Positions 1-64,000 of a stretch of DNA of 64,000 bases are shown here, one piece after another. The position numbers and the translations under genes are program-made. The stretch's first letter is position 1; each line of letters begins with the position of its first letter. The notes beneath the pieces were generated by a model. That model searched no databases. It saw nothing but the letters and a program-made list of their open reading frames with translations, and had not been told where the DNA came from. The stretch comes from Blepharisma japonicum (Eukaryota; Ciliophora; Heterotrichea; Heterotrichida; Blepharismidae). The stretch covers positions 62,001-126,000 of the forward strand of contig CATKHK010000108.1 in NCBI GenBank assembly GCA_949751835.1, written 5' to 3'.

Positions 1-3000
1 GGATTTTTGAACTCATAGCTGGAAATCATTTTAATGAAATTGACATAATTTATAATCCTGTTTTGGTTGGTATCAGCAAATTCAATTAATTTTCTCATTT
101 GGACTTCTGTGATTCCAATTCTAAGTCTGTCGATTGCGAGGATAAAATCCGGCTCTTTGAGGGCTCCTATGCCATCTTCATCTAGCCTTTGAAAAGTGGC
201 TTCAATTGAAGTAATATAAATTTGATGGGTTTTTATGTAATCTTTTAGCTTAAATATAGCGTTATCTAATGAGTCTTCAGGAAAATCACTTAAAGTGCGG
301 TTCAAGTCTTTTACTTCAGGCGGCCTTGTTCTTCTAGATTTTTGCCGGCTGGTTTGCCTTTCGAGGACTTTGCTTTTTAATGATCGCAAATATTTTACAA
401 ATTCCTCACTATAAATTTTATTTTCATTTTTTGAGTCAGCTATCTTTAAAATAATATTTTTTTCTTCTTCAGATAGTGACAAAGGTAGCCTGTCTAAGCA
501 CATTTTTAACTGAGCTTTTGTAATAACATGCCAATGCATCCCATCCAGTGACTCATAAAATTCTTCAGCCATTAAAGGTCTTTTTTTATCATTTTCGCCA
601 TTTAAATAATTCGCCACTTTCATAATAGGTTCTTGTGGGATTGGTTCTGGAGATCTTAAAGGCGAAGCTAATTCAGAATTTGGGGATGAGAGATGGCTTG
701 AATCCTGGGAATAGTAAATTTTTGGTCGAATTTTTTGTCTTTTTTGTGATGCCGCATCAGATGTGTTCCCGGAAGACCTAAAAGAAACGTCATTTTGTCC
801 TTTTGAGTCGTTTTTTTGGATCAAAATCTCCGAGGATCTAGAAGGAATTTCACTATACATCCTTGGACTTTTATTAGAAATTAAACCAATTTCAAGTGGT
901 TTGATAATAATGTTGCTTTGAGTTTTTTTATAATCTCTATTAGGTGTTGGAGGCTTATCAAAAGGACTAACAATAGCACTGCTTTGCCGCTTTATTTCCT
1001 TATCTGAGATTTTCCAACTATCAAAAGTTTTTATGTGTAAGTCAGCTGGCATTTTTGGTGTGCTATCTGGTGTTTTTTCTTTTTTTGGTTTCCTGTTTTG
1101 ATAAAAAACATTTTCTATTTCATCAATTTTTTTGGGTTTTCTTGATGCTGAAGCACTTTCAGACTTTTTCAAAGGAGTTTCATTTTGGATTTCGCTAAGC
1201 TTTAGTGGTTTAATAACTTTTTCACTTCCAAGTGACGATATTCTTGAGCTTCTTCGTGATGTGCTTTGAAAGAATTTCATGCTATGAGAACTTGCCTTTG
1301 CTGATCCTCTGCTCATGCTTTCTGATTTGCTTTTTGCTGAGTCTTTTGCTGAATCTTTTACCGAATCTTTTGCAGAATCTTTTGCTGAATCTTTTGCAGA
1401 ATCTTTTGCAGAATCTTTTGCCGAGTCTTTTTCAGATTCTGTTGCGATTTTTTGTTCTACTTTAATTGAGGATTCTTCAATTTTGCTTAATGGTTCAAAC
1501 TCTATATCTTCTTCCGTTTTGATTTCGTTCATAAGCTTCAAAAACTCATCAATATATAGAGTTTCATTTACAGGAACCTTAAAAGCTTCACTAATCGCCC
1601 GAATATCAGCATTTGATAGGATTTTAGGGGAAAATAATTTTTTCATAGCTGCAATAAGATCAGTTGTACTGATTCTTCCATCATGATTAGTGTCAGCATT
1701 AATGAAAAATGTCTGTGGAGAAAAGCCTGTCTCAATAAAAGCGTTCCATAATTTTTTAAACATTCTTATTTGTTCTTCAGAAAAATTGGAAAAGTCAATT
1801 GATGGCTCTTCAGGCTCAATTTCTATATTAAATGTAGCTATAATATCATCTCGGGTTATCATCGGCCCATTGAAAAGTTTTGCTGTTCTAACTAATAGAT
1901 TTTCGTTTATTTTGGGGAAAAGCTTGGAAATTGTTTTGGTGAAACTTTCTATGCTAATTTTTTCATTATTCTGCCGATCAGCTAATTTAAAGATGTCTAA
2001 TGGGTTAAGTTTTAATGTGCTAAATATTTTTACGAGTTCTTCAGCTGCATTGCCTGGTATAATTCTAGAAGTCTCTAGAAGCTCTTTTGCAGCTCTTTCT
2101 ATTTCTGACTCATTTAGCTGTAAATCAGATCTATAAGAGTCAACCACAGCTGCTAAGCTTTTAATGGGGACACCATCAAGTTCTTCTACTTTCAAAAAAT
2201 TATACAAAAGTTCAGATTTTTCGTGAGAAAGCTTAAAAATTCTATGCATATCGTCCATAAAGTGTTTTTCGTCCATAAAATCTTTTATTTTGCTATTAGC
2301 AAAAAATTCCAGGGTTGGAGTATTTGACTCCTGTATTTTTTTGGCTAATTTTTTAAATAACTTTTTGGTAGATTTCTGGCCAGATGCATGATTTATAAAG
2401 AATTTTTCTATATCTTTGATGCTAATCATACTATCTTTATCTAAATCAAAGTAGGATAATAGCTTGATAATTTCTTCTTTTTTTATAGAAGGAAATACAG
2501 AACCTAATGTTTTCGAAAAAACTTGTATAGCAACTCTCTCCTTATCCTCTTTTTGCAAATTTTTTACGAACTCTGAAACGCTTTTGCCATTTTCTTCTAA
2601 TTTTTTAATAAGTCTTCTAATATCTTTATCTTTTTTTGGCTTACTAATATTTTCTTTTTTCCCATCAGAATTGTAACGAGTCCTAGGTCTTCTTGTTTTA
2701 ATTAAATTTTCAATTTTTACAGCTTGATTTCCTTTATTCATGATTTTCATGAAGCTTTCTTTTGTAATTTCTCCAGTCGTATGAGGATCAAGTATCCTTA
2801 CTATAGAAGCAATTTCTCTTTGCTTAAGGTTAGATTCAATATTTACAAGGAAATTTTTTAAATCTTCGTTGAGAATAATGTTTCTTTTGCTAGTGTCAAT
2901 AATTTCAAAAATTTCTTCTGGACTTAATTTTCTGTTCTCTATGAATTTCATAAAATTTGCTAAAGCATCAACTTCAACGGGCTTGCTCATTATCCGATGA

Positions 3001-3869
3001 TTTTCAGTTTCAACCTTATAAGCAGCTAAAATGTCATAAAAGTCTTGAATTTCTAGCTTCCCTTTGCATTCTTCATCGAAAATCAAAATTAATCTAGAAA
3101 TTTCAGCTTTTGTTAAGCACAACTTCAAATTTTCTAAAAAAGAAATGAAATCATCACACGAAATAACTTTTTTGTCATCTTTGTCAACTGCTCGAAAGCA
3201 CTGTTCAAATGTCAGATTTTTATTTTTAATAGAATTTGATGCTATTTTCATAATATCTTCATCAGAGACTTGAGTAGGAATGGCTCTACTCTGATCAATA
3301 TATTCATTTAAAAGTTCATAATACTGTTTCCTCTGCACATATCCTCTTCAGGCAGCTTGAATTCTTGTAGCACTTCATTGGTAAACAATAGCCGTTTCGA
3401 TAGGACCATTAAATTGATTCGACCTCATAGTTATTTCAACCTCAGCTTCTTTGGAGCTAATAGTAGATAACTTTAATTTTTCTCTCGAATTCTGATGCAG
3501 TTCTATATCAGAGTTCTTAGGAGTTTTGTCGTGGATCTTCAATGATTTCAAATTTTCAATTTGTTGCCTGGCGTCTTCTAACTCTTTAATTATTTTTTGA
3601 TAGTCGTCATTATACAGCTTTGAACTATCCAATTCGTCTTCTAGGAATTCAATTTCACTGACACAAGAGTGAATAATCAGCAAGCAGAAACTGCTGAATT
3701 GCTCTAATAGAAGCCTTTTCTCTGAAGAACTTGCAGTGTCATAGTTACACCCTTCTGTGTACCTATTCAACACTTCTTTGTAGCTCATCATGTATTTTGT
3801 TATTTGTTTGGCTGCTTCTAAGCAAGCTTCTTGGTCGTTATAGTCAATTCTAAACACAAGTTCTGTCAT
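1..3869 (-). CDS. Large IQ-motif, multi-EF-hand calcium-binding protein (3' end beyond window)
   Basis: An unbroken frame of 1289 codons runs off the left edge, with two early TGA read as Trp. The start is fixed by an in-frame TAA three bases upstream of the ATG. The N-terminus is helical with a coiled coil (about residues 60-130), then an IQ motif (IQAAWRGYVQRK, about 170), whose Trp is TGA. About ten EF-hand-like loops follow; the clearest are DKDDKKVISCDDF (about 225), DLDKDSMISIKDI (about 480), DTNHDGRISTTDL (about 720), and two near the window edge, DEDGIGALKEPDF and DTNQNRIINYVNF. A K-D-S-A tetrapeptide tract lies at about 810-845, followed by a Ser/Lys-rich linker. I infer a large calcium sensor or cytoskeletal scaffold; the repeated EF-hand plus IQ layout is common in ciliates, but no specific ortholog was recognised. 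It begins only 7 bp after the upstream gene's stop. Confidence 0.85.
1333..1431 (-). repeat. 12-bp tandem repeat encoding (KDSA)n
   Basis: About eight near-identical 12-bp units (plus strand ttt-gct-gaa-tct and close variants) lie in the coding frame of the EF-hand protein and encode Lys-Asp-Ser-Ala repeats. Third-position differences (gct/gca/gcc, gaa/gag) show that the units are not all newly copied. The tract is probably a disordered charged linker and likely varies in length between strains. Confidence 0.85.
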
Positions 3870-3876
3870 ATTTTAT

Positions 3877-4788
3877 TTAATTATTAAAATCTTGATTTTC
3901 TATATCCCACTCCACAACTCTTCTTTCAAAACACGACTCCAAGGCACTTCCAAAGCTTAATAAAAGACACAAAACTGCAAAAACTGAAAAAATAACACCC
4001 AGTGTCATAACTAAAGTCTTGTCTTGTATAATTTTATGTGAAAATAAATAAAACATCCCACTAACAAAAATCATGAAAAATAATGCCACAAATAGTGCAA
4101 GCCACGGGACGCAGCTTTGTTCTTTTCCACATGGACTGCACATTGTTAAATAATGAAAGTTCATTTTTAGCGGACATTTACATAGTTCACAAGAGGATAG
4201 CTCCATTTCATCCTTGTCACTATGAAGCAGTCACAATTTCAAGCATTCTTGATGGACGTACTTTTGTGTCCCATTGCATTTGCAAGGGGCAATTAAATCT
4301 TCTTGTTTAGAAGAATCAAGGCAGATTCTGCAGATTATAGGGGATAATGGAGCAAGAGGTGCAGAAGTGCGATTGAGAGAAATTGAACTTACAGATGAGG
4401 AGGACTCTGCGGATTCATTTGGCTTATCATCAAAAGGAAATACTGAAACAATAGGAAGTTCTTGCTCGCAGGGGAATTTCATGTTATTTGAAATTTCTTT
4501 TAGCTGAGATGCAGCTTCAAATACATAGGTTTTAGTTGTGGTAATTAAGCCAGGCTTTTGAATGTGAAGGGTTATTGGGGTGTTATTAGAGGCTTTTATA
4601 AAAATTCTGGGAGATTGGGAATAAGTATTAAGGACTTGGACGGTGTTTCCTGGGATGATTTTTTTTGAAGAATAGGAGTTTGAAGATTGAGGAGATGGTA
4701 TGGCACCAACTGAAACTCGTCGAGATTTGCGAGGAGATTTGTATAAAGCAGCTTCACTGGTAGCATTTGAAACAATTTTTCTGTGCAT
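3877..4788 (-). CDS. RING-CH (MARCH-type) membrane E3 ubiquitin ligase
   Basis: A 303-residue protein starts at the first ATG (MHRKIVSN). After a Ser-rich N-terminal half there is a C4HC3 RING-variant: CRIC, then CKC, HQEC and CELC, the signature of MARCH-family ligases. The conserved Trp after HQECLKL is encoded by TGA, so the standard code would cut the gene in the middle of the finger. Two hydrophobic segments follow (about residues 215-237 and 245-270), again as in MARCH proteins. Known family role: ubiquitinating membrane proteins in the endomembrane system. It is upstream of the EF-hand gene on the same strand and 372 bp from the divergent kinase gene. Confidence 0.88.
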
Positions 4789-5160
4789 TTGACTATTATA
4801 AAGCAAGCAGGATACGGATCTTCACAATATTAAATAAGATACGAAATTTTCATAACTGAGGTTTATAAAAAATTTAATAAATTTTCAATAAATTAAGCAT
4901 TTATTTGCATTAATTTTCAATAAATTGAGAAATATTTTACTTTGAAAATTTTATTTTTCTAAAATAAGAAATTTATATTTCTCTTATTTTTTTCAAAAAA
5001 TAATTAAATAATCATTATAAACTTTATAAAAAACTAATTTTATATAAATTTTGGCTGACTTATTTCTTCATATAATCCCATATTTGTTTATGGATATTAT
5101 ATTCTGTTGAATCTTGAATTGTGCTGAAAATAAATTTATCTATGTAATCATAAAATTTAA
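4789..5160. other. Divergent intergenic region
   Basis: These 372 bp separate the minus-strand RING-CH gene from the plus-strand kinase and presumably hold both promoters. The DNA is strongly AT-rich, with a short direct repeat (aattttcaataaatt) occurring twice near 4874-4926. No open frame or RNA gene was seen. Confidence 0.5.
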
Positions 5161-6258
5161 ATGGGAAATTGCTGCAGAAATTCAAACGAAGAATCAACGG
5201 AAGGAAATTCTACCGTCACGAGAGACATGTTTCAGTTAAATTATGTAATTGGTAGAGGAGCTTATGGGAAGGTCTGGAAAGCTCTCCATAAAGCTTCCAA
5301 TACAGAATATGCCATAAAGATTATGTCTAAAGCAAAAGTTCTTTCCAAAAAGTGTATAAGTAGTGTTTTAAACGAACAAAAAATCTTAAAATTTGTAAAA
5401 AGTCCAACACTTACGAATTGTCATTATGCTTTTTCTGATAGCCAAAATCTATTTTTAGTTTTAGATTTAATGCCAGGCGGAGACCTCCGGTATCACTTAT
5501 CAAAAAAAATGCATTTTGACGAAAAAATAGTAAAATTTTGAGTAGCCAGCGCCACGAGGTGTCTGGAATCAATCCATGAGGCAAATATAATCCACAGAGA
5601 TCTAAAGCCTGAAAATTTATTATTTGACGAAAAGGGATATTTACATTTATCTGATTTTGGAACGGCCATTATTTTGACCAACCAAAATTCAAAATATATA
5701 GAAGGGACTTTAGGGTATATAGCTCCAGAGACAATTTTCCATGGTGTCCAAACCAAAGCGGTTGACTATTATGCCCTTGGGATCACTTTATATGAAATTA
5801 TTGTAGGCAATAGGCCATATGAAGGGACTAACTTAAAAGAAATCGAGGAAAAACTAAATGAAGACATAAGTCTTAAAGAAAATCAAGTCCCATCAGGCTG
5901 ATCTAATAGTGTTATTGATTTTGTCAATAGATTACTTGAAAAAGACCCTGAAAAAAGACTAGGGTATCTTGGATCTCTTGAAATAAAAAATCATTCATGG
6001 TTTTCTAACTTTGAATGAAAAAAGCTTATTAATTTCTCATTAAAGGCTCCTTATATCCCAAAAATTACTAGAGCAAATTTCAACCAGCAGGTTGAATTGT
6101 CATTTAATAATGATGTTGATATGGAAGCTCTCGCAAAGAGTAAAATTCTATTAAAGGATGAAGTCACGCAATCATTATTTGCAGACTATTATTACAACGG
6201 TGAAATTCCAGCGTCTACTGATGTTTCAAGAGTTGATATAAATTCCAATAAGGTTTAA
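5161..6258 (+). CDS. STK32/YANK-like AGC protein kinase, copy 1
   Basis: A 365-residue serine/threonine kinase with three in-frame TGA codons read as Trp and no intron. MGNCC at the N-terminus fits N-myristoylation plus palmitoylation, so membrane anchoring is likely. The kinase domain is complete: glycine loop GRGAYGKV (about 31-38), AIKIM with the ATP Lys, HRDLKPEN, DFG, the 'APE' triplet and RPYEGTN. The phrase LVLDLMPGGDLRYHL and the C-terminal LKAPYIPK are typical of the STK32 (YANK) family, which also starts with a myristoylatable Gly. It is the most diverged of three paralogs in this cluster and lacks the 15-nt intron of the other two. The next gene starts 9 bp after its stop. Confidence 0.88.
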
Positions 6259-6267
6259 TGTTAAAAT

Positions 6268-6840
6268 ATGAAAGGTATAATACTTTTTAATTTGTTTTTT
6301 GAGCTTTTAGCATGCCCTGTATGAAAATGTGTAGAATTGCCAACAGGAATTTGTGCTTTATGGACTAATGATCTTATATTAGTAAATTCTCAAAAATGCC
6401 CAGAAGAAACTAGCTGCTCAATTTTGCAATTAAAAATACAAAGAGTGTGACAAATGGAAGGTAAATTACTATGCGAAAAATCAAATGTCCCCAAATACTC
6501 AGAATCAGTTAACTGTGGGGTTAGAAATATTTGGTCAAAACATATGCAAGAGCATCCTATTCGGTGCCATTGGGATATTAATTGCGAGCTTATTAATGAA
6601 AAACATAGGAAATGTGTATGCGCGACCGATGGAAATTCTTATTGCAGCATTGCTGAGGGTGATCAAGAATTGGATTATTATAATACAAATTGTGAGTTCT
6701 TGAGCTATGAAGAAACTTATTATTGACATCTTTATATTGAACTATTCCCTTTGCTTAATAATTTAGATAAGTGCTACAGGGACAGATTTGAAGAGTTTGA
6801 ACTTCTGAACTACTTGAATATAACTCAAAAATCTATATAA
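6268..6840 (+). CDS. Small secreted Cys-rich protein
   Basis: This 190-residue protein has a hydrophobic N-terminus (MKGIILFNLFFELLACPV) that looks like a signal peptide and many cysteines spread over the first 150 residues (for example QKCPEETSC and CVCATDGNSYC). Several TGA codons are read as Trp. The cysteine pattern recalls the larger secreted protein at 56.4-57.6 kb and, loosely, dickkopf-like Cys-rich modules. Function is unknown; a surface or secreted role is an inference. It lies between two paralogous kinases. Confidence 0.7.
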
Positions 6841-7064
6841 TAAAAATAAAATTAACTTAAATTAGAAAGGCCATAAGAAATGCAATTTTTTAAATCAAAT
6901 CCTCCATAAAAATGTCATTATTATAGAGTAAATAAAAATATAAAACCCTTAAAATCCTAGCATGGATTTAATATAAAATTTTTATTTTTGGAACTTATTT
7001 TTACAAAATTTGCATAAAAATAAAATTTATTATCCTTAGGCTTTTCTTAAAGATAAAATATTAA
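6841..7064. other. AT-rich intergenic sequence
   Basis: Very AT-rich spacer between the secreted-protein gene and the 5' flank of the second kinase. No open frame, RNA gene or repeat was recognised. Confidence 0.4.
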
Positions 7065-7135
7065 TTTTTAATGGCAAAAATATCATAATCGCTTAAAATG
7101 GCCAGTGGTGTGATTCATATTAAAATTTGTCCGAA
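7065..7135 (+). promoter_or_regulatory. 5' flank conserved between kinase paralogs 2 and 3
   Basis: The roughly 70 bp before this start codon resemble the 70 bp before the third kinase (8805-8874): both contain tttttaatgg, then cataatcg, ttaaaatgg or ttaaatgg, and a tattaaa block before ATGGGAAATTG. This is either recent duplication or retained promoter/5' UTR function. In such compact genomes this is where the promoter should lie. Confidence 0.4.
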
Positions 7136-8263
7136 ATGGGAAATTGTTGTAGAAGCCCTCATGAAGAGCCAAATGATGGACCTTTGACTGTCTCTAGAAG
7201 CCAATTTCAATTAAACTATGTGATTGGTAAAGGGGCATTTGGAAAAGTTTGGAAGGCCCTTCATATAAAAACAAATGCAGAGTTTGCTGTAAAAGTTATG
7301 TCAAAGGCAAAAATTTTGGCTAAGAGGAGTATTGATGATGTGCTTAATGAGGAAAAAATTTTAAGCACACTTCATAATCCATCTATTGTGAGCATGCATT
7401 ATGCATTTTCCGATAGCCAATTTTTATATTTAGTATTAGATTTAATGCTTGGTGGAGATCTGAGATTTCATTTGTCTCAAAAAAAGATTATTTCGGAAAA
7501 AATAGTAAAATTTTGAATTTCTTGCATTGTAAGAAGTTTAGAATATATTCATGGTATGAATATCATTCATAGAGACTTAAAGCCTGAAAATTTGTTGTTC
7601 GACAATAATGGCTATCTCCATTTATCAGATTTTGGAACAGCCATTAGTATTTTAGACCAAAATGCTAACTATATCGAAGGAACAATAGGCTATATCTCTC
7701 CAGAAATGATTTCTTATGAGCCTCAAACAATTGCCACTGATTATTATTCCCTTGGAATAATTTTGTATGAATTGATAACTGGGGAAAGGCCATATGAGGG
7801 TGCTACAAGAAGAGAAATTTCATTAAAAATGAAAGAAGAGGTCAAACTAAAAGAAAGTGATCTTCCAAAAGGCTGATCAAGCGATGTGCTTGATTTAGTA
7901 AACAAAGTAAATTATATATAGCTTATACAAAAAAGCCCAAGTAATAGGCTTGGAAATCATGGTGCAAATGAAGTTAAAAAACATCCGTGGTTTAACGAAA
8001 TTGACTGAGTAAAACTCGAAAATGGGACATTAAAAGCTCCATATATTCCGAAAACTACTTCAGCGAATTTTAGAAAAAATGTTGAAGTTTCGTATAATAA
8101 AGATGTCAATAATGAGTCCTTTATTCGATGTAAAATGCTACTGAAAGATGAAATTACTCAATCACTTTTTGCAGATTATTATTATAACGAAGATATCCCA
8201 AACTCAACAGATGACTCAAGAGTAGAAATTGATGAGCCGCTTTCTATTAAAGGTCAGAAGTAA
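7136..8263 (+). CDS. STK32/YANK-like AGC protein kinase, copy 2 (one 15-nt intron)
   Basis: Exons 7136-7906 and 7922-8263 encode 370 residues. The chosen start gives MGNCC, as in the paralogs; an earlier non-ATG codon was ignored. Kinase motifs: GKGAFGKV, AVKVM, HRDLKPEN, DFG, SPE (in place of APE) and RPYEGA. TGA codons supply Trp in 'VKFW', 'KGWSSD' and 'DW'. Reading through the intron would hit TAG at its 3' end; removing it restores VNKLIQKSPSNRLG, which aligns with VNRLLEKDPEKRLG in the intronless copy 1. It should act at membranes through N-terminal acylation. It is closest to copy 3, with near-identical intron and 5' flank. Confidence 0.9.
7907..7921 (+). other. 15-nt intron
   Basis: GTAAATTATATATAG lies between codons (phase 0) and contains an in-frame stop. 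Its removal restores the kinase alignment. The identical 15-mer occurs in the paralog at 9646-9660. Confidence 0.92.
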
Positions 8264-8874
8264 ATTATGATCGTTCAATACTTAAATTGTCTTTAAAATT
8301 TAATAAAATTCTCTTAAAATAACGCCGTCTATTATGGAATCTTAATTGATTCATATTGCATAAAATTTAAAATTAACCCTGAAGAGCTTATTAATTACAT
8401 AAAATTAATTAAAAAATCAATTCAATAAACAAAATAATAATTTAATAGTTAAAAAGCACTATACTAAAAAAATCCATAAAATCACTCTTTTATATGTTGA
8501 CATAATTATGATAAAAATTTAAGATTTGATTGATAGATATACTTAATTTATTTAGCTTTAAAGCAGCTCTTGAAGTGAATATAGAGAATTTAAGCTTTAT
8601 TGCGGAAAGTATTGAAAAGATGCCAAATTGCTTTATTAATCAATTTGAAAGGATAAACATTCGCAAATTCTTAGCATAATTCGATGTTTTGCTGACTTCG
8701 CGATGCTTTAATGCTAATACTTGACACTATCCTTCGTGAATTTGAAAAACAGGCTCCTAATCTTAAATACATAACCTTTTAATTTCCTAAATAAAGTTAA
8801 ACAGTTTTTAATGGTATAAAGTACATAATCGTTTAAATGGCTTGAGGAGTAATTTATATTAAATTTAAGTTAAA
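8264..8874. other. Intergenic region with possible coding relic
   Basis: About 610 AT-rich bases between kinase paralogs. One plus-strand stretch (about 8513-8680) is open for roughly 55 codons with protein-like composition (for example AALEVNIENL and EKMPNCF) but lacks an early ATG. It may be a worn fragment of a gene or a chance frame. The last 70 bp are the conserved 5' flank of the next kinase. Confidence 0.3.
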
Positions 8875-9999
8875 ATGGGAAATTGCTTCAGAAGCCTTAA
8901 CGAAGAGTCAAGTGATAGACCTTTGACGATCTCGAGAAGTCAATTTCAATTGAATTATGTAATTGGTAAAGGTGCATTTGGAAAAGTCTGAAAAGCTCTT
9001 CATATAAATACGAGCACAGAATATGCAGTAAAAGTCATGTCAAAGGCAAAAATTTTGGCTAAGAGATGCATTAATGACGTCATGAATGAGGAAAAAATTT
9101 TAGCCAACCTCCATAATCCAGGTATAGTAAACATGCATTATGCATTTTCTGATAGTCAATTTTTATATTTGGTCATGGACCTTATGCTTGGTGGAGATCT
9201 GAGGTATCATTTGGCTCAAAAAAAGAGTATGTCGGAAAAAATAGTAAAATTTTGAATTTCTTGCATAGTAAGAAGTTTAGAATATATTCATGGTATGAAT
9301 ATCATTCATAGAGATTTAAAGCCTGAAAACTTATTATTCGACAGTAATGGCTATCTTAATTTATCAGACTTTGGAACAGCCATTAATATTTTAGACCAAA
9401 ATGTCAACCAAATTGAAGGTACAGTAGGTTATATCTCTCCAGAAATGATTTCTTATGAGCCTCAAACAATTGCCACTGATTATTATTCCCTTGGAATAAT
9501 TTTGTATGAATTGATAACTGGGGAAAGGCCATACGAGGGTGACACAAGAAGAGAAATTTCGCTAAAAATGAAAGAAGAAATCAAACTTAAAGAGCACGAT
9601 CTTCCTAAAGGCTGATCAAGCGATGTACTTGATTTAGTAAACAAAGTAAATTATATATAGCTTATAGAAAAAAGCCCAAGAAATAGGCTTGGATATCATG
9701 GAGCGAGCGAAGTAAAGAAACATCCATGGTTTAGTGATATTGACTGAATAAAACTTGATGATGGGACATTGAAGGCTCCATATATTCCCAAGATCACTTC
9801 CGCGAATTTTAGGAAAAATGTGGATACTTCATTTAATAGAGATGTGAATAATGAGTCCTTTATTCGGTGTAAAATACTACTGAAAGATGAAATTACTCAG
9901 TCATTATTTACAGATTACTATTATAATAAAGATATCCCGAACTCCGCAGATGACTCAAGAATAGAATTTGATGAGCCAGTTTCGTGTAAAAACCAATAG
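8875..9999 (+). CDS. STK32/YANK-like AGC protein kinase, copy 3 (one 15-nt intron)
   Basis: Exons 8875-9645 and 9661-9999 encode 369 residues starting MGNCF, again a likely N-myristoylation signal. All core motifs are present: GKGAFGKV, AVKVM, HRDLKPEN, DFG, SPE, RPYEGD. The Trp of GKVW is TGA here but TGG in copy 2, direct evidence that the two codons are interchangeable. It ends in TAG, showing that TAG remains a stop. Closest relative is copy 2, with shared intron sequence and position; the tandem pair arose by recent duplication. It is convergent with the GSK3 gene beginning its 3' end at 10151. Confidence 0.9.
9646..9660 (+). other. 15-nt intron
   Basis: GTAAATTATATATAG, identical in sequence and position to the intron of the neighbouring paralog; phase 0. 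Confidence 0.92.
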
Positions 10000-10150
10000 A
10001 AAATTATGACGATAATATTTTAATCTTTTTTTAAAATTAAAAAGATTTTCCATAGAAGTAATATCTCAATTTCATTAGCAAAGGCTTACTTATATTTCCA
10101 TATTTTTTGAAATAATAATAGATTTTTATGAAAATTTATATTTGTAATAA

Positions 10151-11215
10151 TTAGTTACTAGGATCAATACGATACCAGGCTGGGGTCAATTTTTCAATAA
10201 CATCAGTGCTCACAGAATTTCTTTCTTCATTTGTCCAATTAAAAATATCAGGAATTGGGTTCCCACTTGGCAGCCTACAATTTTGATTTCTCAATTCATC
10301 AAACCAAGGATGCAGTAATGCCTCTAATGCTTTAGGTCTTGCACTAGGAGAGTATTGCAATAGGCTTGATACAAAATCTATTGCATTCTTAGAAGCCCCT
10401 TCAAGAATTCTAAAAAGTGGAACTACTTTTACAAAAGGAAATTTATATTCCCTATATTTCGGATTCATTTCATAAATTTCTTCTCTTGAAGGAGTTCCCA
10501 TAATTTTAATGATTTCGATAAGCTGGGTTATTCTAGTACTCCCTACAAATAGCATTTTTCCTATTAAAAGTTCTGCAGCTATACATCCAGCACTCCATAT
10601 GTCAATAGACTCTGAATATCTAGTTGACCCAAAAATAAGCTCAGGAGCTCGGTAATATCGTGAGCATATATAAGCGATATTCGCTTCACCGCGAATAAGC
10701 CTTTTAGAGCTTCCAAGGTCACATAAGCTTACAATATGAGTTTTGGAGTCAAGTAAAATATTTAACGGTTTTACATCTCGATGACATATCCCTAGCGAGT
10801 GCATGTGCCCCAGTGCTCTGAGCAGCTGGTACATATACAGTTTTGATAATAATTCGGGGATTTTTCTTCCTTTTTTCAATGAGATTTGAATCGGTTTAAG
10901 AATGGTTTCCGGGAAATAGTCCATTACAAGGTTTAAGTACTCTTTATCAGTTCCTTCCTTGCTTAAGAAAGCATTTCTTAAAGTAATAATGTTATCATGA
11001 GTAAGAAGGCGCATGATTTCCAGTTCACGGCTTTGATATCTCGGGTCTTGAAGAATTTTTTTAATTGCAACAAGTTCACTATTCTCTCGATTTATGGCTT
11101 TATAAACAACCCCAAAAGTACCAACAGCAATTTGGTCGACGATTTGATATTTGTGTCACTGGTCGATTTTTATCTCTTCCATGTTGAAATTCCTTTGTTC
11201 TGTGGTTTGCTCCAT
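10151..11215 (-). CDS. GSK3: GSK3/shaggy-family protein kinase, copy 1
   Basis: A 354-residue CMGC kinase with TGA as Trp near the N-terminus (DQWHKYQ). Motifs: [26 protein letters not shown], and the GSK3 activation loop [14 protein letters not shown] with the regulatory Tyr. The usual CDFGSAK is CDLGSSK, so the magnesium-binding motif is DLG. The remainder ([28 protein letters not shown]) is typical of GSK3. It lies in tandem, same strand, with a second GSK3 copy 183 bp upstream that keeps DFG. DLG kinases can be active, so loss of activity is not implied. Role by family: metabolic and morphogenetic signalling by phosphorylation of primed substrates. Confidence 0.93.
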
Positions 11216-11398
11216 AATTATTATTAATAAACGTTTCGTTAGCTTGGGTATTTTCCTACTTTTATAGATTAAATAAAGAAAAGAAGTAATAATTAAAGAA
11301 TAATCTGAGAATTTATGAATATAAAATCATTTAGAATAATATTTGTTTATGCTAAAAAATATGGAAAAGCGATGATTATGTGGATTATTACAATATAA

Positions 11399-12439
11399 TT
11401 AATTGTTCCTATACCATCCAGGTGTTAATCGCTCAATAATATCAACATTAACTGAACTTCTTTCTTCAATCGTCCAGTTAAAAAGATCAGGAGCTGGGTT
11501 TCCATTCGGTAGCCTTACCCCTTGGTGCCTTAATTCGTCAAAAAATGGATGAATTAGTGCTTCCAAAGCCTTTGGTCTCAAGCTTGGAGAATATTGTAAA
11601 ATTCCACTTATAAATTCAATAGCATTTTTAGACGATCCCTGAAGAGTTTTATTAAGTGGGGTAACCTTTACATAAGGAAATCTGTACTGGCCATACTCAG
11701 GATTAAGCTCATGTATTTGTTCTCTTGAAGGGGTTCCTAGCACTTTTACAATTTCAATCAGTTGTGCTATTCTGCTTTCCCCTGCAAAAATTGGATGTCC
11801 AAGCAGAAGTTCTGCAGCTATGCACCCAACGCTTCAGATATCAACTTTTTCAGTATAACTAGTCGATCCAAAAATCAGCTCAGGAGCTCTATAATATCTT
11901 GAACAAATATAAGAAACATTTGACTCATTTGGTTTAAGCCTTTTTGCGCTCCCAAAATCACATAGACTGACTATGTGGCTTTTAGGGTCTAGTAGTAAAT
12001 TTAAAGGCTTGACATCCCGATGGCAAATTCTTTGAGCGTGCGTATGGGCTAAAGCTCGGAGTAACTGATAAGTATAAAGCTTCACAAGAATTTCAGGGAT
12101 TTTCCCATTTGATGAAGAATTTACTATAGGTGTTGCAATAGTTTCTGGGTAATAATCCATCACTAAATTAAGGTATTCCTCTTCTTCTTTGCTATAAAAA
12201 GAGCTTTTTAAGGTTATTATGTTAGGATGATGCAATCTTTGTAGAATTTTAAGCTCTTTAGTTTTGTATCTTGGATCCTGTTGAATTTTTTTAATAGCGA
12301 CTAATTCTCTAGTTTCTGTATTTATTGCTTTGAAAACTACTCCAAAGCTGCCTACTGCTATTTGTTCGAGAATTTGGTATTTGTTTCAGTGCTCAGTTTT
12401 TTTTTCTTCGTTGAAGTCGTTATGATCTCGAGAATCCAT
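11399..12439 (-). CDS. GSK3: GSK3/shaggy-family protein kinase, copy 2
   Basis: A 346-residue paralog of the neighbouring GSK3. Motifs: [55 protein letters not shown]. Trp in 'HWNKYQ' and in DIWSVGC is encoded by TGA, while the copy 1 DIWS uses TGG. The C-terminus is short, ending soon after the domain (LTPGWYRNN), with no long regulatory tail. It is divergent from the RNA helicase gene, with only 117 bp between the two ATGs, so the two promoters must overlap or be very short. Confidence 0.93.
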
Positions 12440-12556
12440 TTATATTTCCACAGATATTTATTGCTTATAGTTTTAGATTTTTATTAATTCCCGAATTTAT
12501 TAATTTGTGACTATCTTTACTAAGATATCTAGTAGAGCATAACAAATAACAAAAAT
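12440..12556. promoter_or_regulatory. 117-bp divergent promoter region
   Basis: The only DNA between the start codons of the GSK3 copy 2 gene (minus) and the helicase gene (plus). It is AT-rich, and must carry both 5' UTRs and promoters. No specific element was recognised. Confidence 0.5.
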
Positions 12557-15500
12557 ATGGATAGATCATATTGAAATCAGCCTAATAGATATCAGCGAAG
12601 AGGTTCTCGTGGGGGATTTGGCAGAGGGAGAGGCGGACCTCCGAGAAGAAACTCAGAGTGAATTGATCAGCCAAGATACCAAAAAAAGATGAAATATGAG
12701 ATTTTAAGTGAAGGAATCCCCGAGCCAGAGGACCTTCCAATATATAGACATAAAGAAAAAATCCTAAAGCACCTCATGCAATTTAATGTTGGAATAATTG
12801 AAGGTGCAACTGGAAGCGGTAAAACAACACAAGTTCCTAAGTATATCCTTGAAAGATGGCCAGATAGCAAAATTGTAATTTCTCAGCCAAGGAGACTTCC
12901 TACGATACAAATTGCTACGCGCGTTGCTGAAGAAATGCATACAGAAATAGGCGATAAAGTTGGATATCATATAAAAGGTAGTAAAAAATATAATGAAAAT
13001 TCAAGGATTATATACATGACAACAGGAATGCTAGTCCAAGAACTTTGCGGGTGTGAAACAATTAAAGAGCACAAAATACCATGAGACTTTGTAGTCATGG
13101 ATGAAGTGCATGAAAGATCTATAGAAACAGACTTTTTGCTGGTTATTTTTAAATACTTGCTAGCAAAAAAATCAAAATTTAAGCTAATTTTGATGTCAGC
13201 CACAATGGAGAAAATTATTGGAAATTATTATGCGCCAACCGAGCTTAGCAAACTAGAGAATACTGATTTTTCGACTGATAGTGAATGAGAAGAAGAAAAG
13301 GTTGAAAAATTATCAAATCAGCATGAAAATAGCTGAACAAGTCCTGAAGATGTATGAAATAATAGTTGGGTTAATAATCCTACACCTGCAAGCAGCTATA
13401 AATCAAATATCGCTCGTATAGAAAACAGATTTGAACAAGATCGCGCTGATAAAATTGATTCCTTGTCAACTGACTCTCGTCTATTTAAAGTAGATCTAAT
13501 TTATATAGATGAGCTTATAGATGCTATTGATAAAAATAACTTCAGAGCTGAAGGAAAATATGATAGAAATTACATAAATACTTTATTTATTGAAGACTCA
13601 GATACAAAGGTTGAAGAAGTTGATAATATTATTTTTGACATTGCAGCATATACAATAAAATATCAGCACTTAATAAAATTTAAGCCAGAAGAAAGACTTA
13701 GCACATTTTTAGTTTTTCTTCCAGGAATTCAAGAAATTAATTATATGTACGATAAACTTGAAGACATCTGCGAAGATATTTTCTATGAGCTAGATATCTG
13801 CATACTTCATAGTTCAATTCCTGAAGAACAACATGAAAAAGTGCTAGAGCTTCCTTCTTCTGATAAAAGAAGAATAATTTTATCAACAAATATAGCCGAA
13901 AGCTCAGTGACACTTATTGATGTACGATTTATAATTGATTTTGGATATTTAAGGCAAAATGCTTTCAATTCAAATACAATGGCCGACAACTTAGAACTTG
14001 TTTGGGCAGCAAAATCTGTTATGAAGCAACGAGCTGGAAGAGTTGGCAGAGTTGCTGATGGTGTCGTTTTTCGATTAATGCCTGAAGGATTTTTCAACTT
14101 TAAGCTTTATGACTATGCAAAGCCTGAAATACAAAGATGCTCTCTTGACAAATTAGTTTTAAAATTAAAACAATTAAATTTTGGAAACCCAAGAGATATC
14201 CTTGGAAAAGCCCTACAGCCTCCTGATGAAGCAGAAATTACAAAAACTGAAAAATATTTACAAGAAATGGGAGGGCTAGATTCCAAAAAAAATATCACCC
14301 CATTAGGAAAATTATATGCAGATATGCCTTATGATATCAGGGTTACACGTTTGTGCATGTTTGGGCTGATTTTTGGCTGTTTTAGAGACTCCATGGTAAT
14401 TGGTGCAATTTTATCATTAGAAAGGCCACCATTGCAGCATCTTGCTAACTTGCCTTCTAAATTTTCAAAAAAACATCCTGAAACCTATCAAGCAAGATAT
14501 AATTTTGACAATGGTTGTAACAGTGATTTAATAAGCTACTTAAATGCTTACGATATATGGTACAGAGAATTTGGCAACGAAGTCGAAAAAATTATGTTTA
14601 GAAATGGCCGAAATTTAAGAAAACCTCCAGTATCTCGTGACGAAAAAGATTTTTGCAGAAATTATTGGTTGGACCCAAACGCGCTCCGTGAAAATTTAAA
14701 TAATTATAAAGAGCTAGAAAAAAGATTTGAAGAAAAAAAAATAGATAAGCGGCATTTTCAATATGACCAAAATTGTGTAGAAAAGAGAAGCCCTAACAGT
14801 GAAGAAGTTTTCCGTATAAAACTATGTATAGCTGCTGCTTATAGTGGAAAATATTTGCTTTCCAAATATGAAATTGATGAAGCCTTCACAAGAGAAAAAC
14901 TGTGCCAAAAAATTGGGAAAAATTGTGAAACCTCTATTATGATCCCTGATATTCCAGATTTCATTAGCCAAATTGAAATAGAAAATTTAATACAAAGAAA
15001 CAGTGAGGCTCCTGAGAGGATTCTTATGAGCCATTCAAGCGCCGTAATTACATATAAAAAAAATGTAAGAGATCGTACCCTTAAATATGTTTTATGGCTT
15101 GGTAGCTATTATCAAAGATACAATAATTTAGCATGGCTAGTTTCTATGGACACTGTTAGAAATCCTGAAACTGAGGAGCTTTGGGAAGCATATCCATCCA
15201 GATATGCTGATTCTAAAATGCAAGAAGCATTAAGGATTAGCAAAAGAAACTTTGCAGCGTCATATAAAAGAGAAAATATTATAAAGCTCAATGAAAACAG
15301 ATATAAAGATTGCATAAAAGCTACTGAAGTCGCGTTTTTAGAGAGGCCAGAATATCCTTATAAGTTGAGATTTTTTGATGTGATGACAAGATATTCAATA
15401 AAAATAGAAGAAGACTCAATAAATGCTGTCTGTATATGCAAAGATGAGAAACGAGCAAATAGAACAATGGCAGTTTGCTGCGAATATGTAGAGAAAAAAA

Positions 15501-16579
15501 ATTTTACTATTGCAAGGAATTCGACAATAATGCCGGAATACCCAAACTTGCCTCAAATTTTGACCTTGATTTTTTCTCCGAATGCTGAATTTTTCGCAGA
15601 TGGTAAAAATACAAGATATGACTCTTTTCGAGTCCATAACAGCGTAAATAAAATATTATTTGATTTTGAATTTACTGGATATGATGTAGAAATTATCAAT
15701 GAAATTAGAAAAGAAATAAGTATCCTGATTTTTGATGATAAATATATAAAGCACTCTGAGCTATCAAATAACATCAGAAATAATATCAAAAAACTATTAA
15801 AAACAGACAGAATTAGAATAGAAAGGGAGCTTCCTAACTGGAAAAAACTGATAAATTGGAATAAAGCTATTGAAAATCCTCACAAGTTTGAAGATTTTGA
15901 AATTGATAACTCTTATAATGGGTATTTACCAGCCATTAAGCCTCTACCTATTGATGAAGATCCTAGATATTGACAGCCGAATTCTGAGGAGTTATTTTTA
16001 AATGATTTATCAGAAATTCATTATAAAAAAGAATTATTAATAGCTGAAATCGAGAAAAATGGGAAAATCATAGCATTGAAGCAGGCTGAATTTGTATGTG
16101 CTAAATGCAATAGCACAATCTGCTCATATCAGTCTGTAAAACAATATAATAAAGAAAATTTATTCATAGTTACTGGATACTCGGGGCTAAATGAAGTTGA
16201 TACTGTAAATGATGATGATTTTGTTAACGAAATCTGCCACAAATATGAGCCAGAAAGATGGGTTGCCTGCGCGAGTGGGCATACAATAGGATGGGTTGAA
16301 AGAAATCATTATATTTTTACTGATAGATCTCCAGTCGCTGTTCTTTTTCCAACTTTATATAAAGTTGATTGAAATCCAGAATTATGAAATAATGATATGG
16401 AAAAGCTATATCTTCTTGCTGAAGAGTATGCAAGTAAAGCTAAATATATGGAGATTTCTTCTTATTGCAGCCTATGCATGATCCAGTTCAAGACTATTGA
16501 AAGCTTTAGTGTACACGTAAATTTAGAAGAATCTCATAAGCTCAAGACAAAAGATTTTTTAATCCCTTATATTTCATAA
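12557..16579 (+). CDS. DEVH-box RNA helicase with zinc-binding C-terminus (Spindle-E/TDRD9-like)
   Basis: A single 1340-codon frame with several TGA=Trp codons. An Arg/Gly-rich N-terminus (RGSRGGFGRGRGG) suggests RNA binding or arginine methylation. Helicase motifs: GATGSGKTTQ (about 83-92), DEVH (about 182), SAT (about 214), FLPGIQE, STNIAESS (about 444), QRAGRVGR (about 490), then an HA2-like helical region. A charged insert sits between motifs III and IV. About residue 1180 onward come CAKC and later CASGH-IGW, reminiscent of beta-tent zinc folds (Mis18/Yippee/RIG-I C-terminal types), and finally a C2H2 finger (CSLC...H...H, about 1305-1325). DEVH rather than DEAH, and the layout, recall Spindle-E/TDRD9 and YTHDC2. 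A role in small-RNA-guided genome rearrangement is inference. Confidence 0.88.
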
Positions 16580-16622
16580 AACTAATAAAAATTCTATAGC
16601 CATTTCATAATAAAACTGACCT

Positions 16623-17972
16623 ATGTCTGCACGAACCTCTCCATCAAACGTTTCAAAGAAATCAGGAGTTTTTACCTTTGGAAGAGAAACAATAAGACTA
16701 GAAAACGAGATCAACAATTTCACCCGTTACCTGGAACATGAACGAAGATTATCATTGTTGCTTGACAAAGATTTAAAAGAAATCAAGCAAAATATAGCAA
16801 ATGTTAAAAAAAGCAGAAATCCCAAGTCTAATACTTCTAGAGCACAAGATAAAGTAAAAGCGCTAGAAGTCAGACTCGATGCAGCGAATAAGCAGCTTGG
16901 AGAAGTCAGAGGACAAGCTAAAAAGCTTGTGATTGAGATTAATAACATGAGAAGAGCTTCTTATAGCTTTGCCACTGGAAACATAAGTGCAAAAAGAGAA
17001 TTGGAAAGGGCTAGATCACAAATTATAGAGACTAATAGAGAATCAGCTGAAATGCAGAAAACAGTTGAAAAATATAATGAGAACATCATGAGCACTCATA
17101 GCAGATTTGAAAGTAATAGAGATATTTTAGCCCAAAGTGTAAGCTTATTGAAAACTAATTTAATAGAAGACAAATTTGAAGGAACAAAATTCAGACAAGG
17201 CTTTACTGTGAAATTTGCGCAGCCTATAGCGGATGCTTCAGAAATGCATGCAATTTATAAAAGCCAGTCTCAAAAATGGGCATCAAAATGCGAGAAGATG
17301 ACTGCTGAAAGAGAAAAAATAAGATCGCATATACATGAATTAACTTCTGCATTGGAAGAAATGAAGAGGCAAAGTAAGCTTACTAGTCTAAAGGATTTAG
17401 TTGATCTATTTACAAGCAGTGTAAATGAAGACTCAAGATTAAGCCATTATTTATATATGATTTCTGAAGAAGTTTTTAAAATAAACGAAGAAGTTACTAA
17501 AAATAAAGAAAAAGTCAATGAAATTACTCTAAGCAGTGGTGAAGAAAACAAAATTGAAGTTATTGAAAACCACAAAGAAAATTTGAAAAAAATGAAAAAA
17601 GAAAAAGAAATCATAACAGGAAAACTAAGAGGATTAAGAGAAAAGATTACTATTTTGCCAGATGGGTTTAAAATGATGACTAATGAACTGGCAAATTTAG
17701 GCATTAATCATGAAATAGATCTTCCAGATTTAGATGAAGATACTGTCACTAAAGTTATGTTTGCGCTAGAAGAGTCAGTTAACTCTATGATGTACTGGAG
17801 AAGCATTACAATAGAAAAGCCGGCTGAGTCTACTAATTCTAAACAGAAACTTAATGTCAATGAAATTGATATCGAAAGATTGATAGAAGATGACATCCCG
17901 AATCTCCCAATGTCCACAAAAGAATTCCAACAAAAAGCTATAAAATCGTTCAAAAAGCTTTCAGACCAGTAA
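16623..17972 (+). CDS. Coiled-coil protein, 449 residues
   Basis: Almost the whole protein after residue 25 is predicted helical coiled coil by its heptad-like Leu/Ile spacing and high Lys/Glu content (EINNFTRYLEHERRLSLL, IIEINNMRR-like region, a second coil at about 300-345). There are no TGA codons. The first coiled region has some resemblance to outer-dynein-arm docking-complex proteins (CCDC63/CCDC114 type), but this is weak and not relied on. It starts 43 bp after the helicase stop on the same strand and is convergent with the next gene, with 8 bp between stops. Confidence 0.8.
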   Translation: MSARTSPSNVSKKSGVFTFGRETIRLENEINNFTRYLEHERRLSLLLDKDLKEIKQNIANVKKSRNPKSNTSRAQDKVKALEVRLDAANKQLGEVRGQAKKLVIEINNMRRASYSFATGNISAKRELERARSQIIETNRESAEMQKTVEKYNENIMSTHSRFESNRDILAQSVSLLKTNLIEDKFEGTKFRQGFTVKFAQPIADASEMHAIYKSQSQKWASKCEKMTAEREKIRSHIHELTSALEEMKRQSKLTSLKDLVDLFTSSVNEDSRLSHYLYMISEEVFKINEEVTKNKEKVNEITLSSGEENKIEVIENHKENLKKMKKEKEIITGKLRGLREKITILPDGFKMMTNELANLGINHEIDLPDLDEDTVTKVMFALEESVNSMMYWRSITIEKPAESTNSKQKLNVNEIDIERLIEDDIPNLPMSTKEFQQKAIKSFKKLSDQ

Positions 17973-17980
17973 TTTAATTA

Positions 17981-18631
17981 TTATCACACTTTTTTTAATT
18001 CATTTAACTCTTCACTAATTCGGTTTATGCTTTTCTTTAAACTTGATAAGGTTTTTATTTGCAATTTTATTTTATTTTTGTCTTTCAGTGCGTTATTGAT
18101 TTTTTCTATCACAATGCTGAGCTCTGGCCTATTCAAGCATTCCTCTTGTGTATTTATAAAATTTTGCTGCTCATACATTGATCTTGTTATATAAAAATCT
18201 TCTTGGTCTGGATAAGCTTCAGTCGAGCTAGATACAATTTCTGTGGAATCTGATTGACTTTGGTTTAAAATATCAATAAAAGTTTCTATAGGAGCTTCAT
18301 TATAATACTCATTCAAGCATAACGCAGCATAATTTTCACATTTTTTTATTTCTAGGCACAGTTTTGTGTTATTCTGGATACCAGCTTTTTCTAATGTAAG
18401 GTATTGATTATCAGATAAGGAATGAAAACAATAAGATCCCGGCTGAAATTCAGTAAGCACTTTTAGGTCACAATCCTCAGAAATGCTTAGGCTATTGAGT
18501 AAAAAAGATTTCAGTTCCATAAGGGTTACAAGGGAAGACACTATAAAAGGCTTCCAATTATAGGCATCCCATTCTTCTGTGCTTGAGATAACGCAAGCTT
18601 GAATGTTTATGGAGTTTGGATCAGATGTCAT
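17981..18631 (-). CDS. Unrecognised protein, possible ubiquitin-like fold
   Basis: A 216-residue protein whose last residue is Trp (TGA) just before TAA. Residues about 28-95 (LMELKSFLLNSL ... LEKAGIQNNTKLCLEI) have the strand-helix-strand spacing of a ubiquitin-like beta-grasp domain. The C-terminus (about 165-215) is a Lys/Glu coiled coil. No function can be assigned. It is convergent with the coiled-coil gene, 8 bp between stop codons. Confidence 0.7.
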
Positions 18632-18826
18632 TATATAATTCGCTAATTTTTATGAACAATATAAATATGGCTAAGTTAGGATAAGTGGGTTTTGTGGAGA
18701 AATTTAAAATATCTAAAAAATGAAAATGGCTAAAATTAATAGTTCTTTCTTTATAGATCTGTTTCGAAGCTATTTTTAGTGTTAATTTTACATTAAATAT
18801 TCAACATAAATAGCTTGTGTATCGAA

Positions 18827-20242
18827 TTAATCATTTTTCATATCAATTTTCTTCAATAAAAATGATGGTATTTTTTTAACTCTACTAGGAAAATAAGGAC
18901 TATATGCCCGGTTCTCTATACTGATAGAGCTTGATCTTTCTCTGTCTATTAATGATCCTTTTCTAGTTTTTGGTGGAGTATATGTAGGGAGTAAATTACT
19001 ACTTACTGCAGCTCCAGAACACAATATAGTTTTGGCTTTCTTTTCAGGCTTTGGCTTTTCTATATATTTAAAAGACCTTGCCTTAGGTGGGCTCCACATC
19101 CTTCATCCTTCGTTTACTTCTTCATTTTTTCTATACAAAACTGGTGTTAGGTTTCTTATTTTCGGTCTAGAATTCATTAGCTCAGGTCTATAATCAGTTT
19201 TTGCTAAGTCAAGCCTCCTCAAGCTAGAAATAGCAACTTTGCTCGCTTTTGGATACCCTCTTTCAGTGTTCATGAAAGTTTCATCAATATCTTTTTTTCC
19301 ATCATTGAGGGGTCCATTATTTACAGTTGACATTATTGATTCTCTCCTATGTGTCCATCAGTCGACTTTATTGCCGACACTTTCTTTCAATAAGCTTATA
19401 GTCATTTTTGGAAATCCATGAATCAGTGCGTGTGATGTGATTTTCATTGCTTTTACATAAGTCGAAGCAATTACAGAAAACTCCAAAGGCTTATTGAAAA
19501 GTAGTGAAGATTCTCCTACTCATTCCCCAGCTACAGCTAAATCATAATTAAAACAGCTCATAGTTCGCGACATAAACCCTCATGGATGCTTTTTAGACCC
19601 ACTTAAATTTACCTGTTTGCACTCTCCTTCCCTTATGATAAAGCAATACCCTGGAATTTCGCCCTCTTTTAAAATAACTTCTCCACTTTTAAATTCAACA
19701 TCAGTAAAAAGGTTCAAAATTCTCTGTTTGCCTGATTCACTGATTAATTTCCCTCCTGGTATTGATTTTTCAATAAATTCGATAGACTTCTTTTTTTCTA
19801 AGAAGCTAATAAATTCGCTCATAATTTTCATGTATTTTTCAATTGGGATTTTTATAATAAAAGAATTTTCTGTTGCAACTGCATTGATTCGCCCATGAAT
19901 TTCTTCAGCTAAAGGGTTTGTTTTTCCAAAAATATTCATAGGCTCTATTATTAACTGTGGTAATCCTGGGCTGCTTATGGCAACTTTTCCAGTCAAAACC
20001 ATAAAAAAATCTCAGACTTTGTCTCTAATAGAAATAATTTGGCTGCCTTTTTTGTGTTCAGCTAATTCCATACATTTGCACATCTGATTAAAAATTACTT
20101 GAATTTTTTGAATTAGTGGTAGGGGTTTCAAAATTTCTATAGATTTTACGTAAAATCTCAATTTATTCATATGTGCCCGACTTCTAGGCTCGCTCATAAG
20201 TGTTTGTTTAAAATCTTCAATTGCTCTGGCTGATAGTGCCAT
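18827..20242 (-). CDS. Cyclic-nucleotide-binding-fold protein with degenerate CNB domains
   Basis: A 471-residue frame crossing several TGA=Trp codons. Two segments look like CNB (cAMP/cGMP-binding) domains: residues about 55-125 (FFMVLTGKVAIS ... NIFGKTN) and about 165-260 (FKSGEVILKEGEIPGYCFII followed by REGECKQV and GEWVGESSLLF). The phosphate-binding cassette of the second has GES but Leu/Glu-Phe in place of the Arg that holds the cyclic phosphate, so ligand binding is doubtful. The C-terminal 170 residues are low-complexity and basic (SPPKARS, YTPPKTRKGS). This architecture is common in ciliary and cytoskeletal proteins. The upstream gene ends 30 bp before its ATG. Confidence 0.8.
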
Positions 20243-20272
20243 TATTTATATTTAATTGTCGATTATTTAATT

Positions 20273-21352
20273 TTACCCTAACGAAGCATATCTAGGTATA
20301 GGTGAAAATGCAGGAGATACAGAATTGCTGAATCTATTTCGATGCCTCTTCGCTTGATTAATCATGCTTTTAATTTTTTCCTGATAATTTCTTTGAGTTT
20401 GCTGATCAATTTTTGCTTTAATTTGCATTGCTTTATTAAGCAACTTCTGCCTTTTTTCAAATTTTGAGTAAGTGGAAACTATTGATTTAGTGTCGCTTGC
20501 TTTCTTTTCTAACAAATTTTCTAGCTTTTTGATATAAAGGGACCTATAAATATCATCAATCTCGATTTTTTCCTCATCTTTTTGCTTTGGAATTGCAGGG
20601 CTTTCCACCTTTGGTGATTCTTCTATATCGTTGCTTTTATGCTCAATTTCAATTTCTTCATTTTCTTTACCTTCAATGATTATATCATTATTTTTAATAG
20701 TTTGGCCTCTGGCGGCTCGTTCGAAATTTTTCTTGAGCTCTTTTGCTCTAATTTCTTGATTCCAATAGGAAGTTAATAATTCTTTTTCTCGTAATCTTTT
20801 ATCTTTTTTTAATTCTTTCTCAATATCCAATGACTGTTTTGCTCTGGACAAAAAGTCCAAGTCAAGCTCTTTTTCTCTTGCTTTTTGTTGCTCAAGTTCT
20901 TTGGTTTTGCTTTGAATTTGTAATGTCAGATCTTTTTTGACTCCTCGCTTTATGGCAAGTTCTCTTTCTCTTCTTAACTGCTTAGGAGTTTCTGGAATGT
21001 TTGGATATCCATGAAAATCCTCTGAAATCCCAGGAATTTTAAATTCCTCCTTTTCTTTAAGTAGACGGTTTTTCTTTTCATTGATTTGTCGTTCCAATTC
21101 TAAAGCATTTGACTTATTTTTAAGTTTTAACTCTGATTTTAGTTGCATTTCTCTTTCTTTTTCTTTTGCTGATAGAATTTGGAGCTCTTTTTCATTGTGA
21201 ACTGCAGATCTGATCTTTTCTTCTAAATTTTTCAATGTTGATTTATATGCTTCTTCTTGGGCAGAATCTATAGAAGATGACAATAAGCTTCGCTTAGATA
21301 TTGTTGAAGGGTTTTGTTGGCTTCGGACTGAGATAAGAACTGGATCCATCAT
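20273..21352 (-). CDS. Charged coiled-coil protein, 359 residues
   Basis: Lys/Glu-rich helical protein with several coiled-coil stretches (about 35-105, 125-215, 270-335) and an acidic middle (EGKENEEIEIEHK). Ends in a Ser/Pro/Arg tail (SNSVSPAFSPIPRYASLG). There are no TGA codons. It was not matched to a known family, though its style suits a cytoskeletal or basal-body component. Same strand and just upstream of the CNB-fold gene. Confidence 0.75.
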   Translation of the reverse strand: MMDPVLISVRSQQNPSTISKRSLLSSSIDSAQEEAYKSTLKNLEEKIRSAVHNEKELQILSAKEKEREMQLKSELKLKNKSNALELERQINEKKNRLLKEKEEFKIPGISEDFHGYPNIPETPKQLRRERELAIKRGVKKDLTLQIQSKTKELEQQKAREKELDLDFLSRAKQSLDIEKELKKDKRLREKELLTSYWNQEIRAKELKKNFERAARGQTIKNNDIIIEGKENEEIEIEHKSNDIEESPKVESPAIPKQKDEEKIEIDDIYRSLYIKKLENLLEKKASDTKSIVSTYSKFEKRQKLLNKAMQIKAKIDQQTQRNYQEKIKSMINQAKRHRNRFSNSVSPAFSPIPRYASLG

Positions 21353-22267
21353 AACTGATTAAAGTAATAAGTATTGCAAAAATGCAATAAAAATGAATAA
21401 TAAGTAATTTGATGTAAAATTGGAAATATAAATAAAACAGTTTTTAAAATGATAAATAAAGAATTATTACACATTTTAATAAAATAATTATTAGGGACAA
21501 CAATAAAAGTTTAAAGAGTCAGATATTAATATAAATGTGCAATTTAGTATTAAATAATAAGTATAAACTTATAGCCCTTCTCCGTTTTTGAGCAAGAAAA
21601 ATATTAATTTTTGGAAAATTAGCCTCTTCGTGAGCCTGAAATTCTTTATAATTTATTGGGTAGTAAATTAATTAGCTTGAACAAGAAGGGGAAGATAAGC
21701 TAATTTTAATATATACTTTAAATCTATTTTAATATAGGTGAGATTCGATTAAATTTATTTTATTTGGTTATGCAAATTCTTAATCTTTCTCATTTAAGCT
21801 TTTAAAGTCAAAGAGCTTTAGATTTTTAAGATCTTATAAAATTACTTTGGAAGCTTTATCTCATAGAATTATAATTATTTTTTATCAAAAATATATCATT
21901 GCCTTATTTCTAGGAGGGATAGCTTCGCGCTTTACTATATGAAAACCGTTAGATAGTAAATTTTCAATTGCATTTTTTGATCAAGGTTGAGGGGAGTGTA
22001 AATCAAATTATTAAATTTTTGATAAATTTTTATTGTTTCTATCTCTCTTAACTGTTTAATTCCAAAATTTCTACTTAATTTATTCAACCAAAACAGTTAG
22101 TAATCCTTAAGTTACAAAGTCCTATCTTAATTTTCTCATCAAAATAATTCAATAAAACCCATCTTTTCATGCATACTTACTTCAGAATTTATCCAGCTAT
22201 ATTTTCTAATTCTCCTAATGTGTTGTTCTTATCACTTTCTACAAATTTTCATAAATTTATTATTAAC
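21353..22267. other. 915-bp intergenic region
   Basis: AT-rich spacer between two minus-strand genes. No gene is supported. A short minus-strand open stretch near 21890-22015 (about 42 codons, including AIENLLSNGF and HIVKREAIPP) has a protein-like look, faintly like a nucleoside diphosphate kinase core, but has no start codon and no flanking continuation. It may be a gene relic. Confidence 0.35.
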
Positions 22268-22765
22268 CTAAACGACTGGGTCTTCAATCTCCAAGCATTT
22301 AACTTCTTGCTGGAATTTTTCTTGCTCCTCTGGTGTTAAATCGTTTTCAAGGCCAAAGATACTTCTGATCTCATCTGGAGTCTTCCCATCAATCATAGAA
22401 GCTATTTTTGCTCCGCATAGGTCAATTAATGGCTTAATGTCTAAGTAGTTGGAAGCTGAGAGAAGTTCTAAAACAATTTCAGGTCGTAGCTTTATGAATT
22501 CAGCGTCCCAAGGTGGTAAAGCCTCGTCAATAGCGTCAGCTTTTAGTGGTTTTTCAATTTCTAGAGCTGGAGAATCTTTGTAGTGGCAAAGATATTCAAT
22601 GACTTTTTCTAAGATTGGCCCTCTGACGTTAGGAAGTGGGATTTCTTCTTCAGTCCCAGAGTCTTCCACGACACTTTTGATGAGTTGTGATTGGAGAGCT
22701 GTTCCTACTTCCACTTCAAAAATCTGGTCTTCTTTGCTCTTCAGCTTAAGCTTAGTTTCAGCCAT
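22268..22765 (-). CDS. SKP1: Skp1-like SCF ubiquitin-ligase adaptor, copy 1 (divergent C-terminus)
   Basis: A 165-residue Skp1: BTB/POZ-like N-terminal half (KLKLKSKEDQIFEVE, PLPNVRGPILEKVIEYL) and the C-terminal F-box-binding helices (PPWDAEF, ASNYLDIKPLIDLCGAKIA, GKTPDEIRSIFGLENDLT). The normally conserved end 'EENKWAE' is replaced by QEVKCLEIEDPVV, so F-box selectivity may differ. Known role: linking F-box proteins to cullin-1. A tandem paralog lies 149 bp upstream. Confidence 0.93.
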   Translation of the reverse strand: MAETKLKLKSKEDQIFEVEVGTALQSQLIKSVVEDSGTEEEIPLPNVRGPILEKVIEYLCHYKDSPALEIEKPLKADAIDEALPPWDAEFIKLRPEIVLELLSASNYLDIKPLIDLCGAKIASMIDGKTPDEIRSIFGLENDLTPEEQEKFQQEVKCLEIEDPVV

Positions 22766-22914
22766 TTAATGATTTTAGTTAAAAAGTAATCAAACAGAAT
22801 TTTTGGGGATATCAAAAAAGATTATATAAAAACTCAAGCTTATATTCCTCTTAATTTTTAAAAATATTTAAGTAATATTGGAAACAGCGTCTCCTGATAT
22901 TATATTTATTCGAC

Positions 22915-23400
22915 TTATTCCATCTCAGCCCATTTATTTTCTTCTCTCACTTGTGCTTCCTCTTCAGGGGTGAAGTCGTTTTCAATATTAAACGTTCTTC
23001 TTATCTCTTCTGGTGTTTTTCCTTTCAGCATGGACGCAATTTTAGCACAGCACAGGTCTAGTAAAGACTTTATGTCCAAATAATTTGCGGCTAAAATAAG
23101 TTCAAAGAGAATCTCATGCTCAAGCTCAACAAAGGCAGCGTCCCAAGCTGGCACGACTTCTTGCATAACAGCAGATTTGAGAGGTTTTTCGATTTCTGGG
23201 GGAACAGAATCCTTATAGTGTCTGGCGTATTCGATCACTTTTTCAAGGATCGCAGCTTTTACGTTTGGTAGTGGTATTTCTTCATCAGTGCCTGAGTCTT
23301 CGACCATGTTTTTGATGAGCTGAGACTTGCAGGCGACACTTTCTTCTACTTCGAAGGTTTGGCCTTCTTGAGATTGGAGCTTAAGTTTGACTTCAGCCAT
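22915..23400 (-). CDS. SKP1: Skp1 SCF ubiquitin-ligase adaptor, copy 2
   Basis: A 161-residue, full-length Skp1 with the canonical tail (FTPEEEAQVREENKWAEME). Core features: LKLQSQEGQTFEVEESVA, PLPNVKAAILEKVIEYARHY, VPAWDAAF, AANYLDIKSLLDLCCAKIA and GKTPEEIRRTFNIENDF. Of the five Skp1-like genes in the window this is the most conventional, so it is the best candidate for the housekeeping copy. It has no intron. Confidence 0.95.
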   Translation of the reverse strand: MAEVKLKLQSQEGQTFEVEESVACKSQLIKNMVEDSGTDEEIPLPNVKAAILEKVIEYARHYKDSVPPEIEKPLKSAVMQEVVPAWDAAFVELEHEILFELILAANYLDIKSLLDLCCAKIASMLKGKTPEEIRRTFNIENDFTPEEEAQVREENKWAEME

Positions 23401-23620
23401 GATAATGATTATAAATACTGATTAAGATTGCTTTATATGAAATGGAGGGGATTATCAAGCAAATTAAAAAAAATTATGAGTAGGCTTTATTTAAGATACT
23501 GTGTACTTTTATTTAAATTGAATTTTCTTTCTGACGTAATTTAAATTAAATTCTTATATAAATTATTGAGGTTTTATTTATTTGTGAAACTGTTTTTTGT
23601 TTAATTTAAGATTTGGCTAT

Positions 23621-24253
23621 CTAATACGGCAACGTTACATAATAGCTTTTATGGTGCTTGGTTTTGTAGCAATTGTAAGCAAAAATCAAATAAATAATAA
23701 TCTGAATCACTGCTAAGTAAGGAAGAGATAAATAACAAAAATCTGAAGAGCATTTAAGAATCCAGTGAATAAGGTAAAATAGACGGTAAAATCCTAAATA
23801 AAGCGCATAGTTTGACGTCACTTCGACTTCTTTAAGCCTTATAATCATTATTAACTGTGGAATAAATGATATTGACTCTAAAATAAAAGACGCTAATCAT
23901 AGCACGTCTTCTATATAAAACAAATATGAAATAAATATGCTTGAACCCAAATAAATATAAATATTACCGATGTCATCTGATTTATCATAACTTTTGCTTA
24001 TTTTTTTTGAATGTGTTATCAAGTAAATAATATAAATTGTGAGGGAAATAAATAAAATCTTCATGATTGAATTAAAAATTCTCAAATCTTGCAATAAAAA
24101 TAGACTTGTGTATCGTAGTAAAAAAGAAATTAAATAAAGGTATTGAGTTTTCAATGAGACACCTACACAGCTTTGGTTTTTCTTCATTTGATATATCAAG
24201 ATATAAAAAGAATAGAGCCGAATAAAATCTCCGATTCTCAAAAATAAGTACAT
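23621..24253 (-). CDS. ERD2: ER lumen protein-retaining receptor (KDEL receptor)
   Basis: A 210-residue multi-pass membrane protein matching ERD2 along its length: MYLFLRIGDFIRLYS, the GVSLKTQYLYLISFLLRY block, IGSS/ISYLF, then a TGA=Trp in EDVLWLASFILESI, and FIPQL ... YALYLGFYRLFYLIHW. These are hallmark segments of KDEL receptors. Seven hydrophobic segments can be counted. Role: binds escaped ER chaperones by their C-terminal tetrapeptide in the Golgi and returns them to the ER. Full length (human about 212). The C-terminal tail has KTKHHKS, which could serve as a COPI-type retrieval signal. Confidence 0.95.
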
Positions 24254-24411
24254 ATTTATATATAGGCCTTAATTATTATTAAGCCGTTAAGTCAATTATT
24301 GAATACAATGAATAAATATTTAAAAAAGACTATAAAATTAATATCAAAAAGATAAATTGCTCCATGAAGTCTAATCGGTTATTAAAAATTGTAGATTTTT
24401 AATTTTAAGAT

Positions 24412-25644
24412 ATGGAGCCAGGTGTAGCTAAACTCCCTTATTTAAAATTAGAAGAAACCAGAACTGAGTTATCCAATTTTAAGAGCCCAAAAAAGGGTAG
24501 CATTTCCTTTGAAATAAACCTTAATGAAGCAGACCATCAGAAATTTGTGACTCCTCTCGTCAAGGCAATAGAGACTTTGCATTCATTAGAAGCAAAATAC
24601 AATGATTATTATGATAAAAAAGTTGCTGAAATTGAAATGAATAGAAAAGCTGCAGAAAATTCCTTTTCTGAACTTGTTGGGAAGCTGAAAGGTTTAATTG
24701 AAAAAATCAATTCTACTAAAAAAATTTCTCTAGAAGGATCAAAAAGGCCACTTGATTGCATTCTTGTTTCTATAAACAAAACATCACTAGATTTTTTGCA
24801 CGAATTTGAAATTTTATCTTTGGATTTCTTGAATAATTTTTCAGATATAAAGAATAATATATGAAACAATGAATATTTTAAGGATATTAGCAATAAGATT
24901 GAAAAACTTTGTATGCCGAATGAATTTCCATATGAAGGATATGTTTGTCATAAATTTTCAAATGGAGATTGGTATATAGGACAGTGGGAAAATAATAATT
25001 TTAATGGCAAAGGTGCTTATTATATTTTTGAAACTGATACCTATTATGAAGCTACATTTGAAAATAATTATTTAATAGAAGGAAAAAATAGAGATTCTAG
25101 TGGCAATACGTATTCAGGATCTTTTAGAAACAATTGAAAAAATGGTAAAGGCACACAACTTTATGCAAATGGCAACATATATGAAGGAAGCTGAGTTGAT
25201 AATTACCCTAATGGGGAAGGAATGCTACTATATTCTTTGGGAGACTTTAGCTCTGGAACTTTTTATAATGGAAAATTGAATGGTAGAGGACTAGAAGTAT
25301 ATTCAAATGGCGATACTTATGAAGGAGATTTTGCTGATGGCCTAAAGCATGGGTATGGGATTTATAAGTATTCTAATGGAAATTATTATGAAGGTGACTG
25401 GAAACTTGATGAAAAAAATGGCAAAGGGAAATTAGTTTGCCAAGGTAAAGGATACTACGAAGGCAAATTTAAAAACGACAAAAAGCATGGCCGCGGCAAA
25501 GAAATTTCCTTCACAAGCGAAGAAGTCTATATAGGCTCCTTCAAAAACGACTCCAAGTCTGGATATGGAAAACTATCAGACGGCTTCACAATAATTCAAG
25601 GCAAATGGTGTATGGACGCTTTAATTTCTGAAGATAAATATTAG
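24412..25644 (+). CDS. MORN-repeat protein with helical N-terminus
   Basis: A 410-residue protein. Residues 1-165 are helical; from about 168 there are about ten MORN repeats (for example DWYIGQWENNNFNGKGAY, DTYEGDFADGLKHGYGIY, NYYEGDWKLDEKNGKGK). Several Trp are TGA. MORN repeats bind phosphoinositides or act as extended scaffolds and are frequent in ciliate cortical and ciliary proteins. Its TAG stop overlaps the stop codon of the convergent gene by two bases. Confidence 0.88.
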
Positions 25645-26174
25645 TTATTTTCTTTCCTTTTCTTCAATTCTCCAATGAAATCTTCAATTTCTTGAGCTGT
25701 AACCAAAGCTCCTCCAATTTGAGGTCCTATATTTTCACCATCATATAAGCTTCTAACTTGGGTCATCCCAATTGCCAGCATTAAAAATGATAAAAGCCCA
25801 ATAAACTCTAAAATTCCTCTTTGGCTGTTAACTCTATTAATGGAAGTGTCAGCCATGTTTACATAACCTTGTATGGTGTTTCTATAAGGGTCTTCTTCAG
25901 GAATATTATGCCTATCGAGAGGTCTGAACTGATTAAGCAAGTTGTAGGAGTGGAAAGGCCCGTATTTATTGTAGAAATAGTATTGGTCTTCGTCATCAGT
26001 GTCTCGATGCCAGGAGCCTTCTGGGATTTTTACATTAGAATGGTGGACGTGGTGACCGTGCTCGTCATGATGTTCAGCGGCATGGTGGTGGTCGTGAGTG
26101 GCTGCTGGCTCTGCATGGTGAGACCCACCAGACATAAATCTTAAAAGTGGCCTCAAGCCTAGTCTTGTAAGCAT
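25641..26174 (-). CDS. His-rich, probably mitochondrial inner-membrane protein
   Basis: A 177-residue protein. N-terminus MLTRLGLRPLLRFMSGG looks like a mitochondrial targeting peptide. It is followed by a His cluster (HDHHHAAEHHDEHGHHVHH), a Tyr/Asp-rich segment, then one transmembrane segment (ILEFIGLLSFLMLAIGM). No family was recognised. Size, presequence and single membrane span suit an accessory subunit of a respiratory complex, but that is inference. Its TAA stop overlaps the TAG of the convergent MORN gene. Confidence 0.8.
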   Translation of the reverse strand: MLTRLGLRPLLRFMSGGSHHAEPAATHDHHHAAEHHDEHGHHVHHSNVKIPEGSWHRDTDDEDQYYFYNKYGPFHSYNLLNQFRPLDRHNIPEEDPYRNTIQGYVNMADTSINRVNSQRGILEFIGLLSFLMLAIGMTQVRSLYDGENIGPQIGGALVTAQEIEDFIGELKKRKENN

Positions 26175-26277
26175 ATTTATTACCTTATTTAAAGCTTTAG
26201 GTTTGTTTAAATTTTCACGATTTTTGAGAATAATTAATTTTTTACTATTATTCTAAAAATATATTCAAAATACATTA

Positions 26278-27420
26278 ATGATTTCTTATGAAAGATACAG
26301 CTCTCAAATAAGACAGCCTAGAACTGTAACTCCTCAACTCATCCACTCTCCAGTCAATAAAGCTTTGCTACTCCCACAGCTTTCCAAAATTACTCAAACC
26401 CCTTCGTTCCCATTAATATCCGGCAAGCGAAACCTCTCAATGCAGCCTACCAAGACAAAAATCGATACAAATCCTATATCAAATCGTCCATCGGAATGCT
26501 TCAAACTAAGTGGCTTAGAAGATTTTATTATTACCAGAATTCTTGGGAAAGGCTCTTATGCTATCGTTAGATTGGCTATTAATAAAACGTCATCAGAACA
26601 ATTTGCGATAAAAAGTTACGATAAAACCAAGATAAGCTCAACACAAAGCAAAAAAAATTTAAAAACTGAGATAAAAATACTGAAATTTTTGGATCATCCT
26701 AAAATTATTAAACTTTATGAAATCAGAGAAACACCATTAGGCGCACATTTAATTTTGGAATATTTTAATGGCTGCTCGCTCGAAGATTACGTAAAACAAC
26801 GGCGAAAATTAGAAGAGTATGACGCAACAGATATTTTTAAACAAATTTTGTCAGCAATCTCTTATTGCCACATGCTGAAAATTGCACATAGGGATATAAA
26901 GCTTGGGAATATTCTGATAGATTCTCACAAACAAATAAAACTGATTGATTTTGGGTTTGCGACACATACATTAAGGCGAAAAAAATTCAGCGTGAATTGT
27001 GGGACACCTTATTACATGGCTCCAGAAATTGTATTAAAAAAAACATATGACCCTTTGGCTGCTGATATTTGAGCAATGGGAGTTTGCTTGTACGTAATGC
27101 TTACTGGAGAAGAACCTTTCAGAGGAAAAAACCAAAAAGAAGTTTATAGAAAAATCGTTATGGGAGTTTTCACAATACCGAAAAATTTAAGCAAAGGTTC
27201 AAAAGGACTGATTAAAAATCTTATGCAAATCGACCCTGGATGCAGAATTTCTGTAAGTCAAGCTTTGCATGATTCTTGGCTTAATTCTTACTCAAAGCGG
27301 CAATCCGGCACGAAAATAGGTTTCGATACAAATTTTTTATTATCAGATACAGAAGAAGAATCCCAAAATAAGCAATTTGGAGAATACATTAGAGACAATG
27401 TATTTAATGAAAATTTGTAA
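26278..27420 (+). CDS. CAMK/SNF1-like serine/threonine kinase
   Basis: A 380-residue kinase with an N-terminal extension of about 80 Ser/Pro-rich residues. Motifs: GKGSYAIV (about 91-98), AIKSYDK, HRDIKLGN, DFGFAT, GTPYYMAPE, and ADIWAMGV with Trp as TGA. The GxPF-type ending GEEPFRGKN suits the CAMK group (AMPK/MARK-like). The catalytic loop reads KLGN rather than the usual KPEN, a variant found in SNF1-related kinases. No UBA or KA1 domain is seen. The protein is divergent by 103 bp from the His-rich gene and its stop is 2 bp from the stop of the convergent PH-FYVE gene. Confidence 0.92.
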
Positions 27421-27422
27421 AT

Positions 27423-27968
27423 CTATTTTAATTTAAAAACATCAGCACAATTTTGACAAATTCTAACTTTTTTAAAATACCCTAATTCTGGCAAGCTCAT
27501 TCTTGTTGTGGAATGCCACTTACAAACTGCGGCTCCACATTTTCTACAGTGATGCTGCCTTAAAAATGCAGTAAATTTCTTCCCACAGCATTTACAAGCT
27601 TTGGTTAATGTTCTGTCGTCTCATTTTGGCCTTGTGATTTTTTGACAAATTTCACTTCACTGCAAAAATTCAGCTTGATTATTGAATTTTAATTTCCAAT
27701 TTTTTAATTTTCCTTTGTTATTAAAGCACTCAATTGTCATTTCCAGCGTCAAAAGATCCTCAAATACCAGTTTAAAATGCTTACTGATATTTCCATATAA
27801 AGGAATATAAGATCCTTTTTCCTTTGAAAACGTTATTATTTCATCATTCAAGTTTACTCATTTTCTAAAAAAATCGGCATTTTTAGGGCTTCAGACATGG
27901 ACAAAGCCTTCAATTTTCAGTGTTTTCCTGTCAAATTCTTCATGTCTTCTTCAGCTCCCATTCCCCAT
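27423..27968 (-). CDS. PH-FYVE phosphoinositide-binding protein
   Basis: A 181-residue protein found only when TGA is read as Trp (six such codons). Residues about 12-115 have the PH-domain pattern, starting KTLKIEGFVHVWS and ending with the C-terminal helix (KLKFNNQAEFLQWSEIC, Trp as TGA). Residues about 128-180 are a FYVE finger: CKCCG, RQHHCRKCGAAVC, RICQNC. FYVE domains bind PI3P on endosomes; paired with PH this suits a phafin-like endosomal adaptor. The start (MGNGSW) has Gly-2 and could be myristoylated. It is divergent from the large membrane-protein gene by 33 bp. Confidence 0.87.
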
Positions 27969-28001
27969 CTATATGAAATATGTCGAAATATATAAATTCA
28001 A

Positions 28002-31000
28002 ATGGTCTTTTTAATTTTTATTATCCCATTTGTCTTTGCTGCTGATTTAACACAACTAAAACTCACAGTAGACAATTATCAAGTTCAAGCTACGACAACT
28101 TACCATTTTAGCTTTAAATATTCCTCATCTTTAAGTTCTTCAAGTAAATTCAGCATAACTTTTCCTACAATTTATACAAGCCTCACCCAAGGTTCAGCTA
28201 CATGTTCTGTTCAAACTTTACAGTCATCATGCACTTATTCTTGCAGTTTTAGTAATAATTTATTGACTATCTCCAATTGTTTTCCGCCAACTTCTACGAA
28301 TGTGAATATTGATATAAGTAATATCAGTAATCCTATGACAACTACATCAGGAACTTTTACAATAAATACACTTTCTAGCTCTGGCAGTGTCTTAGACCAA
28401 GGCTCAATTTCCTTATCTTTTAACGCAGCTTCTTTACAAAGTGCTCAATTATTGCCAGGAACTCAAATAGTAGGCGACTATTCTACATGGACAATTAATA
28501 TGCAAACTTCTTATAATATTCCTTCAGGTGGGCTCATTTATATAACTTTTCCATCCTGAAGCCAAAATATGGGAAGTACAGCTCCGTCACTTTATTATTG
28601 TGATGGAAATGAAGTATGTACAGGAGTTTCAAGTAATAAATTATTTAGATATGCAGAGTTCTATTACATGTACATGCACATCAGGCATAATTCAGGCTTC
28701 CTTAACTCAATCTACTAGTGGCAGTATCAGCTTTACTATTTCTTCTATTAGAAATCCTCCAAGCACAGCGGCTGTGTCTGGGTTTTTAATACAAACAGGC
28801 TATAATGGTGGATATATAGAGACCTCTTCGAGTTTATCTGTATCAGTGAGCACCCCTAACACTTTATCTGCGACTTCTTTATCAATGGGCTCACTTTCTA
28901 TTAATGCACAGACTTCTTATCAATTTAATTTAGCCTGCAAAACCCCGATCCCTGCTGGGGCATCTATGGATGTTACATTTCCGTCTGATTTTATTGTAAA
29001 TTCTTCAATAACTACCAGCGTAAAAGGAATTTTTGGGCTGCAGTATACATTGGCATATACAGTTTCGTCAAACTTAATATCTATTTCTAGTGGGTTTTCA
29101 AACTATTTAGCAGAGCAGTCATCGATTACTTTTAGCGTAACAAATGTGCAGAATCCAGCATCTACTAAACCATCTGGGTATATTACTATGAAAATCTATA
29201 ATAGCTCAGGAAGTATTTGCTTATCAGATAATTCTGCTGCTTATAGCGTTACTGCAGTAGTTGGAGGATTATCTAGTGTAAAAATAACTAATGAAGTAAC
29301 CACAATTAATGCAGACACTTCGTATACTTTTGAATTTTATTGTGGAGATCCTATACCTGCTGGAGGTACCATTAATATTACAGCCCCAAGCCAGGTTTCG
29401 TTTACAAATTATGATGCAAAAAACTGCAAATCTGTAGATGCAAATAGTGTTTTATCACAAAATGCCCAGTGCTCAGTTACCAATAATCAATATTTATTGG
29501 TTACTAATGGGTTTCCTAATGGCTATACCTCAGGCCTTATAAAATTTCAAGCAGAAAACATTATAAACCCGATGCTGCCTACTACTTCTGATAATTTTCT
29601 AATAGAAACATATACAGATAATACTTTTTCTTATAAAATAGACAGAGACAGCAGTGCAAGCATATCAGCGACTTCAGATGTTTTAACAAGCGTAACAATA
29701 ACCCCTAAATCTTACATCACAGGAGATATTACGACTTATACTTTTGCAATCCAAACCAAAAATACAATCCCATCAGGTGGGACAATTTTAATTAATTTTC
29801 CCTCACAAATCATAGTCAGCGATCTTACTTCAGCTTGTCAAAATTTTATTGGTTATGACTCAAATACTGTATGTGTCAATACTGAGTTTTCTATACAAGT
29901 AAATCAAGGCTTCCCTAGTAGTAATTTTTCTCCTGGGTTGCTATCTTTTGATATAGGATTAATAAGAAATCCTATAACGACTCAGCCTTCTGATACATTT
30001 TTAGTATATACAAAATATAACGGCATGATTTTGGATAAGCTAGAAAGTGGGATTATAGTGACTATGACAACACCTCATGACTTATTAAGTGCAGCTGTAT
30101 CAATATCTAGCAATATTATTGCTGCAGAAAATGATTATACTTTTACTATATCGCCTTATAATACTATGTATAATAATGGATATCTTATGATAACTTTTCC
30201 AAACGAAATATCTATGCCTAGCAGCCCAAGCTGTGATATTTATGGAAGTATAACCACATCAGTGACTTGCTCTATAGTGAATAGCCAATTAAAAGCAGTT
30301 ATAGGGCTTTCATCAGATACTACTTCAGCTTTTAGCTTTATTTTGCATAGTGTAGTAAACCCTTCTTCTACCAAACCATCTTCTTCTTTTACTATAGAAA
30401 CATTGACAAATGGCTATAGTATTGACAAACTCAGTAGCAAAATCACAGTCCAAGCTACTCAGCCAGCCTCATTCCCTAGCCTACAAATTTCTCTTTCAGA
30501 TTCAGGGATTTCTACTACAACCTCTTACAAGTTTACTTTAACAACTTTGCATACACTCCCAGCAGGAGGCTATATAGAAGTAGCTTTACCATCCCAAATC
30601 ACCATTACTTCTTCATGCTTAATTGTTGAAACAAACACAGCTTGCACCATTACTAGCTCAAAAACTATTCGTTCCTTATCAGCTTCTACTGATTATTCAC
30701 CCACAACTATTACTTTTACCATTTCTGGGCTCCAAAATTACAATATCGCCACTACTTCTTCTAATTTTATAGTCACCACAAAAACCTCAGATGGCTATTC
30801 TATAGACCAAAACAGCTTACAAACAGTCACTTTTACGTGCTATTCTCCTTGTGAAACTTGTGATAACCTCCCAAATACATGCACAAGCTGCATTTCTACA
30901 TCATCTGAGCCTTATTTTTGGAGTGGAGCTTGCCATTCAGCTTGCGATACAGGATATCTTGATATAGGCAACTCTAAAACTTGTTCAGCTTGTAATTCTA

Positions 31001-34000
31001 CCTGTGAAAATTGTTCAGGGTCAGCTGATTATTGCACTTCGTGCAATAAGAATGGGCAAAACCCTTATTTTTATAATAATGAATGCTTAACTAAATGTGG
31101 GGATGGGCTGTATTCTGACTCAAATTTTATTTGCAATCTGTGTGATGCTAATTGCGATACTTGTGTGACGGATTCTAAGAGTTGCATGACTTGTAAAGGA
31201 TCAAATATTCTATATAAAACGCAATGTGTGGAATCATGTAATGCGGCTGGACAAATTATTATAAATAATGTTTGTTATGACTGTGACACAAACTGTTTAA
31301 CCTGCAAAGACTCTACCACATCCTGCTCTTCTTGTCAATCCAGCCAATATTTATATAAAAACACTTGCTATTCAACCTGCCCAGAAAACGTGACTATTGC
31401 TTCTGGAACTAAATGTATTGACTGCCAAAGTCCCTGTAAAACTTGTAGTAGCGAAATTTCCCAATGCACGTCCTGCAATTCTGGGTATTTACTATTAAAT
31501 AACTCCTGCGTTGACAAGTGTTATGATGGCTACACAGAGATTAATGGGATCTGCCAAGAATGCTCCAATAAATGTGAAACCTGCAGTGTCTCAACCTCAA
31601 GCTGCACATCCTGCAAGACAAACCAATTTCTCTATGAAAATAGCTGTGTCTCTCAATGCCCCTCAGGAACATCAATTAAATCAGGAAGCCAATGTTTATC
31701 ATGTGATTCCTCCTGCAAAACTTGTGCAGATTTAACAACATCCTGTACAAGCTGCAATGATCCTTTGTATTTATATAATGGTAATTGTGTTAATTCTTGC
31801 CCTAGCTATATGGTCGTCATTAATGGACAATGTACAGGATGTGCTGAAAATTGTAGAAGCTGTGACGCGAATTACACTAATTGCTTACAATGCTCTGATA
31901 GTTATTATCTTTATAAGGGATCATGTTTGACTTCATGTCCTGAAAGTTCAACTGTAAAAAATGGGACGGACTGTGAGGCTTGCGAGTACCCTTGTGTGAC
32001 CTGTGAAAATACAACTAGCAGCTGCTTATCCTGTGAATCCATATTTTTACTGTATGAGGATACTTGTGTTTATACGTGCCCTAGTGGGTATTATGCAGTT
32101 TCAGGTGTATGTCATAAAAGCGATGTAAATCCTGGAGAATGTGCAGCTGGGTGTACTGAAGAATTATTAAAAAATTCAGTTTGTGATGCAGCATGCAACG
32201 TAAAAGCATGTAATTATGACAATGATGTCTGCTTGAAGAATCCGTCCGATAATTCTACTATAGAATATGCAGAAAGTTTGGCTGTAAAAGAAGTGCCTTT
32301 CCCTTCATCAGGGCTAGGGATAATAGGTGTAGGAATTGCTATTACAGGAAAAGTGTTTATCGCATCCAGTTCGATAGCAGGAGCAGCAGTAAGCATTTGT
32401 GCAGCGTTGGAGACTATATCTTGGCTAGCTGTACTAGGAGAAGTCAGTATAAGCGATGGGACCCATGGAAGAGAATTGTTAAGCTCTGACTCAGAGGTCC
32501 AGATTACTATGGTGGTTTTAATAGTACCATTGATTTTTCATTTTGTGCTAAACATTGTATATTTGATTGTCTTTTATTTTATGACTTGGAAAAAAGATGC
32601 AGCGTTCAGGATATGGTGCAAAGCGAATGGCTGTGCAATAATTACATACTTATTTTTGAGTGGCCTTATTTCGTTTAAATTCATCCGACTTTGTACTTGT
32701 AATTTTTTTGGACTGAAGTCTTGTAAAGCTAATCTTGAAAGAAAATCCAATCTACTGAAGCCATTTCTCTATACTCTTTATATCAGTATTCTTTTAGTCT
32801 CATTCCCCCTTATTGGAATTTTTATATGAATTTTATTTGTGTATTCTACAGGCAGTTATGTTTATATTTTGGCTATTGACAGCTTAGGAATTACTTCAAT
32901 TTGCCTTTTCTTTTCTATTATAGATGCTATTTCAATGATAATCCATATGAAAAAAGAAAGGTCATTAAAGGCCTTAAAATCTTATACCGTTAACCCTGCT
33001 TTAACAACAGAGTCCTTAGAAATTGATGCTGCAAAAATTTTTGACAGTTTTAAAGATACAGCCACAACACTTGATTTAAATAAAATAAAATCATTTGACC
33101 CAGAAAAGACAGGGGATTTTGATACTTCTCGAGATAATTATTGGGAACTTCAAAGCACAAATAATATCTCCCCTACTGAAATTTTAACTGACACCAATAG
33201 GATTCATGAAGAAGAAGTTTCAAAAGAATCCTCCAAAAATGACTGAATTGATGAGAGTTTTGCTCAAAATTTCAAAATAAAACTTGACGAAAGCAGCTCA
33301 CATGAGTTCATTGATGAAGAAAACGAGCCCCAGCTATTTGATATCATAACAGACGAAATTTTTATCGATTTAATAAATGCAGAAATCGATATCTATGATT
33401 TTGAATGCATAAAAGTCAAGCATATCCCTTCATCATTAAGCATTCTTATTAAAAAAGAGTTTAAAGGTGGTGCTTTTGATAACGGAGAAATCCTACAAGG
33501 GGAGTATACAGTCCAAGAAGTAAATAGAAGAGATGTCCATTATGGGATAATCAGAAGAGAACATGAGCTAGAAAAGGTCAGGAGAAATTTTATTGGGGCA
33601 GAAATTGTAGATATCCAAATGAGATCTGGGGATAGATGAATGATAGGAAGAACTGTTAAAAATGAAAGCGATTTCGATTTTTTTAATTGCAGCGTTGATA
33701 GAAATAATCCTGAAATTGTAATTGCAAGCCATGTAATTATGGGCTACAAATGTAAAATAAAGAAAACTTTTAAAGGAGCTATAAGAGTACACCCAGAAAC
33801 AAATAGGCCAATTATAAGTGCGAAAATAATACAGGATTATGAAGGAATAGAAATTGATGAGGTAGACCCACATTTGGCTTATCTGGCTACTGAAGAAGGG
33901 CTAGTAAAAGTCAGGAGAACATTCGTAGGAGGAATTATTGTGGGTGTTCTAAATGAGAGGGATAAGGACATTTTTTCTCAAAAGCAGTTTAAATTTGGCG

Positions 34001-34278
34001 TTTCTGAAGAAAATATTATAGAGGAAGCTGATTCTACCAAACGAGATTCGGAAACTCCTCCACGTTCTGCATTTGCATTTCCAGACTCTGATAGTGAATA
34101 TTTAGTTGTCAAAGACTATGAAGATATCATGCCAACTCTTGTGCTATTAAATGCTAAAAAAGCAAGCGCCATGCAAAATTACAGGAAGCCTAAATCAAAA
34201 ATAGAAAAGAATAAACTTGAAATTGAGATTCCAGATGATCCAGAAATAGAAGATGAAAATAAATCTGCTAATTTTTAA
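28002..34278 (+). CDS. Giant membrane protein: beta repeats, furin-like Cys repeats, LNR, transmembrane helices
   Basis: Exons 28002-28632 and 28649-34278 encode 2086 residues. Signal peptide MVFLIFIIPFVFAADL. Residues about 17-935 are about eight to nine repeats of about 100 residues containing IPxGGxIxIxFPS and INPxST motifs, likely beta-sandwiches, each with a Cys pair. Residues about 940-1367 are furin-like Cys repeats (CxxC...CxSC). A Lin-12/Notch repeat follows (GECAAGCTEELLKNSVCD, CNVKACNYDNDVC). About five hydrophobic segments (about 1430-1645) and a 440-residue charged cytoplasmic tail complete it. An extracellular adhesion or sensor role with intracellular tail is inference. No homolog with this full order was recognised. 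TGA codons at several places encode Trp. Confidence 0.88.
28633..28648 (+). other. 16-nt intron
   Basis: GTAATAAATTATTTAG. Because it is 16 nt, removal shifts the frame by one base and joins the signal-peptide exon to the long downstream frame (TGVSNMQSSITC). The shift is required, since the upstream frame otherwise diverges from the repeat pattern. Confidence 0.9.
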
Positions 34279-34950
34279 TTATTAATTAATTTTATATTTC
34301 ACAAATACTGCTATCAAAAATTAGATATTTAATATATTCCATTTCAATATTTTAATTAAAATTTACCAATATACAAGTCGCATTGGATTTTAAAAACGTA
34401 GTTGATCTAATTAAAATTATGTGAGACAAAAATCAAAGCTTATAAATCATTGAAGAGCATTAGCCTTTAAATTGCCATTTATTAAAAGGATAATTGAATA
34501 TATATGGAAAATTAAGAAGTTCTGTTACTAAAATGTGAGAGGTTGCTATTGAAAAAGCATCTTTTTGTGATACTGTATATCAAGACTAGATTTAGCAAGA
34601 AAAAGAATAAATTTAATTATTTGCAGTATGATTTAATCCGTGAGATATTATTGAGATTATGATCTTTTAGAGATTGAAAACCTTAAAACATTATTTCTGA
34701 AGAAATATAGGCTTTTATAATTTTCAGATGATGCGGAAATTGGAAAGGAAAATAAAACCTGCAAATTTTTAAGCATTAAATTAATTTTATATTACCAAAT
34801 ATAAACTATAATTATATTGATTAAGGATTAATAATAAACTAGCTGCTAGAGATATTAGGGTGCCGATAATTTCATGCTTATTTGCCTAAAAAATATGCAC
34901 GTTTCTTGAGCTAGATATTGAATTCTACAAAGATAGATATTTAATAAATT
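34279..34950. other. 672-bp intergenic region
   Basis: AT-rich spacer between the giant membrane protein and the Skp1 cluster. No open frame longer than about 25 codons with a start was recognised, and no RNA gene or repeat was found. Confidence 0.4.
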
Positions 34951-35436
34951 ATGGATAAAGAGATAATTAAGTTGAGAAGCCAGGATGGTCAAATCTTTGA
35001 AGTTGAAGAATCAGTAGCTTTTAAATCCCCAGTTATTAAAAACATAGCTGAAGGATTTGATGAAAAGGAAGAAATCCTGTTACCAAAAATAAAAGCAACT
35101 GTTGTTGAAAAAGTAATCCAATACATGAGACATTATAAAGACTTAGACCCTCCAGAAATTGAAAAACCTTTGAAAACTGCTTTTTTGGAAGAAATTCTCC
35201 CAGCTTGAGATGTTGATTTTATTAATCTTGAACTAGAAATGATATATGAGCTCGTTCTTGCAGCAAATTTTCTAGCTATAAGTTCATTGTTGGAGTTATC
35301 GTGTGCAAAAATCGCATCCATGATTAAAGGTAAAAGTGTAGAAGAACTTAGAACCACATTTCATATTGAGAATGATCTCACAGCTGAAGAAGAAGCACAA
35401 ATAAGAGAAGAGAATAGATGGGCTGAATTGGAATAA
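34951..35436 (+). CDS. SKP1: Skp1-like adaptor, copy 3
   Basis: A 161-residue Skp1 with TGA for the conserved Trp in ILPAWDVDF. Features: KLRSQDGQIFEVEESVAF, KIKATVVEKVIQYMRHY, AANFLAISSLLELSCAKIA, and a canonical tail (EEEAQIREENRWAELE). It is first of three tandem plus-strand copies, spaced 101 bp from the next, and is distinct from the minus-strand pair 12 kb away (shorter acidic loop: AEGFDEKEE in place of VEDSGTDEE). Confidence 0.93.
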
Positions 35437-35537
35437 ATTAGCCTTAGCTTAAAAATAAATCAAAGTTTTGTCTGATTATCAAATCTTCATTTCTTTTATT
35501 AGATATTAAATTCAAAAAATATGATAATTTTAATAAT

Positions 35538-36017
35538 ATGGAGGAAGAGAAAATTATATTGAGAAGCCAGGAAGGCCAAATCTTTGAAGTTGAAGAATCA
35601 GTAGCTTTCAAATCCCCAGTTCTTAAAAACATGATTGAAGGATTTGATGGAAAAGAAGAAATTGCGTTAGAAATAAGAGCAGCTGTTCTGCAAAAAATAG
35701 TCCTATACATGAAACATTATAAAGACTTAGACCCTCCAAAAATTGAAAAACCTTTGAGAGCTACAATAGAAGAAATTCTCCCTGCTTGGGATGCTGATTT
35801 TATTAATCTTGAGCATGAAATGCTATTTGAGCTCACCATTGGAGCAAGTTTTCTAGCTATAAATCCATTGCTGGATTTAACAAATGCCAAAATTGCATCT
35901 TTGATAAAAGGTAAAACACCAGAAGAAATTAAAAGTATATTTAATATTAAAGATGATTTCACAGCCGAAGAAGAAGCACAAATAAGAGAAGAAAATAAAT
36001 GGGTTGAGTTTGAATAA
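35538..36017 (+). CDS. SKP1: Skp1-like adaptor, copy 4
   Basis: A 159-residue Skp1: ILRSQEGQIFEVEESVAF, EIRAAVLQKIVLYMKHY, PAWDADF, ASFLAINPLLDLTNAKIA, GKTPEEIKSIFNIKDDF, EENKWVEFE. The Pro-Leu-Pro loop of other copies is shortened to ALEIRAA. There are no TGA codons. It shares long identical DNA blocks with copies 3 and 5, indicating recent tandem duplication. Confidence 0.93.
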   Translation: MEEEKIILRSQEGQIFEVEESVAFKSPVLKNMIEGFDGKEEIALEIRAAVLQKIVLYMKHYKDLDPPKIEKPLRATIEEILPAWDADFINLEHEMLFELTIGASFLAINPLLDLTNAKIASLIKGKTPEEIKSIFNIKDDFTAEEEAQIREENKWVEFE

Positions 36018-36086
36018 ATTAGCCTTTCAAATCTTCATTTCTTTTATTAGATGTTGAATTCTACAAAAATAAGTAATTTAATAACT

Positions 36087-36686
36087 ATGGAAGAAGAGAA
36101 AATTAAGTTGAGAAGCCAAGAAGGCCAAATCTTTGAAATTGAAGGATCGACAGCTTTTAAATCCCCAGTTCTTAAAAACATGATTGAAGGGTTTGATGGA
36201 AAAGAAGAAATTGCGTTAGAAATAAGAGCAGCTGTTCTTGAAAAAATAATAATATACATGGAACATTATAAGGATATAGACCCTCCAAAAATTGAAAAAC
36301 CTTTTAAATCTGATCGTCTGGAAAAAATTCTTCCTGCTTGGGAAATTGATTTTATTAATCTTGAGCCTGAAATATTACTTGAGCTCATAAATAAAGCAGA
36401 TTTTCTAAAGCAAGATCCTAGAAGCAATTTATTAAATAATGAATTTATACTATTAATAAAACGATTTTTTATTTCCATAACTCTGAAATTTCATATTAAA
36501 ATTTATTTATTATACAAATGAGTAGCTATAACTCCATTGGTGGAATTATCGGGTGCAAAAATCGCATACTTGATTGATGGTAAAACAGCAGAGGAACTTC
36601 GAAGCATATTTCATATTGAGAATAATCTCACAGCTGAATTAGAAGCGGAATTTAACGAGGAAATTAAAGGTCTTGAAATCATCTAA
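36087..36686 (+). CDS. SKP1: Skp1-like adaptor, copy 5, with 39-codon in-frame insertion
   Basis: A 199-residue frame. The start is taken at MEEEKIKL, as in copy 4; an upstream ATG at 36051 adds 12 residues without family support. The N-terminal BTB half is normal. Between FL and AITPLVELSGAKIA, where paralogs read FLAI continuously, 117 bp are inserted in frame (see the separate entry), adding 39 codons. After it the Skp1 sequence resumes (GKTAEELRSIFHIENNLT) but the tail EEIKGLEII has lost the usual EENxW ending. The insertion would disrupt an F-box-contacting helix, so the product is probably altered or non-functional unless the insert is removed. Confidence 0.75.
36408..36524 (+). mobile_element. 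117-bp TA-bounded insertion (candidate retained IES)
   Basis: Paralogs read ttttcta-gctataa without interruption. Copy 5 has ttttcTA, then 115 bp of very AT-rich DNA, then TA-gctataa: an insertion flanked by TA on both sides, exactly the mark of ciliate internal eliminated sequences. The length is a multiple of three and carries no TAA/TAG in frame, so the gene stays open. No terminal inverted repeat is obvious by eye. It is neither a GT-AG intron nor of intron size. Calling it an IES is inference. Confidence 0.6.
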
Positions 36687-37569
36687 TTTTAAAAATAACA
36701 AAACTTTACTTGGTTATCACGTCTTCAGTCTTTAGATGCTAGATTTCCTATCATTAGTGAGCAAAGCATACTTAAATATGATTTCTCTGCCTGAAGCTGG
36801 CCTCCAAGCCAGCTAGCCTTAAGTAAGCAAATCGACGATATCGTCGAAATAAATTTCTCTAAGAACTGACATATGATTAGCAAAAACAGGCTTAAGGAAT
36901 CTTCAATTATTTATAAATACAAAGAAAAGATTTTTGCTTCCAGGCTCTTTTAATTTTCTAATATAATTTCTTTCAATAAATTTAAAAAGAATTTTTTGTT
37001 TTACTTTTAATTAACCATTTTATGATTATTATAACTCCTTCAAACTCTTATAATTCAAATCAAACTTGAAGTACTGGATTCTGGATAGCCCAATATATAT
37101 TTCTCCTTTATTATATGAACAATGCACTTAATAAGGATAACCCTTGCATGCTAAAATTATTATTTGTCTCCAATTCATGCCACTTTAATTTCGCTTTCAT
37201 AGATTGATCCTCTGCATTCAATCAAATACAGTCTATCTGCATTTATCAAGTTCTTTCATTTACCTGCTGTAAACTTATTTTCTAAGTAAATCGCAAAAAA
37301 TTCTTGTTAAGAAAATAATAATCAATATTTTTTTCGATTTTATCTAAATTGTATAAATCTTTCTTTGCAAGAAAAAGTTTACGATTGGCAGTAGAGTTGG
37401 CCCAAAATTCATGAATACTAGCGTTACATAGTAAATATTTTTTTGTTAATAATTTGCTGCTAAGATGCAATATAAACATTTTATATAACCAAGTCAATCT
37501 GAAATAGATCACAATCGATTTATTTAAATTAGTTTTTTAGTAAATTTCAATAGATTTCTGTTATAATAT
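36687..37569. other. 883-bp intergenic region with hairpins
   Basis: AT-rich spacer between the Skp1 cluster and the p62-like gene. It contains a GC-richer patch at about 36790-36850 with two inverted repeats, listed separately. No convincing gene. Confidence 0.4.
36795..36847. repeat. Two adjacent inverted repeats
   Basis: A 7-bp stem (AGCTGGC / GCCAGCT, 6-nt loop) at 36795-36814 lies just before a perfect 16-bp palindrome TCGACGATATCGTCGA at 36832-36847. Both stand out in otherwise AT-rich spacer DNA. Possible uses: protein-binding site, structured RNA end, or remnant. Confidence 0.6.
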
Positions 37570-38820
37570 ATGACGATTCTCAAGCTTCTTTTAGGCGAAG
37601 AAATCAGACGAGTTGGAAAAGCACCAGAGACCATTAACGAAGTAAAATCCAGGACATCAAGAATATTCGGCATTGAAGACCCTTCATTTCGATATAAAGA
37701 TGAAGATGGGGATTTAATCACAATTCAGACACAAGAAGAGTACCAAGATGCACTGAAATTGTGCGCTGGGACTATCAAGCTTGAAGTTCTGGATTCGCAA
37801 GTGCTTTTAATGAAAAGATCTACTTTTATGATGAGTTCTTTTACATCAACTCCTTCTGATACACTTAATGCTGAATCTATGGAGAGATCTCTCAAACATT
37901 TAAATAGAACAGCAGAAATTCAAAAAGGAGAAACAGAAAAATATGAAGCTGTAAATACAAATTATTCAGTGAATATACAAACTGAATCAATTATATTTAA
38001 AGAAGACTCTACTGAGACTTCAATTACAATGGATAAAGGCTCAGATGCCATATTTATGAGTGATTTTTCGACTCAATGCGAATATAATACAATTGCAGAT
38101 TTCCAGGATTTTCTGAGAGAAATTATAGGAAATAATTTACCTAAGCCTGGAATTAGGGTTAAAAATAATTTGTGCTCGGCTTGTGGGCTTCAGATACGTG
38201 GAGTAAAATATGAGTGCAAATTTTGTAATATAAACATGTGCGAAATTTGTGAAAAAAGCACTGAGCATATGCATCCTCTGTTAAAAATAAAGCCTTCAGA
38301 AGCTTTTGTTCCTATAAAGCCTATTGAAGCTCATCAAAAAAAGCCAATTAACATAGAGTACATTCAATCCAAAAAACCTATAGATGCAGAGTTTGTCCGA
38401 ACAAAAAAACCAATAGACCTAGATACTGTTCCCAACAAAATTCCGACAGAAACTCATAAGCCTCTTAAAAAGCCTATAGAAATCGAAAATTTCTCTCAAG
38501 ATGACTTTGCTGAGGCTGTACAGACTAGAAAGCCTCTTGAATCAGGCTCCAATAATACCTTTGCAGCTTTATCTAAAAAAATTCCAGAAGAAGCCAAAAA
38601 ATATATAAAAGAATCTCCTCAAAAAGACCCCGAAGAAAACTACGTTGTACTTGGCAGAGATTGTAAAGAAACTCCACGAGGACATCGTGAAAACTTATCC
38701 GAACTAATAAAAAAACTAAGAGTAATGGGCTTTAATGACGAAAATAAATCAGTAGCAGCACTCATTAAAGCTAATTATGTTATGGAAATAGCAACAGAAT
38801 TTTTATTAGACCAAACGTAA
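37570..38820 (+). CDS. p62/NBR1-like selective autophagy receptor (PB1-ZZ-LIR-UBA)
   Basis: A 416-residue protein with four modules in the order of p62/NBR1. PB1 at about 1-80 (KLLLGEEIRR, YKDEDGDLITI). ZZ zinc finger at about 201-245 (CSACGLQIRGVKYECKFC, CEIC, H-H). A candidate LIR near 355-361 (EENYVVL, acidic then Tyr-x-x-Leu). UBA at about 376-415 (LIKKLRVMGFND ... NYVMEIATEFLLD). Between ZZ and LIR lie repeated 'KKPI' motifs (IQSKKPIDAEFVRTKKPID). By family it binds ubiquitinated cargo and links it to Atg8. Its 3' end was duplicated with that of the next gene. Confidence 0.9.
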   Translation: MTILKLLLGEEIRRVGKAPETINEVKSRTSRIFGIEDPSFRYKDEDGDLITIQTQEEYQDALKLCAGTIKLEVLDSQVLLMKRSTFMMSSFTSTPSDTLNAESMERSLKHLNRTAEIQKGETEKYEAVNTNYSVNIQTESIIFKEDSTETSITMDKGSDAIFMSDFSTQCEYNTIADFQDFLREIIGNNLPKPGIRVKNNLCSACGLQIRGVKYECKFCNINMCEICEKSTEHMHPLLKIKPSEAFVPIKPIEAHQKKPINIEYIQSKKPIDAEFVRTKKPIDLDTVPNKIPTETHKPLKKPIEIENFSQDDFAEAVQTRKPLESGSNNTFAALSKKIPEEAKKYIKESPQKDPEENYVVLGRDCKETPRGHRENLSELIKKLRVMGFNDENKSVAALIKANYVMEIATEFLLDQT

Positions 38821-39310
38821 TTAATATTTTGTTCTTAAATTGTCTAAAATAACGAATTCATGATTTTTGAAGCGTGCTTTATACCAATATTGCATAATTA
38901 AAAATGGGTCTATGCCATTGATATTTCTAACTCTTTCTTGAGAAACCATATACAGGGCTCCTCCGAATTCTTTTTATTAGTAAAAACTATTGAATTTTGG
39001 TTTGGCTGCTTCAATATTTTCTTAAGAATGGACTATAAGTAAAATAGGCTGAATATGGTTGTTTAAGGTTTTAAATATGCAAATGGAATCTGTCATATAT
39101 AAAAATAGCCTATTAGGAATTTTTTCATTGCTTAGTTTATGTAATGCCTAACGGCTCACATAATAAAGTCACATATAAAGATTCTTTACTAAAAGCAGGT
39201 CGAGAAAAATTGCATGTAAGAACACTGATAGGAATTTGATGCTCGTTAGAATTTATTGATATTAAACTATATTATAATTTTAAGCTCCTCTATTTGCTTT
39301 ATTATTTCTC
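38821..39310 (-). pseudogene. Decayed partial copy of the M3 peptidase 3' end
   Basis: This DNA matches the 3' part of the intact peptidase gene (39599 to about 40490) with scattered substitutions and at least two internal deletions: the match skips from ...gagaaaccatatacagggct to ctcctccgaattc, and again around aatgcctaacggctc. It has no usable frame. It arose by tandem duplication with the neighbouring autophagy-gene tail copy and has since decayed. Confidence 0.85.
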
Positions 39311-39510
39311 TATTGATTCTCTAATTATCAAAAATATGTTTACCTAATAAATTCTGGATGCAAAAATATAAGGTATTAAGCGTCCGACCTATGCATATTA
39401 ACTATTCTCCTCTTCTTAGCTCCATTGGAATGAATCTCAGCCATTAAATAAGAGTTCATATTGGGAATGGTCTAAGTACCTCACCCTTTTGAATTTTTGA
39501 CTAATCGACA
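39311..39510. other. Sequence between the two decayed copies
   Basis: About 200 bp without visible similarity to either intact gene. It could be peptidase sequence that has decayed beyond recognition or inserted DNA at the duplication junction. Confidence 0.35.
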
Positions 39511-39598
39511 TTAATGACGAAAATAAATCAGTAGCAGCACTCATTAAGCTAATTATGTTATGGAAATAGCAACAAGATTTTTATTAGACCAACCTTAA
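39511..39598 (+). pseudogene. Decayed copy of the p62-like gene 3' end (UBA tail)
   Basis: Nearly identical to 38732-38820, the last 28 codons and stop of the p62-like gene, with a one-base deletion (cattaagct for cattaaagct) and a few substitutions. It is orphaned from the rest of the gene. It abuts the stop codon of the intact peptidase gene, preserving the ancestral arrangement in which the two convergent stops touched. Confidence 0.88.
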
Positions 39599-41689
39599 TT
39601 AATATTTTGATCTCAAATCGTCTAAAATAACTAATTCATGATCTTTAAAATGTGTTCTGTACCAATGCTGCATAATTAAAAATGGGTCAATATCATTGAT
39701 ATTTGTAACTCCTTCTTGAGAAACCATATATGGAGCTAATATATTTCCAATTTGGGTCTTCCCAGGCTCACTTCCTCCCTTTATTAATAAATGCTTATAC
39801 AATAAATTTCCAGCCTCTGCATTTATTGCTGATTTTTTAAACGCAGTTTCCCAGATAACTGCAGATAAAGCATTATCCAGCACATAAGTGTAATAAGAGC
39901 TGCCATATTCTGCTAAATGATGCAAATTGCAGTACCAGTCTCCTCCGAATTCTTTGGTTTCGAAAAAATTATTGAATTTTTGTAAGGCTGCTTCAATGTT
40001 TTCTTCAGAATGGATTAGTAAGTCAAATAAAGAAAATGATAATTGGATGTGGTTTTTTAAAGCTTTAAATATATAAATGGAATCTGTCATGTATAAAAAT
40101 AGCTCATTAGGAATTTTCTCATTGCTTTGCTTGTGTAATGCTCAGCGGCTTACATAATTATAGTCTGTAACAAATTTTTCAAAAATATGTGAAGGGATTT
40201 CTGCTAAATCTAGAGGGACTCTTGTCCCAGAAAATGCTTGAAATTCGCTTTGGCTAACAAGGGAGTGAATTGAATGGCCTAGTTCATGGAAAAGTTCTAT
40301 TAAATTGTTATAATTAATCCCCTGATTTTTAAAATCATCTAAAGCTACATATAAGGATTCTTTACTAAAAGCAGGTCGAGCAAAATTGCATGAAAGAACA
40401 CTGATAGGAATTTGATGCTCATTAGAATTTATTGAAACTTTTTTAGGGCAAACTATATTATAATTTGATGCTCCTCTATTTGCTTTATTATTTCTTTGGA
40501 ATAAATCCATATACAAATACCCAATTAATGCTCCATTTTTAGAAAATGTTAATTTCACTATATCATTTGACCAAGCTTCATCAGTATTTGCCATACAAAT
40601 TTCAATGCTAATGCCAAACAAGCTTGAGCATAAATCTTTAATTCCTTCAAAAATGTTAAAAAATGTAAAAAAATTTTCATCATTATAATGTTTAGTAAAA
40701 TTTTTTATTTTTTGTGTTTTTATTTCATCAATATATCTTTGAGAATAATAAGAAATATCTCAGCCTTCTAGTTTGACTGGATTTTTTCTTGAAATTTGTT
40801 CATTTAACGCTTTTCTGTCAAGGATAATGTCATACTCGTTTTTTAGCTTTGGCTCAAGATATCCATGACAGCCTACCAAATTTTCTATTAGTTCTTTTAC
40901 ATTTCCTGGGAACATTTTATATTGCATGGAATATTCTGCGAAATTTTCAAAGCCTAAAGAGTTTGCTAGCTGCTTTCTTTCGCTAATAAGACTATTTAAG
41001 ACTGGCTTATTTGCTAAATTTACATTTCCGCTAGCTCTTCATGCCCTTTCTCTAATTTTAGAGCTTTCTGAATGATTTACAATAGATAATAAGTCTTCTT
41101 TGTCATATTCAACTTCTATTAAATCATCGTATTTATCCCCTTGCCGTTCTGGTCTCAAATTCATAGGAATTGATTCAATCTCTTCAAAGGCAAACAAAAG
41201 TTTTGCTTTAGAAATATCAATGTTATTTAAATATTGTGATTGAAGTTTCAGTATGTTTAAACTGTGATCTTTTACAATAGAATCAGTTAAATGAGTCCCT
41301 TCTTTTTCAAATTCTTTTAAAAGAGAAATTGCAAAAAGTTGTTGAGATTGTGAAAGTGATGGGAAAAGAAAAGAATTTTTAAGAGAGAGAAGAGAATCAT
41401 AGAGCCCATGATCTTTATTAAGTTCATCAAATAGTATAAACATTTGGTTTGTGACTGTATCAGAGGCTTCTTTTCAGGCTTCATGAGGAAATAGATCTGA
41501 AATAGCTTGGCTTATGTCCCCTGTCAATGAAGATAAATTAGAAATTTCATCAAGATCATAGAGCTGCTCTAAGCAAGGTGGTCGAGATTTAATTAGAGAT
41601 TGAAGTCTTTGGATTTCATGAGAATTTTGTTGGAATAAAAAGAGTAAATCTGAAGCTGCCTTTAAATAAGGTAAGCCAAATTTACCCAT
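39599..41689 (-). CDS. M3-family metallopeptidase, mitochondrial-intermediate-peptidase-like
   Basis: A 696-residue peptidase with several TGA=Trp. The zinc motif is HELGHSIH at about 468-475, followed by SGTRVPLDLAEIPSH, the M3 pattern HExGHxxH ... GTR ... E. N-terminal segments (LYDLDEISNLSSLTGDIS) and the overall order fit mitochondrial intermediate peptidase more than thimet oligopeptidase. MIP trims an octapeptide from some imported proteins. However, the first ATG starts directly at the mature-like GKFGLPYLKAASD and is preceded by in-frame TAA codons, so no presequence is visible; the protein may be cytosolic or have an unusual signal. Confidence 0.9.
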
Positions 41690-42264
41690 TTTTTATTAAT
41701 TGATACCTTGTAAATAACAAAACATAAAAAGTTGTTTAGCATCAGAAAAACTATTAGTTTTCTAAAGATACAATAGCTAAAAGGTTTATATGTGCTAAAT
41801 AAATTGGAGATTTGCTTATTAAGGTAATGAAATTAAAATTAAATGATCGTTGTCTATTTTTATATGAAAGCATTGATTTTTCAATTTTATATTAAATTTA
41901 AATTTAAATTCCATTTTTCTGTACGACCAGGCATTGTTGATAAAAATATGGAAGACGCCTAACAATCAGTAAGGCTCTCTCCACTTCTCAAATCGTTTAA
42001 TTCATGCATTTAATTCCTTTGCTTATTCCTTAGAGCTTCCTGAGACCCTACACTTCCTTTACCTATTCTCTTTGAGTTTCCAGAAAAAAACGCTTTTAAG
42101 TCTATGGACTTTTCCCAGGATTACTTATGAAAATCGGAATAATAAAATATTTTAGCGATCGCTAAGATAATTTGACACTAGAAAATGCTATTTATGTTGA
42201 GGAAAAAAGCCTTTTAAGCCAAAGAATTCATATTTTCATAGTCGGATGGATATTACTAAAAATA
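41690..42264. other. 575-bp intergenic region
   Basis: Divergent spacer between the M3 peptidase and the EF-hand-like gene. Contains a 14-bp palindrome TTAGCGATCGCTAA at 42152-42165 and a C/T-rich stretch at about 41975-42075. No gene was supported; the frame just upstream of the next gene is open but lacks an ATG. Confidence 0.4.
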
Positions 42265-42744
42265 ATGGGCAATAAGACATCTAACATAAAGACAAACCAG
42301 ATTGAGTCTATTTTGTCGCCAGAAGAGCTGAGAAGAGCAAAAAACGCATTTTGCATATTTGATCAAGCTGGTCTTGGAGAAGTTGAGATCGGAAATATTG
42401 GGAGAATGATGCAAGGGCTTGGCTATTCAGTGTCATATGCTGAAATTAGTGTCATGACAGAAAAGGCTAAGGTAAAAAGAGCATTCACTCTGAAGCAATG
42501 GCTTCAAATGCAAGCTCGGCGAAAAATAGAACAACAATTCAAAGAGAAAATTGTTGACGCTTATAAGGACTTTGAAAGGTGCGGATCAAGCAAAATCAGC
42601 ATTAATGATGTCAGAGAAACTATGGCATCATTTGAAGGAAACATTTCTCCAGCCAGAGTTGAAGAAATTGTTAGGGAATCTGTGCAAAATGAACCGTTAA
42701 GTCCAAGATTCGATGAATTTCTTAAGGTCGTTGTCGGCAAATAA
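42265..42744 (+). CDS. EF-hand-like (calmodulin/centrin-fold) protein with degenerate loops
   Basis: A 159-residue protein starting MGNKTSN (Gly-2, possible N-myristoylation). Two helix-loop-helix lobes can be seen: LRRAKNAFCIFDQAGLGEVE (about 25-45) and AYKDFERCGSSKISINDVRE (about 95-115). The loops lack most acidic calcium ligands (DQAGLGEVEIGN, ERCGSSKISIND), so calcium binding is doubtful. The first ATG after a non-ATG open stretch was chosen. Lineage-specific member of the calmodulin superfamily. Confidence 0.8.
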   Translation: MGNKTSNIKTNQIESILSPEELRRAKNAFCIFDQAGLGEVEIGNIGRMMQGLGYSVSYAEISVMTEKAKVKRAFTLKQWLQMQARRKIEQQFKEKIVDAYKDFERCGSSKISINDVRETMASFEGNISPARVEEIVRESVQNEPLSPRFDEFLKVVVGK

Positions 42745-43189
42745 TGATAAATTAATTCTGTCTTTATAGCTTTAAGCAAAAGAAGTATTTTGAAAAAAAA
42801 ATATTTGAAACGGGTTGCTTTTGGGATACAAATGCTGATTTGAAAAATGGCAAAAAATGTTTTTGAAATATCATGAGAAAGATTTCATTATTAAAGAAAA
42901 TGCAATATTTTAAAATAAAATATTTATCCAATTAACTTTATTTAATTTAGATCATTCTATTCCTATTCTCTTCTATATTCCTTAAACAACTATTACTGAT
43001 GAATTTTTGAAAGAAAATAAAATCTTGTTTTATTGAACAAAACATTTCCAAGCTTGTTTTTCATATAAAAATCAAATTTTAAAAATACTACTTTGCCATG
43101 GAAATTTACCTTATTTTGATTTAATTTACATTAAAATTAAAATTCAGATTTAATAGTAATTTCTTATTTTCGAAAATAATTAAATCCAA
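42745..43189. other. 445-bp AT-rich intergenic region
   Basis: Spacer between two plus-strand genes. Long A/T runs and no open frame or RNA gene recognised. Confidence 0.4.
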
Positions 43190-44080
43190 ATGGAAAGAAG
43201 AAGATCAGTTGATATTTCAGATAAGGATCTAGAAAAAGCTATCTCCACAATCGAAGAACTTAACGAAATGATGTAAAAAATATTCAGAAACCATTTAGAG
43301 CAACAAAGGGTCGAGCAAGAAGAAAACGGGGACTACTTAGAAGCTGATATTTCATACCACAGGATCTTACAACTAAGGAAAACAGTTGCAGAGAAGCAAA
43401 GATCTGCATTAAAATCCCGTCAAAGCACTGAGATGATTGAAGTAGAAACAAATCATTCAAAAGAGTACTCAGACTTAGTCCAAGCGTGGCAAAATGCTTT
43501 TTCTGATTATAAGCAATCATGCAAAGAAACTGAAGCTTTATTAATAGCAAAGCAGCAAACAGAGTTTGAGGAAGAGAAAAAAAGACTTGAAAATACAGTT
43601 CCCATGATACCAAAGCATTCACCTGAGTATTTAAATCTTTCAAAGATCTTGCAGACTCTTGTAAGAAATAAAAACTATCAAGAAGCTCACCGAATAAGAA
43701 ATCAATTGAATAATTTGGACTGCGGAAAATCAGATGAGTGGCAAGAAGAAAGGACAAGAAAAATTGAACTGAAATTAGATTGCATTAGAAGAAGGCATGA
43801 AAAAGAGCTTGAAAATGCAAAACAGAAAGTTAGATTAGGATTTGAAGAGTTAAAAAAGAAGCAGGCAGCAGAATTTGCAGAGTAAATTTTATGTAGACTT
43901 GCGAAGAGATATCAGAACTTAAAGAAGTCTCTTACGAATCAGCAAAAATTGCAGGCAAATAAGTTGAATGATACTACTAAAAGACGTGGTACAATGGATG
44001 TGAAGAATTTGGCCAGAATGCTATCTAAATCAAATTTGACGTCAAGAATTATATCAAGAGAAGGAAGTAAATTAATATAA
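43190..44080 (+). CDS. Coiled-coil protein with two 15-nt introns
   Basis: Three exons (43190-43272, 43288-43881, 43897-44080) encode 286 residues. Both introns interrupt codons and contain stops, so neither flanking frame would be read through without splicing. The protein starts MERRRSVDISDKDLEKAI, is helical and Glu/Lys/Arg-rich, and has coiled coils at about 30-70, 95-140 and 170-225. The C-terminus is basic and Ser-rich (KRRGTMDVKNLARMLSKSN). Function unknown; a cytoskeletal role is suggested only by composition. TGG is used for Trp; no TGA seen. Confidence 0.82.
43273..43287 (+). other. 15-nt intron
   Basis: GTAAAAAATATTCAG splits an Ile codon (at|a). It removes an in-frame TAA right after NEMM, giving ELNEMINHLEQQR. 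Confidence 0.88.
43882..43896 (+). other. 15-nt intron
   Basis: GTAAATTTTATGTAG splits a Glu codon (ga|a), joining AAEFAE to LAKRYQNLKK. It removes a TAA stop. Confidence 0.88.
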
Positions 44081-44394
44081 TTTAAACATAAAACCATATT
44101 TTACTGGCGAAAATCCATTATACTTAGCTTACAACCTTATTTTTAGAGTCCAAAAATAACAAAATAGAGATTCTGTTTGAAAATAATAAACCTATTAAAG
44201 ATGGAAAATCCTCAGAAGGTCAGTCTATATCAATAGCCAAAATAAAGAATTTTTTTTTTGTCTAAGAATTAAAGCTTTTCCCATATAAAAATTTCTAGAG
44301 TTTTAACATAACTTTCCAGTGTTGTGATAACCTTTTAGTAAGCCATGAAGATTTAATAATCACAAATTTTTTTTGCAATTGGGACTATTATAAT
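44081..44394. other. 314-bp AT-rich intergenic region
   Basis: No open frame or RNA gene recognised. Contains a run of nine T at about 44250. Confidence 0.4.
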
Positions 44395-45183
44395 ATGAAT
44401 AAACCTAATTCTATCGTAAAACTTACCCTTCAAGCAAAAGAATTAAGGATAGAAGACCCTAATTCTAAGCATGATACTTGTTGTAAAGTGTTTACTAAAA
44501 CAAATAATTCAGAGAAGTGGGAAGAAGCTGGCCACACTGAACTGATTGCATCTAATATAAACCCAGAATATAAAAAACAATTTAAAGTTCAAGTAACCTA
44601 TAAGGAATCCAAGCTAATTAAAATAATCCTTTACGATTTCTTTGAAAACTACTTGCAAAGGATTGGGAAAGTTGCCTTTACTTTGTCTGATTTGATGATT
44701 AATGGATCAACGACACTTAGCATCCAAAATCATGGTGAGATTTTTGGAAAACTTATAGTTCATAGCGAAATTCATCATCTAAGCGAACAGTTCAAATTTC
44801 AGATCAAAGGTCAAAATTTGGTAAATAAAGATCCATTTAACTTCCGTTCACCCTATTTTAAGTTTTATCGGCTCAGAAAAGGCCAAGAAAATTTCCAAAT
44901 TTATAAAAGTGAGGTTATTGAAGAAAGTTTAAATCCAGCGTGAAATCAGGTGAATTTGCATTTGTATGATGTTTGTGGAGATAATATACGTACCCCTCTA
45001 AAAATCGAAGTATGGGATTCTAATCCTATGCTTGAAGATGCTTTAATGGGGGAAGGATATACCTCTGCAGATCAATTACTTGGAAAAAAATCAATTTCTT
45101 TGAAGAAAAATAAAAAATTCAAAGGAAAAATTGAGATAATTCGTGCAGAAGTATTAGATCAGAAAATCAGAAAGTCTTTTTAA
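44395..45183 (+). CDS. Two-C2-domain protein (copine-N-terminus-like)
   Basis: A 262-residue protein with two C2 domains in tandem. The first (about 5-118) has IVKLTLQAKELRIEDPNSKH, NPEYKKQFKVQ and LIKIILYDF; the second (about 128-260) has FKFQIKGQNLVNKDPFNFRS, LNPAWNQVNLHL (Trp as TGA) and LKIEVWDSNP. This two-C2 pattern resembles the N-terminus of copines, but the von Willebrand A domain is absent. Calcium-dependent membrane binding is plausible from family knowledge; several acidic ligands appear conserved (D at DPNSKHD, YD, D at WDSN). Confidence 0.85.
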
Positions 45184-45351
45184 GCTGCATGGTATTAACT
45201 ATAAATTTATTTAGTTAATCGTAAATTTAATCAAAATAAATGTTTCTAATTGAGACTCTAAGATTTATTTTCTTGCAATTTATATCTCAAAAATAAATAT
45301 TCCCTATTTTTTCAAAAATTTAAAATAACAGCCCAGAGCATTAGATTATTT

Positions 45352-46413
45352 TTATGGCTCATAAGTCCTATCACTTCCTCCATACCATCCATGCAAATAT
45401 TCATCAATCGTTAAATCCACTTTTGCTTGATGATCCTGCAAAAACTCTCATCAAATTCTGAGGGAAGGACACAGATTTTATCTTCAAATCTTCTATTTTC
45501 AATGCATCTTTGCTTACAATTTGGCTTTCTTCTACATCATTTAAGCTCATATGTCTAGAATGGCCATGTGAATGCGGCATATATTGCATTGATTTATGAG
45601 CTGTTTTATAAGGAAGCGGCCTTAATTTAGGAGGTTTCCCTAGTTTATTATATAGGGTTTCTAATAATTCCCTCATAGAATATACATTCGGTCCTCCTAA
45701 TTCATAAGCTTTCTCTATTGTTTCTGTCATTTTTAAGCAATTCATAGCACAGTACCCAATATCTTGATAGTAAATTGGTTGCCTAAGCTCTTGGCATCAT
45801 CAATTACAGGCAAAAAATCGCCCATTTTTTGGAAAAGTCTCATTCGGGTCACATAATTATCAAATTCTCCAAAAATTGTTGTAGGTCTCAGGACTGTGAC
45901 ATTAGGATACGCAGCCTTTACTTCTTGCTCTCCATATCATTTGGTTTTGAGACGAGGAGAAGTGCTTGCTGGATCACAACCGACTGCAGAAAAATGGATA
46001 AATCTCAAAATTTCTGGGTTTCTAGCACAAGCTTCTGCTATTCGCTTAGGGACTATGACGTTAGATTCATAAAGAGTGTCATAATCTCTTATATATTGGT
46101 AGCCTCCAATTGTGTTTATTACTACATTAGTATTTTCTAAGACTTGGTCTAGAATTCCAGGGTCATTTAGGTCAAGCTACTGTCTGAATGAAATAAATTT
46201 GAAATGTCCTATTCGTAAATAATCGACCCATTTTGAGGTTGTTCGGCATGGAATTGATATTTGTGCATGAATATTGGATAAAAGACCTACCACAGCTCTA
46301 GTTGTCTGAGAGCTTGACCCAAAGGCAACAGCCTTTATCATAGAATTCGAAGAACGATCATTTACATTTAAAATCGATGGCGAAATTGGTTTTTTTAAAG
46401 CTTCTGATATCAT
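45352..46413 (-). pseudogene. NDUFA9: Broken NDUFA9-like gene (complex I 39-kDa subunit family)
   Basis: Conserved segments of the NAD(P)-binding extended-SDR NDUFA9 family are in order: SMIKAVAFGSSSQTTRAVVG, VVINTIGGYQYIRDYD, IHFSAVGCDPAST, VLRPTTIFGEFDNYVTR, QPIYYQDIGYCAMNCLK, IDEYLHGWYGGS. The sequence has three defects: an in-frame TAG at 46177-46179, a one-base loss near 45785 and a one-base gain near the T run at about 45440. No 15/16-nt GT-AG intron repairs any of them. Coding similarity remains strong between lesions, so inactivation is recent, or the assembly is wrong here. Confidence 0.65.
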
Positions 46414-46449
46414 TTTTATATCAACATAATAAAATATTTCATTATAATT

Positions 46450-46974
46450 ATGATATTAAATAAAAGTCAAAACAGAATTGTAATAAGACCTACAAGTTTC
46501 ATGGGCGAAGACAACCGGCGAAGAAGATCCTGTGTATCTGTCACAAAAATCATGCATATCCAAAGGAAAAGTGACTCCCAACATTTAGCACTTCCAAAAA
46601 TAACCAACCCTCGACTACGGCTTGGCTCATTAAATTCTTCACTGGACTCTACCGAAGTTTCTTCACCAATTCAAAAATCCTGCACAGAAAAATATATCAT
46701 GTTGGGACAAGTCCCAACGATAAAACAAGGAATTGACAAAATTATTGAGGAATGTGACAATTATGATCCTATGAACAAAACCATTCTAATGAATGAAATT
46801 ACTAGAAGTGAAGCAGAAATAAAAGAAGTTATGAAAGAACTTAAAAAGCTAGATTTGCCAGATATTAGGAAAAATTGAAAGAAAAAAAATCCTAATGAAG
46901 TTTGCATTAAGAGAAAAGACATGAAGAAAATTATAGCAGGACTGAGAAGAGAAATTAAGCTTGGCTATGAATAA
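46450..46974 (+). CDS. Unrecognised basic protein, 174 residues
   Basis: Ser/Arg-rich N-terminus (GEDNRRRRSCVSVTK) then a helical, charged C-terminal half (about 95-174), with one TGA=Trp (RKNWKKKN). The first ATG is used; a second at 46504 (MGEDN) would remove 18 residues. No family recognised. It is divergent from the NDUFA9-like gene, 36 bp between starts. Confidence 0.65.
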
Positions 46975-47268
46975 AAGGAGAAAGGAAAAAGTGATATTTT
47001 AAAAATTTAAATTTTGTGAAATTTTGAGGTTGAAATGAAACCGATATGAAAAATTTTACAAAATTTAAGAAATAATTTAAATAAATTTAAAACAAATGAC
47101 TTTTTTTTACTCAATAAAAACAGAACAGTTTTAGAAAATAATTCTTGAAAAATAGATTGAATTTTTTCTAACAGAAACATAATTATTCGTCATAAAAGAG
47201 CATTTTATGCACAATTTCACCTTAAATTTTTTAATTTTAATTATATTCTGCTGTTTCATATATAAATT
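46975..47268. other. 294-bp AT-rich intergenic region
   Basis: Homopolymer-rich spacer before the WW/SelW-fold gene. Nothing recognised. Confidence 0.35.
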
Positions 47269-50200
47269 ATGACGGATCGCTTGCCGGGCAAATACCTTGA
47301 AAAACTCCACACAAAGCCTTGGTTTCATGGAGGTCATGTTCCAGAAATTAAATATTCCTATAGCGTCGCAGGTCTAACACCATCTCAATACCCCATTAGA
47401 GTCAGATCTCTACTTCCAGGGGTTTCGGCTGATAAAAATCCTAGAGCTCCAAAAAAAATTTTTCCTAATGCAGATGATCCTAAGCCTCCTATAAATTTTA
47501 GAGAATTCCGTGAATACTCATTTCTCAGAGAAAACGAAGTAATAGTCACTATTGAGCACTGTGATAATTGTGAATCGCATTTAGAAACTACAAGACACGA
47601 CCCAGAAAAATACGCAGGCTTTGCTCAATCCATAAAAAGTGGAGTTTTAACACGTTTCCCAATGGTAAAAGTCTTGATTAAGCCTATATCTAAATGTGAC
47701 GACAACACAACGAATCAAAGAATGGGTGCCTTTGAAGTTCAAATTTGCAGTAAAATTAAAGGGATTATTAAAAAAGATACTCTTCATTCTAAGCTAGCTA
47801 CTCGCAAATGGCCAGATGTCCGAGAAGTCATAGGGAAAATGGCCAATTATCTGCCTACTTGCCAATTATTTGTCACAATTTATGATTACAGCGACCAAGA
47901 AAAATTTTTAAAAGGTATAAAAGTAGTTGTCAGACCAAAAGCGCTCCCTATTGCTATACCAACATTATCCAGGCCTAGAAGTGCTAATTTTACCTCTATG
48001 AGACCACAGTCAGCAGGTACAACAATATCAGTTAGAAGTATTAGATTTTCCTCAAGAAAAGAATCCCGGCCTTCTTCTAATTATGCTCATAAGCCAAAAC
48101 CTACTGAAGTAATTACATATGAACGCACTACTGATCGTGATGGATCTTGTCTATTTGCAAATATACCGCTTGATATATATGAAATTGAGGTCTGTGAAAC
48201 CAAAGAGTTCAAAGGAGCGACCAAGCTATTTAATACATTTGAAGAGCCTTTACAAAATTCCAGCTTAAATGTATATATTGCTGTGCAGTCACGTGAGATT
48301 TCTGCTATAAAAATTGTTTTAAAAGACCCAGAACTGAAAACTGAAGTAGCTGGAGCTATGGTCAGAATTTCTCGTGGGAGTGGAGAAATGTATTTTGTCC
48401 CTGAAATGAGCCGTGGGGTTTATGAATTGTCAATACCGAAAGGAATTTATGATGTAAGCATCCAAGCTGAAGGGTACCAAGAAATAGTCAAAAGTATACA
48501 AGCTAATCAAGCTGAAATTGTGATGACTGAATTATTAAGGTCTCGTGAAAACCGTGAGGTACAAATTATGACTTATGACGCTATTAGTGGAGAGCCTTTA
48601 GGATCAGTCTATCTAGAGCTCAAAATTAATGAAAATAACTCCCCATTGGAAGGGCTGGCAAAATCAGGAACTTTTACTTATCTTTTAGATGAAATTGGGA
48701 TGTTTACACTATTAGCTTCTAAGCAAGGCTATATGGATGCCACAGTGACTCTAAAAATATCCACAAAAGGGAACACCATTATTGCTGTTGGGTTAGTTCC
48801 AATTCCACCTCCAGAGCATTCATATTTAGTTTTTTCCTGGACCCGTTGTAGCGATGACCTAGAAATAGAAGCAATCGGAGACAATCTTCTTTTATCATTA
48901 CGCTCACCTAATGGAAAAGGCTGCCAATTTATTGACATGCTAAAATCTCATGGAATTGCCACAATTTGTATCACCCCTGAATGTGGAGATTTAAGGGTCA
49001 TGGCAAAATCATTATCAAAAGAATTATTAGAAGGAAAAGATAATGATAAAGCTCCATTATTAAGTTCAGGATTTAGTGTAAATTATTATGCTAGACAAAA
49101 ACAAGAGTATAATATAATACCAAGTTATGGACAAGGAAGCTGGTGGGATATAGGAGTTTATTTTAAGGACAGGAATGATTTTATAGAAACTAATGTAATC
49201 ACAGATGAAAAACTTACCCATTGGGGTGACTATTTTTCGGTATTCCACGAAATCATTAATTTAGCTGAAAGCTCGGATTCAATTTCAGCAGTTTTCGGAT
49301 TTGACCAGAGTGGGGTGTCTAAACAAACGGATTATGGAAGAGACAAATTTGTGTCGCCTGAAATTTTGAGAAAAATTTTATCAATAAAATGCAATGATGA
49401 TGGGTTACAGTATGCAATGAGAAGCTTTATTACTCCTAATGGAGTCAGTTTAGCGATGATTAGAAAAAGATATGAAAAACATAGAAAATTCCAGCTTCAA
49501 AAGCCATCAAGATTTCAAAGTGTCGATACATATGCAAGGTTTTTAGGAATGGATCCTATTGAAGACAAAGGGTATTATTGGATAGCACAAGAAGCATTGG
49601 GCGCGAATTTACCTGAAGGATGGGAAGTTGTATCTGATAGCCGTGGATATATTAAGTATCGCTATATCCCATCTGGGCAGTATTCTACAGACCACCCAAA
49701 TCCTAATGATGAGTATTATAGAAATAAATTTTTGGACGAAAAACAAAAAGCTATTAAAGAAGCTGAAATCAGCAAAGAATTTTCTAGAGAAGAAAGATCA
49801 TTGCTAGAAGAAGCAAAATTCAGCCAAAGCCAAGAAAAAGAAGAAAAACAGTCAAATAGCAGTGAAGGACAACAAGAAGAAGCAGAGGAAGAAGCAGAAG
49901 AAGCAGAAGAAGAGAACGTTCAGGAGTTTATAGAAATTGTGAATAAACAATGCAAAGAACTGTGTGAACTAGTAGAAGAAAAAATGACACAAGCTATGCA
50001 GACAGGGATTGATATTGATATAGATACCAGAGGAGCTTTATTAGAAAAAATATTAGAATATGCAGAAAATTTAGAAAAATTAAAATCAGAAGTTGAAGAT
50101 AAAGAAGCTTTGAACTTTGTGAAAAATTGGATTGTAGAATTTGGAAAACTTCATAAAAGCCTGATAGATTTCCATGTAGATGGAGAAGCAGTAAAAGGAG

Positions 50201-50352
50201 CAGGCCAGAAAAATGAAAAAAGCGATAAAAAACATAAAAAGAGTTCAAGTAGTTCTAGTAGCTCAAGTTCTAATAGCTCAAAATCTCATGGCAGCTCAGA
50301 ATATGAAGGCGACCACTACGATGAGAGTTACAACGAGGATAAAGTTGTTTAA
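47269..50352 (+). CDS. Large protein with SelW-like fold, CarboxypepD_reg-like repeats and CEP164-type WW domain
   Basis: A 1027-residue frame with no TGA. Around residues 85-165: VTIEHCDNCESHL ... FPMVKVLIKPI ... MGAFEVQI, the pattern of the SelW/Rdx thioredoxin-like fold (CxxC plus GAFEV). Residues about 280-500 contain three Gly/Tyr-rich beta segments (ANIPLDIYEIEV, SIPKGIYDVSIQAEGYQE, GMFTLLASKQGYMDATV) like carboxypeptidase-regulatory or PEGA domains. At about 755-815 lies the module YARFLGMDPIED ... WIAQEALGANLPEGWEV ... DHPNPNDEYYR, matching the helix-plus-WW unit of CEP164. The end is acidic, coiled and Ser-tract-rich. CEP164 acts at basal-body transition fibres; a basal-body or cilium role is inference. 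Confidence 0.85.
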   Translation: MTDRLPGKYLEKLHTKPWFHGGHVPEIKYSYSVAGLTPSQYPIRVRSLLPGVSADKNPRAPKKIFPNADDPKPPINFREFREYSFLRENEVIVTIEHCDNCESHLETTRHDPEKYAGFAQSIKSGVLTRFPMVKVLIKPISKCDDNTTNQRMGAFEVQICSKIKGIIKKDTLHSKLATRKWPDVREVIGKMANYLPTCQLFVTIYDYSDQEKFLKGIKVVVRPKALPIAIPTLSRPRSANFTSMRPQSAGTTISVRSIRFSSRKESRPSSNYAHKPKPTEVITYERTTDRDGSCLFANIPLDIYEIEVCETKEFKGATKLFNTFEEPLQNSSLNVYIAVQSREISAIKIVLKDPELKTEVAGAMVRISRGSGEMYFVPEMSRGVYELSIPKGIYDVSIQAEGYQEIVKSIQANQAEIVMTELLRSRENREVQIMTYDAISGEPLGSVYLELKINENNSPLEGLAKSGTFTYLLDEIGMFTLLASKQGYMDATVTLKISTKGNTIIAVGLVPIPPPEHSYLVFSWTRCSDDLEIEAIGDNLLLSLRSPNGKGCQFIDMLKSHGIATICITPECGDLRVMAKSLSKELLEGKDNDKAPLLSSGFSVNYYARQKQEYNIIPSYGQGSWWDIGVYFKDRNDFIETNVITDEKLTHWGDYFSVFHEIINLAESSDSISAVFGFDQSGVSKQTDYGRDKFVSPEILRKILSIKCNDDGLQYAMRSFITPNGVSLAMIRKRYEKHRKFQLQKPSRFQSVDTYARFLGMDPIEDKGYYWIAQEALGANLPEGWEVVSDSRGYIKYRYIPSGQYSTDHPNPNDEYYRNKFLDEKQKAIKEAEISKEFSREERSLLEEAKFSQSQEKEEKQSNSSEGQQEEAEEEAEEAEEENVQEFIEIVNKQCKELCELVEEKMTQAMQTGIDIDIDTRGALLEKILEYAENLEKLKSEVEDKEALNFVKNWIVEFGKLHKSLIDFHVDGEAVKGAGQKNEKSDKKHKKSSSSSSSSSSNSSKSHGSSEYEGDHYDESYNEDKVV

Positions 50353-50548
50353 CCTAATATTAAAAAAATTTCATATTTTCTGGTCTATAAAATTTATCTA
50401 ATTTATTGCAAATCTTTTTTTCGCAAATAATCAATATTTTTTATTGATATTTAGTTTTATATTCATTTAATCATAGTTAAGAACATCCCAGCTGGATATT
50501 TTTTTATTATTTTCTATTGCAATAATATTAGCTTCAACTTAAAGATAA

Positions 50549-51310
50549 ATGGAGACAAGCGCATCACTTCCACAATTGCAAACAAGATCTTCTCTTTTTA
50601 CATCTCCACGAAATAATCTTCAATCCTCTCAAAATCGCCCTCTTACGGGTGCAAGCATGCTCTCCACTAATGGAGTATTTGGTCAGTCTGCGACAACACT
50701 AACCCGAAGTGTAATCCACTGGTCGTTTTCAAAAGCGAAACGTTTTCATGATGACGCCAATGATACATCAGAAGTCCCTATTCCTAATTTAGGAAGCACT
50801 TTATCTCCTAGAGCTACAACTCAAGGATATGGAGGAAGATATAAGTGAAAAGTTGTAGAAAGTCCTCCTCCTAATGCCTATGATCCCAAGTCGAATTTAT
50901 TTTCAAGGTCAGGGCCTATTATCCATAAAAGATTAAATTCAGAAGAAGCCGGGAGAGAATCATGGGACTGCCACAGAGATATTCCTGGGCCTGGACAGTA
51001 TGAAATCTCCAGAGAAGTTTCTGGTAAAAATAAAGGATTTTTGTTAAAATCCAGATGTGAAGCAATAGATTCTAGAAAAAGCGTGCCAGGACCGAATTAT
51101 TATACGCCAAGGCTGAGCTTAGCGTATAAAAGTAGGTTTTCAAATATTGGCTTTGGGTTTGGAGGAAGATATAAGTTCACTAATAAAGAATTATCAATGG
51201 TGCCCGGTCCAGGGACTTATGAAGCATCTTCTAGATTCGATAAAAAAAATCAGCAAAATCGGCCTGGACAAAAAATTAAAAAGCCTCTAGAAAATGTATT
51301 TATGCCTTAG
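50549..51310 (+). CDS. PG-rich (SHIPPO/STPGR) repeat protein
   Basis: A 253-residue protein with PGPGQYEI, PGPNYYTP and PGPGTYEAS repeats, the sperm-tail PG-rich motif that occurs on axonemal microtubules (ODF3/SHIPPO type). One TGA=Trp (GRYKWKVV). Two copies of GGRYK also occur. Ends in TAG. Convergent with the next gene, 34 bp between stops. A doublet-microtubule or axonemal location is expected by family. Confidence 0.85.
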
Positions 51311-51344
51311 ACATATCTAATATTACTTAACAATAATCTTGCTA

Positions 51345-52112
51345 TTAATTTTTTGGTTTCCCTATTTTGCTTCCAATTTGAATGCACGACGACCTTTTTG
51401 CCCCTCTATTATTTGAATTTCTTGGCAGTTTACTACCCAACTCAACTGTTGATGCCCTCGTTGAGAACGTGCTCGTATTAAGCGCCGAATTTTCAAAACT
51501 GTCAGTGCTTTGTCATGAGCACATCGAAAAATCTGACCCTATCCTTGAATGTCCCCTACAGCTCATAGGTGTCAGCGCATCATGGAATGAAATTCCCAGC
51601 ATATCAATTTTTTGCAAATTAATTCCTGGGACATTTTCCTTCTTGTCCTCAGTTTGTGTGGAATTTTCTGTTTTTAAGGATTTTTCTTCTAATTTTTTTA
51701 GAAGTTGTTCGTTTTTTTCTCGTTCTTTTTCAAGAGATTTCTTGAGAATTTCATAATTAATTTGTTGAGTTTTTGCAAGAAAGGCACCGAAATCTGTAGA
51801 AGAAATGCTGCCTTTGTGAATTAAGGTGAGAAGCTCAAAATTGAGGTCTCGAAGCCTAATTCGGTCTTGGTTTACAAGTTGAAGTAAAGAGGCCATTTCT
51901 TTTCATTCCTGAAGAAGCTGGCAGTCAAATTGGAGGGAGGAAAGCCTGCTATACTTTGGGTTGTCGGATAAGCTTGGAATTATGGGCTGTGGTAAAATTC
52001 GTTGAAGTTCAGGAAAGTTGTCTTCTATGGAGTGGCCAGTTAGTAAGCAGCCAAGTCGTCTGGTAATAGTTTCATCGATTTTTTGGGAGATGGAGTACAC
52101 GTTTTCAAACAT
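51345..52112 (-). CDS. Unrecognised coiled-coil protein, 255 residues
   Basis: Joined through two TGA=Trp codons (QLLQEWKEMAS and MCSWQSTDS). N-terminal helices, one coiled coil at about 110-140 (ILKKSLEKEREKNEQLLKKL), and a Ser/Thr-rich basic tail after about 200. No known domain was recognised. Confidence 0.75.
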
Positions 52113-52377
52113 TTGTTTAAATTAATTTTGATAAATTATAGTTTTTTTCATTAAGTTCAGAGGTAGAGATATTATAAGAAATTTTGCTGTTTTGAGGAGA
52201 CTAGAAAATGGAATTTTTGGTAAAAGATTATTTTGATGCTTTATAAATATAGAAATCACACAAACAGATTAAGCTATGTAAGAATCACATAATCAGCTTA
52301 AGGTACAATCTATCATGTTTATTGGTAATAATAATTAAGATTTGCTAAAAACGAGCCCGATCTATACTATTAAGTAA
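52113..52377. other. 265-bp AT-rich divergent spacer
   Basis: Contains a short near-direct repeat (aatcacacaaacagattaagct / gaatcacataatcagctt) around 52250-52300. No gene. Confidence 0.4.
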
Positions 52378-52776
52378 ATGGATAACAAGGTATTTTCCTA
52401 TCAAAATACAACAATTCGAAAAAACCAAAAAAAGATAAAAAAAGCAAAGAAAGCTCCAAAAATATCTAAAAAAACTAATTATTATTATTATCGTAGTTGG
52501 TCATACTGGCATAGAAAAAGAGCTCGCTTTAACTATCATCATCATAGTGAATATGAACCAAGTCTTTACGAGAAAACTTTGAACGATATTACTAAAATGA
52601 GAGAAAAACACAGATTTCTGGAAAAAATCATAGAAGAAAAGCACTATATTACAAAAGACCACGATATTCCTAATAAAATGTTTGATTTTAGGAAATATGC
52701 ACACAAAAGTTTTGACCCTATAATTATGGAGAGCTTAGAATATAGTCTCTATTTCTGTGAAACTTTAGACTTTTAA
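52378..52776 (+). CDS. Small basic protein family, member 1
   Basis: A 132-residue protein, the least typical member of a local family. Lys-rich N-terminus, a Tyr/His/Arg-rich middle (NYYYYRSWSYWHRKR, NYHHHSEYE), then the family's C-terminal signature: EKIIEEKHYI ... DIPNKMFDFRKYAHKSF ... LYFCETLDF. No known domain. The conserved end '[NS]KKFxFxKYxKxYLNxAxxKDVxYAxYLCxxxDF' is shared by five more loci downstream. Function unknown; the basic N-terminus could bind nucleic acid. Confidence 0.75.
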   Translation: MDNKVFSYQNTTIRKNQKKIKKAKKAPKISKKTNYYYYRSWSYWHRKRARFNYHHHSEYEPSLYEKTLNDITKMREKHRFLEKIIEEKHYITKDHDIPNKMFDFRKYAHKSFDPIIMESLEYSLYFCETLDF

Positions 52777-52860
52777 CCCATCGAGTTCCTATCATTTTAC
52801 AATAATTGTTTATATCCAAATTAAGTAAATATTTACTTCTTATAATTACTATTTAAAAGC

Positions 52861-53325
52861 ATGATAATTGCTAAAAATGGAAAATGCATTCAGAAGAGAT
52901 CAGATATAATAAAAATCAAGGTAAAAACCCCCAAAAATTCGGATGACAAGAAAGACCCTGGCAAATGTAAGAAAAAAATCGGCCACCGTTATAATCGTTT
53001 ACCATGAAAAAATGCCAGACTTGGCTACCATAAGCATGATTCAAACAAATACGAAAGAAATTACTGATACCATAATGGTCCAAAAAATACATCTAGAAGC
53101 TATGATGGTAATAAAATTTCTGCATTATTTGAAGAAATAAAGGAAAACATAAAATCCCTTGAAAACTTGGACAAAATTTTGAATAAAAAGCATGATGGCT
53201 CAATAAAAAAAGTAACTCCCAGCAAAAAATTTGATTTTGATGAGTATTCAAAGTCATATTTAAAAGTAGCAAATATGGAAGAGGTTTACAATGCAATCTA
53301 CTTATGCCAATCCACAGATTTTTAA
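52861..53325 (+). CDS. Small basic protein family, member 2 (altered N-terminus)
   Basis: A 154-residue frame with TGA=Trp in LPWKNAR and NYWYHN. C-terminal signature: PSKKFDFDEYSKSYLK ... YNAIYLCQSTDF. The usual family start is ATG-GA-CAG... giving M(D/E)xxxFRQKRSE; here the matching ATG (52877) is followed by a short deletion that puts it out of frame, and the frame is opened instead by an ATG 16 bp upstream (MIIAKNGKCIQKRSDII). The QKRSDII motif is kept, so the protein is probably still made with a replaced first eight residues. Confidence 0.65.
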
Positions 53326-54137
53326 TGTTTTTACAAGGATTGATTAATATATTGATAGAAAAGTGACATTATAGATATTTAATAAGCATAATTATTAGAC
53401 TTTATTAATTTGATAATGCTTAAAAACGGTTCTTCTGCATAAAATTTGGGGATATAGTTTATATTGCTAAAAGTATATTATTTGTGCTTGCCAGAAAGTA
53501 AGATATTATTAAGAACCATATTTTACGGATGAATCGATAACTTAATATATCCAATAAAGTGTTTTATACCTATTATTATAATAAATCAATCATAATAGTA
53601 AGATTAACTGGAATATATCCAATCTACTTAGGCCAATTATATGGAGGCTATATCATTTTTCTATTGAAATACTATAATTCCAAAGTAAAATATCAATAAA
53701 TTCCAAAAGTCAAGAAATAAATTCCAAAGACTCGAATTATAAGCGTCACACGAATAATCCTTATAAAATTTATAAGAGAGGTTTTGTATAAATCATTATA
53801 TGATATTTTAAAAAAATCAAAGAAGCATAAATATCAAGTCAAAACTCTTTAGGAAATCATGAAATATATGAAGATTGTAAAATTCCTTAATTTCAAATAA
53901 TATGCAATTATATGTTTTCATTCTATAATTGCAAACTGGCCTTTATTTTTGTAAAATAAAAGTAATTCAATTCAACTCTTATATGATTTAATTTTTATAT
54001 TTTCTTTTACTTATATAGAATAACTAAATGCAATCTTCTATATATTAGTGTCAGAATTAATACAGTCTCATACAATAATAACCTAAATTATTTAATTTTA
54101 TTATTTTTTATAAATTATATTTAATAAGCAGAACAAT
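53326..54137. other. 812-bp AT-rich intergenic region
   Basis: No open frame with family or other similarity and no RNA gene recognised. Very A/T-rich with many short runs. Confidence 0.4.
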
Positions 54138-54584
54138 ATGGATCAGCAGATATTTAAGCAGAAGAGATCGGAAATAATTAAAGACAAAAAGATTAAAAAG
54201 CCAAAAAATATTAAAAAGAAAGATTTTAGAAATAGTAAACATAATCGAGCATATGACAACTTTACACCATGAAATAAGCTTCGTGTTAGATATCATAATA
54301 ATGATGATTGGTATTACGACCTAAAATGATTATGCCCTAAAGGCCCGAATAATACATATAGAAACTATCAAATGAAAATCTCAAAATTACATGTTGAAAT
54401 TGAAGAAAAAAATAATTCTCTTGAAAAATTTTATGAGATTCTTGATAATAGGCATGGCACTATAAAATCAATAGTTCCTAATAAAAAATTCAATTTTTCT
54501 AAATATTTGAAACAATATTTGAACTCTGCGGCTATAAAGGATGTTAGCTATGCATTTTATTTATGCTATTTAACGGATTTTTAA
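54138..54584 (+). CDS. Small basic protein family, member 3
   Basis: A 148-residue protein with the full family layout: MDQQIFKQKRSEIIKDKK start, Lys-rich segment, central RYHNNDDWYYD, then LEKFYEILDNRHGTIK, VPNKKFNFSKYLKQYLNS and YAFYLCYLTDF. Two TGA=Trp codons (FTPWNK, LKWLCP). Function unknown. Confidence 0.78.
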
Positions 54585-55046
54585 TGATTAGCCAATTATT
54601 ATAAAATTTAAGTGACTATATACTTTTTAGGTACTTAATTCTATTAGCTCTAAAGGACTTAGCTGTTTGAGGTTTATTTAAATTTAACTTATGTAAAGAT
54701 ATTTAATCACAACTGCACCCTCCTTAATAAGAATAACTCCTAAAGCTATCAGCTCAACATTAAAGCATTTATCAAAAAAATAGTCGATATAGTATATGCT
54801 AGAATATTATTATTGAAATAAGCAGCATTTCAGGGTTGTGATTTTATATCCTCAGTTATAGATTAGCAATACCATCTATGCTGTTGGACTTTAGATTTTA
54901 TAAATAATTTTCTAATGTCCTATTTAAAGGCTAATTGATAATTTATAAAAATTGGACTATAATTACAGCAATAATTAATATAAATATTTTCTATATAAAT
55001 CAAAATAAATTTATGTTTAAGAAACTTCCATAAGAAGAATATAAAT
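54585..55046. other. 462-bp AT-rich intergenic region
   Basis: Spacer within the small-protein array. No feature recognised. Confidence 0.4.
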
Positions 55047-55493
55047 ATGGAGCAGCATGCATTTAGGCAGAAGAGGTCAGAAATACTAAAAATCAGCAAA
55101 ACTAAAAAGTCAAAAAGCATAAAAAAATATCCTAAAATTAGAAAAATAAAGTGTCAAAGGGATTTTCGTTTTACTAAAAGAAAAAAAATTCGACTTGACT
55201 ATCATAATAATCATATAGGATACTGATGGGAATCATGGCGTCATAATGGCCCAAACTATACATCGAGTAGCTATGATCGAAAGAAAATTTATATGCTACT
55301 TTATACATTAGATAAAAAGGCTAAGTCTCTTGAAAAGTATTATGAAATTCTTGATAAAAAGCATGGCTCGAAAAAGCTGGCCGTTCTTAATAAAAAATTC
55401 AATTTTCCTAAATATTCAAAAAAATATCTTAATCTTGCTGGGCTAAAAGACGTTAATTATGCGTGTTACTTATTTAATTCAATAGATTTATAA
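55047..55493 (+). CDS. Small basic protein family, member 4
   Basis: A 148-residue protein: MEQHAFRQKRSEILKISK, Lys/Arg-rich segment, YHNNHIGYWWESWRHNGPN with TGA=Trp, LEKYYEILDKKHGSKK, LNKKFNFPKYSKKYLN, YACYLFNSIDL. The centre 'RHNGPNYTSSSYDRKKI' is close to member 2's 'YHNGPKNTSRSYDGNKI', so members 2 and 4 are closest there. Function unknown. Confidence 0.78.
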
Positions 55494-55823
55494 TGAATTT
55501 ACTATTTTGAAGATGCTTTGATTACCTATTAGTGTAATTTTACTGCTATGGTATTACAAATTAATCTTTTACACAGAACATCATAAATGAACATAAAATT
55601 TTTTTAAAATATTATTTAAATTTACTTATCAATGAATATTAATTATACATTTTACTTATAGATTAATACTAAAATTATTAATAATTATTTTATCTTTTTC
55701 AAAAAGCCATTACAAGTAAAATCATTATAAATTGCTTTTCTTATTAATGATGGAAATAAAGTATAAGTAATATAATTTGAAGAAAAGAAACGATTTTTAT
55801 CAAAATTAAAATTAGCTATAAAT
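55494..55823. other. 330-bp AT-rich intergenic region
   Basis: Spacer within the small-protein array. No feature recognised. Confidence 0.4.
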
Positions 55824-56279
55824 ATGGATCGGCATCAATTTAGGCAGAAAAGATCAGAAATAATAAAACTGAAGTGAAACAAAAAGCCTAAATGCAAAAA
55901 GGAGACAGAGCCTAAAATTCCTAAAATAAAATTTTTAACGACTAGTAACTTGGCTTTGGGTAATGAAGTTCGGCTGAAATCTCATAATTATCAATATAGG
56001 TATTACAATGACTTATTATTTTATAGCTATTCAGATTCAGATGCTCCATTGAGCAGTGGAAATCAAGAGGAAGTTGCTATAGTAAATACTAACCCAAACG
56101 AAAATGAAAAATTAGTCAAAATATCTAATGAAATTCTTAGCAAAGAGCATAAGTATGTGAAACCTGTTGTTCCGAATAAAAAAATCAATTTTTGCAATTA
56201 TTCAAAAATAAACCTAAATCAAGTCTCTATGAAAGAAGTTAATTATGCGTCTTTTTTATGCTGTACAATGGATTTCTAA
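55824..56279 (+). CDS. Small basic protein family, member 5
   Basis: A 151-residue protein: MDRHQFRQKRSEIIKLKW (Trp as TGA), Lys-rich segment, a more acidic, Ser-rich centre (YSYSDSDAPLSSGNQEE), then SNEILSKEHKY, VPNKKINFCNYSKINLNQ, NYASFLCCTMDF. The two ends are conserved and the middle is very different from other members, suggesting that the middle diverges fast. Function unknown. Confidence 0.78.
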
Positions 56280-56409
56280 AGAATTAATAATGATCTTATT
56301 ATCTTTGGCAATTAAGATGAATTATATATGGCTTTTAGTTCCTGATTTTGCAAAGTTCTAAATTGATGCGTCATTTTTATTAAGCTAATTATTTATTCTT
56401 CCTAACTTA

Positions 56410-57621
56410 CTAGTAAAGACTTAGCGCAACTAAAAAAGAGACCCCTAGAAGGTTCGCAAAGTCATCATTATAGGCCTTTTTCGCCATCTTATACCCATAA
56501 TTTGTCACAGAAAGCACGCAGTCATCAGTCTTTACTATTTCTGGATAAAAATATGCAGCATAAAAATAATACGTATAAGCCGCCGCATTATCCTTATCCC
56601 AATGCGCTTTTACACACAGTGGATCATATCTTGCCATAAGGTTGCACTTCAAAATCCCTTTACTTTCAGTCCATTTAACTAAATATTGTCTAAATGTTGC
56701 CATTATACTGTCCCCAGAAAAAAGATTGCAATATGACTCTGCTTGATAATTATTTGCACAGTTACAAACAGCGGTCACAGAAACGCCTAATAAGCTGTCT
56801 TTGGAGCTTGTGCAGCCTGTGGTTGCATTTATCATATTAATAGGGTCATTATTGCAAAGGACAGGGAGCTCTTGGCTAGAAGTGACTGATTCTAAGCACA
56901 TATAAGAATCCCCAGAAGGTGCACAGTAACCAGATGGACATAAATCGTTATATCCAAACGTATGGATTCCATCTGGAAAAGTACAACTACCTACAAAGTC
57001 GTGATCATTAAAGGAGCCAAAAGCTTTGCATTTTCCAACTTCGATATTATTGACTGTTGAGGTGTAGTTGCATATTGCATTATTTGCACAATATTTATAG
57101 GTTGTGCATTCTCCATCTATTGGGATTTGGGATTGACAAGTTCCTTGAGTAGCTTGGGCAGGGATATAGCAATATGTCCCTGGCTCACATTGGAAGGTAC
57201 TTTGACAAGCTTGGCCTAGACTGTATATAGCTTTGCATACATTGTTAGAACACTCTGAGGAATAATCTCTATTGCACATATAGATTTTTTCGCAGTATTC
57301 TCCTGGCAAAGCTATATTGAATGGTGTATAAGTCTCACATGTATAATTAGAATGCTTATCGTTGGTATCTTGCTTGCAATATTGTGAACTCTTGCTACAT
57401 GGCTCTGCATACCACATGCTATTTTCAGTATTATAAGATAGGCATGTATTTTTTGCGAAGTTTTGGGTTGGGGTTTTGCAGGAATAAGGTTCACAATTTT
57501 GGTTCCCAGTTTCTAATTCAATAGAAAAAGCGGATTCTGTTGTGATAATGAATCCCTGGAACTGTTGAAAGAGAAAAACTGAGATAAGAAGCAAGTTCTG
57601 TTGAAATTGGATAAATGCCAT
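56410..57621 (-). CDS. Secreted or GPI-anchored Cys-rich surface protein
   Basis: A 403-residue protein with an N-terminal hydrophobic signal (NLLLISVFLFQQF), about 34 cysteines, and a short hydrophobic C-terminus after small residues (DDFANLLGVSFLVALSLY), which suggests GPI anchoring. Cys motifs such as CEPGTYCYIP, GECTTYKYCANNAICN and CPSGYCAPSGD recall dickkopf/EB-like modules of extracellular proteins and the smaller protein at 6268-6840. No TGA. It sits on the opposite strand inside the small-protein array. A cell-surface role is inferred. Confidence 0.8.
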   Translation of the reverse strand: MAFIQFQQNLLLISVFLFQQFQGFIITTESAFSIELETGNQNCEPYSCKTPTQNFAKNTCLSYNTENSMWYAEPCSKSSQYCKQDTNDKHSNYTCETYTPFNIALPGEYCEKIYMCNRDYSSECSNNVCKAIYSLGQACQSTFQCEPGTYCYIPAQATQGTCQSQIPIDGECTTYKYCANNAICNYTSTVNNIEVGKCKAFGSFNDHDFVGSCTFPDGIHTFGYNDLCPSGYCAPSGDSYMCLESVTSSQELPVLCNNDPINMINATTGCTSSKDSLLGVSVTAVCNCANNYQAESYCNLFSGDSIMATFRQYLVKWTESKGILKCNLMARYDPLCVKAHWDKDNAAAYTYYFYAAYFYPEIVKTDDCVLSVTNYGYKMAKKAYNDDFANLLGVSFLVALSLY

Positions 57622-57798
57622 TTTATTATTATATTTGGGGAAAAATAAAAGATATGCTTAATTATTTAGCTTTCTTTGCTAATTTAAATAAATTTAGTAA
57701 TTTCTTTTTGTCTATATCTATTTTTTCCTACATAAAGAGAAAATTTAATAGTTAAATTTATCGTGCTCTTTGGGAGAATAAAGGGTAGAGCAAGCCAA
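57622..57798. other. Short AT-rich spacer
   Basis: Sequence between the secreted Cys-rich gene and the truncated family relic; the frame of the relic stays open back to about 57733 but without a start codon or family similarity. Confidence 0.35.
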
Positions 57799-58014
57799 AG
57801 CAAAATAAATCTCCTTTTTGAGGAAATTAAGGAACGGCAACAATCTCGTAAATGACTTGATAAAATCCTTACTGAAAAGCATAGCAGTGAAAAGGAACCA
57901 ATATATCCTAGCAAGAAATTCAATGTCAAAAAGTACTTTAAGATATTCTTAGATTCAGCTTATATCAAGGATACTGAATACTGCATGTATTTGTGCAATA
58001 CATTTGATTTTTAA
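57799..58014 (+). pseudogene. N-terminally truncated copy of the small basic protein family
   Basis: An open 72-codon frame matches only the C-terminal half of the family: SKINLLFEEIKERQQSRKWL (Trp as TGA), DKILTEKHSSEKE, PSKKFNVKKYFKIFLDSA, YCMYLCNTFDF-stop. It has no ATG and no family N-terminus upstream. It is either a relic of a sixth member or a remnant after a deletion. Closest to member 2 (ISALFEEIKENI). Confidence 0.75.
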
Positions 58015-58439
58015 ATGAATCAATTTTACCTTTTCTTCATATTTTAATTATTGCTAACGAGAAGAGAAATATATTATATTTCTTTAAAAATTCAAAAAAT
58101 TACAGGCAGAAAACTAGAACTTTTAATATAAATGCGATGTAAAACAGTTAATTTTTTATATCTTCAATTTTTGCTTAAATATTTGACTATAAATCTTATA
58201 TGCAATTATAATATCATACGTTTAACTCAAGCTTTTTTCATTATTTTCTTTTTGATCTTAGTTTTTACTTTCAAGAACAATAATTTTATGATATTTAAGA
58301 ATAGTTTATGTCTTTTACAATGCAAATTTCAATTGTCTTAAACTTCTAATGTCTAAAAATAAATTCAATTTAGTTTTTTAATATAAAGTAATTATATTTT
58401 ATAAAAATCTTTACATTAACAATCTTTAAATTTACTAAA
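58015..58439. other. 425-bp AT-rich intergenic region
   Basis: A 69-codon open frame here is T-rich and hydrophobic only because of base composition. No gene is supported. Confidence 0.4.
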
Positions 58440-60629
58440 ATGATGAAAAGAGGAGATACCAAAAAGAACCCTTCACAGGTACGCACGAAAAAGCAAGTAA
58501 GTCATCCTCCAAAGCCAATCCAAAAGCACCCAGTGCAAGTTAGCTTGTCTTCTGTCATTTATATCCAGAGATGATGGCGAAAAATGTCTATGAAGCTTGT
58601 AAATTTAAATTAGATGAGCCAAAAGATCAATAGAATGAAAAATCAGTTTAAAGCGAGACGAGACAGTTTAGAAAATGATGCTGCAGAAATTCAAGGGCGG
58701 TATCATTTAAAAAGCAATTCTTGCAATCAAAGCACTTTAAATACTGAAGATTCTAGGTCTGGATATATATATAATAATTCCAGTGCGAGTTATTATAAAA
58801 AAGATGCTTTGCCTCCAAAAACTCCTCCAGTAAAGCATGATGAATCCTATATATTAAGGCCAAATAGCGTATTTTCTAATTCAATTAGTGAAAGCTCTGA
58901 CCGCATGACACCAGACTTAAGATCACAGGCTTCTGAAAAAGCTAGCAATTTAATGAATTTTTTAAATGAATCAGAAAATTTACCGAAGCAGCAAAATGCT
59001 CAATCTCCTAGTAATATTGAGTCTATAACTTATAAGCTGGAATTAGAAGATGCTACCAAAACAATTGCGTCTTTAAAAGAAATAATTTTTAAACAAAAAC
59101 AAAAACTTATTGAAAAAGACCAAGAAAAAATTGAAGAAATTGAAAAAGCTTTAGAAAACCAAAAAAAAGAATTCGAAGAAGTCATTGAGAAAAATGTGAA
59201 ATTTATTGAACAACTTTTAGCTGAAAAAGAAATTAGGCTGAAGCAGCTGAATGAGCTAAACGTAAAAATAAAAGAAATGGAAGGGCAAAATTATATTGCT
59301 ATGCAAGAAATGAGAGAAAAATTCCAAAAAGAAATGAAAAAAGGGAAAGATGCAGTTATTACAACAGAGAAAATAAAGCGAGATTCATGAATGAAAGAAA
59401 AGGCTAGAGAAATCAAGGAGCAGACTGCCAAAGGGCTTGAGCCAGAAATTGCGAGGCTGATAAATGAGCATAAAAGAGTTATAGAAAAACTAAAAGAAGA
59501 GCAACAGCTTGAGATGCGCCAATATAAGCACGAAATTGAACAAAATTATGAAAAAAGGCTTTTATCAGTAAGAGAAGAGCAAAAATCAAAGCTTGACGAC
59601 GTACTAGAAAGAGAAAGGGAACACTATAAATCCCGCATCAATGAAATGCATATAAAGCAGGAAGAAGAATTCCAAAAAATGCGAAAAAACTGAAGCGAAG
59701 ATGTTGCCACAGAGCATAAGAGAAATCTTGAGCTAAGAGCTCATGATGAAACAATCCACCAAGAAAAACTGAAAAAAATTGAAGAAGAAAATCAGCAAAA
59801 ATTAAGAGACCAAGAAAAAAAATTCCAGGAAGATTTAGAAGAATTAGAAAGAAAACATGAAAATAGAATAAAAAAACTAAAATTCGACTATGAAGAAGAA
59901 AAAAGAGAATTTATGGATTTACATCAGAATAGGATGAATAAAGATCTTGATACACAAAAAAATGATTTGAAAAATGAACTAATCAGGCAGAGAGATAGAG
60001 AATTAAAAGAAATAGTAGAAAAATTAGGAGAGGAACAAGTCACTTATAAAAAGCGAATTGATAAAGAATCTGAATCCAAGATAAGAACAATGAGAGAAAA
60101 ATTTGAATCAGAATTTAATCAATATCAGGAGCTTGTCAATAATTTAAAATCCAAAATTGAAGAATCAAGCCAAGCCAAGCGAAATTTAGATGAAAATTTT
60201 GATTTATTAAACAGAAAAATTCAAGACCAGGAATTAATGATTTTAAAACAAAAAGGCCAAAAAAAGCAGCTAAAAGAGCATATAGAAAACTTAGAAGCAA
60301 GGATACAGAAATTCAAAGCAGGGGAAAGCGAGTATGCAGAAGAAGTGAGAATTCAAGAAAGGAGGCAGCAAAAGAAACTGCAAGAAGAGCTAGAGTATGC
60401 GAAAATCGAAATAAATAGATTAAAAGAAGTTCATGAAGAGAAAATTGAAGAAATGACACAGAGAGAAGCAGAAGAGCTTGAGGAAATTGAACAAAGGGTT
60501 AAACAAACCATTTCAAGAAAAGATGAAAAAATAAGGGAATTGCAAGAAGACTTGAAATTTATGCAAATTAAGGCTCAGAAGTTAGAAGAGCTTCTGGAAA
60601 AGCAAAGACGTGATTTATCTATAATGTAA
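58440..60629 (+). CDS. CEP131: CEP131/AZI1-like centriolar coiled-coil protein
   Basis: Exons 58440-58598 and 58614-60629 encode 724 residues; the first exon was found through the 15-nt intron and adds an IQ-like motif (VIYIQRWWRK, one Trp as TGA). The long coiled coil matches CEP131: KAREIKEQTAKGLEPEIARL near the middle and, at the end, RVKQTISRKDEKIRELQ with KAQKLEELLEKQRRDL, both close to the human protein. Three TGA codons in the gene are Trp. CEP131 sits at centriolar satellites and the ciliary transition zone and is needed for cilium formation, suiting a heavily ciliated cell. Confidence 0.88.
58599..58613 (+). other. 15-nt intron
   Basis: GTAAATTTAAATTAG ends with an in-frame TAG directly before ATG-AGC. 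Phase 0 removal joins RKMSMKL to MSQKINRMK. Confidence 0.88.
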
Positions 60630-60911
60630 CTAAAATATTATAATTTAACTACTGATTCTCATCATAACATTTCAATTTAATATCAGAAAGTTAAGTCTTT
60701 TAAATTATCAAATAATAGATTTACACTAAGCTAACTGATCAAAACGCCATATCTAATTTCACAAACTTATCATTTATTAAAATATAAAAAGACAACAACA
60801 ATTTTCTCCAAAGAGTTCTTTTCTCCTCCTCCTCCTTCACCTCAAAGTGTTTAATAAATAATTAACCTAAATTCAAATTCTTAATTAATTCTTCAACTAA
60901 TAATTTTATAT
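60630..60911. other. 282-bp spacer
   Basis: AT-rich except for a pyrimidine-rich tract (cttttctcctcctcctccttcacctc) near 60820, on the plus strand upstream of the deubiquitinase. Promoter-proximal position; meaning unknown. Confidence 0.4.
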
Positions 60912-62366
60912 ATGGGTGCAGCTTGTTGCCGAAAAAGCGTAGCTGAAAACGAAAGACTTATGTCTGAAAAACTAAAAGAAATTAACGAAGAAGAAAAAAC
61001 CGAGGTAATTTCTCCAACCCGTACAAATAAAGGGTATATTTCTCTAGCGAATAACTTCAAAAATCCTAAAAAAGAAAAAAAGTCTATTTCAGGAATCGGT
61101 GGCTTTGAAAATTTAGGCAAAACCTGCTATATAAATGCAATACTCCAATGCCTTTGCAACACAAATCCGCTAGCAGATTATTTCTTGAGTGGGTTGTTTA
61201 AAGAGGAGATGTGCTTTCAAAATAATGATAATTCATCAGCAGAACTGATTTATGCGTTTGCAGAGATCATAAGAACTCAATGAAAGGCAAATTATGACTG
61301 TATAGTGCCTAAGCATTTCGTGGAAATTGTCCAGAAAAATACTCAATTTGCACAAGAAGAGGAGCATGACGTACATGAATTCCTTACTTATTTTATGGGG
61401 AAAATGAATGAGCTGCTCAATAGAGCCAACACAAATTCCACTTCACCAATCCCCGAATGCAATGGAGATACAGATGAGCACCAAGCTGCACAAGCGTGGC
61501 ACGATCATTTGAAATCTACAAGTTCCGTTATAGTTGACTTATTTCATGGGCAATTAAAATCAACATTAAAATGTACACAATGCGACCAAATTTCTCAAAA
61601 TTTCGAGCCTTTTATGTCAATTTCTCTGCCAATAAGTGTTAATAAAGGCACGTCGCTAAAGCAATGCTTAAAAGATTTCACCAAAAATGAAAGCTTAGAG
61701 CAAAGCTGGTTTTGCTCAAAATGTAACAAAGAGGTGACTGCAACAAAAAGCTTCAGCATTTGAAAAGTCCCACCTATTTTAATTTTTCAGCTAAAAAGAT
61801 TTCATTTCACGCCAGAAATCCAAGAAAAAATTAAAACAGATATAGGATTTCCTCTAAAAAGCCTTGACTTAGCTGAATATGTTGCCGGCCCACAAAAATC
61901 TCCCCCAAAATACGACTTATATGCAGTCGTTAACCATTCTGGAAAATTAACAGAAGGACACTATTTCACATACTCTAAAAACAAAAATGACCAAAGATGA
62001 TACAAATTTGACGACGATATGGTCGAAGAAATGAGCGAAGATGCTGTAGAAAGCAACAAAGCTTATTTACTATTCTACTATAATGCAACCCCAAAAGAAT
62101 TTTTCAGACAAAGCAGAACTTTGCCACAGTTTTGGCCTCACGTCTTAACCAATGAAGTATCTCCACCTCCGATTATGAAAAGGCCACAAACATTAAATAT
62201 AAGCTCAATTGTAGATAAACAGAATAAAAGAAGAAATAGTGAAGATTTAATGGAATGTCTAAATCCTCCGTCGTTTAGTTTTTCTGGCGTCAGTGCAGAG
62301 AGTTGGGCTGGAATCGATAAAACAGGCGCTGAAGGAGAAATTTTGTTTAAAAAACTTTTAAGATAA
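60912..62366 (+). CDS. USP-family ubiquitin C-terminal hydrolase
   Basis: A 484-residue deubiquitinase with four TGA=Trp. N-terminus MGAACC should be myristoylated and palmitoylated, which is unusual for a USP. The Cys box is NLGKTCYINAILQCL (catalytic Cys about 71), the His box VVNHSGKLTEGHYFTY (about 340-352), followed by WYKFDDD. A zinc-binding pair of Cys motifs (CTQC ... CSKC) lies between. The C-terminal 110 residues are low-complexity. It removes ubiquitin from substrates at a membrane by inference. The phosphatase gene starts 18 bp after its stop. Confidence 0.92.
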
Positions 62367-62384
62367 TTGTAAAGTTTTTTATAA

Positions 62385-62852
62385 ATGGTAATTAAAAGAA
62401 AAAGAAACGATGTCCCAGATCAAGTTATAAAGAAGCTGTATTTAGGCTCACTTTCGGCTGCGAATAATCATGCAGTTTTATATAGGCTAGGGATTACACA
62501 TGTGCTTACTGTCTGCCCTATTAGGCCCTCAAAAGTGCCGAACGTGACATATTATCTTATAAGTATTTGCGATGATCCTACAGTAAATATTTTGCCAAAA
62601 TTTGACCAATGTTTTGAATTTATAAATAATGCAATTAATAATGGAGGAAAAGTGCTAGTGCATTGCTTTCAAGGGGTTTCGAGGTCTGCAACAGTTGTAA
62701 TCGCATATTTAATGAAATTTCATAATATGAGGTATTCAGATGCTTTTGAACATGTAAAACATGCAAGAGAAATTATTGATCCGAATTTTGGGTTTAGAAG
62801 GCAGCTAGAAGAGTTTGAAAGGATGATTTATAGTGATAAAATAGTTGCATAA
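62385..62852 (+). CDS. Dual-specificity protein phosphatase
   Basis: A 155-residue atypical DUSP: start at IKKLYLGSLSAANN, substrate-recess ITHVLTV, general-acid Asp (CDDPTVNILP), P-loop HCFQGVSRS (about 93-101) and the following AYLMKFHNM. No extra domain and no TGA. By family it dephosphorylates Ser/Thr and Tyr, often on MAP kinases. Confidence 0.93.
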   Translation: MVIKRKRNDVPDQVIKKLYLGSLSAANNHAVLYRLGITHVLTVCPIRPSKVPNVTYYLISICDDPTVNILPKFDQCFEFINNAINNGGKVLVHCFQGVSRSATVVIAYLMKFHNMRYSDAFEHVKHAREIIDPNFGFRRQLEEFERMIYSDKIVA

Positions 62853-62957
62853 GTCTAATGTGTAATTAAAATTATAAGTTTGCTAATTTGCCATTTTATG
62901 AAGGAAATAAATGATTAATAAGTAATTCTGAATAATTAAAGTTTTAGACTATAATTA
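62853..62957. other. Short spacer
   Basis: About 105 AT-rich bases between the phosphatase and MORN genes. Confidence 0.4.
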
Positions 62958-63761
62958 ATGAAAAAATACAAAAAATTCCTTATTGACCTGCTTGAATACC
63001 AAAATTATTTTAGAAAATATAGAAAGTTTCTATTCGATTATTTTTCAACTCGAAATCACATGATTCTTGTACAGCCAAATTCAGGAGCAATATCATTGAA
63101 TCCCTACAATTTTTCTTTCCAATTTACAAATTTTACTTCAAATCTCTCATCAGAAAGCAATGCCAATTCTATTGACAATATTGGAACAATTCGTTTCGCT
63201 GATGGCAATATATATACTGGGGAAATCATAAATGGGCTTATGCATGGAGAAGGGAAATTAGTATATCCAAGTGGCGCCTATTATGAAGGTGAATTTTTAT
63301 ATGATAAATTCAATGGATATGGAAAATTTATTTTTGCTTCAAAAGATATTTATGAAGGTTATTTTAAAGATAATGTTTTCCATGGAAGAGGAAGATATAT
63401 TTATGCAAAAGGAAATATTTATGAAGGAGATCATAAAAATGGGGAAAGAAATGGTAAAGGTGTTTATATTTTTATATTTGGGGATAGATATGAAGGAGAG
63501 TTTAAAAATGACAATTTTGATGGAAAAGGAAAATATATTTATTCTGATGGGACAATTTATATTGGAGATTTTAAATGCGACTCAAAGCATGGAGAAGGAA
63601 AATGCATGTACAATGACAAAAGTATATATGAAGGAGAATACTTAGAAAATATGCCAAACGGAATGGGAATATACTCAGACGAAAACGGAAACACATATAA
63701 AGGACTTTGGAAAAATGGAAAATTCCAATCCAACGAAGCCAAAATTAAGCTTGAGCGCTAA
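62958..63761 (+). CDS. MORN-repeat protein (8 repeats)
   Basis: A 267-residue protein with a basic N-terminus (MKKYKKFLIDLLEY) and eight MORN repeats from about residue 75, each of about 23 residues (YYEGEFLYDKFNGYGKFIF, NIYEGDHKNGERNGKGVYI, SIYEGEYLENMPNGMGIYS). The repeats are regular and close to consensus, unlike the more diverged MORN protein at 24.4 kb. All Trp codons are TGG. Likely a cortical or ciliary scaffold or phosphoinositide-binding protein. Confidence 0.92.
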   Translation: MKKYKKFLIDLLEYQNYFRKYRKFLFDYFSTRNHMILVQPNSGAISLNPYNFSFQFTNFTSNLSSESNANSIDNIGTIRFADGNIYTGEIINGLMHGEGKLVYPSGAYYEGEFLYDKFNGYGKFIFASKDIYEGYFKDNVFHGRGRYIYAKGNIYEGDHKNGERNGKGVYIFIFGDRYEGEFKNDNFDGKGKYIYSDGTIYIGDFKCDSKHGEGKCMYNDKSIYEGEYLENMPNGMGIYSDENGNTYKGLWKNGKFQSNEAKIKLER

Positions 63762-63782
63762 ATTATTAATAAAATAATTAAT

Positions 63783-64000
63783 TTATCACAGAAGTTCACT
63801 TCAGTAATTTCCTTCTGCCAATCCATCATTAATTCCATAGGAAATGCTCTGATAGTTTTTCTGTGGCTGCAATGATTTAATTCGATATCTAAAAGATATT
63901 GAGTTTGTTATGTCTCTTTCTGAATTTCTTCTCTTTGCATTTCTGCCATTAACTTTTTTAATAAGCTTAATATTTTCTTCATTTTTTTCTTCATTCAAAT
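63783..64000 (-). CDS. C-terminal part of an unrecognised basic protein (5' end beyond window)
   Basis: An open minus-strand frame of about 72 codons runs in from the right edge and ends in TAA after two TGA=Trp codons (NYWSELLW). It is Lys/Arg/Ser/Asn-rich (NAKRRNSERDITNS). Convergent with the MORN gene, 21 bp between stops. Its start is uncertain because the edge cuts it; an ATG at 63998 could be internal. Confidence 0.5.

Follow-up and report, generated by a model that had tools for sequence, protein, structure and literature searches.

Skp1-like genes occur on both strands of the DNA analysed here (the window; 64,000 nucleotides, corresponding to bases 62001-126000 of contig C108), and one of them, gene C, contains an AT-rich block of 117 bp by which it differs from its paralogs. 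The coordinates of the genes and of the block are collected in Table 1. Genome-wide searches were carried out over the assembly of 45,185,585 bases in 224 contigs. Gene C was aligned with 12 other Skp1-like copies of this assembly, namely A, B, D, E, F and seven more divergent copies; a further Pfam match on contig C2 (2.0e-5) lies outside the alignment.

Table 1. Skp1-like genes of the window, with a paralog on a second contig, and features of the block in gene C.
Feature	Position	Strand	Remarks
Skp1-like gene C	36087..36686	+	199 aa including the block; longest ORF from 36051
AT-rich block in gene C	36408..36524	+	117 bp, 39 codons, open with TGA read as Trp
Left TA of boundary direct repeat	36406..36407	+	
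Right TA of boundary direct repeat	36523..36524	+	final 2 bases of the block
In-frame TGA within block	36519..36521	+	read as Trp
Skp1-like paralog A	34951..35436	+	continuous, without block
Skp1-like paralog B	35538..36017	+	continuous, without block
Skp1-like paralog D	22268..22765	-	continuous; C-terminal tail like that of gene C
Skp1-like paralog E	22915..23400	-	continuous; best Pfam Skp1 domain match together with F
Skp1-like paralog F	contig C77		without block; best Pfam Skp1 domain match together with E

Both domains of the SKP1 family (Pfam PF03931 and PF01466) are present in gene C above the cut-off (Skp1_POZ, 1.6e-11; Skp1, 4.8e-10), the Skp1 domain being far weaker than in A and B (6e-24, 8.8e-23). 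Gene C departs from the family in having 39 extra residues between helices and a D-like tail instead of the Trp-bearing C-terminal tail. The C-terminal motif ENxW is common to A, B, E and F and is absent from C (36600-36686) and D (22268-22400). In the literature library searched, no paper joined Skp1 with Blepharisma.

The insertion in gene C is real, in frame and bounded by TA, and of the aligned Skp1-like copies only gene C has it. The earlier note had placed an extra AT-rich block at 36408-36524, which was confirmed with a GC content of 0.179, and had described four paralogs as continuous at the site; this was borne out and widened, the block being missing from all 12 of the other aligned copies. 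The junction in A and B reads TTTTC-TA-GCTATAA and is the same as gene C minus 117 bp. Removal of the 117 bases in silico, with one TA kept, gave TTTTCTAGCTATAA, as in A and B, and made the gene continuous again, in agreement with the claim that TA stands on both sides and that one TA would be left. Three equivalent positions are available for the exact placement of the block, and the repeat TA is common to all of them. The reading frame is kept, as had also been claimed, since the length is 3n and the block contains a single TGA, read as Trp, and neither TAA nor TAG.

In the protein, the block begins after ...ADFL and ends before AITPL; when gene C is aligned with the top SKP1 chains of solved structure, the alignment is interrupted there as well (query 107 and 145). 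Going by known SKP1 structures, we place this site in the turn that joins the helix ending in ...ANYL to the one that begins with DIKxL. The Skp1 domain downstream of the block is in phase and still recognisable.

Insertions were simulated by placing 117-mers of the window into coding positions, with 200,000 trials per source class. A TA-containing boundary repeat resulted in 2.6% of the simulated insertions with any source and in 3.9% of those with a source GC of 0.22 or less.

A GC content as low as that of the block was found in 2.7% of the 117-mers of the window, sampled every 13 bases. Among in-frame 117-mers of long ORFs, two of 1,162 had a GC content of 0.18 or less, the coding reference being 86 stop-free frames of at least 300 codons each. 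The frame of the block was open in 3.1% of 20,000 dinucleotide shuffles. Its codon-use score was no better than that of composition-matched open shuffles (p=0.37, 2,000 shuffles) and was equalled or exceeded by 52 of 56 AT-rich coding chunks; no Pfam match was obtained for the block. From its low GC, the lack of a codon-usage signature and its openness in 3.1% of the shuffles, the block looks like non-coding DNA that is open by chance rather than old protein sequence.

The earlier note had held that a match of the insert to a neighbouring genomic repeat without TA target preference would count against an internal eliminated sequence (IES). When the 45.2-Mb assembly was searched with the block, the sole match was the block itself, the search skipping genome-common words so that rarity of the block is unproven. 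Within the window, the best local alignments of the block did not outscore those of shuffled sequence (p 0.67 and 0.73, with 60 shuffles in each test). An RNA or structured element was rejected, there being no Rfam match at the gathering threshold in 36000-37000 and a single-strand DNA fold of z=0.13. A palindromic IES was rejected on the same fold value, which is not above shuffles, inverted arms being present in the block.

The genetic code of this DNA reads TGA as Trp, as is needed both by Skp1-like copy A and by the block, and the mean GC of the window is 0.32. The sequence CCCTAACA, reported as the telomere repeat of Blepharisma stoltei in an excerpt of PMC9942806, was found as a triplet in the assembly with 77 forward and 91 reverse matches, overlapping matches being counted; the reversed control of the triplet gave no matches in the assembly. 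Among the matches listed, the triplets lay on the + strand at low coordinates and on the - strand at high coordinates. The end sequence of BogoMITE, an element described as germline-limited in B. stoltei in the excerpted text of PMC9942856, had zero matches in the assembly; this end was taken from B. stoltei, and its absence is a sign of somatic DNA only in an assembly of that same species. The telomere repeats and the absence of BogoMITE ends suggest a somatic assembly in a Blepharisma-like setting.

The likeliest single reading of the block, about evenly poised between right and wrong, is that of a TA-targeted, IES-like insertion that is now retained in the soma. According to this reading, a germline TA site in one of the tandem Skp1-like copies would have received 117 bp of non-coding, AT-rich DNA, by a TA-targeted route as for ciliate IESs. 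The somatic genome would now keep the block, or lose it in a minority of copies only. Because the block is 3n in length and stopless with TGA read as Trp, gene C would be read straight through, and the protein would gain 39 residues, 21 of them hydrophobic, at the inter-helix turn. We infer the TA-targeted entry, the retention in most somatic copies and the translation of the block. An IES-like entry is favoured by the 12 of 12 copies without the block, the exact restoration of the junction, the TA repeat as set against 2.6-3.9% in the simulations, and the non-coding character of the block, and also by the in-phase domain downstream, the lack of an empty copy among the matches listed, the somatic-looking assembly, the lack of a repeat match in the searches made with the block and the partly excised sequences of the B. 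stoltei MAC (see below). It is disfavoured by the lack of a terminal inverted repeat (TIR), an off-peak length, low GC, the single 2-bp repeat on which the proposal of an IES-like origin mainly draws, and the weak Skp1 domain of gene C. The depletion of stopless 3n IESs in Paramecium exons (see below) also counts against it.

The earlier note had read the block as a candidate retained IES. Of that reading, the insertion, the TA boundaries, the open frame and the Blepharisma-like setting stood; the block was found to be without a TIR and to be present in a somatic-looking assembly. At the ends of the block 1 of 10 positions matches as inverted repeat, the mean in 1,543 AT-rich stretches of the window being 3.35. 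The block has the TA-containing terminal direct repeat of an IES, and its removal gives a continuous gene. An IES is also absent from most somatic DNA, and in the somatic-looking assembly gene C was seen in no form other than that with the block; for this reason the block was not filed as an IES.

The block was compared with the IESs of B. stoltei as they are described in excerpts of PMC9942856. A TA-containing repeat is given there for 30,212 of 39,799 IESs (76%), about 70% of the IESs are intragenic, and short IESs are largely nonrepetitive. The block is like the TA-bound IESs in that it is short and intragenic, has a TA direct repeat, restores the gene on removal and has no repeat match. 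It is unlike them in its occurrence in a somatic-looking assembly, in its GC (0.18 against a mean of 33.3%) and in having no TIR, TIRs being described as frequent, longer than chance and not universal. Its 117 bp stand just above the periodic range of IES lengths (65-115 bp) and away from the listed peaks of 110 and 153 bp.

Retention of IES-like DNA in somatic gene copies is known from Paramecium, where, in the available portions of PMC7606892, few IESs have a retention score above 0.1 (e.g. 87 of 9,504 in weakly expressed genes). The block resembles these retained IESs (PMC7606892 and PMC3464196, both in excerpt) in being IES-like DNA in a somatic gene copy. It is unlike them in that no other form was seen in the assembly and in being stopless and 3n, a class of IES reported as depleted in Paramecium exons in the part of PMC3464196 at hand. 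In B. stoltei, RVT_1 retroelement sequences in the MAC are partly excised as IESs (PMC9942856, in excerpt). The block is like these in lying in a somatic-looking assembly and being perhaps excised from part of the copies, and unlike them in its length of 117 bp, in having no repeat match and in its position inside a host gene. Because some retroelement loci are so excised, the block might itself be partly excised in somatic development, as an IES on its way to becoming protein. One germline gene would then give rise, in one polyploid nucleus, to a Skp1-like protein that has the 39 residues and another that lacks them; this we consider quite unlikely.

The main rival, next after an IES-like entry, is that unrelated AT-rich DNA was joined into a double-strand break, which may have arisen as tandem Skp1 copies recombined or underwent gene conversion, with the TA as coincidence or microhomology. 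This account is possible, and on balance doubtful. The lack of a TIR at the ends of the block is in its favor, as are the affinities of gene C on the two sides of the block. These were counted over informative sites, after removal of columns gapped in A, B, C, E or F and of those where C matched neither A nor B. Sites of gene C shared with B against A stood at 28:12 on the 5' side of the block and at 10:18 on its 3' side (Fisher p=0.007), and at sites polarised by E and F the ratio was 10:2 before and 4:7 after (p=0.036); the best break of the polarised sites fell at alignment columns 251-262 (p=0.026), the block being at column 324, but with all informative sites the best breakpoint was at columns 153-155, far upstream of the block (p=0.02), and all of these p-values are soft because linked sites were treated as independent. 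In the DNA search, B was the best match before the block (85%), and A was the sole listed non-self match after it (85%, 124 bases).

Against this rival, gene C has protein features in common with D on both sides of the block. For the 3' part of gene C the protein score was 153 with D, 143 with A and 138 with B, and PEI.LEL before the block is common to C and D. Gene C looks like a mosaic, with the 5' part nearest B, the 3' DNA nearest A and the C-terminal protein best against D. Since the 3' protein is best against D and PEI.LEL is shared with D, mosaicism in the array appears to be broader than one event. Against insertion by repair there is also the boundary repeat itself, simulated insertions having produced one that contains TA in so few cases, and no source copy of the block was found in the assembly by a search that skips very common words.

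Genes A, B and C evolve fast, the pairwise dN/dS being 0.49-0.81 before the block and 0.38-0.99 after it. Between E and F, 8 non-synonymous differences were counted before the block position and 0 after it, with 52 and 18 synonymous differences, respectively. In 7 of 18 tail codons the residue is changed in C while A and B agree; the high dN/dS of C versus A is not clean evidence of decay, because the tail of C resembles that of D. Among the positions after the block that are invariant in A, E and F, C has kept 23 of 38 versus 30 of 38 in B (p=0.13). In view of that p-value and the resemblance to D, we do not take the changed tail of C as proof of decay or of lost function.

An active, normally excised IES, of which the assembly kept the unexcised form, is unlikely. 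The true somatic gene would then be continuous, or both forms would exist and give two Skp1 proteins. The TA boundaries and the exact restoration of the paralog junction are consistent with such an IES, as are the recognisable, in-phase domain downstream and the partly excised sequences of the B. stoltei MAC mentioned above. In MAC-enriched DNA of B. stoltei, however, IESs are retained at a residual level of 0.02 or less according to the excerpted text of PMC9942856, so that a consensus should be without a normally excised IES. The prior for a stopless 3n block is about 1% (3.1% of shuffles open, times one third), and the depletion of such IESs in Paramecium exons points the same way. Among the matches listed, there was no further copy of gene C that lacks the block.

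That the block is an ordinary in-frame protein insertion with a coding history, such as an internal duplication of the Skp1 C-terminus, is very improbable. The open frame speaks for it, together with an FHIK/FHIE match between the block and the downstream Skp1 sequence and a reverse-strand DNA comparison against D (p=0.017); the latter, however, comes from a set of 20 DNA tests and concerns the wrong strand. On the plus strand the DNA comparisons gave p values of 0.077-0.71 (five C-terminal targets, two scorings), and the protein comparisons gave 0.18-0.76 over five C-terminal targets. Internal duplication was rejected, the FHIK/FHIE match being not above shuffles and the plus strand and protein comparisons being at chance level. 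The block is also without a Pfam match or a coding signature.

A spliceosomal intron is scarcely credible, for which AT-richness alone would speak: the sole GT in 36330-36530 is at 36522, so that a GT-AG intron spanning the block is excluded by the lack of a donor GT, and gene C has no GT..AG stretch of 15-16 nt, introns of B. stoltei being mostly 15 and 16 bp in the excerpt of PMC9942806.

Retention of an IES, if true, would mean that germline-limited junk DNA has turned coding by way of a recoded TGA and a 3n length, and that protein evolution, in a ciliate class that branched early, can draw on IESs whose excision has been lost. A plain repair insertion would be an ordinary curiosity of a fast-evolving tandem gene copy. 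The block has the look of germline DNA that would ordinarily be discarded and may instead have been left in the working genome, with or without effect on the cell.

Paralogous DNA of about 270 kb, consisting of the whole of C108, 60 kb each of C77 and C1 and five small loci, was surveyed for indels of at least 27 bp. Seven candidates were obtained; the flanks of one, of 556 bp, align poorly. A TA-containing repeat was present in two of the seven, the block in gene C and a 449-bp stretch at C1:43308-43756. The latter reads as a deletion, because the absence of the 449 bp fuses two tandem copies, and that the only other TA-containing repeat of the survey belongs to an apparent deletion counts against IES-like entry of the block. 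Seven indels are too few for a class-level claim on the recurrence of TA-bounded coding insertions.

At C1:41867 and C1:43308-43756 there are tandem gene copies, one seemingly fused by the 449-bp loss, with a boundary repeat of TATT. This loss could be due to microhomology or to IES-like removal of somatic sequence.

Within the window, 46451-47006 is a 556-bp stretch that is absent from a 76%-identical region of C77; its best placements are without a TA repeat and its flanks align poorly. The stretch 38720-39309 is an incomplete copy of part of the adjoining gene at 39599-41689 (- strand), with which it was compared over 39499-40495. The copy lacks about 205 and 182 bp at two internal sites, for which the best placements show no TA repeat; the gene itself is presumably an M3-type peptidase, by its HELGH motif. 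At 53001-56000 three consecutive kilobases have a GC of 0.24-0.25, well under the window mean.
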